The notes beneath the pieces are model-generated. The model saw only the letters and a program-made list of their open reading frames with translations, did not search any database and was not told the origin of the DNA. DNA of 64,000 nucleotides from Photobacterium swingsii (GTDB lineage Bacteria > Pseudomonadota > Gammaproteobacteria > Enterobacterales > Vibrionaceae). Each line of letters begins with the position of its first letter. The first letter of the stretch is position 1. The stretch is taken from contig NZ_AP024852.1 in assembly GCF_024346715.1 (NCBI RefSeq), forward strand, positions 496,001 to 560,000, in the 5' to 3' direction. Position numbers and translations under genes: made by a program. Shown one piece after another: positions 1 through 64,000 of the stretch.

Positions 1-542
1 GACATTGCATCATCAAGCGATTGATCGGGTAAGCCGTGCATTAAATCGAGGTTAAAACTGTTTAAGCCTGCATCGGTTGCCAATAGTGCTGCTTTTTTTG
101 CTTCATCGCTACCGTGAATACGGCCCAAGCGTGTTAGTTTTTCATCTTGGAAGCTTTGCACGCCAATAGAGATGCGGTTTACCCCCGCTTGGCGATAAGC
201 GTCAAAACGCCCAGCCTCGACGGTGCCCGGGTTGGCTTCCATGGTGATTTCAATATCATCACTAAATGGAATCCGCGCTTGGATCCCTGCTAATAAGCGG
301 CCAATTTCCGGTGGTGAGATCAAGCTTGGCGTGCCACCACCAATAAAGATTGAGTGAAGCGGCCGTACACCACTATCAAGCTGATAAGCGGCTAAATCAA
401 TATCAAGATCATCAAGTAGTGCATCGATGTAGTCGAGTTCGGGAATGTCCGCTTTTAAGGCGTGCGAGTTGAAATCGCAGTAGGGACACTTTTGCACACA
501 CCAAGGGATATGAACGTATAGGCTAAGCGGTGGTACTTGCAT
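1..542 (-). CDS. hemW: Radical SAM heme chaperone HemW (5' part only)
   Basis: Only the N-terminal ~180 codons lie in the window; the gene runs off the left edge. The protein begins [15 protein letters not shown] and shows the radical-SAM cluster motif CVQKCPYC (CxxxCxxC) about 15 residues in, followed by a typical HemW segment GVQSFQDEKLTRLGRIH near residue 130. HemW binds heme and a 4Fe-4S cluster and is thought to hand heme to respiratory proteins; older annotations wrongly call it coproporphyrinogen oxidase. Its ATG overlaps the rdgB stop (TAATG), so the two are translationally coupled, as in E. coli and Vibrio. Family identity is secure; function follows the family. Confidence 0.95.
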   Translation of the reverse strand, partial: MQVPPLSLYVHIPWCVQKCPYCDFNSHALKADIPELDYIDALLDDLDIDLAAYQLDSGVRPLHSIFIGGGTPSLISPPEIGRLLAGIQARIPFSDDIEITMEANPGTVEAGRFDAYRQAGVNRISIGVQSFQDEKLTRLGRIHGSDEAKKAALLATDAGLNSFNLDLMHGLPDQSLDDAM

Positions 543-1135
543 TAGGCTTCCTTAAGCGCAGCAAACAGTTTTTGCAGTGCTTTGCCGCGATGCGACAGTT
601 GTTTCTTACGCATCGGCTCTAGTTGTGCTGATGCGCACTGATCTTCGGGTACCCAGAACACAGGATCGTAGCCGAAACCATTGTCACCGTGGGTCTCCGT
701 TAGGATGCTACCTTCCCAGCTACCGTGGCATACCAAAGGTGTTGGATCATTTTCGTGACGCATCATCACCAGCACACAGTGGAAACGCGCAGTACGCTCT
801 TCTGCAGGTACGCCTTGCATTGCGTCAAGAAGCTTGTCGATATTTTGCTGATCGCTTGCGTTTTCACCCGCGTAACGGGCTGAGTAAATACCGGGTGCGC
901 CTTTTAGGTAATCCACTTCAAGGCCTGAATCATCGGCGATAGCGGGTAGCCCCGTTTCTTTGGCGGCGTGACGCGCTTTGATGATCGCATTTTCAATAAA
1001 AGTGGTGCCTGTTTCAGCCACTTCAGAGACGTTGTAATCACTTTGTGCAACCACATTAAAACCGAAATCAGCCAGAATAGTAGCCATTTCTTTTACTTTG
1101 CCTTGGTTGCCTGTTGCTAGTACAAGTTTGCTCAT
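542..1135 (-). CDS. rdgB: XTP/dITP pyrophosphatase RdgB
   Basis: This 197-residue protein belongs to the Ham1/RdgB family, which hydrolyses non-canonical purine triphosphates (dITP, XTP) to monophosphates and so keeps deaminated bases out of DNA. Seen directly are the N-terminal nucleotide-binding loop [11 protein letters not shown], the central [13 protein letters not shown] segment with its acidic metal ligands, and the C-terminal GFGYDPVF and SHRGKAL motifs. Length matches E. coli (197). The ATG at 1135 follows a good GAGG ribosome site. It is followed directly by hemW, and separated from the upstream DUF4426 gene by a terminator, so rdgB-hemW probably has its own promoter within 1136-1278. 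Confidence 0.97.
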
Positions 1136-1278
1136 TACTTTTCCTCTGAAGTGCAGTCATTGTATCTGCCGCGCATCATACCCCATTCAATCACTTGATT
1201 CAGCAGATTGGTTTCGCAGCTTGGTGGCGTTGCTAGGTTCCGTCGGTTGTTAACTCGTTCGGACAGCGAGAAAAGAAA

Positions 1279-1305
1279 AGGCGGCTAAGAATAACTTAAC
1301 CGCCT
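1279..1305 (-). terminator. Terminator after the yggS-DUF4426 gene set
   Basis: An 11-bp stem (aggcggctaag with cttaaccgcct, one G-T pair) closes a 5-nt loop. On the minus strand it is followed by a T-rich run (TTTCTTTTC), placing it just after the DUF4426 stop codon. Confidence 0.85.
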
Positions 1306-1329
1306 GATATCAATCATTTAGTTCTCACC

Positions 1330-1758
1330 CTAATCGACAAAGAAAGTTTGCTTAAAATTAATGCTACCATTGGTACCGTTTTGGCTGACATCGATATTAA
1401 ATTTCAAGCTTTCTTCATTGGCATGGCTAATTTCTGCGATGTAATAAATGGCTTTGCCTTCGCGAATTTCGCGAAACGATAAGCGCTTTTCATTGCCGAG
1501 CAAATTGCGAGCTGTACCAGACAGTACTGCTGTAACCGCAGGTTTCCCTTGCTGGTTTTTATCTAGAACGGTGACATTCACGACGGCTGAATAACGACTA
1601 CGTTGAATACGGTAAGTACTGGCCACTTCAGGGGTGAGAAAGGTCGATGGGAAACTCGAATAGTGTACTTCCAGATCGCCTATATTTTTGAGTTGTTCGG
1701 CTTGGGCTGGTAAGGCGCTGAACAAAAGCGCAGACAGCAAAAAAAATAGCTTTTTCAT
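1330..1758 (-). CDS. DUF4426 secreted/periplasmic protein
   Basis: This 142-residue protein starts with a clear Sec signal peptide: KK, a hydrophobic core LFFLLSALLFSA, and a probable cleavage site after AQA. The mature part is a small beta-rich domain of the DUF4426 family, found next to yggU/yggT in Vibrio and relatives. No catalytic motif is visible and its function is unknown. It is the last gene before a strong terminator. It lies about 165 bases after yggU, which leaves room for a separate promoter. Confidence 0.85.
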   Translation of the reverse strand: MKKLFFLLSALLFSALPAQAEQLKNIGDLEVHYSSFPSTFLTPEVASTYRIQRSRYSAVVNVTVLDKNQQGKPAVTAVLSGTARNLLGNEKRLSFREIREGKAIYYIAEISHANEESLKFNIDVSQNGTNGSINFKQTFFVD

Positions 1759-1924
1759 GACATTATCCTTTTGTTACTCACAGATATTTTATTTGTCGTT
1801 AATTAATAAGACCGGAGTGGTGTTAGTTAATTACTGAAAACATCGGTGGGTAGTGCAGCGACTCCCCTAAGTATAGAGGAGTCGGGCAAATCCTTATGCG
1901 TAGCCATCATCGTTAAGATGACAG

Positions 1925-2224
1925 TTACGAATGTAATAGAGGTGCTACGCTGTCCGGAATGGTTTTGGGGCTTTCAATGCGAACTTGCTTATGTCGCCCC
2001 TGCATGCCTTTTTCAATGTTCACTTGCCCTTTCGCCACTTTAAATTGCTTGGCAAGGTATTTAGCAAGGTGAGCATTGGCTTTACCGTCGACTGGTGGTG
2101 CGGTAATGGCGATTTTGAGTTCATCACCATGCAAACCCACGATTTGATCGCGGCTGGCTTTCGGCTGAATATACAGCCGAATAATAAGATCATCACCAGT
2201 ACGAGCAACAGCATCTTGACTCAT
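1925..2224 (-). CDS. yggU: YggU family protein (DUF167)
   Basis: A 99-residue DUF167/YggU protein with the family core [22 protein letters not shown] (split over two strands) and [11 protein letters not shown]. The fold is known from structural genomics but its role is not established. The start used here is the ATG at 2224, which overlaps the yggT stop as ATGA; an ATG 12 bases upstream is possible but less likely. The overlap shows co-translation with yggT, a pairing conserved across gammaproteobacteria. Confidence 0.9.
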
Positions 2225-2778
2225 AGTTGGAACCAAACCGGACCAATAATATCGCCCATTAGGAAGTTCGCGAACTGCAAGCCAATGAATAGTACCAGCA
2301 CACTCAGATCCAAACCGCCCATTTGCGGCAGGATACGACGAATAGGCGCTGTTAGTGGTTCTGTTAACTGGTGCATCACGTATTCAATCGGGCTACGGCC
2401 TTGGCTCACCCAGCTAAGGATGGCACGGATAAGAAGTACCCAGAATAATAGCCCACCAGCTGCTTTTAGCATGGCCAATGCGCCAACCCATAAGAAATCA
2501 GGGCTGAACATCATGTTACCGCCGCTCACTACCATTTGTAGTGAAAGGAATTTCACTACGCTTAATACGTATGCCAGCAATAAAGTCGCTAAATCTAGCG
2601 AGCCGATTGATGGAATAACACGGCGTAGCGGTGCCACGATAGGTTGCGTCGCTTTAATCACAAATTGTGAGAACGGGTTATAGAAATCCGCTCGTGACCA
2701 CTGTAACCATACCCGCAGTAATACGACCATAATGTAGAGGTCAAATACCGTATTTAGTAAAAAAGCCATTGCATTCAT
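2221..2778 (-). CDS. yggT: YggT family integral membrane protein
   Basis: This 185-residue protein has two tandem copies of the YggT repeat. Each copy has two hydrophobic segments around a P-L-x-x-P-(I/V)-R-R-(V/I)-(I/L)-P signature ([14 protein letters not shown] and [14 protein letters not shown]). Four membrane helices are expected in the inner membrane. YggT proteins have been linked to osmotic-stress tolerance and, in plants and cyanobacteria, to cofactor assembly (CCB3); the role here is not known. It lies 9 bases after proC and overlaps yggU. Confidence 0.92.
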
Positions 2779-2787
2779 ATAGTAACC

Positions 2788-3606
2788 TTAAAAAAGTTTT
2801 TCCATTTCTTCAGCGCGAGAGACTGCAGCACGCATTGCTTTTGCTACTGTATCACTCAGCTGATGTTCGTTAAATGTGCGAAGTGCTTCTGCGGTGGTAC
2901 CGCCCTTTGAAGTCACTTGTTCACGCAGGGTTGAAAGTTCAGTTTCTGGGTTAGCCTTCACCATTTCGGCTGCACCCAATGCTGACTGCTGAACTAGCAT
3001 ACGTGCTGTTTCAGCATCAAAACCTTGGTTAATGGCTTCTTTTTGCATGGCTTCCATGAATAAGAAGAAATAGGCAGGGGCACTGCCCGCAGCGGCAATC
3101 ACGGCATTAATGCCAGACTCTTGCTCGACCCAACAAGCTTCGCCGACAGCTTGCATCAGTTGTTCTGCGAAGGCTTTATCTTGCTGGCTAACAATTGCCG
3201 ATGCGTATAAGCCACTCATTCCTTTGCCGATTAGCGAAGGTGTATTTGGCATGACACGAACCAACTTTAGCTCGCAAGCCAACATCTCATTTAATCGCTG
3301 TGCAGAAATACCCGCAGCAATTGAAATCACGAGTTTGTTGTCGAAGTTAATACCTTGCAGCTTTTCACATACAGAAGCCATTAACTGTGGCTTAACTGCC
3401 AGAACAATGACATCAGCATGTTCTGCGGCACGGATGTTATCGTGGTCGGTATGAATACCATATTGGCGCGCCAGTGGTTCTCGACGCTCGGCACTCGGTG
3501 CTGTGGCTGTGATGAGGTTGGCGTTGTAACCACTGGTTACGAGCCCTGCAATAATAGAGTGGGCCATATTGCCCGCACCAATAAAGGTGATTGAGCGTTG
3601 TTCCAT
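2788..3606 (-). CDS. proC: Pyrroline-5-carboxylate reductase
   Basis: ProC performs the last step of proline synthesis, the NAD(P)H-dependent reduction of pyrroline-5-carboxylate. The 272-residue protein has the Rossmann motif FIGAGNMAHSII at the N terminus. The C-terminal half carries the family's dimerisation and substrate region, including VTSKGGTTAEAL. Length agrees with E. coli (269). It sits between yggS and yggT, as in most gammaproteobacteria; the yggS-proC gap (3607-3709) holds a small hairpin without a T-tract, so read-through is likely. Confidence 0.97.
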   Translation of the reverse strand: MEQRSITFIGAGNMAHSIIAGLVTSGYNANLITATAPSAERREPLARQYGIHTDHDNIRAAEHADVIVLAVKPQLMASVCEKLQGINFDNKLVISIAAGISAQRLNEMLACELKLVRVMPNTPSLIGKGMSGLYASAIVSQQDKAFAEQLMQAVGEACWVEQESGINAVIAAAGSAPAYFFLFMEAMQKEAINQGFDAETARMLVQQSALGAAEMVKANPETELSTLREQVTSKGGTTAEALRTFNEHQLSDTVAKAMRAAVSRAEEMEKLF

Positions 3607-3709
3607 TGAATAAGGCTCCTTGCCTGTTAACCCTTACCCTTTATTTATGGGGGTAAGTAATCATCTTTTCTAGGGCAGGTGCTATTGGCACATGCTTGAT
3701 TGTTTGTGA

Positions 3710-4420
3710 CTAAGTATTAGTTGGGTAATCGCGAGCACCAAAAATTGCGGTACCAATACGAACAATGGTGCTACCCGCGGCAATGGCTGCATCCATGTCA
3801 CCACTCATTCCCATTGAAAGGGTATCGAGTTGAGGGTGCTCGGCTTGCAGTGTGGTCATTGCATCGGACAATGATTGAAACGCAGCGAGTTGACTGTCGT
3901 AGTCATGCGCTTTTTCGGGGATCGACATTAATCCGCGCAAGACTAAATTTGGCATGCTAGCAATGTCAGCTGCGACCCCCGCGAGTTCATCAAAGGTTAA
4001 GCCTGATTTACTGACTTCACCGCTGGTGTTTACCTGCAGCAAGACATTGAGTGGAGCACTATCACTGGGACGTTGCTCGCTAAGGCGACGGGCAACCTTG
4101 ACGCGATCAATGGAATGAACCCAATCAAAGTGCTCTGCAATAGGGCGGGTTTTATTTGACTGGATTGGACCGATAAAATGCCAAACTAAGGTGTCCGCAT
4201 GTGGCGTGGTACGAAAGTGCTGCACTTTCTCGACACCTTCTTGCACATAATTTTCACCAAATGCGCAGTGGCCTGCTGCTATCGCTTCATCGATAGCAGC
4301 AATAGGTTTTGTTTTACTCACCGCCAACAGTTGCACTGAATCGGCGTCTCGCCCGCATTTTTCAGCTGCTGAAGCGATCTGAGTGATGACCTGTTCAATA
4401 TTTTGCTTGATACTACTCAT
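3710..4420 (-). CDS. yggS: PLP homeostasis protein YggS (PLPBP)
   Basis: This 236-residue protein is a single-domain alanine-racemase-like TIM barrel. It binds pyridoxal phosphate without known enzyme activity and tunes B6 and amino-acid pools. The PLP-binding lysine is visible at K36 in LLAVSKTKP, and the phosphate-binding region SMGMSGDMDAAI lies near residue 205. Its start codon is only 23 bases from the pilT start on the other strand, so its promoter must overlap the pilT promoter or coding region. Confidence 0.96.
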   Translation of the reverse strand: MSSIKQNIEQVITQIASAAEKCGRDADSVQLLAVSKTKPIAAIDEAIAAGHCAFGENYVQEGVEKVQHFRTTPHADTLVWHFIGPIQSNKTRPIAEHFDWVHSIDRVKVARRLSEQRPSDSAPLNVLLQVNTSGEVSKSGLTFDELAGVAADIASMPNLVLRGLMSIPEKAHDYDSQLAAFQSLSDAMTTLQAEHPQLDTLSMGMSGDMDAAIAAGSTIVRIGTAIFGARDYPTNT

Positions 4421-4443
4421 AATTGATTCTGTGGGGAAAATTA

Positions 4444-5481
4444 ATGGATATCACCGAACTACTGGACTTTAGTGTAAAGCATAATGCCTCTGATCTGCAT
4501 CTTTCTGCAGGGGTTCCACCAATTATTCGTGTTGACGGTGATGTACGTAAACTGAGTTTACCTGCTTTAGCGCATAGCGAGGTGCATCGTTTAGTTTTTG
4601 ACATTATGAATGATGCACAGCGTCGTGAGTATGAAGAAAAGCTCGAAGTGGACTTTTCGTTCGAATTACCTGATGTAGGTCGCTTTAGGGTGAATGCGTT
4701 TCACCAGTCTCGCGGCAGTGCCGCGGTTTTTCGTACCATCCCTATGAATGTGCCAACGCTAGAGTCATTAAAAGTACCTGATATTTTTTACGATATCGCC
4801 CAGTTGCCGCGTGGCTTAGTGTTGGTAACGGGCGCAACGGGATCGGGTAAATCGACCACAATTGCGGCTTTGGTTGATTACATCAATGAAAACTATAACC
4901 GCCATATCCTGACGATTGAAGATCCGGTTGAATTTGTTCACCACAGCAAGCGTAGCTTGATTAACCAACGTGAAGTTCACCGCGATACCCACAGTTTTCA
5001 GGCTGCGTTGCGTTCATCGTTGCGTGAAGATCCCGATGTGATTTTGGTGGGTGAGCTGCGAGATCAAGAAACCATTAGCTTGGCGCTGACAGCGGCAGAA
5101 ACGGGCCACTTAGTATTAGGAACACTGCATACCAGCTCAGCGGCGAAAACCATTGACCGTATTATCGATGTTTTCCCTGGTAATGATAAATCTATGGTGC
5201 GATCTATGTTGTCTGAGTCATTGCGGGCGGTGGTTTCACAAAGTTTGTTGAAATGTACCAGTGGCGGTCGTGTTGCCTCCCATGAAATTATGATGGCGAC
5301 TCCCGCGATCCGAAACTTGATCCGCGAAGATAAAGTCGCACAAATGTATTCCATGATCCAAACCGGCTCAGCATCGGGGATGCAGACCATGGATCAAAGC
5401 ATCAAGATGCTGGTGGCACAAGGCATGGTAGAGGCTGAAGAAGGCCGACGTGTACTTGATAGCGCAGCAAACAGAATGTAG
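4444..5481 (+). CDS. pilT: Type IV pilus retraction ATPase PilT
   Basis: PilT is the hexameric cytoplasmic ATPase that depolymerises type IV pili and powers twitching. The 345-residue protein shows Walker A GATGSGKST at 130-138, the Walker B region with catalytic glutamate E204 in VILVGELRD, the Asp box around TIEDPVEFVH, and the His box GHLVLGTLHT. The ATG at 4444 (MDITELLDFS) matches the family start and follows a GGGGA ribosome site. pilU follows after 9 bases. PilT can also license natural transformation in Vibrionaceae by retracting the DNA-uptake pilus. Confidence 0.98.
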   Translation: MDITELLDFSVKHNASDLHLSAGVPPIIRVDGDVRKLSLPALAHSEVHRLVFDIMNDAQRREYEEKLEVDFSFELPDVGRFRVNAFHQSRGSAAVFRTIPMNVPTLESLKVPDIFYDIAQLPRGLVLVTGATGSGKSTTIAALVDYINENYNRHILTIEDPVEFVHHSKRSLINQREVHRDTHSFQAALRSSLREDPDVILVGELRDQETISLALTAAETGHLVLGTLHTSSAAKTIDRIIDVFPGNDKSMVRSMLSESLRAVVSQSLLKCTSGGRVASHEIMMATPAIRNLIREDKVAQMYSMIQTGSASGMQTMDQSIKMLVAQGMVEAEEGRRVLDSAANRM

Positions 5482-5490
5482 GAGCGAGCA

Positions 5491-6597
5491 GTGACTTTAC
5501 AAGACATTCTTGACCAGATGGTCGCGAACAAAGCCTCGGATCTTTATATCACGGTGGATTCGCCGTGTTTGTTGAAAATAGACGGTCAACTACAAGCCGT
5601 CGGTGACAAGCTGGATCGTGCGGGTGTGGATGCACTGTTTGCTGATGCTTTGGATTCTCAATTAACCCACGAATTTAAGACCACCCGCGAAGCCAATTTT
5701 GCCTTGGTACGTAATGAATTACGTTTTCGTGTGAGTGCTTTTTGGCAGCGTGAGTTACCGGGTATGGTGTTGCGTCGTATCGAAACGCAAATTCCTCGCT
5801 TGGGTGATTTATCACTTCCCATTGATATGGAACGGATGGCACTGGCGAAGCGTGGTTTGGTGTTGGTTGTTGGGGCAACGGGATCGGGTAAATCCACGTC
5901 GATGGCCGCCATGACTGGCTTTAGAAATAGTCAACGCAGTGGGCATATTTTAACGGTGGAAGATCCGATTGAGTTTGTCCACCAGCATGATAAATGTATC
6001 GTGACCCAGCGTGAAGTTGGGCTTGATACCGAAAGTTATGAAGTGGCGCTGAAGAACTCGTTGCGCCAAGCGCCTGACATGATTTTGATTGGTGAGATCC
6101 GTACGCCTGAAACCATGGAGTATGCGATGAATTTTGCCGAGACAGGCCACTTATGTATGGCAACCTTGCATGCTAATAATGCCAACCAAGCACTTGAGCG
6201 TATCTTGCATTTGGTGCCTAAAGAGCGTCGTGATCAGTTTTTGTTTGATCTGTCGTTGAACTTGAAATGTGTATTGGCACAGCAGTTGATCCCCGATGCG
6301 CATGGGGTCGGGCGACACGCCGCCTTTGAGCTTTTGATCAATACACCAAGGGTCGCAGATCTGATCCGTCGTGGTGAATTACATGAAATAAAAGACACCA
6401 TGGCGAAAGGGACTGACTCGGGAATGATGACCTTTGATCAATCCTTATTTGAACTATTCAGTGATGGAAAAATTACTGAACAAGATGCGTTACACCATGC
6501 TGATTCAGCGAATGATTTGCGCTTAATGATCAAAAAAGGTGATAAATTCCAGAAAGGTAATAGTAGCTTAGAAGGAGTAACAGTGAGCTTTGATTAG
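5491..6597 (+). CDS. pilU: PilT-dependent accessory retraction ATPase PilU
   Basis: This 368-residue PilT paralog starts with GTG behind an AGGAG site that overlaps the pilT stop. Walker A GATGSGKST lies at about 128-136, followed by TVEDPIEFVHQ, MILIGEIRTPETME (Walker B and glutamate), and GHLCMATLHANN (His box). In Vibrio and Pseudomonas, PilU adds force to PilT-driven retraction but cannot replace PilT. The C-terminal tail is longer than PilT's, as usual for PilU. A terminator closes the two-gene operon at 6682. Confidence 0.97.
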   Translation: MTLQDILDQMVANKASDLYITVDSPCLLKIDGQLQAVGDKLDRAGVDALFADALDSQLTHEFKTTREANFALVRNELRFRVSAFWQRELPGMVLRRIETQIPRLGDLSLPIDMERMALAKRGLVLVVGATGSGKSTSMAAMTGFRNSQRSGHILTVEDPIEFVHQHDKCIVTQREVGLDTESYEVALKNSLRQAPDMILIGEIRTPETMEYAMNFAETGHLCMATLHANNANQALERILHLVPKERRDQFLFDLSLNLKCVLAQQLIPDAHGVGRHAAFELLINTPRVADLIRRGELHEIKDTMAKGTDSGMMTFDQSLFELFSDGKITEQDALHHADSANDLRLMIKKGDKFQKGNSSLEGVTVSFD

Positions 6598-6681
6598 CGG
6601 TAATTAGTATTACGCTTATCATGATCGAATAGCACTAGGGTTACTATGTGACAAAAGCTAAATAAACTGAAGAATTTACTT

Positions 6682-6708
6682 AAACCTCTATTCTATAGAG
6701 GTTTTTTT
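6682..6708 (+). terminator. Terminator of pilT-pilU
   Basis: A 9-bp stem aaacctcta / tagaggttt with a 5-nt loop is followed by a run of seven T residues. Confidence 0.9.
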
Positions 6709-6923
6709 ATACCTGTCGATCTTGATGATCAGCAATACAAGCTTTTGAGTATATATAGTCCAAAAGCTGTACAGGCTGATCAACCCTTATGCGACGCGGA
6801 TCTGAATGGATCGATAAAAGCGACGCTGGGGAATGTGCAGTTATTGGCTGGATAGTAGATAAAAAGCTGATCTTTATGGCGAGGGAGATCTTTGGGTACA
6901 ACGAGATTATGTCGATGAGAATA
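6709..6923. other. Gene-poor gap between pilU and ruvX
   Basis: This stretch between two terminators holds no ORF with a good ribosome site. A 49-codon frame opens at an ATG at 6789 (MRRGSEWIDKSD...), ending in a TGA just inside the ruvX terminator hairpin. Another frame is open from before 6712 to a stop near 6855, with protein-like composition. They overlap out of phase. They could be chance or the remains of a small gene; I cannot assign either. Confidence 0.4.
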
Positions 6924-6954
6924 AAAACGACGGCATGAGGTATGCCGTCGTTTT
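6924..6954 (-). terminator. Terminator of yqgE-ruvX
   Basis: A 13-bp perfect stem (aaaacgacggcat / atgccgtcgtttt) with a 5-nt loop. The minus strand continues into TATTC after the T run, and the element lies 30 bases past the ruvX stop. It can work in both directions. Confidence 0.88.
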
Positions 6955-6983
6955 AGAAAACAGATTGAAGGGGGATGAGAAAG

Positions 6984-7415
6984 TTATTCGCCGTATTGAC
7001 GTTCGAACCAACTTTCTAAAATAACCACTGCCGACTGGGAGTCAATATTCCCCTTACTTAGTGAGCGGAAGCCGCCTTGGTTGAATAAATCTGATTTGGC
7101 TTCAACTGTGGTTAGGCGCTCATCGTGCAGTTCAACCTTACAGCCAAAACGACCGTGCAGACGGTTTGCAAACTTTTTCGCGCGCGGAGTAATCGTTGGT
7201 AGTTCATTACCTTCGAGATCGAGCGGTAGGCCGACAACAACCAAATCCGGTTGCCATTCTTTGAGTAGCTTTTCGATGTCATCCCAGTTAGGAACGCCAT
7301 CGCGGGCTTTGAATGCATTTAATGGATTAGCAGTACCAGTTAGCTCTTGGCCAATAGCAGCACCTATGCTGGTGGTCCCGTAGTCAAACGCTAATACACT
7401 TCGAGAGTTGCTCAT
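6984..7415 (-). CDS. ruvX: RuvX/YqgF: RNase H-fold nuclease for 16S rRNA 5' end / Holliday junction
   Basis: A 143-residue RNase H-fold protein of the YqgF/RuvX family. It begins with [16 protein letters not shown], where the first catalytic Asp sits, and has [12 protein letters not shown] and [11 protein letters not shown] with further acidic residues. In E. coli the protein is essential and takes part in 16S rRNA 5'-end maturation; a Holliday-junction resolvase activity is known in other bacteria. It overlaps the end of yqgE by 4 bases, the conserved arrangement. Confidence 0.95.
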
Positions 7416-7975
7416 GCATGTCCTTTATCAATGGAAAGATTGGCGGCATTGATACCCAGTTTTGCAACGGCTTTTTGCCAGCGCTCGTTAATCGGGGTAT
7501 CAAAAAGAATTGCGGGATCGGCCTCAATAGTGAGCCAGTGATTATCCACCAATTCTTGTTCAAGTTGACCTGCATCCCAGCCTGCATAGCCTAAAGCGAC
7601 TAAGAATTTTTCAGGTGAGTCGTCAGAGCCTAGGATAGCGAGAATATCTTTTGACGTAGTGACACTCAGGTGAGGGGTGACTTGGATGCTGGAGCTGAAT
7701 ACGCCACCGTGATTGTGTAGAACAAAACCACGATCGCTCGAGACTGGACCACCATTAAAGACGGGCTGCTCTAGCCGTTGCGCTTGGGTCACAGGTAAAC
7801 TGCGTTCAAGATCGAGCTGCTCCAGCATATTTGTTAATGAAATATCGATAGGCACATTAACCACAACACCCATCGCCCCTTCATCATTGTGCTCACACAC
7901 ATAAACCACACTACGCTTGAAGCTGGAATCTTGTAAGGACGGCATCGCAATCAAAAAATGATTTGTCAGATCCAT
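7412..7975 (-). CDS. yqgE: YqgE/AlgH family protein
   Basis: A 187-residue DUF179 protein with the family start [15 protein letters not shown], then [19 protein letters not shown] and the later [12 protein letters not shown] motif. The biochemical role is unknown; AlgH has been tied to alginate control in Pseudomonas. It is co-transcribed and translationally coupled to ruvX (4-base overlap). A large hairpin separates it from gshB upstream. Confidence 0.93.
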
Positions 7976-8090
7976 TATCTAGGGTACCTCATGGCGTACA
8001 GAAAACAGGGAAACAGAATACTGGTAAGTATGCCGAGGAATTGGCGAACTGTCGATGATGGCTTGGTGCAGTGCGGCTCAGAAAAGAAAA

Positions 8091-8150
8091 TCGCCCATTA
8101 TTTATTACTGACTATTTAGTGTTACAAGGTCGGTAATACGTGATGGGCGA
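8091..8150 (-). terminator. Extended two-part hairpin after gshB
   Basis: The outer stem tcgcccat (8091-8098) pairs with atgggcga (8143-8150). An inner 10-bp stem, tattactgac (8103-8112) with gtcggtaata (8129-8138), lies inside it. Read on the minus strand the structure ends in ATTTTCTTTTC, so it is most likely the gshB terminator. It is larger than a usual intrinsic terminator. Confidence 0.65.
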
Positions 8151-8171
8151 GTCAAATAGCGTTGGGATTAA

Positions 8172-9119
8172 TTAAGCCTGGATACGACGCTCAATTGCAT
8201 CCATCAGCTTACCTGTGATTGAGATATCAAAGGCTGCTTCGATTTCACGGATACAGGTTGGGCTGGTCACGTTGATTTCAGTGAGCTTATCGCCAATCAC
8301 ATCCAGACCAACAAAGATCAGACCTTTTTCTTTTAGTATTGGCGCGACAGTTTCTGCGATCTTGCGATCGGTTTCACTGATAGGGCGTGCTTCACCACGG
8401 CCACCAGCGGCCAAGTTACCACGGGTTTCACCCTTGGCTGGAATACGCGCTAAGCAGTACGGCATAGGTTCACCATCAACCACTAAGATACGCTTATCGC
8501 CGTTGCTGATATCAGGCACAAACGTCTGTGCCATGCAGTAGTTTTCACCCATTGCTGTTAAGGTTTCGATAATCACTGAAACGTTAGGGTCACCTTTCAT
8601 TACGCGGAAGATCGATGAACCACCCATACCGTCAAGCGGTTTTAGGATCACATCACCATGTTCTTGGTGGAAGGCTTTGATTTTGTCAGCACGACGTGTC
8701 ACTAGCGTGGTTGGTGTGAGTTCTGGGAACCATGCAGTGAACAGTTTTTCGTTACAATCGCGCAGGCTTTGCGGTTTGTTAACGATCAACGCCCCTTCGT
8801 TTTCAGCACGCTCAAGAATGTAAGTGGCGTAGATGTATTCTGTGTCGAACGGAGGATCTTTACGCATCAGTACGGCATCAAGATCCGACAGCGCAATTTC
8901 TTGTTCGCTTTGGAATTCAAACCAGCCGTTTGGATCTTCTTGCAGCGTAACCGTACGAGTACGTGCAACCGCTTTTCCCTGTTCTAGCGATAGGTCATTC
9001 ATTTCCATGTAATGAATTTCCCAACCACGGCGCTGAGCTTCCATCATCATGGCAAAGCTGGAGTCTTTTTTAATGTTGATAGACTCGATAGGGTCCATCA
9101 CGATACCCAGTTTGATCAT
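8172..9119 (-). CDS. gshB: Glutathione synthetase
   Basis: GshB joins gamma-glutamylcysteine and glycine using ATP, the second step of glutathione synthesis. The 315-residue ATP-grasp protein begins KLGIVMDPIESINIKKDSS. It has the nucleotide-binding VILKPLDGMGGSSIFR and the glycine-rich lid AAGGRGEA, then FVGLDVIGDKLTEINVTSPT with metal ligands. Length equals E. coli (316). It follows rsmE after 16 bases, the classical rsmE-gshB-yqgE-ruvX order. Confidence 0.98.
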   Translation of the reverse strand: MIKLGIVMDPIESINIKKDSSFAMMMEAQRRGWEIHYMEMNDLSLEQGKAVARTRTVTLQEDPNGWFEFQSEQEIALSDLDAVLMRKDPPFDTEYIYATYILERAENEGALIVNKPQSLRDCNEKLFTAWFPELTPTTLVTRRADKIKAFHQEHGDVILKPLDGMGGSSIFRVMKGDPNVSVIIETLTAMGENYCMAQTFVPDISNGDKRILVVDGEPMPYCLARIPAKGETRGNLAAGGRGEARPISETDRKIAETVAPILKEKGLIFVGLDVIGDKLTEINVTSPTCIREIEAAFDISITGKLMDAIERRIQA

Positions 9120-9135
9120 TGCTGTTTTCCTCTTG

Positions 9136-9867
9136 TTAGCCCAGATCGCCGAAGCGAACTTGTAAAGCAGTAATAGCTGTCATTGCTGTTGTCTCGGTAC
9201 GCAGTACGCGAGGGCCCAACAAGACTTCATCAAAGGTGTATTGCTCGGTCATTGAAATTTCGTCAGCCGATAAGCCGCCCTCAGGACCAATCAGTAGTTT
9301 CACTTTGGTGACAGGCTCTGGCAGGGTGTTGATCGAATAAGTGGCACGAGGGTGCAGGTTCAGTTTTAACCCGTCATACGCTTCGGCACACCAGTCTTCG
9401 AGTTTCATTACTGGACGAATTTCAGGGACGACATTACGGCCGCATTGTTCGCAGGCAGCAATTGCAATCTTTTGCCATTGAGCGAGTTTCTTCTCAAAAC
9501 GCTCAGCGTTTAGCTTAACGCCACAGCGCTCTGAAATTAGTGGGGTAATGGTTTTAACCCCCAGTTCTACCGACTTTTGAATGGTGAATTCCATTTTTTC
9601 ACCACGAGAGATCACTTGGCCAAGATGAATATCGAGCGGTGATTCAACGCTATTTTCATTACGAGCTTGAATTTCAACCTCAACATTCTTTTTGTTAGCG
9701 GCGGTGATCACGGCTGGGAACTCGGCATCGCTGCCGTCAAACATCAGCACTTCTTGACCCGGCTGCATACGCATTACGCGGCCGACGTGGTTGGCTGCAT
9801 CATCACAAAGCATCACTTTTCCCTGAGATGGCAGTGACTCTGGGTGGTAAATACGTGGAATTCTCAT
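9136..9867 (-). CDS. rsmE: 16S rRNA m3U1498 methyltransferase RsmE
   Basis: This 243-residue SPOUT-class methyltransferase modifies U1498 of 16S rRNA in the assembled 30S subunit. It has an N-terminal PUA-like domain ([22 protein letters not shown]) and a C-terminal knot with [13 protein letters not shown] and [14 protein letters not shown], which bind S-adenosylmethionine. The product of metK, a little further upstream, is its methyl donor. It is the first gene of the rsmE-gshB pair. Confidence 0.97.
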
Positions 9868-9944
9868 GGTTAGGTCGATAACTCAGTAGTAAATAAATTG
9901 GCAAGCAGAATACTAACATGGATACGCGTAAGGTGAATTACAAG

Positions 9945-9972
9945 AGGGCGATCGTGTTTATCGCCCTTTTTA
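9945..9972 (-). terminator. Hairpin between endA and rsmE
   Basis: An 8-bp stem agggcgat / atcgccct with a 7-nt loop lies about 45 bases after the endA stop. The T-tract is better on the plus strand than on the minus strand, although no plus-strand gene precedes it. Its use as the endA terminator is therefore only likely. Confidence 0.5.
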
Positions 9973-10015
9973 TTCAGGATAACGCTGCGAGGTATCCGGT
10001 TTACTGCGGGAAAAA

Positions 10016-10729
10016 TTATAGCTTAGCCTTGTTACAGGCTTCTAAAACAAATGGATTGTTGGTGCCTTGTGCTTTTTTGATGCGGCGGTCGCGTTCACAC
10101 TCCCATTGATCGACTGGGTATTGGCGGTTCCATGCTTCCATTAATTGACGCTGCTGGCGTGACAGGTTCAATTCTCGGTATTCTTGAGCCATGTATAAAT
10201 AGATACGTGAAATCGCCCCGCGAGCAGCGACAGGTGGATCAACGCGTTTATTTTTGAAGTCGACCTTCATATCACATTGGCCATAGAAGGCCCCTTGATT
10301 GCCGTTCCACGGTAGAAATTGGTAATTGGAGCGGTCACCGTTAACTTCACCAATCGCTGGTGTGAGGTTATGTAAATCGGACTCCATTACTTTAAAGCGT
10401 TTGTCTTTACGGCAGTTTTTTCGGCCGCCATCTTGCCAGCATTGGAGTTGATGACCAAATTGCCACGCAGGTACGACATGCTCCCACTCAATACGACTGG
10501 CGCGTTTAAGTTGTTTACGCACTTGGTAGCCGCAATTATCAAGATCTGGGATCCCTTTTTTGCCTTTCCATTCGATATCACAGCCGCAATAAAAACTAAC
10601 AGGATGATCTTTATAGATTTTTACGGCTTGTTTTTTAGCATTAGAAAATGAAGTAGGGTGTTTGCCTTCTGCATGGCTTGTGGTTGGTAATAGCAGTAGG
10701 CCGAGTAGGGCTAAGTATGCGCGTTTCAT
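10016..10729 (-). CDS. endA: Periplasmic/secreted endonuclease I (EndA/Dns family)
   Basis: This 237-residue nuclease has a Sec signal peptide ([20 protein letters not shown]). The mature enzyme matches Vibrio Vvn/Dns and E. coli EndA: the beta-beta-alpha-metal site [11 protein letters not shown] (E83-H84), [19 protein letters not shown] with the metal-binding Asn and Glu, and eight or so cysteines for disulphides. It degrades DNA in the periplasm or medium; in V. cholerae Dns limits natural transformation and clears extracellular DNA. It stands upstream of rsmE, as in most gammaproteobacteria. Confidence 0.97.
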
Positions 10730-10912
10730 GGGTCGTTTTGGCTCACAATAGGTTTGATAGGCTTATCAATATCTTACTATTTTAGAACCATATCACAGTA
10801 AGCTGTACCTATAACTTACCCAGTTACACAAAAGGAACGATGAAAAGCCAATATTGGTAGAGTCAGCGTGCAGGCTAAGTGTGATGAAGGAGAAGGCTAG
10901 AGAAGGATGTGT

Positions 10913-11395
10913 TTAAGCACACAGTGTAAGAGGCTGGCGGCACTGGCGGCAATGGTAGCTGACTTGGCCACGTGCAACCTTATTATGGCGACGAACGGTG
11001 AGCTGATGTTGGCTACATTGGCACTGATAAGAAAAGGTTTTTCCTTGTACCGAGCTAACATCAAAACTGTGGGTAGTACGTGCTGGGATACCGAAGACTT
11101 GAGTCATGATAGTTTGCCACTCTTTACCATGTGGCCGAACACGGCCAAAAAGCTTAAAGGTGATCAAATGCGCGACTTCGTGTGGTACCACTTCATCGAG
11201 AAAAGCTTGCGGGTTTTCTTTTAGCAATACGGGATTAAAGCGTACTTCCCATCCCTGTAACCGTGCACTACCTGCTATCTTTCCCCCTTGACGAAAGCTA
11301 ACGGTTGGCATTGCAAATCGCTTTTGCAAACGTTGATTAGCATGCGAAATACAGGATTCGACTTTAGCAATGACTTGAGATTGAAGTGAGGACAT
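10913..11395 (-). CDS. sprT: SprT family zinc metalloprotease-like protein
   Basis: A 160-residue SprT/Spartan-like protein. The zinc-binding helix PHEVAHLITFKLFG carries H72, E73 and H76. A C-terminal zinc ribbon has CQC and CRQC pairs (YQCQCSQH, YHCRQCRQP). Bacterial SprT is poorly studied; eukaryotic relatives digest DNA-protein crosslinks. Position between metK and endA is conserved in E. coli and Vibrio. Confidence 0.93.
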   Translation of the reverse strand: MSSLQSQVIAKVESCISHANQRLQKRFAMPTVSFRQGGKIAGSARLQGWEVRFNPVLLKENPQAFLDEVVPHEVAHLITFKLFGRVRPHGKEWQTIMTQVFGIPARTTHSFDVSSVQGKTFSYQCQCSQHQLTVRRHNKVARGQVSYHCRQCRQPLTLCA

Positions 11396-11526
11396 GCGTG
11401 CTTAAAATTGCTGGGGGAGTGGGCAGTATAAATAGTTTTGGGAAACGCGACAATAACGGCGACCTCTGGGTATTTTCTTGTTGGCTGCGAGCGAGTGTGG
11501 AGAAAGTTGCTTCGAGTTGGTAATAA

Positions 11527-11550
11527 AAAAGGAAGCCGAGGCTTCCTTTT
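11527..11550 (-). terminator. metK terminator
   Basis: A 10-bp stem aaaaggaagc / gcttcctttt with the loop cgag. T runs flank it on both strands; it lies about 40 bases past the metK stop. Confidence 0.9.
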
Positions 11551-11588
11551 TTCTATCAAGATTTGGTTGGCTTAATGCCAAGGCAAAC

Positions 11589-12743
11589 TTATTTGATGTT
11601 AGCGAAATCGCGAAGGATTGCGGCTTTATCTGTTGCTTCCCAAGGGAATTCGTCACGACCAAAGTGGCCGTATGCCGCTGTCTTTTGGTAGATAGGCTGA
11701 AGTAGGTTCAGCATTTCTTGTAGACCGTAAGGGCGTAGGTCGAAGTTCTGACGAACTGCTTCGATGATGATGTCGTGAGACACTTTTTCAGTACCGAAGG
11801 TTTCAACCATGATAGACGTTGGATCTGCAACACCGATAGCGTAAGAAAGTTGGATTTCACAACGATCGGCTAGGCCTGCTGCAACGATGTTTTTCGCTAC
11901 GTAACGTGCTGCGTATGCTGCACTACGGTCGACTTTTGATGGATCTTTACCAGAGAATGCACCACCGCCGTGACGAGCTGCGCCGCCGTAGGTATCAACG
12001 ATGATTTTACGGCCCGTTAGACCACAGTCACCCATAGGACCACCGATAACAAAGCGGCCGGTTGGGTTGATGAAGAAGTTAGTGTCTTTGGTGATCCACT
12101 CTTGTGGCAGTACTGGCTTGATGATTTCTTCCATTACTGCTTCACGTAGATCTGGCGTTGTTACTGAATCACAGTGCTGCGTAGAAAGAACAACGGCATC
12201 AATACCAACAATTTTGCCTTGGTCGTATTGGAAAGTAACTTGAGATTTCGCATCTGGGCGAAGGAAGTCTAGTTTACCGCTCTTACGTACTTCAGCTTGC
12301 TTCTTAACCAGAAGGTGAGAGTAAGTAATTGGCGCTGGCATTAGAATGTCAGTTTCGTTGGTTGCGTAACCGAACATAATACCTTGGTCACCTGCGCCCT
12401 GTTCTTTAGGGTCTGCTTTATCAACACCTTGGTTGATATCTGGTGATTGCTTACCGATGGTGTTTAGAACAGCACAAGAATTGGCATCAAAGCCCATGTC
12501 TGAGTGAACGTAGCCAATTTCACGTACCGTTTCACGAGTGATCTCTTCGATATCAACCCAAGCTGATGTCGTGATTTCACCGCCAACCATTACCATGCCG
12601 GTTTTTACGTAAGTCTCACAAGCAACACGTGCTTTTGGGTCTTGCTCTAGAATTGCATCCAATACTGCATCAGAAATTTGGTCTGCAATTTTATCTGGAT
12701 GACCTTCAGATACTGACTCAGAAGTAAACAGGTGTTTTGCCAT
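11589..12743 (-). CDS. metK: S-adenosylmethionine synthetase
   Basis: MetK makes S-adenosylmethionine from methionine and ATP. From the ATG at 12743 the protein is 384 residues, like E. coli (384), beginning [22 protein letters not shown]; an ATG 12 bases upstream is less likely. Signature motifs [11 protein letters not shown] and [19 protein letters not shown] (the two MetK signatures) are present. The upstream region holds a multi-box MetJ operator overlapping a promoter, so repression by MetJ-SAM is expected. The gene is divergent from tkt. Confidence 0.98.
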
Positions 12744-12818
12744 GAGAATTCTCACTTGTAGGTATTCGTAGTTGTAATATAAGTAGCACTTTTATGCGGG
12801 CTAGGTGCCGTTCTATTC

Positions 12819-12866
12819 ATACGTATACACGTTCGTATGTATAGAGCTACTTCCGTCTAGACGTCT
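12819..12866. promoter_or_regulatory. MetJ operator (about six tandem 8-bp met boxes)
   Basis: MetJ binds tandem copies of AGACGTCT. The box at 12859-12866 is a perfect AGACGTCT. Going leftward in strict 8-bp register are TTCCGTCT (5/8), AGAGCTAC (4/8), GTATGTAT (4/8), ACACGTTC (5/8) and ATACGTAT (6/8). The array abuts the predicted metK -10, an arrangement suited to repression. Confidence 0.85.
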
Positions 12867-12894
12867 ATAATACTCAAACGAGAGTGAAAATCAA
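12867..12894 (-). promoter_or_regulatory. Predicted sigma-70 promoter of metK
   Basis: On the minus strand, TTGATT (12894-12889) and TATTAT (12872-12867) are spaced by 16 bases, immediately before the met boxes. Confidence 0.6.
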
Positions 12895-12927
12895 CAATAC
12901 TTATTTTGTGGTTTTTTTATATTGCTG

Positions 12928-12943
12928 ACGCAAACGATTACTT
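12928..12943. promoter_or_regulatory. PurR-like palindromic box upstream of tkt/metK (site 1)
   Basis: The sequence ACGCAAACGATTACTT matches the E. coli PurR consensus ACGCAAACGTTTGCGT at 13 of 16 positions. It lies between metK and tkt. A second, weaker copy follows at 13015. Binding by PurR or another LacI-family protein is inferred. Confidence 0.45.
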
Positions 12944-13014
12944 TAACTGTGCGAAATCTCTGCGTTTTTGTGACATCAAGGTAGCAGCTTATTGAAAACA
13001 GACTTATTTTGTTC

Positions 13015-13030
13015 AGGAAATCGTTTGCAG
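13015..13030. promoter_or_regulatory. PurR-like box upstream of tkt (site 2)
   Basis: On the minus strand CTGCAAACGATTTCCT shares the core GCAAACGATT with site 1. It lies 125 bases before the tkt start. Confidence 0.35.
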
Positions 13031-13154
13031 TGAGGGCAAATACTTTGCGACAATACCCGCCCGCCGATTCCTGGTTAATTTACCGCGCCTGTGAAAGGGC
13101 ACTTAGAAAGGTAAATAACCATAATACAACAGTCTACGAACCTCTGGAGCAGAC

Positions 13155-15152
13155 ATGTCTTCTCGTAAAGATCTAGCTAATGCAATTCGTGCCCTAAGCA
13201 TGGATGGTGTTCAACAAGCTAACTCAGGCCACCCAGGCGCACCTATGGGTATGGCTGATATCGCTGAAGTACTGTGGCGTGGCCACATGAACCACAACCC
13301 ACAAAACCCTGAGTGGGCTGATCGCGACCGTTTCATTTTGTCGAACGGCCACGGTTCAATGCTAATTTACTCTCTGCTTCACCTGACGGGTTACGATCTA
13401 TCAATTGATGATCTGAAGAACTTCCGTCAACTGCATTCTAAAACACCGGGTCACCCTGAATACGGTTATGCACCGGGTGTTGAAACAACGACTGGTCCTC
13501 TAGGCCAAGGCATTACAAACGGTGTTGGTATGGCAATGGCTGAGAAAGCCCTAGCTGCACAATTCAACCGTGAAGGCCACGACATCGTTGACCACAACAC
13601 GTACGTGTTCATGGGCGATGGCTGTCTAATGGAAGGTATCTCTCACGAAGCATGTTCACTGGCGGGTACGCTAGGTCTGGGCAAGCTGATTGCGTTCTGG
13701 GATGACAACGGCATCTCTATCGACGGTGAAGTGGAAGGTTGGTTCTCTGACGATACGCCTAAGCGTTTCGAAGCGTACGGCTGGCATGTTATTCCTGCGG
13801 TTGATGGTCACGATGCTGACGCAATCAACGCTGCGATTGAAGCGGCTAAAGCAGAAACAGGTCGTCCAACGCTTATCTGTACTAAAACCATCATCGGTTT
13901 TGGTTCGCCAAACAAAGCGGGTTCACACGATTGTCACGGTGCACCACTAGGCGCTGAAGAAATCGCAGCAGCACGTGAATTCCTTGGTTGGAACCACGGT
14001 CCTTTCGAAATCCCAGCTGACATTGCAGCTGAGTGGGATGCGAAAGAAGCAGGCGCAGCAAAAGAAGCAAGCTGGAACGAGAAGTTCGCAGCGTACGAAG
14101 CGGCTTACCCTGAGCTAGCAGCAGAATACAAACGTCGTGTAAACGGTGAGCTACCTGCACAGTGGGAAGAAAAAGCATCAGCAATCATTGCCGATCTTCA
14201 AGCGAACCCAGCGAACATCGCTTCACGTAAAGCCTCACAAAACGCACTAGAAGCGTTTGGTGCGATGCTACCAGAATTCATGGGCGGCTCGGCTGACCTT
14301 GCGCCTTCTAACCTGACTATGTGGTCGGGCTCTAAGTCGCTAACGGCTGACGATTTCGCGGGTAACTACATCCACTACGGTGTACGTGAATTCGGTATGA
14401 CAGCGATCATGAACGGTATTGCGCTACACGGTGGCTTTGTACCATACGGTGCAACTTTCCTAATGTTCATGGAATACGCGCGTAACGCAATGCGTATGGC
14501 TGCACTAATGAAAGTGCAAAACATCCAAGTTTACACTCATGATTCAATTGGCCTAGGCGAAGATGGTCCTACTCACCAACCGGTTGAGCAGATCGCTTCT
14601 TTACGTCTAACGCCAAATATGAGCACATGGCGTCCATGTGACCAAGTTGAATCAGCCGTGGCTTGGAAACTAGCCATCGAGCGTAAAGATGGCCCGACTT
14701 CGCTAATCTTCTCGCGTCAAAACCTTGCACAGCAAGAGCGTGACGCTGAGCAAGTAGCGAACATCGCGAAGGGTGGCTACATCCTGAAAGATTGTGAAGG
14801 CAAGCCTGAGCTAATTCTTATTGCGACAGGTTCTGAAGTTGAGCTAGCGGTTAACGCTGCGGCTGAACTAACCGCTGAAGGCAAGAAGGTACGCGTAGTA
14901 TCTATGCCTGCAACGGACGCGTTTGACAAGCAAGATGCAGAATACCGTGAGTCTGTACTGCCATCTGATGTAACTGCACGTATTGCTGTAGAAGCAGGTA
15001 TTGCTGACTTCTGGTACAAGTACGTTGGTTTCGGTGGCAAGATCATCGGTATGACAACATTTGGTGAGTCTGCACCAGCAGGCGAGCTATTCAAAATGTT
15101 CGGTTTCACGACTGAAAACGTTGTGAACACAGCGAAAGAATTACTTGCATAA
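13155..15152 (+). CDS. tkt: Transketolase
   Basis: Transketolase moves two-carbon units between sugar phosphates in the non-oxidative pentose phosphate pathway, linking ribose-5-phosphate to glycolysis. The 665-residue protein has the start [38 protein letters not shown], the thiamine-diphosphate motif GDGCLMEG near residue 154, and the transketolase signature [12 protein letters not shown]. Codon use is strongly biased, with many CTA leucines, pointing to high expression. A terminator follows at once. Its leader carries two PurR-like boxes. In Vibrionaceae it stands next to epd-pgk-fba as here. Confidence 0.98.
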
Positions 15153-15175
15153 TTGCAGGGCTCTTATGCTAATGA

Positions 15176-15201
15176 AAGGCTTCCTTCGGGAAGCCTTTTT
15201 T
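15176..15201 (+). terminator. tkt terminator
   Basis: A 9-bp stem aaggcttcc / ggaagcctt closes a stable TTCG tetraloop and is followed by TTTTATT. Confidence 0.92.
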
Positions 15202-15266
15202 ATTGATGGTTATGAAGTCGAGTGCAATTCGAACAGTATTTATGTGAGCTAAGCATATAAAAGCTA

Positions 15267-15288
15267 AATGGTGAGAAGAGTCACATTT
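15267..15288. promoter_or_regulatory. CRP-like site upstream of epd
   Basis: The 22-mer has a perfect GTGA-N6-TCAC core and continues into CACATTT, 14 of 22 matches to the consensus. The E. coli epd promoter is known to be CRP-controlled, which makes this site credible. A TATACA -10 candidate lies at 15313-15318. Confidence 0.65.
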
Positions 15289-15350
15289 ATGATGATTCTG
15301 GGCAGAGCTTGTTATACACTTACGCGGCTTAATTCTTATGTAGCACGGAT

Positions 15351-16400
15351 ATGACACTAAAAGTCGCAATTAACGGATTTGGCCGAATTGGCCGCAGTGT
15401 GTTACGCGCCTTGTACGAGAGCGGTAAACACCAGCAAATAGACATCGTGGCAGTTAACGAGTTGGCTGAGCCTGAAGCTATGGCCCACTTGTTACAATAT
15501 GATACTAGCCATGGTCGTTTCTTTAAGCCTGTCTCTCATGATCAGGAGCACTTGTTTATTGCCCATCAAAATGGCGAACAAGACTCTATCCGTATCCTTC
15601 ATCAAAGTGATATTAACTTACTGCCTTGGCGTGACCTCGATGTTGACATTGTGCTCGACTGTACGGGGATTTTTGGCTCTCGTGAAGATGGGCTAGCCCA
15701 CCTTCAAGCTGGCGCGAAGAAAGTGTTATTCTCACACCCTGCTGCAACTGATATCGACAATACCATTATTTATGGTGTGAACCATGAAACGCTGAAGCCA
15801 GATGACCGTATTGTGTCAAATGGTTCGTGTACCACTAACTGTATTGTCCCTGTTATTAAAGTGCTGGACGAAGCCTTCGGGATCGAGTCGGGCACGATCA
15901 CAACGATTCACTCCTCCATGAATGACCAACAGGTCATTGATGCATACCACACAGATTTACGCCGTACTCGCGCAGCTAGCCAGTCAATTATTCCGGTTGA
16001 TACTAAACTGCACTTGGGTATTGGTCGCATATTTCCGAAACTTTCTGACAAATTTGAAGCTATTTCGGTCCGAGTACCGACAATAAATGTGACCGCGATG
16101 GATTTAAGCGTCACAGTTAAAACAAATGTGAAAGTTAATGACGTAAATCAATCACTGTTGGACGCGACTCGTTGTACATTAGCAAATATTGTAGATTACA
16201 CCGAAGCACCACTGGTCTCGATCGACTTTAATCACGATCCTCATAGCGCGATAGTCGACGGAACACAAACCCGAGTCAGTAATCAGCACCTAATTAAAAT
16301 GCTGGTGTGGTGTGATAATGAATGGGGATTTGCCAATCGGATGTTAGATACCGCATTGGCGATGCATCAAAGCTACGATGGTCTCCCAACGGGAGAGTAG
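15351..16400 (+). CDS. epd: Erythrose-4-phosphate dehydrogenase
   Basis: Epd oxidises erythrose-4-phosphate to erythronate-4-phosphate, the first step of the DXP-dependent vitamin B6 pathway. The 349-residue protein has the GAPDH-type NAD motif [17 protein letters not shown] and the catalytic cysteine in [13 protein letters not shown]. The substrate loop differs from true GAPDH in the Epd manner ([25 protein letters not shown], shown here only as a landmark around residue 190). It precedes pgk, as in E. coli epd-pgk-fbaA. pdxJ of the same pathway lies at 48308 in this window. Confidence 0.96.
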
Positions 16401-16510
16401 CCTTTTAGCCTGCACTAACGGCTAAAGTAGACAGATAAAGTAAAGAATTCGTGAGTTGGGCACAGTGCCGAGCTTGAAAGATTTTAGCTAACTTTGAAAA
16501 GGGACAAAGA

Positions 16511-17674
16511 ATGTCTGTAATCAAGATGACTGACCTGGAACTTGCAGGTAAACGCGTATTTATCCGTGCTGACCTAAACGTGCCAGTAAAAGACGGTAAA
16601 GTAACTTCAGATGCTCGTATTCTTGCATCTCTACCTACTATTAAGCGTTGCCTAGAAGCTGGCGCTAAAGTAATGGTTACTTCTCACCTTGGTCGTCCTA
16701 CTGAAGGCGAATACGCTGAAGAGTTTTCGCTAGCGCCTGTAGTTAACTACCTAAACGACGCACTAGATTGCGACGTTAAACTAGCAAAAGATTACCTAGA
16801 TGGCCTAGAGCTAAACACAGGTGAGCTAGTTGTTCTTGAAAACGTTCGTTTTAACAAAGGCGAAAAGAAGAACGAAGAAGAGCTATCTAAAAAATACGCA
16901 GCACTATGTGACATCTTCGTGATGGACGCATTTGGTACTGCTCACCGTGCACAAGCATCTACTCACGGTGTAGGTACTCACGCTCCTGTTGCATGTGCAG
17001 GCCCTCTACTAGCTGCTGAACTTGAAGCACTAGGCAAAGCAATGGACAACCCAGAGCGTCCATTGGTTGCTATCGTTGGTGGTTCTAAAGTTTCTACTAA
17101 GCTGACTGTTCTTGAGTCTCTATCTAAAATTGCTGACCAACTTGTTGTTGGTGGCGGTATCGCAAACACATTCATTGCAGCTGAAGGCCACAACGTTGGT
17201 AAATCACTGTACGAAGCAGACCTAGTGGAAACTGCTCAAAAACTAATGAAAGAGTGTTCAATCCCTGTAGCGACAGACGTTGCATGTGCGAAAGCATTTG
17301 ATGAAAATGCAGAAGCAGAAATCAAAAACGTTGCTGACGTTCAAGACGACGACATGATCTTCGACCTTGGTCCTGACTCAACGGCTGCTCTTGCTGAAAT
17401 CATCGGCAACGCGAAAACAATTCTTTGGAATGGCCCTGTTGGCGTATTTGAATTCAAAAACTTTGAAGCAGGTACAGCAGGTATTTCTAAAGCAATCGCA
17501 GATTCAGAAGGTTTCTCTGTTGCAGGCGGTGGTGACACCCTAGCAGCTATCGATAAATTCGGTATCAAAGCAGATGTTTCTTACATCTCTACTGGTGGTG
17601 GTGCGTTCCTTGAATTCGTTGAAGGTAAAGTACTTCCTGCAGTAGCTATGCTTGAAGAGCGTGCTAAAGCGTAA
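16511..17674 (+). CDS. pgk: Phosphoglycerate kinase
   Basis: Pgk makes ATP from 1,3-bisphosphoglycerate in glycolysis and runs in reverse in gluconeogenesis. The 387-residue protein (E. coli 387) has the N-terminal signature [15 protein letters not shown], the substrate loop [11 protein letters not shown], and the C-terminal nucleotide-binding [13 protein letters not shown] and [14 protein letters not shown]. Codon use is highly biased, with CTA and CTT as main leucine codons. It follows epd by 110 bases and ends in a short hairpin before the fba promoter. Confidence 0.98.
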
Positions 17675-17680
17675 TTATTA

Positions 17681-17705
17681 ATGTGGGAGCCTAGTGCTCC
17701 CATAT
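17681..17705 (+). terminator. Hairpin after pgk
   Basis: A 7-bp core stem tgggagc / gctccca (up to 10 bp with flanking pairs) with a 5-nt loop. The downstream T run is weak, so it may attenuate rather than stop read-through into fba. Confidence 0.6.
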
Positions 17706-17712
17706 TTAAATG

Positions 17713-17740
17713 TTTGTGAATTAGGTCAGGTTTTTATAGA
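17713..17740 (+). promoter_or_regulatory. Predicted promoter of fba
   Basis: TTTGTG (17713-17718) and TATAGA (17735-17740) are 16 bases apart. The palindromic GCAAACGTTTGC box starts 15 bases downstream. Confidence 0.45.
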
Positions 17741-17752
17741 ATACTGCCCCAG

Positions 17753-17768
17753 TAGCAAACGTTTGCAA
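17753..17768. promoter_or_regulatory. Perfect palindrome GCAAACGTTTGC before fba
   Basis: The 12-bp core at 17755-17766 is a perfect inverted repeat identical to the centre of the PurR consensus. It sits just after the predicted fba promoter, where a bound LacI-family repressor would block transcription. The protein that binds it is not known from this window. Confidence 0.55.
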
Positions 17769-17812
17769 AGATTTAAAATTCACAAAGACAACAAGTTAAT
17801 AGGACTATTGTT

Positions 17813-18889
17813 ATGTCTAAGATCTTCGATTTTGTAAAACCTGGTGTTATTTCTGGCGACGACGTACAGAAAGTTTTTGAAGTAGCAAAAGAAAATAAAT
17901 TTGCTCTTCCAGCAGTAAACGTTGTTAACACTGATTCAATCAACGGTGTTCTTGAAGCTGCTGCTAAAGTTAAAGCGCCAGTTGTTGTTCAGTTCTCTAA
18001 CGGCGGTGCTGGTTTCTTCGCTGGTAAAGGCGTTAAACTTGAAGGTCAAGGTGCACAAATTCTTGGTGCTGTAGCGGGTGCGAAATACGTACACGCTGTA
18101 GCTGAAGCTTACGGTGTTCCAGTTATTCTTCACACTGACCACGCTGCTAAGAAACTACTTCCATGGATCGACGGTCTACTAGACGCTGGTGAAGCATTCT
18201 TCGCAGAAACTGGTAAGCCTCTTTTCTCTTCTCACATGATCGACCTTTCTGAAGAGTCACTAGAAGAGAACATCGAAATTTCTGGTAAGTACCTAGAGCG
18301 TATGGCTAAGATGGGTATGACACTAGAAATCGAACTAGGTTGTACTGGTGGTGAAGAAGACGGCGTTGATAACTCTGATATGGACGCATCTGAGCTTTAC
18401 ACTTCTCCTGAAGATGTTGCTTACGCATACGAGAAACTAGTTGCTATCAGCCCACGTTTCACTATCGCTGCATCTTTCGGTAACGTACACGGTGTTTACC
18501 AAGCTGGTAACGTTGTACTTACTCCAACTATCCTACGTGATTCTCAAGCATACTGTGCTGAGAAATTCGGTATCGCACCGAACGCACTAAACTTCGTATT
18601 CCACGGTGGTTCTGGTTCTTCTGAAGCAGAAATCCAAGAGTCTATCGGCTACGGTGTTATCAAAATGAACATCGATACTGATACACAGTGGGCTACATGG
18701 GACGGTATCCGTACTTACGAAGCTGCAAACCGTGATTACCTACAAGGTCAAATCGGTAACCCAACTGGCGAAGCTGCGCCAAACAAGAAGTTCTACGATC
18801 CACGTGTATGGCTACGTGCTGGTCAATCTTCTATGGTTACTCGTCTTGAGAAAGCATTCTCAGACCTTAACGCAATCGACGTACTATAA
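17813..18889 (+). CDS. fba: Class II fructose-bisphosphate aldolase
   Basis: This zinc-dependent aldolase cleaves fructose-1,6-bisphosphate in glycolysis. The 358-residue protein (E. coli FbaA 359) has the zinc-site region VILHTDHAAKKLLPW near residue 110, the glutamate-rich MTLEIELGCTGGEEDG, and the phosphate-binding VFHGGSGSSEAEI and NIDTDTQWATW. Codon use shows very high expression. It follows pgk but has its own promoter candidate and a strong terminator. Confidence 0.98.
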   Translation: MSKIFDFVKPGVISGDDVQKVFEVAKENKFALPAVNVVNTDSINGVLEAAAKVKAPVVVQFSNGGAGFFAGKGVKLEGQGAQILGAVAGAKYVHAVAEAYGVPVILHTDHAAKKLLPWIDGLLDAGEAFFAETGKPLFSSHMIDLSEESLEENIEISGKYLERMAKMGMTLEIELGCTGGEEDGVDNSDMDASELYTSPEDVAYAYEKLVAISPRFTIAASFGNVHGVYQAGNVVLTPTILRDSQAYCAEKFGIAPNALNFVFHGGSGSSEAEIQESIGYGVIKMNIDTDTQWATWDGIRTYEAANRDYLQGQIGNPTGEAAPNKKFYDPRVWLRAGQSSMVTRLEKAFSDLNAIDVL

Positions 18890-18930
18890 TTTATAGTCAC
18901 GCCTTGCTTTAAGCATTTAAGTTGATGAAA

Positions 18931-18957
18931 AGCCCGCATTTTGCGGGCTTTTTTTTG
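18931..18957 (+). terminator. fba terminator
   Basis: An 8-bp GC-rich stem agcccgca / tgcgggct with a 3-nt loop is followed by eight T residues. Confidence 0.95.
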
Positions 18958-19135
18958 TTTAAAATTTGCTGCTTGATAAGCTATGTTTATTGTCACGATA
19001 AGATTAATTATTTTATTGTCAGGGAAGAATGGCTGATAATGCCCCGCAAATCATAAAATCGCTGTTATAGTCACTGATGATTATTCTATTGGATATATAG
19101 GCCAATATAGGCGAGTTAATAGAGAGAGAGTAAAT

Positions 19136-20020
19136 ATGACCGAGAGTGTAGCCGACAAGGTAGTCGATACTATTACTGAAAACGAGCTAACGTCAGGCGT
19201 ATTGAATGCTGGCACTTGGGTTGCAGATAACCAAGACCTACTGATTCAATATGCGGTTAACCTTGTTTCTGCTTTGCTGATTTTGTTCATTGGTAACTTA
19301 ATCGTTAAAGGCATCGCGAATGGCGTAGCCAAAGTGCTGCGTAAGAAGAACATGGATGATGCGGTTGTTGAGTTCCTTCACTCACTAGTGCGTTACCTAT
19401 TATTTGTTATTGTATTGATTGCAGCTCTAGGCCGTTTGGGCGTGCAAACCGCCTCTGTGGTTGCTGTGATCGGTGCCGCGGGTTTAGCCATTGGTCTTGC
19501 ACTGCAAGGCTCACTGTCTAACTTTGCTGCGGGTGTATTGATTGTTAGCTTCCGTCCATTCAAATCTGGCGATTACGTGGAGATTGGTGGCGTAGCCGGT
19601 TCTGTTGAATCAATTCAGATTTTCTCAACGGTACTTAAAACACCGGATAACAAAATGGTAGTGGTGCCAAACGGTTCTGTTATTGGTAGCCCAATTACTA
19701 ACTATTCTCGTCATGCAACTCGTCGAATCGATTACGTGATTGGTGTGTCTTATGATGCGGATCTTAAGAAGACCAAAGAAGTGTTATCGCGTGTTGTTGC
19801 CGCTGAACCTCGTGTGTTGAAAGATCCTGAAACAACGGTGGGTGTGGTTGCTCTGGCTGATTCATCTGTAAACTTTGTGGTTCGCCCATGGGTGAAAACA
19901 GAAGATTACTGGGGCGTGTACTTTGATTTGCTGCAAGCAATTAAAGAAGAACTGGATAAAGAAAATATCGGTATTCCATTCCCACAAATGGATGTGCACC
20001 TTAATAAGTTAGAAGGCTAA
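19136..20020 (+). CDS. mscS: Small-conductance mechanosensitive channel MscS
   Basis: This 294-residue inner-membrane channel opens under membrane tension and releases solutes during hypo-osmotic shock. Three membrane helices are visible. The pore-lining third one is glycine/alanine-rich (VIGAAGLAIGLALQGSLSNFAAG) and is followed by the beta-domain motif FRPFKSGDYVEIGGVAG and the vestibule signature VPNGSVIGSPITNYSR. Length is close to E. coli MscS (286). In E. coli mscS also lies between fbaA and argO. Confidence 0.97.
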   Translation: MTESVADKVVDTITENELTSGVLNAGTWVADNQDLLIQYAVNLVSALLILFIGNLIVKGIANGVAKVLRKKNMDDAVVEFLHSLVRYLLFVIVLIAALGRLGVQTASVVAVIGAAGLAIGLALQGSLSNFAAGVLIVSFRPFKSGDYVEIGGVAGSVESIQIFSTVLKTPDNKMVVVPNGSVIGSPITNYSRHATRRIDYVIGVSYDADLKKTKEVLSRVVAAEPRVLKDPETTVGVVALADSSVNFVVRPWVKTEDYWGVYFDLLQAIKEELDKENIGIPFPQMDVHLNKLEG

Positions 20021-20050
20021 AGTTACTTTCGCTTATATAGATAACATTAA

Positions 20051-20081
20051 AAATGGCGCTCGATGAGCGCCATTTTTTATA
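20051..20081. terminator. Bidirectional terminator between mscS and the YbaK-like gene
   Basis: An 11-bp stem aaatggcgctc / gagcgccattt with a 3-nt loop is followed by T residues on the plus strand; A residues precede it for use on the minus strand. Confidence 0.92.
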
Positions 20082-20090
20082 TTGGGAGGG

Positions 20091-20597
20091 TTACGCTGGA
20101 ATATCGGTGGGTAAGCGAATCACCTTATTGGGTAACATAGCCAAAAGATCATCCAGGTGCTTGGTTTCAAACGCAAAGGTATGGTCTGGTTTACCTGGGG
20201 TATACATCAGCTCTTGATGTAAATAGACCACAGGGTCGACTAAAAGAATCACCTCATCAGGTAGTGCAAAGGGGCAAACCGCGCCAGGTACACATGCAAT
20301 AGCTGCGATCATTTCTTCATTACTGCACACAGATACGCGTTTACCTATGACTTGCTTGACCAACTTGCTATCAAGACGGCTATCACGGTGGGTTAAGAGT
20401 AGACAGTACCCCCCACCTTTTATCTTCATAAATAGGCTTTTACTTGGTGATGCTGTCCAGCCAAGCTCATTGGCAATGCGAGCGTCTGTGTCGAAATCTA
20501 ATATCGGTTCATGCTGCCATGCTTGATAAGGAACATTCGCACGACTGAATAAGTCGATATTGGTTTGGTAAATCTGTTCTAAGGTATTAAGCGCCAT
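20091..20597 (-). CDS. YbaK/ProX-type aminoacyl-tRNA deacylase domain protein
   Basis: This 168-residue protein matches the YbaK/EbsC (prolyl-tRNA editing) fold. Visible are the SPSKSLFMKIKGGGYCLLLTH segment with the conserved lysine, the RLDSKLVKQVIGKRVSVCSNEE helix, and the GAVCPFALPDEVILLVDP core. Such stand-alone proteins remove mis-charged amino acids from tRNA; which one is acted on here cannot be told. Its start overlaps the end of argO by 11 bases, so it is co-translated with the exporter. A second member of the family is at 33573. Confidence 0.8.
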   Translation of the reverse strand: MALNTLEQIYQTNIDLFSRANVPYQAWQHEPILDFDTDARIANELGWTASPSKSLFMKIKGGGYCLLLTHRDSRLDSKLVKQVIGKRVSVCSNEEMIAAIACVPGAVCPFALPDEVILLVDPVVYLHQELMYTPGKPDHTFAFETKHLDDLLAMLPNKVIRLPTDIPA

Positions 20598-21219
20598 ATT
20601 GTATCCACAGTCCGTTTGCTAAATGGGTAGCAATAAATAACATCATAGCGGCAACGGCCAGATCGATACCGCGTTTTACTTTAGGTTTTGATAATGTTGG
20701 GCCTAGCTTGGCAGCACCAATTGATAGGGTGTAGAACCAAGCAAAAGAGGCAAAGATAGTACCAATCGCAAATGCGATGCGGTCACTGCCTTCAAACTGA
20801 CCGCCAATCGAGCCTAGAATCACCACAGTATCTAAATATAAATGTGGGTTCAATACAGTGACAGCCAGTGCACCTAGGATGACGGCTCGACGACCACGGG
20901 CTGTGACTTGCTGCGCTTGCTCTTCGTCATTTTGTGGCTTCAGAGCGCTACGCAAAGACAGGCTACCGTAAAACAATAGGAACAAGATACCGCCTACAGT
21001 CACTGTGGTTAGTAAGGTTTCATTACTGGATAGCAGTGCACCGCCGCCAAAAATGCCTAGGCTAATAAAGATCACATCACATACGCTACAAATGGTGGCG
21101 GTCGCGAGGTGATGGTTACGCTTTATTCCTTGATTCAAAACGTAAGCATTTTGTGCACCTATTGGGATGATTAAACTTGCCCCTAAACCAAACCCTTGTA
21201 ATAACGCCCAAATGCTCAT
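20587..21219 (-). CDS. argO: LysE-type arginine exporter ArgO
   Basis: A 210-residue membrane exporter of the LysE family. It has the typical start GFGLGASLIIPIGAQNAYVLNQGIK, close to E. coli ArgO, with NPHLYLDTVVILGS in the middle and five to six membrane helices. It expels arginine (and toxic canavanine). The divergent argP gene 166 bases away encodes its known activator in E. coli, and yggE lies beyond, the same set as E. coli yggE-argO-argP. Substrate is inferred from these neighbours. Confidence 0.92.
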   Translation of the reverse strand: MSIWALLQGFGLGASLIIPIGAQNAYVLNQGIKRNHHLATATICSVCDVIFISLGIFGGGALLSSNETLLTTVTVGGILFLLFYGSLSLRSALKPQNDEEQAQQVTARGRRAVILGALAVTVLNPHLYLDTVVILGSIGGQFEGSDRIAFAIGTIFASFAWFYTLSIGAAKLGPTLSKPKVKRGIDLAVAAMMLFIATHLANGLWIQYGA

Positions 21220-21385
21220 GTTTTTACTTACCTTATTGTTCTGTTTTGATATGGCACCAGAACGGCTTACTGGCTACCAAAATGAATGGCGCCAGCGTAC
21301 ACTTAGCGATGGGATTAAGTACAACTAATAAAACTTATACATCATAAGTTCCTCTAATGATCGAAAGCCAAGGTGAGGGAAAGAA

Positions 21386-22282
21386 ATGAGAGGGTTAGAC
21401 TACCGTTGGGTTGCTGCATTGGATGCCGTGATTGCCCAGCGAGGTTTTGAACGCGCAGCTGAACACCTGTGCATTACACAATCTGCGGTCTCTCAGCGGA
21501 TTAAGCAACTCGAAAAACTCATGGCGCAACCCTTATTAGTGCGTGAGCAACCCCCACGGCCGACAGCCGCAGGACAAAAGCTATTAGGGTTATATCGTCG
21601 TGTGCGTTTACTGGAGCAAGAGCTGCTGCCTGAGCTTACACCAGACGATATTAGTCAGCCTTTATCTGTCTCGTTAGCGACCAATGCCGATAGCTTAGCG
21701 ACTTGGTTACTCCCTGCCTTAAGCCCGCTGCTGAAAGCACGTCGGATTGAGTTAACCTTGCTGATTGAAGATGAGGCGCGAACACTCGATCGACTTAGAA
21801 GTGGAGAGGTGGTGGGGGCGATCAGTATGGATGCGACCCCGATGCCTGGTTGTGTGGCGGATTATTTAGGACGGGTGGATTTTCTATGTGTGGCCAGCCC
21901 TGAGTTTCAGGCGCGTTATTTTTCCGATGGCACCACCCGCGACAACCTATTTGCCGCGCCTGCAGTGGCGTTTGACCATCATGATGATATGCATGAGCAA
22001 TTTATCCAGCAGCACTTTAATTTACCGGTTGGTAGCTTGATGAAACACACAGTGCGATCCTCGGAAGCTTTCGTCAAAATGGCGACTGAAGGGCTCGCTT
22101 ATTGCCTGATCCCTCGGATACAAATTATGGATGAACTGGCAGCGGGGGAGCTTGTGAACCTGACCCCAGATATTACGTTAATACGTCGTTTATACTGGCA
22201 TCACTGGGCGCTAGAAAGTGGGGTGTTGACAGAATTATCTGAACGCTTGGTTCAGCATGCTCAGCAGGTTCTACCGCAATAA
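21386..22282 (+). CDS. argP: LysR-family regulator ArgP
   Basis: A 298-residue LysR-type regulator with an N-terminal helix-turn-helix closely matching E. coli ArgP (DYRWVAALDAVIAQRGFERA, then CITQSAVSQRIKQLE). A C-terminal effector domain follows. In E. coli, ArgP activates argO with arginine and holds it inactive with lysine. It is divergent from argO, the standard layout for LysR targets, and the shared region 21220-21385 should hold its binding site. Confidence 0.93.
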   Translation: MRGLDYRWVAALDAVIAQRGFERAAEHLCITQSAVSQRIKQLEKLMAQPLLVREQPPRPTAAGQKLLGLYRRVRLLEQELLPELTPDDISQPLSVSLATNADSLATWLLPALSPLLKARRIELTLLIEDEARTLDRLRSGEVVGAISMDATPMPGCVADYLGRVDFLCVASPEFQARYFSDGTTRDNLFAAPAVAFDHHDDMHEQFIQQHFNLPVGSLMKHTVRSSEAFVKMATEGLAYCLIPRIQIMDELAAGELVNLTPDITLIRRLYWHHWALESGVLTELSERLVQHAQQVLPQ

Positions 22283-22426
22283 GTGATTTAATTGTCAGTT
22301 TGTATTGACGTAACTTCACAATAAAACACTGTGCAAATTGAATTTGCTTTGCTAGAGTACGTTCTTGTTAGGAGGATCCCTGACATTTGTTGTCCAAGAT
22401 ATATTCATGCTTGTAGGAGAAATTCA

Positions 22427-23131
22427 ATGAAAAAAACGTTACTTGCCACTGTACTTGGTGCGACAGCACTACTTTCTACCCATGCGTTTGCGGCTGATGT
22501 GGAATTTCCACACCTGGTCACTCAAGGTAATGGTGAAGTGACCGTCACGGCGGATATGGCTATCTTGCATGTTGAAGTTGCAGAGAAGCGTGAAACAGCC
22601 AAAGAGGCTAAGCAAGCGGTTGATAAAGCGGTGGTGGCTTTCATGGCACGTCTAGAGAAACAAGGCGTGAAACGTGAAAACATTAAGAGTGCGAACATTT
22701 CATTACACCCTGAATACACTTACCCGAAAAACAAAGAGCCTAAATTGATCGGTTACCGTGCAAATCGTCAAGTGACGGTAACGGTGAATGAGTTAGCGAA
22801 GCTGAACACCTACCTTGATGGGTCTTTGGTTGATGGTATTAACCGAATTCAGAATATCGAGCTGAAAAGCAGCAAAGAAGCTGAAATTAAGCAACAGGCT
22901 CGCTTAGCCGCGATTAAAGATGCGAAAGAAAAAGCAGAATCGGTTGCTAGTGGTTTTGGTGAGAGCCTTGATGGTGTGTGGAAAATTACTTACCTGACCC
23001 AAAATGTACAGCCTTATTACGCCCAAGCACGTATGGCATCTTACTCGGCGAATGATGCGGCTGAGAGCTACCAAAATGATCAGTTAGTGATTAAAGATAG
23101 CGTGGATGTCGTATTTAAGTTGGTTGATTAA
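22427..23131 (+). CDS. yggE: SIMPL-domain periplasmic protein YggE
   Basis: This 234-residue protein starts at the ATG at 22427 (MKKTLLATVLGATALLS), preceded by TAGGAGA. A Sec signal peptide ends near AFA. The mature part is a SIMPL/DUF541 domain (VTQGNGEVTVTADMAILHVE, IGYRANRQVTVTV). E. coli YggE lowers oxidative damage by an unknown mechanism. A longer frame begins 96 bases upstream but lacks a signal and ribosome site. It is followed by a strong terminator. Confidence 0.92.
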   Translation: MKKTLLATVLGATALLSTHAFAADVEFPHLVTQGNGEVTVTADMAILHVEVAEKRETAKEAKQAVDKAVVAFMARLEKQGVKRENIKSANISLHPEYTYPKNKEPKLIGYRANRQVTVTVNELAKLNTYLDGSLVDGINRIQNIELKSSKEAEIKQQARLAAIKDAKEKAESVASGFGESLDGVWKITYLTQNVQPYYAQARMASYSANDAAESYQNDQLVIKDSVDVVFKLVD

Positions 23132-23156
23132 TCTGCATACTTAAACTGAAAAATAG

Positions 23157-23185
23157 AAAGGCCGCATGACAATGCGGCCTTTTAC
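23157..23185 (+). terminator. yggE terminator (bidirectional with serA)
   Basis: An 11-bp stem aaaggccgcat / atgcggccttt with a GACA loop lies between the convergent yggE and serA genes. Confidence 0.92.
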
Positions 23186-23217
23186 TGTTTGGCGAACAAC
23201 TCTTTTGGGCTTAGCGC

Positions 23218-24447
23218 TTAGTGCAGAATACGCGCTCTAATCGTTCCTTCGATTTGCTTAAGCTTATTAAGCGCTTCTTCAGAGCGTTCTGTTTCAACAT
23301 CTATCACGACATAACCAATTTCAGCGCCTGTTTGTAGGTATTGTGCTGCGATATTGATGCCTTCTGTGGCGAAAATCGTTGTGATCTGGTTCAGAATACC
23401 TGGGCGGTTTTCATGAATATGAAGTAGACGAGAGCAGTCACGATGTTCTGGTAGCGATACTTCAGGGAAACCAACCGCCGACAAGGTTGAACCGTTATCT
23501 GAGTATTTTGCCAGTTTACCAGCAACTTCAAGGCCGATATTGGCTTGGGCTTCTTGGGTTGAACCACCAATATGTGGGGTCAGTAATACGTTGTCGTATT
23601 GCATGAGTGGCGATTCAAACGGGTCTTTATTGGTTTTAGGCTCAATTGGGAACACATCCACCGCTGCACCTGCAAGGTGTTTACTTTCAAGCGCACTACA
23701 TAACGAATCAATATCAACCACAGTGCCGCGAGCGGCATTGATAAAGATAGAGCCTGGTTTCATACGGGCAAACTCTTCTGCCCCCATCATGTCTTGTGTT
23801 TCAGGGGTTTCAGGGACGTGCAAACTGATCACATCACATTTGTTGAGTAGCTCGCTCATTGAGAAGACTTGTGTGGCGTTACCTAGTGATAGCTTGTTCT
23901 CAATGTCGTAGAAGTAGACTCGCATACCGAGGTTTTCAGCCAGAATACCCAATTGAGTTCCTATGTGCCCATACCCAATAATGCCAAGACGTTTGCCACG
24001 GGCTTCGAATGAAGCATCGGCGGATTTGAACCACTCACCGCGGTGGGCTTTGGCGTTTTTCTCTGGAATACCGCGCAGTAGCAATAATATTTCGCCTAAT
24101 ACTAATTCAGCAACACTACGGGTATTAGAGAAAGGGGCATTGAAAACGGGGATCCCGCGACGTGTTGCTGCTTCTAATTCAACTTGGTTGGTACCAATAC
24201 AAAAACAACCGACAGCCGCGAGTTTCTTCGCAGCAGCAAACACTTCTTCGGTCAGTTGAGTACGAGAGCGGATCCCAACAAAATGCGCGTCTTTGATCGC
24301 TTCAAGCAGTTCATCACCGGCTAATGAGCCTTTGTGGTACTCAATGTTGGTGTAGCCTGCTTGTTGAAGCACTTCAATTGCAGAAGGGTGGAGCCCCTCG
24401 AGTAGAAGCACTTTGATTTTTTCTTTATCCAGTGAAACGTTATTCAT
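23218..24447 (-). CDS. serA: D-3-phosphoglycerate dehydrogenase
   Basis: SerA starts serine synthesis by oxidising 3-phosphoglycerate with NAD. From the ATG at 24447 it is 409 residues (E. coli 410). Domains in order: substrate domain (LLLEGLHPSAIEVL), NAD-binding Rossmann domain (RLGIIGYGHIGTQLGILAE) with FINAARGTVVDIDSL and the His/Glu pair near LLTPHIGGSTQEAQ, then a C-terminal ACT domain (HENRPGILNQIT) for serine feedback. It follows rpiA, as in E. coli and Vibrio. Confidence 0.97.
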   Translation of the reverse strand: MNNVSLDKEKIKVLLLEGLHPSAIEVLQQAGYTNIEYHKGSLAGDELLEAIKDAHFVGIRSRTQLTEEVFAAAKKLAAVGCFCIGTNQVELEAATRRGIPVFNAPFSNTRSVAELVLGEILLLLRGIPEKNAKAHRGEWFKSADASFEARGKRLGIIGYGHIGTQLGILAENLGMRVYFYDIENKLSLGNATQVFSMSELLNKCDVISLHVPETPETQDMMGAEEFARMKPGSIFINAARGTVVDIDSLCSALESKHLAGAAVDVFPIEPKTNKDPFESPLMQYDNVLLTPHIGGSTQEAQANIGLEVAGKLAKYSDNGSTLSAVGFPEVSLPEHRDCSRLLHIHENRPGILNQITTIFATEGINIAAQYLQTGAEIGYVVIDVETERSEEALNKLKQIEGTIRARILH

Positions 24448-24686
24448 GGGGTTCTTATCCTTAAAAACGCAAGTGAAGTTGGGGTCGCTAATTATCCAGT
24501 CTATAGAGCCTAGAGGGCGATACTCCAATACAGTAAAGTTACTGTAAAACAACAGTATACCAGTAGGTTGTAGGGGAGCTGTTGGGTTAGCTCGATACTA
24601 TAAAGACTAGCTTGAAAGCGTATATTGGTTAATAACGTATCAAAAAATAATCAATAAGGGTAAGAATATTACAAAAAAGTGCATAA

Positions 24687-24711
24687 AAAACGGCGCAGAG
24701 GGCGCCGTTTT
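24687..24711 (-). terminator. rpiA terminator
   Basis: A 10-bp stem aaaacggcgc / gcgccgtttt with a 5-nt loop. On the minus strand it ends in six T residues. It separates rpiA from serA; serA therefore needs its own promoter in 24448-24686, which is AT-rich but shows no clear motif. Confidence 0.9.
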
Positions 24712-24744
24712 GTAATCAAGCAACATAACGTATTGGGGATACGG

Positions 24745-25404
24745 TTACTTTTCGAATTTTTTCACGCCTTCAGGGCTACCAACAAGTAGGGCATCAGCAC
24801 CACGAGCAGCAAATAGACCCACGGTTACTACACCTGGCAGGGCGTTGATTTTCTTCTCTAGGTCTTTGGCATCAGTGATCTTCATGTTATGAACATCAAG
24901 AATAATGTTACCGTTGTCTGTTACGCAGCCTTCACGGTAAACAGGATCACCACCTAGTTTAACCAGTTCGCGACCAATGAAAGAGCGAGCCATAGGGATC
25001 ACTTCAACGGGTAATGGAAATTGGCCAAGTACATCGACTTGCTTAGTGTCATCAACGATACAGATGAACTTTTTCGCGATAGCCGCCACGATTTTTTCAC
25101 GTGTTAGTGCTGCACCACCGCCTTTGATCATGTCGAAATCGCCATTGATTTCGTCTGCGCCATCAACGTAAACATCAAGGCTTGATACTTCGTTTGCATC
25201 AAATACAGGAATACCAATCTTCTCTAAGCGTTCGGTTGACGCAACAGAGCTTGAAACAGCACCTTTGATTTCTTCTTTGCGCGATTCAAGAGCATCAATG
25301 AAGTGATTTACGGTTGAGCCTGTGCCCACACCGACAATGCTGCCTTTTTTCACGTAATCGAGTGCAGCCCAGCCGGCAGCTTTTTTCATTTCATCTTGAG
25401 TCAT
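24745..25404 (-). CDS. rpiA: Ribose-5-phosphate isomerase A
   Basis: RpiA interconverts ribose-5-phosphate and ribulose-5-phosphate, supplying the sugar for nucleotides. The 219-residue protein (E. coli 219) has the family motifs [35 protein letters not shown] with the catalytic Asp residues, and [21 protein letters not shown] PurR-like GCAAACGATT box lies upstream. It stands between serA and the 5-formyl-THF cyclo-ligase gene, as in E. coli. Confidence 0.97.
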
Positions 25405-25570
25405 GCTTTATCTCCTGGTCGTAATGATGACGAGCGTTGGGAGCGCTGATTATAGCTAACAGTGTGAACTTCGTCAGGATAAAATGTTGACCTATGTCTC
25501 TGTTTCACCAATAAAAACCAAGACGGCTTTGTAATACAGAGACTTAGCATCAGCAATTTATTTAATACTG

Positions 25571-25586
25571 AGCCAATCGTTTGCTT
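25571..25586. promoter_or_regulatory. PurR-like box upstream of rpiA
   Basis: On the minus strand AAGCAAACGATTGGCT matches 12 of 16 PurR consensus positions and shares GCAAACGATT with the tkt boxes. It lies about 165 bases before the rpiA start. Confidence 0.4.
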
Positions 25587-25619
25587 TTTAGGGGGCTTTT
25601 TGTGCTACTGGTGGTGAAT

Positions 25620-26228
25620 TTATGGTGTTGACCAACTAAATGTACGTGCAGGGGTAATAATGGTGGGTAGAGGAACATCCCATGCTTCATGAGGGAGTTG
25701 TTCTACGAATTGGCAGTTATGAGCAAGTCCAAGTGGATAAGGATGTTGGCGAGAATGATGCCAAGGTGCAAGAGTGCGATCGTAATAACCACCGCCCATG
25801 CCTAGGCGTTGACCTGTGTGATCGAAGGCAACCAGAGGGGTGCAGATAAGATCAAGTTCACGAGCGGGTTTAACCAAACGGATATCGAGTATCGGTTCTT
25901 GGATACCGTAGCGGTTTGCTTGCATTGCTGTTGTGCTGGTGTAGTGAAGAAATAAAAGGTGCCCTTTGCTGAAGGGGTGTAGCACTGGTAAGTAGACATG
26001 TTTATGTTGCTGCCACAGCCAATCAATTACGGGCTGGGTATCAATTTCACCATCATTGGATAAATAGAGTGCGATATGCTGAGCATCTGTAAAGTGGTGA
26101 GACTGCTGGCATTGTTGCAACAATTGCTGAGCGGCTTGGTGTTGCTGGGCTGAAGTTAGTGCTTGGCGCTGAGTGCGCACATGGTGACGAATTAATTGTC
26201 GAGGCGAGCGTGTAACCGTTGAACTCAT
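25620..26228 (-). CDS. 5-formyltetrahydrofolate cyclo-ligase
   Basis: This 202-residue protein converts 5-formyl-THF to 5,10-methenyl-THF with ATP (YgfA/FAU1 in E. coli). Visible are the N-terminal LIRHHVRTQRQALT, the substrate-loop YGIQEP, and the C-terminal ATP-binding FDHTGQRLGMGGGYYDRTL. It follows 6S RNA and is presumably co-transcribed with it, as ssrS-ygfA in E. coli, where YgfA is linked to persister formation. Confidence 0.94.
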   Translation of the reverse strand: MSSTVTRSPRQLIRHHVRTQRQALTSAQQHQAAQQLLQQCQQSHHFTDAQHIALYLSNDGEIDTQPVIDWLWQQHKHVYLPVLHPFSKGHLLFLHYTSTTAMQANRYGIQEPILDIRLVKPARELDLICTPLVAFDHTGQRLGMGGGYYDRTLAPWHHSRQHPYPLGLAHNCQFVEQLPHEAWDVPLPTIITPARTFSWSTP

Positions 26229-26282
26229 AGGTCATCCAATGACGAAAATGAATTGGTAAAGCAAGAACGCTATCTTGAAGGT

Positions 26283-26464
26283 ATGCCCCAAGGTGCCGTG
26301 GTAAATCTAAGCCCTTGAACCAGATGTTCAAGGTGGACCGGCAACATTAACCGTAGGCTTCTCAGTCGGGCTGAGCATGCTCAATAGCTAATAAAAAAGC
26401 CAATCCTGGGTATTTGCTTATCGGCTCGGGGACGTTGATTCACTCACGAACACCCCAGGGTCAA
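26283..26464 (-). ncRNA. ssrS: 6S RNA
   Basis: The transcript lies between zapA and the 5-formyl-THF cyclo-ligase gene, its conserved place. The ends pair: CCCTGGGGTG (26460-26451) with CACCTTGGGG (26295-26286), ten pairs counting G-U. Inside are sequences matching E. coli 6S: GTTCGTGAG, CCCCGAGCCGATA, TTGAGCATGCTC, CTGAGAAGCCT and the CCTTGAAC / GGTTCAAGG arm. 6S RNA mimics an open promoter and binds sigma-70 RNA polymerase in stationary phase. The ends are good to a few bases only. Confidence 0.93.
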
Positions 26465-26471
26465 TTCATTA

Positions 26472-26774
26472 TCAACGCTTTGGTTGATTTTGCAATGCTT
26501 TATCTAACGTTTCTGCTAATTGGCTGATTCGATTGGATAAATCATCGGCTTTATTGTCTTTTTCTCGACGCTCACTATGCAATTCACTGCAAATATTAAG
26601 CCCCGCGAACATTAAAAGTTGTTCTGGATTAGAGACTTTGGTGCGTTCAGACAAGTTTTGCAACCGCTGGTCAAAATCTTCGGCAGCAGCAATAAGCGCG
26701 GCTTCTTGGCCTGTAGGACAATTTACCTTTAAGGTGCGTCCTAGAATTTTGATTTCAACTGCCTGATTACTCAT
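26472..26774 (-). CDS. zapA: Cell division protein ZapA
   Basis: ZapA is a small coiled-coil protein that cross-links FtsZ filaments at the Z ring. From the ATG at 26774 (MSNQAVEIKILGRTLKVNCP) it has 100 residues; the frame runs further upstream without a plausible start. The N-terminal beta domain and C-terminal helix, rich in heptads (RISQLAETLDKALQ), fit the family. It is divergent from ygfB and followed by 6S RNA, the order found in E. coli. Confidence 0.94.
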   Translation of the reverse strand: MSNQAVEIKILGRTLKVNCPTGQEAALIAAAEDFDQRLQNLSERTKVSNPEQLLMFAGLNICSELHSERREKDNKADDLSNRISQLAETLDKALQNQPKR

Positions 26775-27066
26775 AAAGTCTCTTATCTGCTCCGTGTCAG
26801 CGTGTCTGTATGTTACACCCTGCTTGCGATAGGGAGTCAATATAGAATAAAGCCCTTTCAACATGCAAGTCTGTACACTGTGCTTTGCGGCTTAGCACCG
26901 TTTGACTACTCAGTTAATAGGCAGTCTGGTGTAAACATCACCCAAACAAAAGCCATGATGCTAGTTCTATCACAACTGGGGACGCCCTCGTTATTTATGC
27001 CGCAGGGTATAAGTGGTAGCATACCACAATAACGATTTACGCCAATCTAGAGAAGGTAATCACCGC

Positions 27067-27714
27067 ATGAGTGAAGCAAAACTACCCGCTTACAATGTTC
27101 TTGATAGTGAACTAAAAAATCACGGTTTAGCAGTGTCGCCATCTGAGCTACATGGCTTATTGATGGGAATGATTTGTGGTGGTTTAGCGGTATCTGACGA
27201 AAGTTGGGTCGCGGCAGTCTGCGATTATGCTAACCAAGGTGAACCATTACTAGACAGTGCTAAAGCCACTGTACGCCAAGTTTTTGATGCGGCATCTGGC
27301 GAGTTGCATAGCATGGCACAGGTTTTATTTACATCGACAGCGGCAGAATTAGCAGAAAGCCAGTTTGAGGTGACGCTATTACTGCCAGCAGAAAATGAAG
27401 AGTTGGAATTACGCGCTGAAGCATTGAGCGAGTGGGTAACTAACTTTATTTCAGGTATGGGCTTGATGGGCATGAAAAAAGCCGAGTTAACTCCTGATGT
27501 TACTGATGCTGTCTCGGCACTTGAAGAAATTGCGCAGCTTGGTATCAACGAAGATGAAGATATGGACGAACAAGCACAACTGCTTGAGCAAATCATTGCC
27601 TACGTGCCGGAGTGTGTGCTGAGTTGCTTAGTCGGGTTAGGTCAACGCCCTGAGTCGGTTGAGCAGCCTAATATTCCTGGCATGCCAGCAGACGATGAGC
27701 CAACGTTACACTGA
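27067..27714 (+). CDS. ygfB: YgfB/YecA-family protein (UPF0149)
   Basis: A 215-residue UPF0149 protein starting at 27067 (MSEAKLPAYNVLDSEL). It shows the family's LHGLLMGMICGGLA segment and the C-terminal GFISGMG-like LMGM and EEIAQLGINEDEDMDEQ stretches. Very acidic. Function is unclear; in Pseudomonas a homolog affects ampDh3 and beta-lactam resistance. In E. coli and Vibrio pepP comes next and then ubiH; here ubiH begins 18 bases later. Confidence 0.92.
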   Translation: MSEAKLPAYNVLDSELKNHGLAVSPSELHGLLMGMICGGLAVSDESWVAAVCDYANQGEPLLDSAKATVRQVFDAASGELHSMAQVLFTSTAAELAESQFEVTLLLPAENEELELRAEALSEWVTNFISGMGLMGMKKAELTPDVTDAVSALEEIAQLGINEDEDMDEQAQLLEQIIAYVPECVLSCLVGLGQRPESVEQPNIPGMPADDEPTLH

Positions 27715-27732
27715 TCCAATTTGAAGTAAGGG

Positions 27733-28926
27733 ATGAATGTGAAGCACTTTGATGTAGTGATTGCGGGCGGTGCGATGGCGGGAGCATCGTTGGCTATTGC
27801 GCTTGATACTCTCAGCCGACAAGGTCTGAAAGTGGCCGTGGTGGAAGCTGTTAAACCTCAATTAGACAGCCACCCTGGCTATGATGCGCGTTGTATTGCG
27901 TTATCTTTGGGTACCACCGCTTTATTAGAGACAGTAGGGATATGGCAAACCTTGCGCCCAGAGGCCACCGCTATTTCTGATATCCATGTTTCTGATCGTG
28001 GTCATGCTGGTATTGTTCGTCTTAGTGCCCATCAACAAGCCGTAGATGCTTTAGGCTATGTCATTGAATTAGCTGATGCTGGTCGTGTCTTCCATCAGCA
28101 CCTAACGGATTGCCAACAAGTCACTATGTATTGTCCGAGCAGTATCGTGGCGATTGAGCGTCAGCAACAAAGTGTCACGCTATCGCTAAGTACAGGTGAG
28201 CAAATCGCGTCATCGTTGTTGGTAACGGCTGATGGAGCTCTGTCTGGCTGTTGTGACATGCTAGGCATTGAACGCCAAGAGCATGATTTTGAGCAAGTGG
28301 CGATCATTGCCAATGTTACAACCTCTGAACCCCATCAAGGCCGAGCCTTTGAACGATTCACCCCTTACGGTCCTGTTGCCTTACTGCCGATGTCTGAAGG
28401 GCGCAGCTCTTTGGTGTGGTGTATTAAGCCAGAGCATCAACAGCAAGTGATGAACTGGAGTGACAGTGAATTTCTCGCTGAACTTCAGCAAGCTTTTGGC
28501 TGGCGCTTAGGTGCTATGGTCAAAACAGGGCAGCGTGCGTCGTACCCTTTACTGCTTCGTCAAGCAAAACGCATAACGACACATCGTGTTGCTGTGGTGG
28601 GTAACGCAGCGCAAACCTTACACCCGATTGCGGGACAAGGGTTTAATCTTGGGCTACGCGATGTTATGACGCTGGCGGAAGAAATTGTCACGGCTTATCA
28701 GCAGCACGGCGATATCGGTGGTACTGCGATGTTGAGTCGTTATCGCCAACGTCGTCAGCCTGATCGTCAGGCGACTGTTAACATGACCGCAGGGTTGGTG
28801 GGATTGTTTGCCAATGATTGTTTACCATTGGTGGCTGGACGAAATTTAGGTTTAATGGCGATGAGTGTTGTTGATACGTTAAAAGCACCGCTGGTTAGGC
28901 GTGCCATGGGACAGGTAGAAAGATAA
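27733..28926 (+). CDS. ubiH: 2-octaprenyl-6-methoxyphenol hydroxylase UbiH
   Basis: A 397-residue flavin monooxygenase of ubiquinone synthesis. It has the FAD motif DVVIAGGAMAGASLAIAL, the mid-region DGALSGC, and the second FAD motif VAVVGNAAQTLHPIAGQGFNLGLRD near residue 290. UbiH hydroxylates the ring at C1. The ATG at 27733 is almost touching its AAGGG site; a GTG two codons on (27739) has better spacing and may be the true start. ubiI follows after 2 bases. Confidence 0.94.
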   Translation: MNVKHFDVVIAGGAMAGASLAIALDTLSRQGLKVAVVEAVKPQLDSHPGYDARCIALSLGTTALLETVGIWQTLRPEATAISDIHVSDRGHAGIVRLSAHQQAVDALGYVIELADAGRVFHQHLTDCQQVTMYCPSSIVAIERQQQSVTLSLSTGEQIASSLLVTADGALSGCCDMLGIERQEHDFEQVAIIANVTTSEPHQGRAFERFTPYGPVALLPMSEGRSSLVWCIKPEHQQQVMNWSDSEFLAELQQAFGWRLGAMVKTGQRASYPLLLRQAKRITTHRVAVVGNAAQTLHPIAGQGFNLGLRDVMTLAEEIVTAYQQHGDIGGTAMLSRYRQRRQPDRQATVNMTAGLVGLFANDCLPLVAGRNLGLMAMSVVDTLKAPLVRRAMGQVER

Positions 28927-28928
28927 AA

Positions 28929-30140
28929 ATGATGCAAAGTGTTGATATCGCCATTATCGGCGGTGGAATGGTTGGATTAACGCTCGCCGCTGCGCTAGCG
29001 GATACAGAACTGCGCGTGGCGGTAATTGAAGGTAAGTTACCTGAACCCGAATTAGCCGATCTACCCGATGTGCGAGTTTCGGCGTTAAGCCGCGCCAGTG
29101 AGCGTATTTTACGTGGGGTTGGTGCATGGTCGGGTATCGAGGCTCGTCGCTTTGCGCCATACGCAAAAATGCAGGTCTGGGAGCAAGACAGTTTTGCCAG
29201 CATTGATTTTGATGCAGCCCGCTTGGCTCAGCCTGATTTAGGGCATATCGCAGAAAACCGTACTATTCAATTAGCCTTGCTGGATCGGGTTAAGCAGCTG
29301 AGTAACGTGACTTTGCTGGCGCCAGAGCGTTGCCACAATATTGCTTTTGGTGAAACAGAAGCATGGTTGAGTTTAGAATCGGGTAAGAGTTTAACGGCCA
29401 AATTAGTCGTGGGCGCTGATGGGGCGAACTCATGGCTGCGTAATCAAATGTCGATTCCGCTAACGCATTGGGATTACGGTCATAGTGCGATTGTTGCCAA
29501 TATTCGTTGTAGTGAGCCGCATGACAGTACAGCGCGCCAGGTATTTCGTCCTGAAGGACCTTTGGCATTCCTACCTTTGCATGAACCCGATCTTTGCTCG
29601 ATTGTATGGTCCGTGTCACCAGAACAAGCCAGTGAATTGTGCGCGTTAAGTGATGCTGAGTTTAATAAAGCCCTAACGGTTGCTTTTGATAACAAGCTGG
29701 GCTTGTGCAAGGTTGAGGGGGAGCGTCAGGCGTTTCCGCTTAAAATGCGTTATGCCCGAGACTTTGTGCGTGAGCGTATTGCGCTGGTGGGGGATGCTGC
29801 TCATACCATTCATCCACTGGCAGGACAGGGTGTTAACTTAGGCTTGCTAGATGCTGCAAGCTTAGCACAAGAAATCAAAGCCTTATGGCTGCAAGAACAA
29901 GATATAGGTAAGCGAGCGAACTTGCGCAATTATGAGCGTTGGCGAAAAGCGGAAGCTGCAAAAATGATCACAGCGATGCAGGCTTTCCGTGACTTGTTTG
30001 ATGGTAGCCACCCCGCGAAGAAACTCGTGCGTGATTTGGGAATGCTGATTGCGAATACAGCACCCGGTGTGAAAGATGAGTTTATGCGTCGTGCATTGGG
30101 GCTGTCAGGATCTTTACCTGAACTTGCTAAGCATCGCTAA
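28929..30140 (+). CDS. ubiI: Ubiquinone C5-hydroxylase UbiI (VisC)
   Basis: This 403-residue UbiH/COQ6-type flavin hydroxylase carries DIAIIGGGMVGLTLAAALAD, the DGANSWLRNQ loop, and IALVGDAAHTIHPLAGQGVNLG. It catalyses C5 hydroxylation in aerobic ubiquinone synthesis. Together with ubiH it forms a tight pair, as in E. coli. In E. coli gcvTHP follows nearby; here only gcvH does, after a terminator. Confidence 0.94.
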   Translation: MMQSVDIAIIGGGMVGLTLAAALADTELRVAVIEGKLPEPELADLPDVRVSALSRASERILRGVGAWSGIEARRFAPYAKMQVWEQDSFASIDFDAARLAQPDLGHIAENRTIQLALLDRVKQLSNVTLLAPERCHNIAFGETEAWLSLESGKSLTAKLVVGADGANSWLRNQMSIPLTHWDYGHSAIVANIRCSEPHDSTARQVFRPEGPLAFLPLHEPDLCSIVWSVSPEQASELCALSDAEFNKALTVAFDNKLGLCKVEGERQAFPLKMRYARDFVRERIALVGDAAHTIHPLAGQGVNLGLLDAASLAQEIKALWLQEQDIGKRANLRNYERWRKAEAAKMITAMQAFRDLFDGSHPAKKLVRDLGMLIANTAPGVKDEFMRRALGLSGSLPELAKHR

Positions 30141-30170
30141 GGGAAGTCACTGTTAGAGTGAAAACAGTAA

Positions 30171-30199
30171 AACCGCTATTTATATAGCGGTTTTTTTGT
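30171..30199 (+). terminator. Terminator of ygfB-ubiH-ubiI
   Basis: A 9-bp stem aaccgctat / atagcggtt (4-nt loop) is followed by seven or more T residues. Confidence 0.92.
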
Positions 30200-30380
30200 G
30201 CCTGCTATAAATGTGAAAACGATACTGAAATGATAAAGAGAACAAATTTGTCCAAGTTGGCACTTTTCATCTACATTAATTATCAGTGCATTTATGTGTG
30301 AATCATGCACCTTATTTTCCCTGTTATATACAGCGCGTTTTGGCATAGGCTGCGGGCTGTTTTCATAAGGATATTTCGCC

Positions 30381-30773
30381 ATGAGTTATGTGCCGACTGA
30401 ATTGCTTTTTACCACTACACACGAATGGATCCGTGATGAAGGTGACGGTGTGTACACCATAGGGCTAACAGATCATGCTCAGTCTCTGTTAGGGGATATG
30501 GTGTTTGTAGATCTGCCTGAAATAGATGCAGCCACCGATGCAGGTGAGGAGTGTGCGGTGGCTGAATCGGTCAAAGCGGCTTCTGATATCTATGCGCCTT
30601 TGACGGGTATTGTGATTGACGCGAACGAAGATCTGGAAGGATCGCCTGAGTTGGTGAATAGTGATCCCTACGGCGATGGCTGGCTATTTAAGGTGAAATG
30701 TGACGACGAGGGAGAGCTTGATGAGTTACTTGACGCAGAACGCTATCAAGATCTGATTGATGAGTCTGAATAA
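30381..30773 (+). CDS. gcvH: Glycine cleavage system H protein (stand-alone)
   Basis: A 130-residue lipoyl-carrier protein, very close to enterobacterial GcvH. The lipoylated lysine K65 lies in [12 protein letters not shown], and [12 protein letters not shown] and [14 protein letters not shown] are present. It would shuttle the aminomethyl group between GcvP and GcvT. Neither partner gene is adjacent; a small minus-strand gene follows instead. It has its own region (30200-30380), in which I see no glycine riboswitch. The lone H protein might serve gcvT/gcvP elsewhere, or act as a lipoate carrier. Confidence 0.95.
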
Positions 30774-30784
30774 AGCCAAAGAAA

Positions 30785-30811
30785 CAAAAAAGCCCACATT
30801 AAGGTGGGCTT
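30785..30811 (-). terminator. Terminator of the 66-codon minus-strand gene
   Basis: An 8-bp stem aagcccac / gtgggctt with a 6-nt loop ends in a T run only on the minus strand. It also lies 12 bases past the gcvH stop. Confidence 0.8.
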
Positions 30812-30832
30812 AAAGCAGTCTATTAGTTTCCG

Positions 30833-31033
30833 CTAGTACACACGAATACGGCGAATCTCCTGATTCACTTCATTCACAGTTTGGTAATGACGCTGCTCTG
30901 CCTTTACCGGTACCAGTAACAATCCATTGTTAAATTCATAACCGCCACGCCCATCTATATAAACTCGGCCGCTGAATAAACGACTAACGTGCTTTGCGAC
31001 AAGCTTTGGCATGTAACGTTTGAACATTCGCAT
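30833..31033 (-). CDS. Small basic protein of unknown function
   Basis: A 66-residue protein (MRMFKRYMPKLVAKHVSRLF...) that I do not recognise. It is rich in Arg and Lys at the N terminus, has a central GRVYIDGRGGYEF segment that looks like beta strands around a turn, and an acidic-polar C-terminal helix (VNEVNQEIRRIRVY). No signal peptide or membrane segment is seen. Support for a real gene: a GGAAGG ribosome site 10 bases before the ATG, and a minus-strand terminator 20 bases after the stop. It stands alone between gcvH and the DUF134 cluster. Confidence 0.7.
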   Translation of the reverse strand: MRMFKRYMPKLVAKHVSRLFSGRVYIDGRGGYEFNNGLLLVPVKAEQRHYQTVNEVNQEIRRIRVY

Positions 31034-31497
31034 AAAAAACTAACCTTCCATTGGTCTCGAACGCAGATATTATAAAACAGCACACATTTCACTTTTGTGA
31101 CTGAATTAGCATAACGCGTCTATTATTTCCTATTGATTGGTTTATTTATTTGCTCTTATTTATATCAAAAGTGATTTATTCTGTTTTAGGTTGTTTTTCA
31201 TCTAACCATACCAACGGTGAATAAATCACCGCACCTGCATATTACCTAACGCTTACCTATTGTTTTATAAAGAATTAAAAACAGTAACTTTATCATTTTG
31301 ATAGCTTAATTATGCTTATTTGATTTTATGCCTGTTTAATGTTTGAACAGCCGTAGTATGACGGTCGCTGATATTCAGTGTTTTGTGCTGTTATTACCCA
31401 CTGGTATTAGCAGTGGATTTGTTTTGGATCAATACAAGGTTTTTGGCGTACGCCAATAATGGGTTTATGGCGTATGCCAATAACAGTTGAGGACACA
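31034..31497. other. Long AT-rich regulatory gap before the DUF134 cluster
   Basis: About 460 bases without a supported gene. It must hold the promoter of the small minus-strand gene and that of the DUF134-NifX-NqrM set. A 6-bp inverted repeat CCACTG / CAGTGG (31398-31416) and two larger palindromes at 31443 and 31467 are present. No clear sigma-70 promoter could be fixed. Confidence 0.6.
31443..31480. promoter_or_regulatory. Two tandem palindromic operators before the DUF134 gene
   Basis: TTGGCGTACGCCAA (31443-31456) is a perfect 14-bp palindrome. ATGGCGTATGCCAA (31467-31480) is a near copy with two changes. They are 24 bases apart centre to centre and are embedded in a longer direct repeat ending CCAATAA. 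The second ends 17 bases before the DUF134 start codon, overlapping the leader. This is a typical layout for autoregulation by a small HTH protein; the binder is inferred. Confidence 0.75.
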
Positions 31498-31812
31498 ATG
31501 GCTAGACCGAAACTTGCACGACGTATTGGCTGCAGACCAGCCTATAGCTGTTTTAAGCCTAATGGTGTGCCTATGTCTGAGTTATCGCATCACCAGTTGG
31601 CTGCTGATGAATTGGAAGCGATTCGTCTGGTGGATTTTATGGGATTACAGCAACAACCTGCTGCGGAGCAGCTCGGAGTTTCTCGGCAAACGCTGGGTAA
31701 TATCTTGGCCTCTGCACGTAAGAAGACAGCACAAGCCCTAGTCGAAGGGATGGCGTTAGAGTTGCAACCAGCCTCGTTAGCCGATACGCAGGCAGTGAAT
31801 AATAAAGAATAA
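31498..31812 (+). CDS. DUF134 helix-turn-helix DNA-binding protein
   Basis: From the ATG at 31498, which has GAGGA 5 bases upstream, this is a 104-residue DUF134 protein. It shows the family start MARPKLARRIGCRPAYSCFK, a short Cys-containing region, LAADELEAIRLVDFMGL, and a sigma-70 region-4-like helix-turn-helix (AAEQLGVSRQTLGNILASAR). DUF134 proteins are usually next to NifX/NafY-like genes, as here. The role is probably a regulator of this cluster, perhaps sensing an iron-sulphur or metal state through its cysteines; that is inference. Confidence 0.9.
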   Translation: MARPKLARRIGCRPAYSCFKPNGVPMSELSHHQLAADELEAIRLVDFMGLQQQPAAEQLGVSRQTLGNILASARKKTAQALVEGMALELQPASLADTQAVNNKE

Positions 31813-31863
31813 TTTAATAACCCAATTCTTAGTGAATAAGATTGAATCAGAGAGAATTTCGAA

Positions 31864-32331
31864 ATGTTACGAGCAATAGCTGTGAATGCAGCGAACAACG
31901 TGGCAGGCCATTTTGGTAAAGCCCCAGAATTTGCAGTATACGACGCGCAAGGTCAGTTGATTGAGCGCATGATCAACAGCGGTAGCAAAGCGGTAGGGTG
32001 TAAGCATAAAAAACAGCTTCAGCGCCGTTTGAGCGAGTTAGGTGTGCAAGAAATTGTACTGGGCAGTATTGGTCAGCGCTCACTTGCTCGCTTGTTAAAT
32101 GCTGGATTTGTGGTGAGCCAAGTGGCTGCTCGGACGCCTGTCAGTGATGTGTTAGCAGGGACGGCAAATAAGTTGAATTTAACGGCTGCTGAGCATGGCC
32201 GGCCGTGTAAACGGGAAAAAGGAGAGTGTGGCTGCGGTTGTGGTAGCAAAAAAGCGGCTGCACCTAAAATTGGCATGATGATGAATAGTATGTCGCGTTT
32301 GTCTGGTCTTAGTCGTATTAAACTTAAATAA
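31864..32331 (+). CDS. NifX/NafY-like (dinitrogenase Fe-Mo cofactor family) protein with Cys-rich tail
   Basis: A 155-residue protein whose first ~105 residues match the dinitrogenase iron-molybdenum cofactor domain: RAIAVNAANNVAGHFGKAPEFAVYD and the LGSIGQRSLARLLNAGF segment. In nitrogen fixers such proteins carry or insert metal clusters; no nif gene is seen here. The tail holds CKREKGECGCGCGSKK, with five cysteines in a short span, then a basic end. A metal or cluster-binding role is plausible. It lies 51 bases after the DUF134 gene and 11 before nqrM. Confidence 0.88.
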   Translation: MLRAIAVNAANNVAGHFGKAPEFAVYDAQGQLIERMINSGSKAVGCKHKKQLQRRLSELGVQEIVLGSIGQRSLARLLNAGFVVSQVAARTPVSDVLAGTANKLNLTAAEHGRPCKREKGECGCGCGSKKAAAPKIGMMMNSMSRLSGLSRIKLK

Positions 32332-32342
32332 GGAAGGGACCG

Positions 32343-32549
32343 ATGACTTATCTATTAACCCTAGCGATTTTCTTGTGTGTGATAGCAGCAATGGCAATTG
32401 GCTGGATAGTGAAGAAAAAAACGATAGCAGGTAGCTGTGGTGGCTTAGCCAATGTGGGTATCGATAAAGAATGCGACTGCGAAGAAGTGTGTGATACCCA
32501 TAAGCTGTATCAAATTCAAGAGCCTTCTGCGAAGCCTTCAGAGCAATAA
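32343..32549 (+). CDS. nqrM: Na+-NQR maturation factor NqrM
   Basis: A 68-residue protein with one N-terminal membrane helix (TLAIFLCVIAAMAIGWIV) and the DUF539/NqrM cysteine block GSCGGLANVGIDKECDC, then EEVC (C32, C44, C46, C50). NqrM is needed to deliver iron for the Fe centre between NqrD and NqrE of the Na+-pumping NADH:quinone oxidoreductase. It is normally the last gene of the nqr-apbE operon; here it follows the NifX-like gene by 11 bases. Whether a second copy exists in the genome cannot be seen. Confidence 0.88.
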   Translation: MTYLLTLAIFLCVIAAMAIGWIVKKKTIAGSCGGLANVGIDKECDCEEVCDTHKLYQIQEPSAKPSEQ

Positions 32550-32560
32550 ACGAGGGGATG

Positions 32561-32600
32561 ACCGCGATATGATGTCGCGGTTATTTAGTTTTATTAGGGC
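32561..32600 (+). terminator. Terminator of the DUF134-NifX-NqrM set
   Basis: A 7-bp GC-rich stem accgcga / tcgcggt with a 7-nt loop is followed by TATTTAGTTTTATT. It overlaps the end of the convergent LysR gene. Confidence 0.7.
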
Positions 32601-33529
32601 TGGCGTAGCGTATGGACGCGTTCAGTGACCGTATCTTTCACTATTTGGCGTAACCAAGTGAGCTTTGGATGATCCGTATTACGGCGTTGCCACAATAAGT
32701 TAATGTCGAAGTCAGCAATGTCGACGGGCGGTGGGCACTGCGTGAGCTGGTCGTTAAAAATATCGAGTTGTGCCATTAAACGCGATACCACACAAATCAA
32801 GTTTCGCCCCGTCAATAGGTGGCGAATAGTGAGAAAATTTCGCGACCCTAATGCGATATGGCGCTGGAAGCCTTGGTCGGCCAGTTGTTGATCAATCCCG
32901 CTGCACAATACGCCATCGGGCGAGACCAGCGCATGTGGCGTCATGATATAACGCGCTAGGCTGACTGGTGCGGTTAACCCTGTTGCGGCGCTGTCAAATA
33001 AGCAAACATGATCTTCGGTATATAAATACTGGCTTTCAAGTTCTTTGCTATTTGTGTGCATAGAGCCAATCACAATATCAACATGACGATCGCTAAACGC
33101 ATTGAGATAATTATGTCGATCGATGTTACAAAAGCTGAGATGGCATTGTGGCGCGAGTTGTTGCAAGGTATCGAACAGCGCTGGGGCAAAAAGCAGTTCG
33201 GCGTAATCGGTCAAGCCAATGGTAAAAGTGCCTGTGTAATCATCAGGCACAAATTGCTCTGGCTGCAGGACTTGATTGGTGATCATTGCCAAAATGGTAT
33301 CAACTGTTGGCGCAAGATCAATTGCCCGCGCAGTAGGCACCATAAGGTGCCCCTGACGCTCGAATAAAGGGTCGCCAAGTAATAGACGTAAGCGCGATAA
33401 ATTGTGACTCATTGCAGATTGGCCGATTGACAATTTATCGGCTGCTCGCGTGACGCTGCGGTGTTCCATCAGAGCTGAAAAAGCCACTAGTAAATTTAGA
33501 TCCACACCGCGCCAGTTAATCGACTTCAT
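32594..33529 (-). CDS. LysR-family transcriptional regulator
   Basis: A 311-residue LysR regulator of unknown target. The N-terminal helix-turn-helix (DLNLLVAFSALMEHRSVTRA, then IGQSAMSHNLSRLRLLLGDPLF) resembles the NodD/LeuO/PcpR branch. The effector domain has IGLTDYAELLFAP and a late RRNTDHPKLTWLRQIV typical of that branch. The gene is convergent with nqrM and followed on its 5' side (43 bases) by the ybaK-ygfZ pair on the same strand, so it may be transcribed together with them. Its ligand is unknown. Confidence 0.9.
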   Translation of the reverse strand: MKSINWRGVDLNLLVAFSALMEHRSVTRAADKLSIGQSAMSHNLSRLRLLLGDPLFERQGHLMVPTARAIDLAPTVDTILAMITNQVLQPEQFVPDDYTGTFTIGLTDYAELLFAPALFDTLQQLAPQCHLSFCNIDRHNYLNAFSDRHVDIVIGSMHTNSKELESQYLYTEDHVCLFDSAATGLTAPVSLARYIMTPHALVSPDGVLCSGIDQQLADQGFQRHIALGSRNFLTIRHLLTGRNLICVVSRLMAQLDIFNDQLTQCPPPVDIADFDINLLWQRRNTDHPKLTWLRQIVKDTVTERVHTLRQP

Positions 33530-33572
33530 AGCTTCCCTTTTGGTTGATGGCGGTTGATAGGTGTCGAATTAT

Positions 33573-34043
33573 TTAACGACAAATATCGGCCATCATAGGA
33601 TCACACAAGATCAGTAAGTCATCCTTGCTGAGCTCAACCCCAGCCATGCGATCACCACTGCTGATATTGACCAAGTCGTGCTGCTCGATACTTTGATCAA
33701 AAATAAGGGGCAGCGGGTTTTTGAGGCCAATCGGGGCGACAGTACCAATAACTAGCCCTGTGACTTTTTCTACGTCAGTTGCGTCTGCGCAAGTCATGCG
33801 ACGGCAGCCAAAAATATCACGTACTTTTTTAGGATCGACTTGAGCGGGTCCAGGCACACAGGCCAGTACATGAAAACCACTCATATCGCGCAGCAGGATC
33901 GATTTCACCATTTGCTGAGGATCGACGCCCCGTTCTTGGGCGGCTTCTTCAATGGTTTTGGCCGGTTTACTGTGTGGTAAAAGGCGGTATTCCACGCCTT
34001 CTTCTTCAAGTAATTGAATGACTGCGGTTTGTGTTACTGACAT
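33573..34043 (-). CDS. YbaK/EbsC-family tRNA deacylase
   Basis: From the ATG at 34043 the protein has 156 residues (MSVTQTAVIQLLEEEGVEYR), the size of E. coli YbaK (159). A longer frame into ygfZ exists but its extension is the antiphase of ygfZ. It contains MVKSILLRDMSGFHVLACVPG with the conserved lysine, DPKKVRDIFGCRRMTCADA, and GTVAPIGLKNPLPLIFDQS. This fold deacylates mischarged tRNA; YbaK proper acts on Cys-tRNA(Pro). Exact specificity cannot be told. It follows ygfZ by 4 bases. Confidence 0.85.
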   Translation of the reverse strand: MSVTQTAVIQLLEEEGVEYRLLPHSKPAKTIEEAAQERGVDPQQMVKSILLRDMSGFHVLACVPGPAQVDPKKVRDIFGCRRMTCADATDVEKVTGLVIGTVAPIGLKNPLPLIFDQSIEQHDLVNISSGDRMAGVELSKDDLLILCDPMMADICR

Positions 34044-34047
34044 GGTG

Positions 34048-35028
34048 TTATTCATCTTCCAGCGAGTAAGGTAAAGCTTGTGTTGTCCAAAGGTTATCTG
34101 GCTGTGTTGATAAGCGGAACTGGGTGTCTTCATCCAGATCATTTGGCAGTACCACGAGGGCAATGGCTTGGTTATCAGAGAATTGGTAACCCGCGATAAT
34201 GGTTCCGCCTTTACGCCAGTTTTCACCGACACTGCGCTCTAATGCATCTCCTGCTTGTGGGCATTGTGCTGTATCACCTTGGGCTATGTACATAGCGCGT
34301 TTATTAGTACCGCGATATTTTGCGCGCGCTACCGTTTCTTGGCCAACGTAACAACCTTTCTTGAAGCTAATCCCGCCAACAGCTTGTAAGTTCATCGCCT
34401 GTGGCACAAATTCCAGCTCAGTTGCTGCTTCAATACGAGGTAGTGCGGCTTTAATATCGTACAGATCCCACAGTGAACTTGTGGCTAATTTTGCGTCGGT
34501 TGCCAGCTGATTAGCCACGGCTTCTGCTTGTGCTGGTGCAACGGCAATTAACCAACGTTGATCATCAACTTTAACAGCGGTACCACCATCAAACGGACGA
34601 ACTTCGTCGCTACCTGCGAAGCATTGGTCAATAACCGCTTGCGCATTTTCGCCGCAAAGGCCAAGCAAGATATCTTGACCTTGTTCAATATCAACTTTAG
34701 AAAAGACGGCGTACTTTTTCAGCTCAGGTAATTGGGTTGCCATGATGCTTTTACGTTGCAGTAAAGCGTAGCCTTGTTGGTGGTGAAAAATACGGAAAAT
34801 AGTGCGCATTTTTCCTTTCGCATCACAATGTGCCCCCAGTGTTGAAAGGGCTGGGTCTAAGGTAACAACATCACAGGTTACCTGACCTTGTAAGTAAGAT
34901 TTTTTATCTTCACCCACTAGCGTAACCAGTGACCAATCAGAAAGATCCACCAAAGAAAGCGCGGGCAGAGCATCGCTGCTGGCTACTGGAAGATGTTCAA
35001 AATTGAGGGCGTTTGACCAAGTGCTCAT
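34048..35028 (-). CDS. ygfZ: tRNA-modifying/Fe-S repair protein YgfZ
   Basis: YgfZ is a folate-binding protein needed for the activity of several iron-sulphur enzymes such as MiaB. The 326-residue protein has the signature KKGCYVGQETVARAKYRG near residue 230, including the conserved cysteine, and the GcvT-like fold segments SYLQGQVTCDV and HCDAKGKM. It is divergent from sdhE-ygfX, exactly as in E. coli. Confidence 0.95.
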   Translation of the reverse strand: MSTWSNALNFEHLPVASSDALPALSLVDLSDWSLVTLVGEDKKSYLQGQVTCDVVTLDPALSTLGAHCDAKGKMRTIFRIFHHQQGYALLQRKSIMATQLPELKKYAVFSKVDIEQGQDILLGLCGENAQAVIDQCFAGSDEVRPFDGGTAVKVDDQRWLIAVAPAQAEAVANQLATDAKLATSSLWDLYDIKAALPRIEAATELEFVPQAMNLQAVGGISFKKGCYVGQETVARAKYRGTNKRAMYIAQGDTAQCPQAGDALERSVGENWRKGGTIIAGYQFSDNQAIALVVLPNDLDEDTQFRLSTQPDNLWTTQALPYSLEDE

Positions 35029-35263
35029 AAGGCGTTTCCACTGTTCGGGTAACCACGTTGGGCAACAGCATGCTAGCTGGCGGACGTAATCACAATAATG
35101 AAGTATATCTTGCTATGGTAATGGGCTAAGGAAGATTTGTCAGCTATCGATCAGATACAGCTCTCATCTTGGCAGATTGCTTGTCCTTGCGCATAGTAGC
35201 GGCTATTGGTGACTGGTACTATATCGCTAAAATTACCAACCAAGTTGAACATTGAGGTTGAAC

Positions 35264-35524
35264 ATGATCAGTGCAGATGAAAAAGCACGTGTAAAATGGG
35301 CTTGTCGCCGCGGTATGCTTGAATTAGATGTGATTATCATGCCGTTTTTCGAAGAGTGCTTTGATGATTTATCAGAGCAAGAGCAACGTGACTTTATCTC
35401 TTTGCTTACGTGCGATGATCCTGATTTGTTTATGTGGGTGATGAAGCACGGTCGCAGTGAAAATGCTGCTCATGCAGCGATGGTGGATAAAATTATTGCC
35501 CTTAACGACAGCAAACTTCGTTAA
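35264..35524 (+). CDS. sdhE: FAD assembly factor SdhE
   Basis: SdhE helps attach FAD covalently to succinate dehydrogenase (and fumarate reductase) flavoprotein subunits. The 86-residue protein begins at ATG 35264 with GAGG before it. It shows the hallmark RGxxE in WACRRGMLELD, plus IMPFFEECFDDL and LLTCDDPDLFMWVM. The TTG at 35252 is an unneeded extension. It overlaps the start of ygfX. Confidence 0.95.
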   Translation: MISADEKARVKWACRRGMLELDVIIMPFFEECFDDLSEQEQRDFISLLTCDDPDLFMWVMKHGRSENAAHAAMVDKIIALNDSKLR

Positions 35525-35951
35525 TCTTTCGATTTCCCCTTCCATATACCAAATAGCTGCACTGCATATTGCCTATGCTTGTGTGGCTATTTTTCTTTGT
35601 ATTGTCGCCAGCAGTTCAATGACGATGGGGCTGATTGTGGCTTTTTGCCTTGATGGGTTACTGACTGAATGGTTGTCTCATACCAAGACATTGTATCAAC
35701 AACGCGGTTGCTTACAGCTCAATGAACATGGCGAGGTACAATGGCGGCAAGGTGAGAATCAGTGTTCAGGTTTTTTGATCCAGATCTCACTTCAAACACG
35801 CTATCTTATCGTTATTAGCGCGACATTACACTGTGATGCTCGGCAACATAAAACGCAGCGATATTTTGTGATTGACCCTTGTTGTTGCTGTGAGAATGAC
35901 TTTCGAACCCTTTCCTTATATACCCGCAGTATTATCAGCTTTAGATCCTAG
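35496..35951 (+). CDS. ygfX: YgfX/CptA-like membrane protein
   Basis: The frame after sdhE encodes a YgfX-type protein: two adjacent N-terminal hydrophobic stretches (IAALHIAYACVAIFLCIVA, TMGLIVAFCLDGLL), then a soluble part with GCLQLNEHGEVQWRQGEN. Position right after sdhE matches E. coli sdhE-ygfX. There is no good ATG: candidates are a TTG at 35496 (used here), an ATT at 35532, or an ATG at 35457 deep inside sdhE. The C-terminal half is divergent and has an unusual CCCC run. Start is uncertain. Confidence 0.7.
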   Translation: MPLTTANFVNLSISPSIYQIAALHIAYACVAIFLCIVASSSMTMGLIVAFCLDGLLTEWLSHTKTLYQQRGCLQLNEHGEVQWRQGENQCSGFLIQISLQTRYLIVISATLHCDARQHKTQRYFVIDPCCCCENDFRTLSLYTRSIISFRS

Positions 35952-36113
35952 AGTTGCATATTAAACTTGATGGTTAATTTCTGTCGCCACCCTTAAAGAA
36001 TGCTTGCTTGTCGTGCCAGTAAATAACGTTAAACCTTTCTCTGGTATGGCCGATAGAGCTGATTATAACAATTATACCAATAGTGAATTAGCGCATTCCT
36101 AAGGACCTTTACT

Positions 36114-37940
36114 GTGAAAATTAAACACAAACTTTTAGGCTTAACGGGGATTTCCGTTAGTGCCTTACTGTTATCGTTAACGCTGAGTTGGTTTGCCAAT
36201 GAACGTGTGGCAGCCATTGATAGAGCAACATTGACTGTCAGTGAGCTGGAAGTGACCTTGCTAAACTTGCGTCGTAATGAAAAAGATTTTTTGGCGCGCT
36301 TTGATATTAAGTACCAAGGCCAATTTAACGAAAATACAGCATTATTTGAGCAGCAATTAGCAAGCCTGAATCGCAATGTTACTGAACTGGAACTGCAGTT
36401 GGTACACATGGATACCTTGCCGCAATTTATTCAAAACTATCAGCAAGGCATGATGGCGATGATTGCGGGTTATCAAGTCTTGGGGTTAACCTCACAGCAA
36501 GGGTTGAACTTAGCGTTTGAACAAGCTGCGGAAGCTTTACAGCAAAGTGCATCTCGCCAGCTTGATGCACAAGCGATTTTTTCATTGATCCAAGATGCCA
36601 AGCTGTTCACGGCCACGCAAAACTTAGCCTACTTCCAAGATTACCAAACCGCTTATCAGCAGGAACTAGAGTTAGTCGGCGCGCGTGTGAAAACCCCTTT
36701 GGTTGCTTTTAATAACGCGCTTGAGCAAGTTGTTGCTCAGAATAAAATTGTCGGCTTGGATCATAAGTCAGGCTTACGTGGTGATATTCGCCAGCAATCG
36801 CATCAGCTTGAGCAAGCCTTCAATGAGATGTCTGTACAGTTGCATGAGATTGCAGAAACGCAGCGCCAAGACATTATGACAGTCACGATCATTGCTGTCT
36901 TAATTGTGATCGCAGCTCTGTTGACCCTTTCAATGTTTATCAGCCAGTCAATCCAACAACGAATCAGTGCAATGAGTAAGCTAATGTCTGACATTGCCAC
37001 AAGTCATGATTTAACCTACCGCGCTGACGAATCGGGACGCGATGAAATTAGCGATATGGCGGTTAACTTCAATTACTTGCTAACGGGGCTTCGCCAACTG
37101 GTGAGCGATGTACAAACTGCAATCACTGAGCTGGGGGCGGCATCTGAGCAGCTTCAGCGTCGTAGCCGTGATACTGAGAGTGCGATGGCTCAGCAGCAAG
37201 CAGAAACGGATTCTGTGGCAACGGCAGTGACTGAGATGGGGGTTACCATCCGTGAAATTGCGATGAATACTGAAACGGCGGCGGGTAATGCACACAGTAG
37301 CCATCAGGGCGCAACGGAAGGCCTACAAGAAGTGAATATGACGAAAACGCGTATTCGCCAGCTATCGGATGATTTAGCGCAAACCAGCGATGAGATTGCT
37401 AACTTATCTGGCTTATCGGACAACATAGGTTCGGTGCTTGATGTGATCAAAGGGATTGCCGAGCAAACGAACTTGTTGGCGCTGAACGCGGCCATTGAAG
37501 CGGCACGTGCAGGTGAGCAAGGCCGTGGTTTTGCCGTTGTTGCTGATGAGGTGCGTACATTGGCATTACGTACCCGTCAGTCGACAGAAGAAATCACCAC
37601 GATTATCGGCTCGTTACAAGGACAAACAGAGCAGGTGGTTGCACACATTAGCCGTTGTCGTGAACAGGGTGACATGAGTGTTGAACAGGTGGACAACGCA
37701 GAGCAGAAAATCAGCCAAATCATGACGGATATGCAAGCAATTATGGATACCAGTACTCAGATTGCCACGGCTGTTGAAGAGCAGTCGCATGTTTCAAATG
37801 AAGTGGCGCAAAATGTCACTGTGATCCGTGACATCACCACCTCGAACGCGGAAATCTCGCACGAAAACGCTCAAGCAGCAAATGCAGTGGCCGATCAAGC
37901 GCAAGGGTTAGCGAAAGCGATTGCCCATTATCAGGCATGA
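36114..37940 (+). CDS. Methyl-accepting chemotaxis protein
   Basis: A 608-residue chemoreceptor starting with GTG behind AAGGA. Layout: TM1 at about 7-27, a ~225-residue periplasmic all-helical domain ([16 protein letters not shown], typical of helical bimodular sensors), TM2 at about 255-277, HAMP to about 330, then a signalling domain with the conserved hairpin tip [20 protein letters not shown] near 447-466 and [16 protein letters not shown]. The ligand cannot be named; related sensors bind small organic acids or plant and algal products. It stands alone, with its own terminator. Confidence 0.92.
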
Positions 37941-37975
37941 TAGTTCTGTAGCTGTTAATTGCTAGACGTATAAGT

Positions 37976-38008
37976 AAAAGCCCAGCTCATAATGAGTTGG
38001 GCTTTTTT
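37976..38008. terminator. Bidirectional terminator between MCP gene and nadB
   Basis: A 14-bp stem aaaagcccagctca / tgagttgggctttt with a 3-nt loop lies between convergent genes; T runs on both strands. Confidence 0.92.
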
Positions 38009-38063
38009 CTGATTGTTATACGGGGTCCGCTATGCACTGAATACACAGTGGGTCTAGCTGGGA

Positions 38064-39683
38064 TTAACAGGGCTGATCTGGAGTAAGAATGGTTGGCTTA
38101 GCTTCAGTATCCAGCTCTGGATAATCTAGGGTGTAGTGCAAGCCACGGCTTTCTTTCCGCTCCATCGCACAACGTACCATGAGCTCAGCGACTTGGACTA
38201 AATTACGCAGTTCAAGCAAGTTATTAGAGACTCGGAACTCGCTGTAGTACTCGTGGATTTCTTGCTTCAGTAGCTGAATACGGCGCATTGCACGTTCTAA
38301 GCGTTTAGTTGAACGTACTATGCCCACGTAGTCCCACATAAATAGGCGTAACTCATGCCAGTTGTGCTGGATCACGACCTCTTCATCTGAGCAGTTAACT
38401 TGGCTCTCATCCCAACGTGGTAAGTGATCAGGCAGGGCAACATCATCAAACTTTTTAGTAATGCTTTCAGCTGCCGCCCAAGCGTACACCACACACTCAA
38501 GCAGTGAATTAGACGCCATACGGTTGGCGCCATGTAAACCGGTATAGCTTACTTCACCAATGGCATACAAACCTTCGAGATCGGTTCGGCCCTCTTTATC
38601 GACAATCACCCCACCACAGGTGTAGTGTGCCGCAGGGACAATTGGGATTGGTTCTTTGGTGATATCAATGCCGAAGGTTAGCAGCTTGTCATAAATGGTA
38701 GGAAAATGTTTAGTCACAAAGTCTGCAGGCTTGTGGCTAATATCGAGGAACATGCAGTCTGCGCCTAAGCGTTTCATTTCGAAATCAATCGCACGAGCGA
38801 CCACGTCACGCGGTGCAAGCTCGGCACGTTCAGGGTCGAAATCCAGCATGAAACGGCTGCCATCAGGGCGGCGAAGATAAGCCCCTTCACCACGTAATGC
38901 TTCGGTCAGCAAATAGTTACGTGCTTCGGGGTGGAATAAACAAGTCGGGTGGAATTGGTTGAATTCCAAGTTGGCAACTCGACAACCCGCACGCCAAGCC
39001 ATTGCGATACCATCGCCTGATGATACATCTGGGTTTGAAGTGTATTGGTAGACTTTAGATGCGCCACCTGTAGCGAGTACCACAAATTTGGCGCGTACCG
39101 TTTCAACCGCCTCGATGTCACGGTTCCAGATGTAAGCCCCGAGAATACGGTTTGGCTCATCGGTTTTACCGAGTTTTTGATTGGTAATCAGGTCGAGGGC
39201 GTTATGGCGCTCAAGGACATCAATGTTAGGGTGGTTGACTACGTTGTCTTGTAATGACGTTTGGACGGCCATGCCAGTGGCGTCGGCGGCATGAAGAATA
39301 CGGCGGTGGCTGTGGCCTCCTTCGCGCGTCAGGTGGTAACGCGGTTCTTCATTATCAGACTCTTCCTTATCAAATGGCACACCACCGTCAATGAGCCATT
39401 GCACACATTCTTTCGCGTTTTCAGCAATGAAATGCACCACGTCTTCGTCACAAAGGTGTGCGCCTGCGATTTGCGTGTCTTCCACGTGTGATTCAACACT
39501 GTCCGACTCGTCGAAAACGGCTGCGATACCGCCTTGCGCATAATAGGTCGCACCTTCGCTGCGAGGTCCTTTGCTGAGTACGATGACTTTGCCAAGTGGC
39601 GCTAAGCGTAATGCCAATGATAAACCAGCGGCTCCGCTACCAATAACGAGTACATCACACTGATGTTCACGAATTTCGTTCAT
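38064..39683 (-). CDS. nadB: L-aspartate oxidase
   Basis: NadB oxidises aspartate to iminoaspartate, the first step of NAD synthesis. From ATG 39683 ([17 protein letters not shown]) it has 539 residues, like E. coli (540). It shows the FAD motif [29 protein letters not shown], the active-site region QFHPTCLF, and [16 protein letters not shown]. It is divergent from rpoE, as in E. coli. CRP-like sites lie in the shared region. Confidence 0.97.
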
Positions 39684-39739
39684 ATTAATTTCATATCCCT
39701 GTGGCAATCCGCATAATGGTATACCAATATGCGTAACTA

Positions 39740-39765
39740 TGTGAATCAAACCACACTCATTGTGG
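39740..39765. promoter_or_regulatory. CRP-like site and CCACA/TGTGG repeat near nadB start
   Basis: TGTGA-N6-CCACA (39740-39755) matches the CRP core at 9 of 10 positions. It overlaps an inverted repeat CCACA / TGTGG with a 5-nt gap (39751-39765). It lies about 60 bases before nadB. Confidence 0.4.
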
Positions 39766-39817
39766 TGGAATTGCCGTCAAACCATAAGCAGGTTAACTTA
39801 TTACCTGCGTTGTTATT

Positions 39818-39839
39818 CAGCGTGAGAAAACTCACATGG
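39818..39839. promoter_or_regulatory. CRP-like site between nadB and rpoE
   Basis: A perfect GTGA-N6-TCAC core (39822-39835) continuing into ACATGG. It lies about 145 bases before nadB and 200 bases before the sigma-E promoter of rpoE; nadB is the likelier target. Confidence 0.55.
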
Positions 39840-40018
39840 TATTGCGTTCCATTTTTCAGCTTTTGCCTGCTGCATCTTTATTATGAATGATGCTTATCAT
39901 CGAATAATCTTGATGTGAGATGATTCATCGGCGCTGTAACCTTGTATACTGGTGGTATTTTGCGCCACCGTGATAAAAAAATCGCGCATTATTGTAGAGA
40001 AATTATTTTTTATCTTTG

Positions 40019-40046
40019 GGAACTTTACCTAGTTCAGCAAGTCTTA
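40019..40046 (+). promoter_or_regulatory. Sigma-E promoter of rpoE
   Basis: GGAACTT (40019-40025) and TCTTA (40042-40046) are spaced by exactly 16 bases, matching the sigma-E consensus GGAACTT-N16-TCTGA but for one base. It implies autoregulation and a leader of about 170 bases. Confidence 0.85.
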
Positions 40047-40224
40047 AATTGTGCTCATGTTCATAAATGCTTTTATATTGTCGCATACCCGTGTGGTTTG
40101 GGTTGATTGAAAGTTTGGCCTTAGCGCTGAAACTCATGTGGGGCAACTGTAGAAGTATTGGTATTCACTTGTGGTAAATAAAGTGATGCACGAGTGCAAG
40201 ACAGATATAGGAGTAACCGCTCGA

Positions 40225-40803
40225 ATGAGCGAGCAGCAAACTGATCAGGTATTAATCGAGCGAGTACAACGCGGTGACAAGCAAGCCTTTAACTTATTGG
40301 TCGTAAAATACCAAAACAAGGTGTGTAACTTAGTCTCTCGTTATGTCAGTAATTCTGGTGATGTGCCAGACGTGGCGCAGGAAGCGTTTATTAAAGCGTA
40401 CCGAGCATTACCGACATTTCGTGGTGAAAGTGCTTTTTACACATGGCTTTACCGTATCGCTGTTAATACTGCGAAGAATTATTTAGTGGCTCAGGGGCGT
40501 CGTCCACCCGCTTTCGATGTAGATGCAGAAGATGCTGAATACTATGAAAGTGGTAGTGCGTTGAAAGAAATATCGAACCCTGAGAACCATATGTTGTCAG
40601 AAGAATTAAAGCAGGTTGTGTTTAGTACTATTGAAGGGCTACCTGATGATCTCAAAACCGCAATCTCGTTACGTGAACTGGATGGTCTAAGTTACGAGGA
40701 AATTGCAGAGGTGATGGGGTGTCCTGTTGGTACGGTACGTTCACGTATTTTCCGAGCGCGAGAAGCGGTCGAAAAACGCATCCGTCCTTTGATGCAACAT
40801 TAA
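40225..40803 (+). CDS. rpoE: Envelope-stress sigma factor RpoE (sigma-E)
   Basis: From ATG 40225 (MSEQQTDQVLIERVQRGDKQ) the protein has 192 residues, near-identical to E. coli RpoE over region 2 (FNLLVVKYQNKV, PDVAQEAFIKAYRA, FYTWLYRIAVNTAKNYL) and region 4 (LRELDGLSYEEIAEVMGCPVGTVRSRIFRAREAVE). A frame 54 bases longer has no ribosome site. It is released from RseA when outer-membrane proteins misfold. First gene of rpoE-rseABC. Confidence 0.98.
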   Translation: MSEQQTDQVLIERVQRGDKQAFNLLVVKYQNKVCNLVSRYVSNSGDVPDVAQEAFIKAYRALPTFRGESAFYTWLYRIAVNTAKNYLVAQGRRPPAFDVDAEDAEYYESGSALKEISNPENHMLSEELKQVVFSTIEGLPDDLKTAISLRELDGLSYEEIAEVMGCPVGTVRSRIFRAREAVEKRIRPLMQH

Positions 40804-40827
40804 TGTTGAGCCAAACGGTGAAAAAAG

Positions 40828-41499
40828 ATGGCTGATAAAGAAAAAATTTCGGCATTATTAGATGGCGAAGATTTAGATCAGAGCATTATTAATGCGCTGA
40901 CAGTCGATACAGAAAGCGAGCAAGCCTGGCAAGACTTCAACCTTATTGGTGATGTCATGCGTGGTGATGCGCCTCAATGCAAAGAATGGAATATTGCAGG
41001 GAGTGTTGCACTAGCGCTGGAAGCCGAACCCGCCCATACCGGTGCTGAGGTTACGGTTGAAACGCCAGACGATATTGCACCTGTTGTAGATTTGAAGACG
41101 GTTCGCGAGATCCCAGAATCACAACCAAGCCCACGCGAAGTGCGCCGTACCTTACCTAACTGGTTAACCCAATTTGGCCAAGTTGCGATGGCGGCAGGTG
41201 TATCGTTAGCTGTGATTGTTGGTGTTCAACAATACAATGGTGGCGACGATGGTGCAGCCATCGATATGGCCTCTGACTCTCAATTGTCAGTATTGCCAAC
41301 AGTCCCATTTGCGGGTACTGCTGAGCCTGTTAGTTTAACGCGTGATAGCGTACGAACAGCACACAATAATGGACCAAGCGAAGCTCAAATTATGGAGCAA
41401 CGTCGTCGCATTAATGCCATGCTGCAAGATTACGAATTGCAGTTACGCCTTAATGCCGAAGATGGCAGCATTGATCGTTCGTTATTGAATGCTCAGTAA
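40828..41499 (+). CDS. rseA: Anti-sigma-E factor RseA
   Basis: A 223-residue single-pass protein that holds sigma-E. It begins ADKEKISALLDGEDLDQ, the anti-sigma N-terminal helices. A membrane segment lies at about 118-136 (QVAMAAGVSLAVIVGVQQY), followed by a periplasmic C-terminal domain that DegS cuts and RseB protects. It is 24 bases after rpoE. Sequence outside the N terminus is only moderately conserved, as usual. Confidence 0.95.
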   Translation: MADKEKISALLDGEDLDQSIINALTVDTESEQAWQDFNLIGDVMRGDAPQCKEWNIAGSVALALEAEPAHTGAEVTVETPDDIAPVVDLKTVREIPESQPSPREVRRTLPNWLTQFGQVAMAAGVSLAVIVGVQQYNGGDDGAAIDMASDSQLSVLPTVPFAGTAEPVSLTRDSVRTAHNNGPSEAQIMEQRRRINAMLQDYELQLRLNAEDGSIDRSLLNAQ

Positions 41500-41557
41500 T
41501 TCAGATTTGAAGCAGCAACAAACGACGGTTGGTTGCTGCAACCTTGATGGCGGATAA

Positions 41558-42547
41558 ATGAAAAAATTTCTGGTCGGTGCGGCGACACTGGTCAGCCTGA
41601 TGATGCCATGGCAAGCCTCCGCTGAAGACGCCGTTTCTTCTGCGGAGGCTTTGTTGCATCAGATGGATGTAGCAAGCCGCGAGCTTAGCTATGAGTTGTC
41701 GTACATTCTTATTAAGAAAAATAGCATTGAGCCTTTGCGCTACAGTCATGCGCAAATTGATGGCGAAACCTTTGCTCAGTTGGTGTATTTAAGTGGTCCG
41801 CCACGAGAAGTTATCCAACGTGGTAGCGAAGTGAGTTACTTTGAGCCGGGTTTGGATGCGTTTACTATCGATAGCAACAAAATGGTGGCACCACTGCCGC
41901 CGATGATGAAAGTTGATGTTGATGATTTAGCCGCTAACTACGACTTCATTTCCATGGGGCGCGCGCGTGAGGCGGGTGTGGCGTGTGATGTGGTACGTAT
42001 TGCACCTAAAGATGGTACACGTTATTCCTACCTGCTTTGGGTCGCAAACCATAATAACTTAGTGATGCGTGCCGATTTGCTTGATCGTGATGGTGAGCCA
42101 TTAGAGCAATATCGTGCGGTATCATATGTGGTCAACCCGAAAATTAGCGACGTGCTCAAGAAGCGCTTGGTCTCTGTTGAGCGACCTGTGGTGGTGCAAC
42201 TACCGCCTCAACCACAAGCTGAATTAGGCTGGAAAGTGAAATGGTTGCCGCAAGGGTTTGAATCGGTTTCTCGTAATCGCCATCGCTTATTGATGACGGA
42301 GCGTCCGGTTGAAAGCAAAATGTTCAGTGATGGTTTATTTAGCTTCTCGATTTATGTTGGTGAGGCCGATGGCTTTACGGTACGAGAGCAGTTAGTTCGT
42401 CAAGGGCGTCGCACCTTACATAGCTACATGAAAGGCAATGTAGAAGTGACCGTTGTTGGTGATATTCCGCCTGCAACCGCCCGCCGCGTAGCTGAATCTG
42501 TCTCCTTTACCGCACAACCACCAGCCAAAGCGGACGCAGTCCAATGA
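41558..42547 (+). CDS. rseB: Periplasmic sigma-E regulator RseB
   Basis: A 329-residue periplasmic protein with a signal peptide (KKFLVGAATLVSLMMPWQASA). It has the LolA-like N-terminal domain (SAEALLHQMDVASRELSYEL) and the smaller C-terminal domain (VKWLPQGFE onward). It binds RseA and senses LPS intermediates. Its stop overlaps the rseC start as ATGATG. Confidence 0.96.
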   Translation: MKKFLVGAATLVSLMMPWQASAEDAVSSAEALLHQMDVASRELSYELSYILIKKNSIEPLRYSHAQIDGETFAQLVYLSGPPREVIQRGSEVSYFEPGLDAFTIDSNKMVAPLPPMMKVDVDDLAANYDFISMGRAREAGVACDVVRIAPKDGTRYSYLLWVANHNNLVMRADLLDRDGEPLEQYRAVSYVVNPKISDVLKKRLVSVERPVVVQLPPQPQAELGWKVKWLPQGFESVSRNRHRLLMTERPVESKMFSDGLFSFSIYVGEADGFTVREQLVRQGRRTLHSYMKGNVEVTVVGDIPPATARRVAESVSFTAQPPAKADAVQ

Positions 42548-43041
42548 TGCGTTCGTTAGCGACAGTTATTGCCGTTGATTCCAGCGGCATCACTGTCAGC
42601 TGCCAGCAACAAACCAGCTGTGGTCATTGTGCATCACGGGATAGTTGCGGAACGGGCATTGTTTCAAAAGCCATTCCCGGCCGAGCACATCAAATCAATA
42701 TCGAAACACAAGAACAGGTTGCGGTTGGCGATGTGGTTGAAATTGGCTTGGCTGAACAAAGTATGTTGAGTTCAGCCTTGCTGGTTTACTTACTTCCGCT
42801 ACTCTTTTTAATAGCGGGAACCATTGCTGGGCAGTGGATATTTGTTGATTTGGCTGCAGGCAGTGAACTGGGCGTTATTGCCTTAGCGGGTGCCAGTGCG
42901 GCATTAGGTTTGGCGATTGCTCGTTATGTTGCCAAGCGTATTGAAGGGCAGTCAGCCTACACTCCGAGCTTAATTCGAGTGCTAGGGGCTCAAATATCCA
43001 ACAATAGCGTAATAAATGCAGCAAGCAAGGATAGCGACTAG
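42544..43041 (+). CDS. rseC: SoxR-reducing/sigma-E-linked membrane protein RseC
   Basis: A 165-residue inner-membrane protein. The cytoplasmic N terminus holds a cysteine cluster (CQQQTSCGHCASRDSCG), and two membrane helices begin near residue 73 (ALLVYLLPLLFLIAGTIAG, IALAGASAALGLAIA). In E. coli RseC, with the Rsx complex, helps reduce SoxR; its role in sigma-E control is slight. Closely coupled to rseB. Confidence 0.94.
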   Translation: MMRSLATVIAVDSSGITVSCQQQTSCGHCASRDSCGTGIVSKAIPGRAHQINIETQEQVAVGDVVEIGLAEQSMLSSALLVYLLPLLFLIAGTIAGQWIFVDLAAGSELGVIALAGASAALGLAIARYVAKRIEGQSAYTPSLIRVLGAQISNNSVINAASKDSD

Positions 43042-43117
43042 GCGGGAAATTCGGTAGAATCCGTCAACTTGATCGCGAGATCCCATTCATTTAATCACGA
43101 GTTAGTCACGTCAATTC

Positions 43118-44914
43118 ATGAAGCACATTCGTAACTTTTCGATTATTGCACATATCGACCATGGTAAGTCGACCCTATCCGACCGCTTGATTCAAGTCTG
43201 TGGTGGCCTTTCCGATCGTGAAATGGCTGCTCAGGTTTTGGATTCCATGGATCTTGAACGCGAACGCGGTATCACTATCAAAGCACAAAGTGTAACCCTT
43301 GATTACACAGCAAAAGATGGCGAAACCTATCAGTTAAACTTTATCGACACCCCAGGACACGTTGACTTCTCTTACGAAGTATCGCGTTCACTTGCTGCCT
43401 GTGAAGGTGCCTTGCTGGTGGTCGATGCTGGTCAGGGCGTTGAAGCTCAGACACTAGCAAACTGTTACACAGCCATGGAAATGGACCTGGAAGTTGTGCC
43501 AATCTTGAACAAGATTGACCTGCCAGCGGCAGATCCAGAGCGTGTTGCAGAAGAGATTGAAGAAATCGTTGGTATCGATGCGCTAGAAGCGACTCGTTGT
43601 TCGGCGAAAACGGGTATCGGTGTTGATGATGTACTTGAAAACATCGTAACAGCCATCCCTGCACCTGAAGGTGATCCCGATGCGCCGCTACAAGCACTGA
43701 TCATTGACTCATGGTTTGATAACTACTTAGGCGTGGTTTCTTTGGTTCGAGTGAAAAATGGCTCACTAAAGAAAAACGCTAAAATCAAAATGATGAGCAC
43801 AGGTCAAACTTGGGGCATCGATCGTCTTGGTATCTTTACGCCGAAACAGATCGACACACAAGAGCTAAATACTGGCGAAGTTGGTTGGGTTGTTTGCGGT
43901 ATTAAAGACATCCTAGGTGCGCCAGTGGGTGATACCATCACACTCGCTAAAGACGGTTGTGAAGCACCGTTACCTGGTTTCCAAAAAGTGAAACCGCAGG
44001 TTTATGCTGGTCTGTTCCCTGTATCGTCTGATGACTACGAGAACTTCCGTGATGCATTGGGCAAACTAAGCCTGAATGATGCGTCATTGTTCTACGAGCC
44101 AGAAAGTTCAGCAGCACTAGGCTTTGGCTTCCGTTGTGGTTTCTTGGGTATGCTCCATATGGAGATCATCCAAGAGCGTCTAGAACGTGAATACAACCTA
44201 GCGCTAATCACTACTGCACCAACAGTAGTTTACGAAGTTGAGAAAACTGATGGTGAAACGATTTACGTTGATAGCCCATCTAAGCTACCAGCAGTAAACG
44301 ATATTGAAACCATCGGTGAGCCAATCGCACGCTGTAACATCTTAGTACCATCGGAATACCTAGGTAACGTTATTACCTTATGTATTGAAAAGCGTGGTGT
44401 GCAGGTGGATATGGTGTACCACGGAAACCAAGTCGCATTAACTTACGACATCCCTATGTCTGAAGTTGTATTGGATTTCTTCGATCGTCTTAAATCGACG
44501 TCGCGTGGTTACGCATCATTGGATTACAACTTCCAACGCTACGAAATCTCAAACATGGTTCGTGTTGATGTAATGATCAATGGTGAACGTGTTGATGCAC
44601 TAGCGATTATCACGCACAAAGACAACGCAAATGGCCGTGGTCGTGATCTGGTCGACAAGATGAAGGAGTTCATTCCTCGTCAAATGTTCGATATTGCGAT
44701 TCAGGCTGCCATTGGCGGTATGATCATTGCCCGCGCAACAGTGAAGCAGTTACGTAAAAACGTAATCGCTAAATGTTACGGTGGTGATATCAGTCGTAAG
44801 AAGAAACTCCTGCAGAAGCAGAAAGAAGGTAAGAAACGTATGAAGCAGATCGGTAACGTCGAACTGCCTCAAGAAGCCTTCCTTGCTATTTTGCATGTGG
44901 GTAAAGATAAATAA
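43118..44914 (+). CDS. lepA: Elongation factor 4 (LepA)
   Basis: A 598-residue translational GTPase (E. coli 599) that acts on 30S assembly and stalled or back-slipped ribosomes. G1 AHIDHGKST is at 11-19, then [13 protein letters not shown] (G2), DTPGHVDF (G3) and NKIDLP (G4), EF-G-like domains, and the LepA C-terminal domain ([20 protein letters not shown]). It is 77 bases after rseC. A set of hairpins separates it from lepB, unlike E. coli where lepA-lepB are tightly linked. Confidence 0.98.
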
Positions 44915-44924
44915 GAATCTAGAT

Positions 44925-45082
44925 AACATCATTGCTAAGCAATGGTGTTAACTCGCGGTTTTTATTAATTAAAAGAGAAAGTCTGAGTTTAGATGTTTAA
45001 ACTTGTACTTTCTCTTTACTGTTGAGTAAGGCTGCAAAATAACGGGGCTTACTCACTGTTTTACTCTACGGGTTCGTAGAGT
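44925..45082 (+). promoter_or_regulatory. Three successive hairpins between lepA and lepB
   Basis: Hairpin A: aacatcattgc / gcaatggtgtt (44925-44949, 3-nt loop). Hairpin B: aaagagaaagt (44972-44982) with actttctcttt (45007-45017), enclosing agttta / taaact. Hairpin C: actctacg / cgtagagt with GGTT loop (45063-45082), ending 23 bases before the lepB ATG. B may be a terminator; C sits where it could affect lepB translation. Confidence 0.6.
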
Positions 45083-45105
45083 GGGTTCAACGATTAGGGA
45101 TTATA

Positions 45106-46005
45106 ATGGCAAATATGTTTTCGTTAATTCTGGTACTGGCAACCTTGGTTACCGGTATCGTTTGGGCATTGGATAAGTTTGTCTGGGCGCCAAAACGTCA
45201 ATTGAAAATTGATGCAGCAGCAGCCAATGCGGGCGATGAGATAGATGCTGAAGTTCTTAATACTGTTGCACCACAACCGGTATGGGTTGAGCAAACGGCT
45301 TCGCTTTTTCCGGTTATCGCACTAATAATGGTGTTTCGCTCATTTATTTATGAGCCGTTCCAGATCCCATCCGGCTCTATGATGCCGACGTTGCTCGTTG
45401 GGGATTTTATTCTGGTTGAGAAGTTTAGCTACGGGTTACGCGATCCTGTTTTCCGCCATAAATTGGTTGAAACCGGTGAGCCAGAGCGTGGCGATGTGGT
45501 GGTATTTAAATACCCACCTCAACCAAGCATCGATTACATTAAGCGTGTTGTTGGTATGCCGGGCGATACTGTTCGCTATAGCGCAAACAAACAAGTTTGT
45601 ATTGCGCCGAAAGGCACCTCTGATTGCCAGCCAGTACCACAGACCAATATGGTAGACAGTGAGTTCCAGCAAGGCATGACACAACTCGTACAACTGAATG
45701 AGAAACTTGGTGACGTAGAGCACCAAATTTTGATTCACCCACTTAAACGTGACCGCACGTTAGCATATCAACCGCGCCCTGGCGTGAGTGAGTGGGTTGT
45801 GCCTGAAGGCCAGTATTTTGTAATGGGTGATAACCGCGATAACAGTGCTGACAGCCGCTACTGGGGATTCGTGCCAGAAGCGAACCTAGTGGGCAAGGCG
45901 GTCGGGATCTGGATCAGCTTTGATTTTGAACGAGGTGCAGACAGTGCACTACCTTCTTGGATTCCTACCGACGTACGCTTTAGCCGTGTCGGTGGCATAA
46001 ACTGA
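45106..46005 (+). CDS. lepB: Signal peptidase I
   Basis: LepB removes signal peptides at the periplasmic face. The 299-residue protein has two membrane helices near the N terminus. Catalytic S91 lies in PSGSMMPTL and K146 in [12 protein letters not shown], the same numbers as in E. coli, and [14 protein letters not shown] (box E) is present. It is 25 residues shorter than E. coli LepB. First gene of lepB-rnc-era-recO-pdxJ-acpS. Confidence 0.97.
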
Positions 46006-46015
46006 TCGAGATAAA

Positions 46016-46690
46016 ATGACATCTCCAGCAAATAGACTTCAGCGTAAGCTGGGCTACCAATTTAATAATTTAGACCTGATGACCTTAGCGATGACGCACC
46101 GTAGCGCTAATGGTACGCACAACGAACGCCTAGAATTTCTTGGTGATTCGATTTTGAGCTTTGTTGTTGCTGATGACTTATACCACCGTTTCCCAGATGT
46201 GGATGAAGGTGATATGAGTCGTATGCGTGCAACGCTAGTTCGCGGTAAAACGCTGGCAGAGCTAGGTCGTGAGTTTGATTTAGGTGATCACCTACTGTTA
46301 GGTCCAGGTGAATTGAAAAGTGGCGGTTACCGTCGTGATTCAATCTTGGCTGACTGTGTAGAAGCGATCATCGGTGCGATTTACTTAGATAGTGATATCG
46401 AAGTTGTTCGTGGCATTATCCTGAGTTGGTACCAATCACGCCTTGAAACTATCAAGCCGGGTATTAACCAAAAAGATCCAAAAACACGCCTGCAAGAATG
46501 CTTACAGGGGCGCCGTTTGCCGCTGCCAGCATATACTGTAACTAAGGTTCAGGGTGAAGCTCATAACCAAGAGTTCACTGTGCAGTGTGAAGTAACAGGT
46601 TTGGATAAACCTGTAATCGGTAAAGGCGGCAGTCGGCGCAAGGCAGAGCAGGCAGCAGCAGAACTTGCGCTTAAGCAGTTGGAATCATGA
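46016..46690 (+). CDS. rnc: Ribonuclease III
   Basis: A 224-residue double-strand RNase that processes rRNA precursors and mRNA leaders. The catalytic signature [10 protein letters not shown] lies at 36-45 (E40, D44), with the second acidic set in [15 protein letters not shown]-terminal dsRNA-binding domain ends [18 protein letters not shown]. It is 10 bases after lepB and overlaps era by 4 bases (ATGA). Confidence 0.98.
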
Positions 46691-47592
46691 CAGATAAACA
46701 ACATTGCGGCTTTATTGCCATTGTAGGCCGACCTAACGTAGGTAAATCAACGCTTCTTAACCGCTTAGTGGGTCAGAAGCTGTCGATTACTTCACGTAAG
46801 CCTCAAACAACACGTCACCGTATCATGGGTGTTGATACCCGTGACGGTTACCAAGCTGTCTATGTGGATACCCCTGGGCTTCACATTGAAGAGAAACGTA
46901 CCATTAACCGTTTGATGAACCGTGCTGCAAGCAGTTCATTAACCGATGTGGAACTTGTACTGTTCTTGGTTGACGGCACGGTGTGGACTGATGACGATGA
47001 GATGGTACTGAATAAGCTGATTAAAAGTGAGCTACCAACAGTACTATTGATCAACAAAGTTGATAACGTTAAAGACAAGCATGAGCTTTTCCCGCACCTT
47101 AAACACCTGTCTGAAAAGATGGAGTTTGTGGATGTTGTACCTGTGTCGGCAAAACACGGTACTAACGTAGATGCGGTTGAGAAGATCGTGCGTGAGCACT
47201 TACCTGAAGGCGAATACTATTTCCCTGAAGAGTACGTAACTGACCGTTCTCAGCGCTTTATGGCATCAGAAATCATCCGTGAGAAACTCATGCGTTTCTT
47301 GGGCGATGAATTACCTTACTCGGTCACGGTAGAAATCGAACGTTTCGATTTTAACCCTCGTACCAACGGTTTTGATATCAATGGTTTGATTCTGGTTGAG
47401 CGTAAAGGCCAGAAGAAAATGGTGATCGGTAAAAACGGTGAGAAGATGAAAGTCATCGGCCGTGAAGCGCGTATTGATATGGAAGACTTGTTCGAGCGTA
47501 AAGTGTACCTAGAGCTTTGGGTTAAAGTGAAATCTGGCTGGGCTGATGACGAACGTGCATTGCGTAGCTTAGGTTACATCGACGACCTATAA
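46687..47592 (+). CDS. era: GTPase Era
   Basis: A 301-residue essential GTPase that binds the 3' end of 16S rRNA during 30S maturation. G1 GRPNVGKST is at 14-22, then DTPGLH (G3), NKVD (G4) and a C-terminal KH domain ([19 protein letters not shown]). Coupled to rnc and recO, as in E. coli rnc-era-recO. Confidence 0.98.
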
Positions 47593-47600
47593 GGGACACC

Positions 47601-48311
47601 ATGGAAGGGCTACAGCGTTGTTTTGTCCTTCACTCTCGTCCTTACAGTGAGACGAGCCTGATCCTTGACATCTTTAGCGAGGATTATGGCCGTCTTACTT
47701 TATTGGCGAAAGGTGCGCGCCGTAAGCGTTCCAACCTCAAAGGGGCACTTCAGCCTTTTACACCACTCTTTATGAAATGGTCTGGTCGCGGCACTATGCC
47801 GATTTTAACCCAAGCCGAGCCTATCTCTATTAGCCTGCCGATGCGCGGCTATATCTTGTATTCTGCGATTTATGTCAATGAACTGGTAGCGCGTGTATTA
47901 GAAACTAATACCCCTTATCCTGTGCTGTTTCTGGATTATTTGAATGTACTGCGTGAGCTAGCACAAGCTGATAATCCAGAACCTGCATTACGCCGTTTCG
48001 AGTTAGCCCTGTTACACCATCTGGGTTATGGCATCGATTTTCTTCACTGTGCGGGGAGTGGTTTACCTGTCGAAGACAGCATGACCTATAACTACCGTGA
48101 GCAGCGTGGTTTCATTGCCTCTATGATGACCAACCAGTTGACCTTTACTGGCAGCCAACTCAAAGCGATTGCAGCACGTCATTTTACCAGCCCAGATCAG
48201 CTTCGGGCGGCAAAACGCTTTACACGTATTGCCTTAAAACCTTATCTTGGCGGGAAACCATTAAAAAGTAGGGAACTGTTTATCCCTCGATCAAGGAGTA
48301 CCGAAAAATGA
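47601..48311 (+). CDS. recO: DNA repair protein RecO
   Basis: A 236-residue recombination mediator that loads RecA with RecR. It shows the N-terminal OB fold ([31 protein letters not shown]) and a helical C-terminal part without the zinc cysteines found in some RecO. It is 9 bases after era and overlaps pdxJ by 4 bases. Confidence 0.95.
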
Positions 48312-49039
48312 ACAACATACTACTCGGCGTCAATATCGATCATGTGGCAACACTGCGTAACGCGCGTGGTACTCGCTACCCTGATCCTGTGCATGCTGCG
48401 GAAGTCGCTGAACGTGCAGGTGCTGATGGTATTACGATTCACCTTCGTGAAGATCGTCGTCATATCAATGACCGTGATGTACGTATTCTGCGTGAGACTA
48501 TTCAAACACGCATGAACCTTGAAATGGCTGTGACCGATGAAATGGTTGAGATTGCGCTGCAAACGCAACCTGAATTTGTGTGCTTGGTACCTGAGAAGCG
48601 TGAAGAGTTAACCACTGAAGGTGGCTTGGATGTGGCTGGTCAGGTTGAAAAAATCAAAGCAGCAACAGAAAAGCTCACGGCGGCAGGCATTAAAGTGTCT
48701 TTATTCATCGATGCCGACCGTGCCCAAATTGATGCTTCGCTGGCATGTGGTGCACCATACATTGAGCTTCATACTGGCCACTATGCTGATGCAGAAACCG
48801 AAGAAGAGCAACAAGCTGAGCTTAAGCGCATTGCAGCAGCTGCCAGTTATGCTGATGGCCTTGGCATTAAAGTGAACGCTGGTCATGGCTTGACGTACCA
48901 CAACGTAAAACCGTTAGCGGCACTGCCTGAAATTTACGAGCTCAATATTGGTCACTCGATCATGGGTCGTGCCATGTTTGATGGCCTCAGTAAAGCGGTT
49001 GCTGACATGCGCGCTATCATGCAGGAAGCACGTAAGTAA
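48308..49039 (+). CDS. pdxJ: Pyridoxine 5'-phosphate synthase
   Basis: PdxJ joins 1-deoxyxylulose-5-phosphate and 3-amino-2-oxopropyl phosphate to form PNP, the ring-closing step of the pathway begun by Epd. The 243-residue TIM barrel shows [49 protein letters not shown], and [17 protein letters not shown]. The ATG overlaps the recO stop; its own stop overlaps acpS (TAATG). Confidence 0.97.
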
Positions 49040-49422
49040 TGGCAATTCTTGGCTTAGGTACGGACATTGTGGAAATCGAGCGACTTGAAAAGGTATTAAC
49101 TCGAAGTACGGGTGAGGCTTTTGCTGAGCGTGTGCTCGTGCCGTCGGAGCTTGCTGCATTTCATGCATTAAAGTTCAAAGGCCGCTACTTAGCCAAACGT
49201 TTTGCTGTGAAAGAGGCGGCTTCCAAAGCTTTAGGTACAGGTATTGCCTGCGGTGTAAGTTTTCATGACTTTACTGTGAGCAATGATGAGCTAGGCAAAC
49301 CCATTCTGAGCTTGTCAGGTAAGGCGGCAGAATTAGCGGCGGCCATGGGGGTTAATCATGTCCATTTAACCATCGCTGATGAAAGGCGCTATGCGGTGGC
49401 AACCGTGATCTTAGAAAGCTAG
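49039..49422 (+). CDS. acpS: Holo-ACP synthase
   Basis: AcpS transfers phosphopantetheine from CoA to acyl carrier protein. The 127-residue protein has the two family motifs: [13 protein letters not shown] with the metal-binding D9, and [15 protein letters not shown] with the catalytic Glu. Last gene of the lepB-acpS set, closed by a very strong terminator shared with barA. Confidence 0.97.
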
Positions 49423-49452
49423 CCGCAAGCGGCTCTACAAACGCATCGTAAT

Positions 49453-49484
49453 AAAAAAAGGAGAGCCTTGGCTCTCCTTTTTTT
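49453..49484. terminator. Bidirectional terminator between acpS and barA
   Basis: A 14-bp stem aaaaaaaggagagc / gctctccttttttt with the loop cttg, lying between convergent genes. Confidence 0.95.
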
Positions 49485-49538
49485 ATTGTTGCACTCAATT
49501 GTTTTACCCGATTGAGTGTTAAAACAAATGCGGCTTGT

Positions 49539-52322
49539 CTAGTGGCGATATTCTTTCGATGCCTTAACTACGTTATTCATTTCATCGATAAGCTCAAATA
49601 ACTCAGGCTCGATATCGTCTTGGGTTGCATTGGCTTTGAGCTGGGTTTCAATCGTGTGGCAGAGCGCTTTCAAACGCGGTACACCACTGTAAGCGCAGCT
49701 ACCATGCAATTTATGAATAGAAGGCCATAACTCGATCTCTTTGCCATCTAAGGCTTCATTAACCAGCATTTCAACTTCTGGCATGAAGTCGAGCAGCATT
49801 TGAAGCATGTCTTTGGCGAGATCTTCTTTGCCTGCGGCTTGTTTTAAGGCAAGCTCCCAATCCCAGCTGACATTGCTTGCGGTGTTGCTTGTCTCCGTTT
49901 GCTGATGTGCAATCGGGGTAAAGTCAGCTTCTTCAATGTCATCTGCGGTGGCTTCCTGTCCATCAGGCAGTGTCCACTTCGATAAGATTTGTTGCAAGAT
50001 ATGCTCTTCAATTGGCTTGGTCAGGTAGTCATCCATGCCCGCATTGATTAAGCGCTCTCGTTCGCCCGCCATCGCATGAGCGGTGACCGCAATCACCGGC
50101 GTGTGGTGGTTTAACTCGGTTTTATGGATTTCCTGACAAGCGGTCACACCGTCCATTTCAGGCATCTGAATATCCATAAACACCAAATCAAAGGCTTTTT
50201 GGTGAGCGTACTCAACCGCTTTACGTCCGCCTGTTGCTGTAATCACCGTTTCAACCCGCTCACTCAATAGCGCTGAGATCAGTTTCAGGTTAGCCGGGTT
50301 GTCATCCACGGCCATCACTGTCAGTGGCAAGATCGTTTCTATTGGTTCTGGCTGCAACACGGTTTCTGGTTCTAGCAGGAGGTCGTTATTCCCCGCAAGT
50401 GCTTCAAATAATTTACGTTGTGCCAGTGGTTTACCTAAACATGCAGAAACCCCAGCCGCGAGTAAGCGCTCTGACAGCGCGAGTTCTGTCGCAGGTAAGC
50501 TAACAATGACCTTATCGGCGATTTGCTCGGCCTTGAACACATTATCAAGCAAGGTCGCAATTGGTGGCTGCTCGCCGGGTGATAGGCTAAGCAGGGCAAA
50601 TTGATGTGGCTCGATGTCTTCTGGCATGGTCGAGCGGTAAGTCACTTGAAGGCCCGCACTGATCAAGCGTTGCTGAGTGACCGATGCTGCCTGCATATTC
50701 GGCTCGATCAAGAGCAGTTTCTTACCGACTAAGGTTGCGGTATCAATCGGTTGTGATACTGGGAGGTCTGTTTTCAGTAAGCGTAGGCTAAACCAGAAGG
50801 TTGAACCTTGGTGTAAGCGACTGGTTAAGCTGATTTCACCGCCCATTTGGGTCACCAGTTTCTGGGTGATAACAAGCCCTAACCCTGTACCGCCGTAGCG
50901 GCGTGAAATACTGGCATCAGCTTGACTAAAGGCTTGGAAAAGTTGCGCTTGCTGGCGCTCAGAAATACCAATACCTGTATCGCGAACAATGAATTGCAGT
51001 TCGACGTTTTCGTCTTTGTCAGCTTTGAGCTCAACCGAGACATCAATGTTGCCGCGCTCGGTGAATTTGACCGCGTTACCAATCAAGTTGGTTAGTACTT
51101 GCTGAATACGCAGTGGATCGCCAATCAGGCCAGCAGGAATACGGTTGTCGATTTTTAGCGTCAGTTCCAGCCCTTTTTCGTGAGCGTTAGGCGCTAATAG
51201 TCGCATGACTTCATCCAATGACTCGGTAAAGTCGAATGGGATATTTTCTAGTAGGAGTTTGCCCGCTTCTAGTTTCGAGAAGTCGAGGATGTCATTGATG
51301 ATGGTCAGTAGGTTATTTGCCGATTTTTCGATGGTCTGTAAGTAATCTTGTTGGCTGGAACTCAGGCGCGTTTTGAGCATCTGACGGGTAAAGCCGATCA
51401 CCCCATTTAGCGGCGTTCGCAGTTCGTGCGACATATTGGCTAAGAATTCTGATTTCACACGTGCTGCTTCTTGAGCGCGTTTTTTCGCAATATCGAGTTC
51501 GACGTTCTGGATCTCTAATTGCTCAAGCGTTTCTCGTAAATCTGAGGTGGCTTGATCAATGCTTTGTTGCATCTCAATATGGTATTCCGCCAACGAAATT
51601 GCCATCGCGTTAATACCGTTTTTCAAGGTATCAAGCTCACCCAATAGCTGACCTTCGATACGCACATCGAGGTGACCACGGCGAATACGGTCGACCACGC
51701 TGACCATGTGAGAAATGGGGCGAGTCACATCTTGCATCAAGCGGTAGGCGAATAACGATGACAGGGTTAAACCCAGTAATAGCACCATCAGTGCCGTAAA
51801 AACTTCTTGGTATTGCTGTAAGCGTAGGCTGCTTAAGTCGAGTTCTAGCGCAATATAACCCAGAGTACGTTCTTGACCTCGAATGCCAGACAGCTCGCCA
51901 AATTGGCCTTCGCTGACAATAGGGGCGCGTAGAATCATTGAATTCTCATTCAAGCGCGTATCTAACAACAAGGGGATCGGCTCGTCATCAGGGTACATCA
52001 AGGCTTCAAAGTTGCGATGGAAGTTAGAAGTAACAAAGAGTTCATTGTTGGCATCAAACACCGCAATACTGCGTACAATTTGCGAGTGCTTACGGTGGGC
52101 GTAGCCGATTAAGCGCCGAACGGCCTCTCGGTTATCTTTGGTCATACCAAATTCAGTGGAAATGGCCAGAGGTTCAATAATACTTGCGCCGGTAGAGACA
52201 AGTTGATGCTCAAGATCCTGATAGCGGCTCATGGTGAAAAAAGCGCTTAATAACAGGCCGATAATAAGTGTCGGTGCTAATGTCAGGGTGAAGACCCTGG
52301 CACGAAGTCCATATTTGGTCAT
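49539..52322 (-). CDS. barA: Hybrid sensor histidine kinase BarA
   Basis: A 927-residue tripartite kinase, the usual partner of the response regulator UvrY/VarA that drives CsrB-type small RNAs. Order: TM1, periplasmic domain (about 35-170), TM2, HAMP, HisKA with phospho-acceptor near H300 (NMSHELRTPLNGVIGF), ATPase with GTGLGLVITQKLV, a degenerate inner receiver, a true receiver with D near 717 (VFMDIQMPEMDG), and a C-terminal HPt with H near 868 (HKLHGSCAYSG). It is divergent from rlmD, as barA-rlmD in E. coli, with relA next. Confidence 0.95.
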   Translation of the reverse strand: MTKYGLRARVFTLTLAPTLIIGLLLSAFFTMSRYQDLEHQLVSTGASIIEPLAISTEFGMTKDNREAVRRLIGYAHRKHSQIVRSIAVFDANNELFVTSNFHRNFEALMYPDDEPIPLLLDTRLNENSMILRAPIVSEGQFGELSGIRGQERTLGYIALELDLSSLRLQQYQEVFTALMVLLLGLTLSSLFAYRLMQDVTRPISHMVSVVDRIRRGHLDVRIEGQLLGELDTLKNGINAMAISLAEYHIEMQQSIDQATSDLRETLEQLEIQNVELDIAKKRAQEAARVKSEFLANMSHELRTPLNGVIGFTRQMLKTRLSSSQQDYLQTIEKSANNLLTIINDILDFSKLEAGKLLLENIPFDFTESLDEVMRLLAPNAHEKGLELTLKIDNRIPAGLIGDPLRIQQVLTNLIGNAVKFTERGNIDVSVELKADKDENVELQFIVRDTGIGISERQQAQLFQAFSQADASISRRYGGTGLGLVITQKLVTQMGGEISLTSRLHQGSTFWFSLRLLKTDLPVSQPIDTATLVGKKLLLIEPNMQAASVTQQRLISAGLQVTYRSTMPEDIEPHQFALLSLSPGEQPPIATLLDNVFKAEQIADKVIVSLPATELALSERLLAAGVSACLGKPLAQRKLFEALAGNNDLLLEPETVLQPEPIETILPLTVMAVDDNPANLKLISALLSERVETVITATGGRKAVEYAHQKAFDLVFMDIQMPEMDGVTACQEIHKTELNHHTPVIAVTAHAMAGERERLINAGMDDYLTKPIEEHILQQILSKWTLPDGQEATADDIEEADFTPIAHQQTETSNTASNVSWDWELALKQAAGKEDLAKDMLQMLLDFMPEVEMLVNEALDGKEIELWPSIHKLHGSCAYSGVPRLKALCHTIETQLKANATQDDIEPELFELIDEMNNVVKASKEYRH

Positions 52323-52443
52323 GGTTCTCTTAATTACAAGAAAGCGATTCTGTGGGAGAATTGGTGTCCATCTGTGGCCTTAGCTTAAAGAAAGTCAGGC
52401 CATTCGACAAATTCTCAATGTCTGAACAGTGAGCGAAACACCT

Positions 52444-53772
52444 ATGGCACGCTTTTTTAAGCCTCAAAAACGAAAAATTACCGACACTAAGCACAAGGAA
52501 ATCACGATAAGTCGCTTAGACCATGTAGGCGCTGGCGTTGGCCACCTGAATAAAAAACTGGTATTTGTTGACGGTTTATTGCCTGGCGAAAAAGCGGTTG
52601 TTCAGTTTACTGAAGACAAAAAACAGTACGCACGTGCGACTGTGATTAAGCGTCTAACCGATAATGCAGAGCGTATTAAACCGCATTGTCCAATCTATGA
52701 CCAGTGTGGTGGTTGTAACTTACAACATTTATCCCATCCCGCTCAGGTTATTGCTAAACAACAATCGCTAGGGGATCTGATGACAAAGTTCTCTGGTGCG
52801 GACTCAGTTCCTCAGCAAGTTGCCCCTATTGTCGCACAAGATATTGAATACCGTCGTTGTGCAAGGTTTGCTGTTAAGCTCAGTGCGAAAGGGCAGTTGG
52901 CGTTTGGTTTTCGTAAAAAGCAAAGCAAAGACATCGTTGATGTTGCCCATTGTCCAGTATTGTCGGCATCGCTGAATGAACTTTTACCCGATTTGCGTAC
53001 TCTGTTAATGGGGCTAAAAGGCCGTAAAAATCTCGGACACATTGAGCTGGTGGAAGCGGATAATGGCCGTGTGGTGTTAATTCGCCATTTAAAACCGTTT
53101 TCTGACAGTGATATGGCACAAATTAATGCCTTTGCTGATAAAAATGACATTACGCTATACCTCGCCCCAGAAAGTGATCAATTACACCATGTACGTGGTG
53201 ATAAGCCTTACTACGGCTTGGATGGGGCTGAGCTGACGTTTTCACCGAAAGATTTTATTCAGGTGAATGCGAGCGTAAACAAGCAAATGGTTGCTCAAGC
53301 TGTTGAGTGGCTTGATGTGCAGCCAGACGATAGAGTGCTCGATCTTTTCTGTGGTTTAGGCAATTTTAGTTTACCGCTGGCGAAACGCGCAAAAGCACTG
53401 GTAGGTGTTGAAGGTGTCGATGAAATGGTTCATCGTGCTACTTATAATGCAGAAAAAAATGGTATTGATAACGCAACCTTTTACCAAGCTAACTTGGAAG
53501 AGGACGTGACTTTGCTATCATGGGCAAAAGAACCCTTTAATAAAATATTACTCGACCCTGCGCGCGCGGGTGCAGCAGGTGTTATGCAGCATGTTATCGC
53601 ACTGAAACCACAACGCGTGGTGTATGTGTCGTGTAACCCTGCCACGTTGGCGCGTGATAGTCAGGCATTGCTGCAACAAGGTTATCAGTTGGAGCGTCTT
53701 GGGATGTTGGACATGTTTCCACATACCGGACACTTAGAATCAATGGCGTTATTTGTAAAAAAAGAACGTTAA
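52444..53772 (+). CDS. rlmD: 23S rRNA m5U1939 methyltransferase RlmD
   Basis: A TrmA-family methyltransferase for U1939 of 23S rRNA. The start used is ATG 52444 (MARFFKPQKRK), matching E. coli; an ATG 15 bases upstream is possible. About 442 residues: N-terminal TRAM domain, iron-sulphur cysteines CPIYDQCGGCNLQH, SAM motif LDLFCGLGNFSLPLA, catalytic cysteine in VYVSCNPATLARD. It precedes relA. Confidence 0.96.
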   Translation: MARFFKPQKRKITDTKHKEITISRLDHVGAGVGHLNKKLVFVDGLLPGEKAVVQFTEDKKQYARATVIKRLTDNAERIKPHCPIYDQCGGCNLQHLSHPAQVIAKQQSLGDLMTKFSGADSVPQQVAPIVAQDIEYRRCARFAVKLSAKGQLAFGFRKKQSKDIVDVAHCPVLSASLNELLPDLRTLLMGLKGRKNLGHIELVEADNGRVVLIRHLKPFSDSDMAQINAFADKNDITLYLAPESDQLHHVRGDKPYYGLDGAELTFSPKDFIQVNASVNKQMVAQAVEWLDVQPDDRVLDLFCGLGNFSLPLAKRAKALVGVEGVDEMVHRATYNAEKNGIDNATFYQANLEEDVTLLSWAKEPFNKILLDPARAGAAGVMQHVIALKPQRVVYVSCNPATLARDSQALLQQGYQLERLGMLDMFPHTGHLESMALFVKKER

Positions 53773-53824
53773 CCACGTTTGAATCGACTTAAACGCCATA
53801 ATAAAAGCTAAACAGGACAGAGAA

Positions 53825-56059
53825 ATGGTCGCAGTTCGCGGTGCGCATTTAAAGGAAAACGATACATTTGAGCTTTCAGCATGGGTTGATAGTTTGCAAC
53901 AAGACGCCAAGATTTCGAAGCGTTTAATCAGCACCTATCAACGGTGTATCGACATTACATCAACGGAAGAATCAGCAACATTATTGTTGTGGCGTGGCCG
54001 CGAAATGGTTGAGATCCTCGTGATGCTCAGCATGGATGCCGAAACCTTGGTCGCAGCTTTGCTATGCCCGTTAGTGGAAGCTGGGGTTTACGATTTAGAG
54101 CAGGTCAAAGAAGACTACAACACCGCTATCATGCAGTTGGTAGCGGGTGTTGACCAAATGGCCGCGATTCGCCAACTTAACGCCACCACCGAAGGGGCTG
54201 CGCAATCAGCGCAAGTGGATAATATCCGCCGCATGCTGTTGTCTATGGTCGACGATTTTCGCTGCGTAGTTATCAAACTGGCTGAGCGTATTTGTAATCT
54301 GCGTGAAGTCAAAGATGAGCCCGATGAAGTACGCCGTGCTGCGGCAAAAGAGTGTGCCAATATTTATGCACCATTGGCGAACCGCTTGGGCATTGGTCAG
54401 CTGAAGTGGGAAATCGAAGATTACGCTTTCCGCTATAAACACCCAGAAACCTACAAACGCATTGCGAAGCAATTGTCTGAGCGCCGTATTGTGCGTGAGC
54501 AGTACATCGAGCACTTTGTCACTGACTTGGCTGACTCAATGAAGAATGCGAGCATCAATGCGGAAGTACAAGGTCGCCCGAAACACATCTATAGTATCTG
54601 GCGTAAGATGCAGAAGAAGAATCTCGACTTTGACGAGTTATTCGATGTGCGCGCAGTGCGTATTATTGCTGATCAGCTGCAAGACTGTTATGCCGCGCTA
54701 GGCGTAGTGCATACCAAGTATCGTCATCTGCCAAAAGAATTTGACGATTATGTTGCGAATCCGAAACCGAACGGTTATCAATCGATTCATACGGTTGTAT
54801 TAGGGCCAGAAGGCAAGACAATTGAAATCCAGATCCGTACTAAGCAAATGCATGAAGAGTCGGAACTGGGTGTGGCGGCGCATTGGAAATACAAAGAAGG
54901 TGGTGCAGCTGGTGGCGGCAGTAAATCATCATACGATGAGAAAATTGAATGGCTGCGTAAGCTGTTAGTTTGGCAAGAGGAAATGTCAGACTCTGGCGAA
55001 ATGCTGGATGAACTCCGTAGCCAAGTGTTCGATGATCGTGTGTATGCCTTTACGCCAAAAGGTGATGTGGTTGATTTACCGCTGAACGCGACACCGCTTG
55101 ATTTTGCTTATCACATTCACTCTGAAGTGGGCCACCGCTGTATTGGTGCAAAAGTCGAAGGGCGCATTGTTCCCTTTACTTATAACCTGCAAATGGGCGA
55201 TCAAGTCGAAATCATCACCCAGAAAGAACCGAACCCGTCACGCGATTGGTTAAATCCGAATTTAGGCTTTGTTACCTCAAGCCGTGCGCGTGCCAAAGTG
55301 CATGCATGGTTCAGGAAGCAAGCACGCGATAAAAACTTGATCGCTGGGCGTGAAATGTTGGACGCTGACTTACATAAGTTAGGTGCAACCATGAAAGACG
55401 CCGAGCAGTACGCACTCAAACGCTTTAATGCCAAAAATCTTGATGAGCTGTTTGTTGGTATTGGCAGTGGTGATCTGCGTATCAATCAAGTGGTTAATCA
55501 CATTAATACCTTGGTGAATAAGCCAACCGCGGAAGAAGAAGACAAGCAACTGCTTGATAAACTGACTGAAGCGAGCGAAAAGAGCAGCACCAGCACGCAA
55601 AAACCACAGCGTGATGCCGTAGTGGTGGAAGGGGTAGACAACTTAATGACGCATTTAGCGCGTTGTTGTCAGCCGATCCCGGGTGATGACATCACAGGTT
55701 TTGTCACCCAAGGGCGTGGTATTTCGGTCCACCGCAGTGATTGTGAGCAGCTTGATGAGTTGCGCCATCATGCGCCAGAGCGTTTGATCCAAACGGTTTG
55801 GGGCGGTGGGTTTGTTGGCAACTACAATATTACCGTGCGTGTTATTGCCTCTGAACGTAACGGTTTGATCAAAGAGTTGACCAATACGTTAGCCAACGAG
55901 AAAACCAAAGTCTCGGGCATGAAGAGCCGTATCGACTACAAGAAACAAATGTCGATCATGGATTTTGAGCTTGAGCTAACGGATCTAGAAGTGCTCAGTA
56001 AGGTCCTTAAGCGCCTAGAGCAAGTGAAAGATGTTGCTGAAGCTAAGCGCTTGTACTAA
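53825..56059 (+). CDS. relA: (p)ppGpp synthetase RelA
   Basis: RelA makes (p)ppGpp on ribosomes stalled by uncharged tRNA. The 744-residue protein (E. coli 744) has a degenerate hydrolase domain (the HD pair is replaced near LLCPLVEAGVYDL), synthetase motifs KPNGYQSIHTVV and EIQIRTKQMHEESELGVAAHWKYKEG, a TGS domain (VYAFTPKGDVVDLPLNATPLDFAY), a Cys-rich zinc region (HLARCCQPIPGDDITG), and a C-terminal ACT domain. It is followed by a terminator. Confidence 0.98.
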   Translation: MVAVRGAHLKENDTFELSAWVDSLQQDAKISKRLISTYQRCIDITSTEESATLLLWRGREMVEILVMLSMDAETLVAALLCPLVEAGVYDLEQVKEDYNTAIMQLVAGVDQMAAIRQLNATTEGAAQSAQVDNIRRMLLSMVDDFRCVVIKLAERICNLREVKDEPDEVRRAAAKECANIYAPLANRLGIGQLKWEIEDYAFRYKHPETYKRIAKQLSERRIVREQYIEHFVTDLADSMKNASINAEVQGRPKHIYSIWRKMQKKNLDFDELFDVRAVRIIADQLQDCYAALGVVHTKYRHLPKEFDDYVANPKPNGYQSIHTVVLGPEGKTIEIQIRTKQMHEESELGVAAHWKYKEGGAAGGGSKSSYDEKIEWLRKLLVWQEEMSDSGEMLDELRSQVFDDRVYAFTPKGDVVDLPLNATPLDFAYHIHSEVGHRCIGAKVEGRIVPFTYNLQMGDQVEIITQKEPNPSRDWLNPNLGFVTSSRARAKVHAWFRKQARDKNLIAGREMLDADLHKLGATMKDAEQYALKRFNAKNLDELFVGIGSGDLRINQVVNHINTLVNKPTAEEEDKQLLDKLTEASEKSSTSTQKPQRDAVVVEGVDNLMTHLARCCQPIPGDDITGFVTQGRGISVHRSDCEQLDELRHHAPERLIQTVWGGGFVGNYNITVRVIASERNGLIKELTNTLANEKTKVSGMKSRIDYKKQMSIMDFELELTDLEVLSKVLKRLEQVKDVAEAKRLY

Positions 56060-56104
56060 TTAGATTAATTTGGTCTAGCGTCAGCACTGTATCATCAAAT
56101 AAAT

Positions 56105-56134
56105 AACGGGAAGCCTCAGTGCTTCCCGTTTTGT
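56105..56134 (+). terminator. relA terminator
   Basis: A 10-bp stem aacgggaagc / gcttcccgtt with a 6-nt loop, 45 bases past the relA stop and just before the mazG ribosome site. Confidence 0.88.
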
Positions 56135-56148
56135 TAAGTGAGAGAAAC

Positions 56149-56961
56149 ATGGAAAAAATGAACCCTGCAGCAATCGCGCAACTACTTGAAATTATGGCGA
56201 CGTTACGTGATCCGAACAAAGGTTGCCCGTGGGATATTAAGCAGACGTTTGATTCAATTGTGCCGCACACCATTGAAGAAGCCTATGAAGTGGCGGATGC
56301 AATCCATCAGCAAGATTGGCAAGAAGTGAAAGCGGAATTGGGTGATTTGTTATTCCAAGTAGTATTTTACAGCCAAATGGCAAAAGAGCAGGGACTCTTT
56401 GATTTTGATGATGTCGTGGCTGGGCTGAATGAAAAGCTGACTCGCCGTCACCCTCATGTTTTTAGTGAAAAAGAATTTGCTAACGATGCTGAAATTAACG
56501 CGAACTGGGAAGCAGAGAAAGCCAAAGAGCGTGCGTTAAAAGGTGAAGATACCAGTGTGCTAGCGAATATCCCATTAGCGCTACCTGCACTTAGCCGTGC
56601 GGATAAAATTCAGCGTCGCTGTGCCAAGCATGGTTTTGATTGGGATACCCTTGGGCCTGTGGTGGATAAGGTCAAAGAAGAAATTGATGAGGTGCTTGAC
56701 GAAGTTATCCAAGTTGAACCTGATCAGAGCAAAATTGCCGAAGAAATGGGAGATTTGTTGTTTGCTTCCGTCAATTTAAGTCGCCACCTCAAAGTAAACC
56801 CTGAGCAAGCATTGCAGTTAGCAAACAAAAAATTCGAGCGTCGATTTCGCCAAGTGGAAGAAAGTGTGCTAGAACAAGGTCTACGGCTTGAAGAGTGTTC
56901 ATTGGAAAAACTCGATGGCATTTGGGATCAGGTGAAACAGCGCGAAAAGGCGAATAGTTAA
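56149..56961 (+). CDS. mazG: Nucleoside triphosphate pyrophosphohydrolase MazG
   Basis: MazG hydrolyses NTPs and dNTPs to monophosphates and lowers ppGpp in starved E. coli. From ATG 56149 it has 270 residues. Two MazG domains are seen, each with an EExxE...ExxD metal motif (EEAYEVADAIHQ, ELGDLLFQVVF; KEEIDEVLDEV, EMGDLLFASVNL), plus LRDPNKGCPWD. The frame extends 10 codons upstream over the relA terminator, which is not believed. No mazEF is found beside it. Confidence 0.96.
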   Translation: MEKMNPAAIAQLLEIMATLRDPNKGCPWDIKQTFDSIVPHTIEEAYEVADAIHQQDWQEVKAELGDLLFQVVFYSQMAKEQGLFDFDDVVAGLNEKLTRRHPHVFSEKEFANDAEINANWEAEKAKERALKGEDTSVLANIPLALPALSRADKIQRRCAKHGFDWDTLGPVVDKVKEEIDEVLDEVIQVEPDQSKIAEEMGDLLFASVNLSRHLKVNPEQALQLANKKFERRFRQVEESVLEQGLRLEECSLEKLDGIWDQVKQREKANS

Positions 56962-57085
56962 TCAAATTATGCGGTTAATGCTGGCTGCTAGAATATGCTT
57001 CCAGTGAATACTTTTGTTGTTATTTTACACGAACAGTTTGTGCAACTCGTATAATTGATTTGAAACAAATAATACTCATGATTGC

Positions 57086-57101
57086 TGTGATAGTTTTCAC
57101 G
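57086..57101. promoter_or_regulatory. CRP-like site upstream of pyrG
   Basis: TGTGA-N6-TCACG, 9 of 10 core positions. Its centre is about 43 bases before the start point implied by the promoter at 57102-57130, a class II-like spacing. Confidence 0.4.
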
Positions 57102-57130
57102 TTGTGGCGATAAAAGGTGTCTGGTATCAT
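57102..57130 (+). promoter_or_regulatory. Predicted sigma-70 promoter of pyrG
   Basis: TTGTGG (57102-57107) and TATCAT (57125-57130) with the ideal 17-base spacing, 54 bases before the pyrG ATG. Confidence 0.6.
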
Positions 57131-57148
57131 TGTTCTCCGTCCAGATAG

Positions 57149-60207
<3,059 letters not shown>

Positions 60208-60255
60208 TTATTAAGCCTTGATTATGGGTAGGTAACTATCCCATGACTTTATGAA

Positions 60256-60282
60256 GCCGCCTCAACAGAGGCGGCTTTTTTT
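60256..60282 (+). terminator. eno terminator
   Basis: An 8-bp stem gccgcctc / gaggcggc with loop aaca, followed by seven T residues. Confidence 0.95.
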
Positions 60283-60367
60283 ATGCTTAAATAAAAAAGA
60301 CATGCGCCCGAACGCTAGTCAGAAATCGCGTATTGTGGGATGATTGCCGAGCGTGTTGAAGGCGTCT

Positions 60368-60411
60368 TATTTGCCGAGTTTATGATGATTTGCATTTGAG
60401 CTCGGCAAATA
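60368..60411 (+). repeat. 11-bp perfect inverted repeat in the ftsB leader
   Basis: TATTTGCCGAG (60368-60378) and CTCGGCAAATA (60401-60411) pair perfectly around a 22-nt spacer, 33 bases before the ftsB start. There is no T-tract, so it is not an ordinary terminator. It could be an operator or an RNA leader element. Confidence 0.65.
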
Positions 60412-60444
60412 GGTATGAATAACAAAAAATAGAGTGGGATTTCC

Positions 60445-60720
60445 ATGCGTTTGTTAACTGTACTGATGCTATCGGTGCTGTGCTGGCTACAATATGAGTT
60501 CTGGCTCGGAAAAAACGGCATGATGGAATATTTGCAGGTTAAAGATAACGTTGAAATTCAGCGCCATGCGAATGCCGACGTGGCACAACGTAATCAGCAA
60601 ATGTATGTCGAAATCTATGATCTTCACCGTGGTCTCGAAGCGGTAGAAGAACGTGCAAGAAATGAACTTGGCATGATAAAGCCGGACGAAACCTTTTTCC
60701 GGATTGTGGGTGATAATTAA
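60445..60720 (+). CDS. ftsB: Cell division protein FtsB
   Basis: A 91-residue single-pass protein of the FtsQLB divisome complex. It has an N-terminal membrane helix (LLTVLMLSVLCWLQYEFWL), a periplasmic coiled coil (VEIQRHANADVAQRNQQM), and the C-terminal ERARNELGMIKPDETFF signature. It precedes ispD, as in E. coli ftsB-ispD-ispF-truD. Confidence 0.96.
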   Translation: MRLLTVLMLSVLCWLQYEFWLGKNGMMEYLQVKDNVEIQRHANADVAQRNQQMYVEIYDLHRGLEAVEERARNELGMIKPDETFFRIVGDN

Positions 60721-60763
60721 CTATCTATCACTGTATTGCCACTATGAATAGCGAACCTCTAAC

Positions 60764-61459
60764 ATGACCCAACAACTGACTGCTGTCGTACCAGCGGCAG
60801 GGGTAGGTAGCCGCATGGCTGCTGACCGACCTAAGCAATATTTATCCATTGCAGGAAAAACAATTTTAGAACACACCATCGACCGCTTGTTGAGTCATCC
60901 ATCGATTCAGCATGTTGTTATCGCGATCAGTCCATCAGATCCTTATTTTGCTGATCTTCCGCTAGGACAAGATCCGCGTATTACGGTTGTCGATGGCGGC
61001 GCTGAGCGCGCTGATTCGGTGTTTGCTGGCTTAGCCCAAGTACCGAGTGATAGTTGGGTATTAGTGCATGATGCCGCCCGACCATGTTTACGCCACGATG
61101 ATCTGCAAAATTTGATTTCTGCTGCTATGCAAAGCGAGTGTGGTGCCATTCTAGCAGCGCCTGTGCGTGATACCATGAAGCGCGGTAACGGCAGTCAAGG
61201 GATCGCGAGTACAGTTGATCGTAGTGATTTATGGCACGCGTTAACGCCGCAAATGTTTAAAGCGGGTGAGTTACGTGAAGCCTTACAAACAGCATTGCGT
61301 GAAGGGGCGACAGTGACAGATGAAGCCTCAGCATTGGAACACTGTGGCAAAACGCCGCGTCTAGTGAAAGGGCGCGCAGATAATATAAAAGTAACCCAGC
61401 CTGAAGATTTGGCGCTGGCAGAATTTTACTTGCAGCTATTGGTAAAGGAACAAGCATGA
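60764..61459 (+). CDS. ispD: MEP cytidylyltransferase IspD
   Basis: IspD makes CDP-methylerythritol from MEP and CTP in the non-mevalonate isoprenoid pathway. The 231-residue protein has the nucleotide-binding start [35 protein letters not shown], and [10 protein letters not shown]. Its stop overlaps the ispF start (TGATG). The CTP used is made by the nearby pyrG. Confidence 0.97.
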
Positions 61460-61935
61460 TGCGAATTGGACACGGTTTTGATGTGCACAAATTTGGTGGC
61501 GAAGGCCCAGTCATTATTGGTGGGGTCGCGGTACCTTATGAGCAAGGGTTAATTGCTCACTCTGATGGTGATGTTGCGCTGCACGCTGTTTGCGATGCTT
61601 TACTAGGTGCGATTGGTGCTGGCGATATTGGCCGTCATTTCCCTGATACTGATGCTGAGTGGAAAGGCGCAGACAGTCGTTTCCTCCTGCGAGACGTTTA
61701 CCATAAAGTAAAAGCTAAAGGTTACCGCTTAGGTAACCTAGATGTCACCATCATTGCGCAAGCGCCTAAAATGGCACCGTATATTGATGACATGTGCAAA
61801 ACGATTGCTGAAGATTTAGAAACAACGATCGATAATATTAATGTTAAAGCAACTACCTCTGAGCGTTTAGGATTTACTGGACGTAAAGAAGGTATCGCAT
61901 GCGAAGCAGTTGTTTTAATTCACAAGGCTAACTAA
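61459..61935 (+). CDS. ispF: MECDP synthase IspF
   Basis: IspF cyclises CDP-ME-2P to methylerythritol 2,4-cyclodiphosphate. The 158-residue protein starts [13 protein letters not shown] with the zinc-binding DVH. It shows [27 protein letters not shown] (here [12 protein letters not shown]) and [14 protein letters not shown]. An ATG one codon earlier is also possible. Coupled to ispD. Confidence 0.97.
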
Positions 61936-61962
61936 GCAGTAGCCGACTATAACGGTGTGATT

Positions 61963-63027
61963 ATGTCTGATGTAATGGACAACTTTTTATGGCTTAACGG
62001 TAAGCCGACCTCACAAGGCTACATTAAAGTATTGCCTGAGCATTTTGTTGTAAAAGAAAACCTTGGTTTCTCTTTCGCCGGTCATGGCGAGCATTTTGTG
62101 GTGAAAATCCATAAAGTGGGTGAGAACACAAAGTATGTTGTGAACGAGTTAGCAAAAGCATGTGGGGTGAAATCACGCGATGTGAGCTGGGCGGGTTTGA
62201 AAGACCGTCATGCTGTGACTGAGCAGTGGTTAAGTGTTCATTTACCTGGTAAGACCGACCCGGATCTGTCTCAGTTTGAAGCTGAGCACCCAGGAATTAA
62301 AGTACTAGAAACCGCGCGTCATGATAAAAAATTACGCCCGGGCGATTTAGTTGGTAACTGGTTTGAATTGCGTCTGACCGATATTGATGCGCCAGCAGCC
62401 GTTATTGAACGCTTAGAAAAAGTGCAGCAGCACGGCGTGCCGAATTACTTCGGTGAGCAACGTTTTGGTCGTGGTGGTAATAACGTGGTTAAGGCGCGCG
62501 CTTGGGGCAACGACGAGTTTCGTGTCCGTGATAAAAGCAAGCGCAGCTTTTACTTATCAGCGGCGCGTTCATGGTTATTTAATATGGTGCTATCCGCGCG
62601 TATTGAACAACAAAACGTGCACACTGTTATCTTAGGTGATTGTTTACAAGCGCCAGGGCGTCATGACAGTGAGTTAGTCGAAACACTTGATGCAGATTGG
62701 CTGCGTAAAGTCGATGCCGGTGAACTGGCGATCACAGCGCCTATGGTGGGAGACAATGCCTTACCAACCAGTGCAGATGCGGAAGCGTTGGAATTAGCCG
62801 TGATCGATGCCGAGCCCGCTTTGCTGAAGTTGATCCGTGATAACCGTATGCGTCACGAGCGCCGTCCGCTTTTACTGAAGCCAGAGCAACTGACATGGCA
62901 GCAAGAAGATAACGACATTGTTGTTTCTTTTGCTTTGCCAGCGGGGTGCTTTGCAACGGCAGTAGTGCGTGAATTGATGACAGTACGAGAGTTAGAAGGC
63001 GAACACTATGCGAATTCTGATCAGTAA
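61963..63027 (+). CDS. truD: tRNA pseudouridine-13 synthase TruD
   Basis: TruD makes pseudouridine at position 13 of tRNA-Glu. The protein has about 354 residues. It shows the catalytic aspartate region [16 protein letters not shown] near residue 85 and [15 protein letters not shown]. The ATG at 61963 follows GTGTG and no strong site; ATG 61975 is another option. It overlaps surE by 20 bases. Confidence 0.96.
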
Positions 63028-63757
63028 CGATGATGGCATTTTTGCTGAAGGAATAAACACCCTAGCCACAGCATTAGCTGAGTTAGGGGAGGTGGTCGTG
63101 GTTGCCCCTGATCGTAACCGTTCGGGGGCCTCAAATTCACTGACGTTAGATATTCCGTTACGCATTCGTGAAGAAGGCCAAGGGCGCATATCGGTTGAGG
63201 GAACCCCAACTGATTGCGTGCACTTTGCGCTAAATGAATGGTTAGATTACCGTCCTGATTTAGTGGTGGCGGGAATCAATCACGGTGCTAACTTGGGCGA
63301 TGATGTGCTGTATTCAGGTACAGTTGCGGCTGCTACTGAAGGACACTTTCTTGGTGTGCCTGCGATTGCGGTTTCATTAGTGGGTAAAACACACTTTGCT
63401 ACCGCAGCCCAAGTCGTGAAGGAAGTGATTGAAAATATGCAATCATCACCTTTACCAACCAATAAGATCCTAAATATTAACGTGCCTGACCGCCCTTATG
63501 CAGAACTTCAATCTTGGCAGGTTACGCGTTTAGGTGCTCGTCATCGTGCAGAAGACATGGTGAAAGAAACTGACCCTCGTGGCAAAACAGTCTATTGGCT
63601 TGGTCCTCCAGGTGCTTGCCAAGATGCAGGGCCGGGAACCGATTTTTACGCAATAGAACAAGGTGCTGTGTCGATCACACCACTACAAGTCGATTTAACC
63701 GCGCATGATGCTATTGCAGGCATGAAGCAGTGGATGCAAGATGTGGAGATTAATTAA
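63008..63757 (+). CDS. surE: 5'/3'-nucleotidase SurE
   Basis: SurE is a metal-dependent phosphatase acting on nucleoside 5'- and 3'-monophosphates and short polyphosphate. The 249-residue protein has the N-terminal metal site [34 protein letters not shown], and [24 protein letters not shown]. It overlaps truD, and pcm starts 3 bases after it, as in E. coli surE-pcm. Confidence 0.98.
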
Positions 63758-63759
63758 GG

Positions 63760-64000
63760 ATGCGCCATGTGAGAGAGCGGCATAACCTGATGACATTTTT
63801 GAAGCAGCAAGGTATCACCAATGAGAGTGTACTGGCTGCAATTGAAAATGTACCAAGGGAGCTGTTTGTCGATGAAGCCTTTTCTCATAAAGCTTATGAA
63901 AATAATGCCTTGCCAATTGGTAGTGGTCAGACTATTTCGCAGCCTTACATCGTTGCGAAAATGACTCAGTTGCTGGCGTTGACGCCTGATTCTAAAGTGC
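63760..64000 (+). CDS. pcm: Protein-L-isoaspartate O-methyltransferase (5' part only)
   Basis: The last 241 bases encode the N-terminal 80 residues of Pcm: [44 protein letters not shown]. Pcm methylates damaged isoaspartyl residues so that they can revert to aspartate. The gene continues beyond the right edge. AAGGA lies just before the ATG at 63760. By E. coli synteny nlpD and rpoS should follow. Confidence 0.96.

Follow-up and report, generated by a model that had tools for sequence, protein, structure and literature searches.

We know of no function for the DUF134 family, and to our knowledge little is understood of how Na+-NQR acquires its buried [2Fe-2S] cluster. The gene for the Na+-NQR maturation factor NqrM (DUF539) typically lies in the nqr operon, a location that does not define the protein family. 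According to the available text of PMC12174285, NQR requires NqrM for its [2Fe-2S] cluster, and in V. cholerae nqrM is co-transcribed with the nqr genes; in V. natriegens, the available part of PMC6209661 places apbE and nqrM downstream of nqr. Here, we compare these systems with a cassette from Photobacterium swingsii that carries a further NqrM-family gene. The window analyzed, a stretch of 64,000 nucleotides, corresponds to C1:496001-560000 of a 5.65 Mb genome in two contigs.

The cassette and the canonical nqrM gene

A preliminary description of this DNA had reported three plus-strand genes, separated by gaps of 51 and 11 bases, with tandem palindromes before them and a hairpin after them, and each of these was found where it had been placed. 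The first gene (31498..31812, plus strand) encodes a DUF134 helix-turn-helix protein of 104 aa (PF02001, 77 bits against a cut-off of 27, with weaker matches to HTH and sigma-70 region 4 models), which is the probable regulator of the cassette. A longer alternative start is open at 31459 and overlaps the second palindrome, while the start at 31498 matches the homologues, which begin M-x-RP. The second gene (31864..32331, plus strand) encodes a NifX-like protein of 155 aa with a Cys-rich tail, CGCGCG (PF02579, 56 bits, cut-off 26.3). The third (32343..32549, plus strand) encodes an NqrM-like protein of 68 aa, hereafter NqrM2, with a hydrophobic N-terminal stretch and cysteines at positions 32, 44, 46, and 50 (PF04400, 71 bits, cut-off 22). 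Near its end, at 32505..32525 on the plus strand, lie the codons of LYQIQEP, recognized by alignment and homologue comparison as the NqrM2 signature. A sequence-based structure look-up returned weak matches of the DUF134 protein to 7bhy (E 0.053) and of the NifX-like protein to 1rdu (E 0.041), and no match for NqrM2. The best 20 of the 80 loci kept were from Photobacterium, and their identity to the NqrM query did not exceed 94%.

Downstream of the cassette is a terminator-like hairpin of 14 pairs followed by AGTTTTATTA (32556..32586, plus strand). The RNA fold of 32545-32605 had a z of -2.98, and 3 of 200 shuffles were equally good. A LysR-family regulator gene (32594-33529, minus strand) is convergent with the cassette, and the hairpin may be the shared end of both transcripts.

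A PF04400 profile search of the genome gave two matches, namely the cassette copy and a canonical nqrM. The latter lies directly after apbE and downstream of nqrA-F, 2.4 Mb from the cassette, so that the cassette NqrM (C1:0.53 Mb) is outside the nqr operon (C1:2.89-2.90 Mb). At the operon (L121), NCBIfam models confirmed each of the six genes nqrA-F; ApbE was matched by Pfam, its NCBIfam model scoring below its cut-off. The canonical gene in the same genome argues against the earlier reading of the cassette as a dedicated NqrM system. That reading was to be abandoned if a second nqrM sat in the nqr operon and loss of the cassette left NQR activity unchanged; the first half of this pair is what we found after apbE.

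NqrM subfamilies and their partners

To place the cassette protein within its family, a tree of 79 rows was built from the 30 best-scoring family matches, 20 canonical copies, and the cassette loci; identical sequences were merged, and L132 was dropped both here and from a second tree of 74 rows. In this short alignment of 77 columns, which left many inner forks poorly supported, a single branch with support 100/99 separated 38 cassette-type rows from 41 canonical ones, L110 (G386) having been placed in the canonical group by hand. The split by type was present in all 200 bootstrap trees, and the same branch appeared in the 74-row tree. Since the two types fall on opposite sides of the 100/99 branch, the cassette NqrM constitutes a separate subfamily, NqrM2. 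Its C-terminal LYQIxEP-type signature (YQI, HQI, or YHI) occurred in 38/38 cassette-type rows and 0/41 canonical rows, and in 118 of the 120 best homologues (best 120 of 4420, E <= 1e-3), the other two being near-misses. C32, C44, C46, and C50, together with Q-I-x-E of the signature, were invariant in all 18 aligned NqrM2 rows. A few members have lost a Cys, as in L099, a locus outside the 18-row alignment in which the last one is missing.

NqrM2 branches are longer than those of canonical NqrM, and with the occasional Cys loss this makes a changed role possible. The same two features would be expected if NqrM2 were a duplicate, redundant or in decay, that linkage has preserved. We consider this highly improbable, given an old single subfamily that spans several families and has retained a near-invariant signature, its cysteines, and its operator.

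The second NqrM of G507, G511, and G532 was considered as a canonical copy and rejected, as all three carry LYQI(Q/S)EP. Conversely, the NqrM near DUF134 in G386 is not type 2 but canonical. It ends an apparent second nqr operon (L110, 5091-13001), seen in this one genome and situated just downstream of an oppositely oriented DUF134-NifX pair.

The second NqrM co-occurs with DUF134. Among 121 Vibrionaceae genomes, NqrM was present in all, DUF134 in 73 (absent in 48), and two NqrM copies in 62. DUF134 was found in 62/62 genomes with two copies and in 11/59 with one (p 1.9e-23, a value that overstates independence, since the genomes are related). Within Photobacterium, 29 of 36 genomes had both DUF134 and a second NqrM, and 7 had neither. 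Of 247 genomes surveyed across the order, DUF134 exceeded its cut-off in 43, and all 21 with two NqrM copies were DUF134-positive. With the 18 Vibrionaceae removed, the remaining 229 gave DUF134 in 13/13 genomes with two copies and in 22/216 others (p 2.7e-12). A survey of 239 genomes drawn evenly from the class had DUF134 over cut-off in five, including the genome of the window. The 48 Vibrionaceae that lack DUF134 indicate that one NqrM is evidently enough without the cassette. In all 11 single-NqrM, DUF134-positive Vibrionaceae, NqrM was on a different contig from DUF134; hence NqrM2 was in no case seen to replace the canonical copy.

Physical linkage was also common, and adjacency reaches well beyond the single strain described before. 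No more than 772 bases separated the second NqrM, in most cases called NqrM2 by this location and not by sequence, from the DUF134 match in 60/62 Vibrionaceae and 10/13 other genomes of the order with two copies. In G104 and G112 the second NqrM adjoins a NifX-like gene instead of DUF134, and the copies of G507, G511, and G532 lie apart from DUF134, yet are of type 2. Forty cassette-type loci (L194-L233) from Photobacterium, Aliivibrio, Vibrio, Grimontia, and Motilimonas comprised 27 with DUF134, NifX, and NqrM2 in line, 11 with NifX-NqrM2 and a convergent DUF134, and 2 without NifX.

These loci bear on the earlier proposal of a dedicated delivery line in which NqrM receives iron or a cluster from the NifX-like protein. 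In its favor, the three genes stand together in 38/40 of them, and nearly all NifX-like proteins compared have Cys-rich tails. The partners are nevertheless separable in both directions. Aliivibrio G029 had no PF02579 match in its whole genome (E <= 1e-3) and keeps DUF134, two operators, and an intact NqrM2; two further Aliivibrio loci, L217 and L231 (the locus of L277/G039), have no NifX at the locus between DUF134 and NqrM2. The type 2 copies of G507, G511, and G532 are unlinked from NifX, and several other families of the order have DUF134-NifX with no NqrM2, as do the five plasmids inspected (see below). We therefore regard the delivery line as very unlikely, and an obligate transfer from NifX to NqrM is contradicted by the Aliivibrio loci. 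Moreover, since LYQISEP is retained without NifX, the signature is not simply a NifX docking motif. In the genome of the window the cassette protein is the only PF02579 match, so that no nif genes were found by this model besides it, and 14 DUF134-negative Vibrionaceae genomes had no PF02579 match.

Operator and promoter region

Two palindromes spaced by 24 bp precede the DUF134 gene. Operator 1, TTGGCGTACGCCAA (31443..31456), is a perfect palindrome, and operator 2, ATGGCGTATGCCAA (31467..31480), has one mismatch to TTGGCRTAYGCCAA. When the whole genome was scanned with up to one mismatch, the pattern occurred in 17 places, compared with 4 for a reversed control pattern. The cassette site was the sole exact match, no other pair was equally close, and no operator was found near the nqr operon.

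Next, we asked how the site is distributed over DUF134 loci. Upstream of DUF134, TTGGCRTAYGCCAA occurred with up to two mismatches in 72/96 distinct regions (0.1 expected by shuffling) and with up to one mismatch in 51/96 (0.0 in shuffles), counts in which many regions come from close relatives and loci 141-193 were left out. Where the locus contained NqrM2, the operator lay before DUF134 in 45/57 regions. The 24 regions without it include the type with convergent DUF134. In that arrangement, a site with at most one mismatch preceded NifX (-NqrM2) in 15/15 loci examined, whereas upstream of DUF134 no site better than four mismatches was found in 11 convergent loci. A site of the same quality precedes NifX in L139, a stretch with no DUF134; the 17th locus examined, L258, has neither NifX nor DUF134. 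Judged by position, the operator travels with NifX/NqrM2. As TTGGCATATGCCAA stands before DUF134, or before NifX-NqrM2 where DUF134 is convergent, DUF134 most likely controls NqrM2, and by this association it is the putative binder of the palindrome. The preliminary description of a conserved cassette with its own operator thus holds at many loci, and its proposal of DUF134 as the regulator gains from the same placement.

The unlinked NqrM2 genes offered a further comparison. In G507 an exact operator is flanked on one side by NqrM2, at a distance of about 280 bp, and on the other by a divergently oriented gene for a 4HBT thioesterase, and TTGGCA, 17 bp, and TAGAAT point toward NqrM2; lying between two genes, the site may serve NqrM2, the thioesterase gene, or both. 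G511 has a site with three mismatches about 25 bp upstream of NqrM2, and near that of G532 no operator with up to three mismatches was found. No regulon claims were based on operator counts over 12 genomes (96 places, compared with 29 when the pattern was reversed), because these counts are confounded by repeated TTGGCTTACGCCAA/TTGGCGTAAGCCAA sites. These repeats, perhaps integron-type, were seen in G000 (C1:1727974, C1:1747341, C2:76155, C2:477166, and C2:479439) and in G082 on C3.

Upstream of the palindromes, TTGTTTTGGATCAA (31419..31432, plus strand) is, by comparison with the consensus, a putative FNR/CRP-like site. Only its right arm, GATCAA, is conserved. In 26/26 distinct regions upstream of DUF134-NqrM2 in Photobacterium, this half-site lies 9-10 bp before the operator, and it may serve an activator of the FNR/CRP type. 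Its spacing to a candidate -10 box, AATAAT (31455..31460, plus strand), would fit a class II activator site. When 31200-32700 was scanned with consensus patterns, the plus strand gave no sigma-70-like promoter, and in the window a 17-bp spacing from the first palindrome yields only TATGGC. In aeromonad-type loci and two of the plasmids described below, 17 bp separate the TTGGCA (or TTGCAT) of the first palindrome from a TATAAA or TATATA beyond it, a spacing that would suit a repressor site over the -35 element.

The role of NqrM2 and comparison with known systems

Which complex NqrM2 serves was approached through the presence of its potential clients. All 192 NqrM-positive genomes among the 247 of the order had nqrA over cut-off, in keeping with the link to NQR drawn previously. 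Fourteen nqrA-positive genomes of the order, mostly of group f170, had no PF04400 match. rnfC was over cut-off in 49/50 DUF134-positive genomes tested; since nearly all cassette genomes have NQR as well as RNF, presence cannot single out the client. Maturation of RNF by NqrM2 would agree with the near-universal rnfC and with the homology of the RnfA/RnfE [2Fe-2S] site to that of NqrE/NqrD noted in the available text of PMC12174285. The same text credits E. coli with RNF (Rsx), yet 14 control genomes, E. coli among those named, had no PF04400 match. In addition, G523, from the Psychromonas group, has NqrM2 and nqrA with no rnfC over cut-off and only a weaker match with stops, a point that weighs little in an assembly of 350 contigs. 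RNF is, in our judgment, quite an unlikely client. As for expression, the available part of an RNA-seq study of P. damselae at 25 C compared with 15 C (PMC6312309) shows lower expression at 25 C of two adjacent genes, the NifX-like VDA_001251 (-6.1) and the NqrM VDA_001252 (-3.0). Judging from how the genes are arranged at L205, a P. damselae locus, these would be the cassette genes; the DUF134 gene is not mentioned in that part.

The neighbors of DUF134 elsewhere widen the picture. A PaaI-like thioesterase family had 21 members across 40 wide DUF134 loci, with 4HBT in all three scanned, and other DUF134 operons also carry an ArsR-type regulator nearest BigR. In L111 and L112 (G507 and G547), DUF134 is followed by a Fur-like regulator and then by a CoA-disulfide reductase with a rhodanese domain. 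A total of 189 plasmid records contained DUF134 (Klebsiella 69, Citrobacter 57, Escherichia 17, and others), and 8 records labeled plasmid contained NqrM-family matches. Five enterobacterial and Aeromonas plasmids were inspected (L280-L284), whose DUF134-NifX(-PaaI) modules sit among transposases. A NifX-like gene was next to DUF134 in 5/5, a PaaI thioesterase was nearby in 4/5, and no NqrM2 stood beside the pair in any of the five. Further plasmid neighbors were a TehA/SLAC1-type channel, Dps, and an FAD enzyme identified as CoA-disulfide reductase with a rhodanese domain. Palindromes with up to three mismatches before DUF134 were paired in 4/5 plasmids, with a single listed site in the fifth, against a background of 1.1-2.2 such sites in each shuffled stretch of about 10-12 kb. 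The literature search found no paper pairing DUF134 with NifX, PaaI, or NifB, and the apparent mentions of DUF134 in the text portions returned were prefix matches to other DUF numbers. Among the matches listed, by titles and abstract openings, the palindrome core was not found as a regulator site.

These neighbors hint at reactive-sulfur or metal stress as the setting. They also lend substance to a different role, in which NqrM2 has left NQR and become a membrane-anchored protein for metal or sulfur handling in a DUF134-controlled stress regulon. Besides the thioesterase, reductase-rhodanese, channel, Dps, and ArsR-type genes, its specific signature in all 38 rows and its faster evolution would fit such a departure. 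Set against it are the retention of the four cysteines and the NqrM domain, and the confinement of NqrM-family proteins in the order to nqrA-positive genomes. We consider a role outside NQR unlikely, though the most serious of the competing explanations.

At the level of sequence, two NqrM subfamilies, co-occurrence with DUF134, and an operator that follows the genes are established; the comparison suggests that NqrM2 serves as a reserve assembly factor whose production is limited to particular conditions. The explanation we favor, tentatively and at slightly less than an even chance, is that the cassette is a conditional branch of NQR maturation in which DUF134-controlled NqrM2 matures the NqrD/NqrE [2Fe-2S] site. 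By binding the two palindromes of its promoter region, DUF134 would control, and probably repress, the operon. A signal, which could be low oxygen, metal, or reactive-sulfur stress, would relieve DUF134, whereupon the NifX-like metal- or cluster-binding protein and NqrM2 would be made. NqrM2 would then act like canonical NqrM, at the membrane and via its four cysteines, and would supply or repair its presumed client, the [2Fe-2S] site between NqrD and NqrE, when the housekeeping NqrM of the nqr operon is insufficient, the NifX-like protein being an optional helper and not a required carrier. More broadly, and with somewhat less confidence, DUF134 proteins could form a widespread family of regulators that, both on marine chromosomes and on enterobacterial plasmids, act through TTGGCATATGCCAA to control an accessory regulon for metal/sulfur stress; the regulon of Vibrionaceae, Psychromonas, and Motilimonas would include a stress-time NqrM that rebuilds the membrane [2Fe-2S] cluster of NQR.

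If the favored explanation is true, NQR has one housekeeping and one conditional assembly factor. NqrM2 under its own operator in about half of the surveyed Vibrionaceae would then mean regulated pump assembly. NqrM and NqrM2 form a natural protein pair for comparison, and the palindrome is a concrete candidate for the DNA site of DUF134 proteins, which many enterobacterial plasmids encode as well.

The NifX-like protein shares the PF02579 domain with the NifX / NafY / orange protein (ORP) family and differs from it by its Cys-rich tail; it fails the nitrogenase NifX equivalog TIGR02663 (24.7 bits, cut-off 112), and its matches to the MrpORP, NifX, and NifB models are weak and all below the NCBIfam cut-offs. 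The plasmid DUF134-NifX(-PaaI thioesterase) modules resemble the cassette in having DUF134 followed by a NifX-like gene and palindromes upstream; unlike it, they have no NqrM beside them, their partners being the CoA-disulfide reductase-rhodanese, SLAC1 channel, and Dps genes. NqrM2 and canonical NqrM share a Pfam family, a hydrophobic N-terminal stretch, and four cysteines. However, canonical NqrM has PEPCDARKK...RII, whereas NqrM2 has LYQIxEP, forms a separate branch, and is encoded away from the nqr operon, behind a DUF134-type operator; every surveyed genome that has it also has a canonical NqrM. A further parallel is one of analogy only, with no homology: as Suf serves Fe-S assembly under stress and Isc serves it as the housekeeping system, NqrM2 would be the second, conditional assembly factor for a site similar to that served by NqrM.
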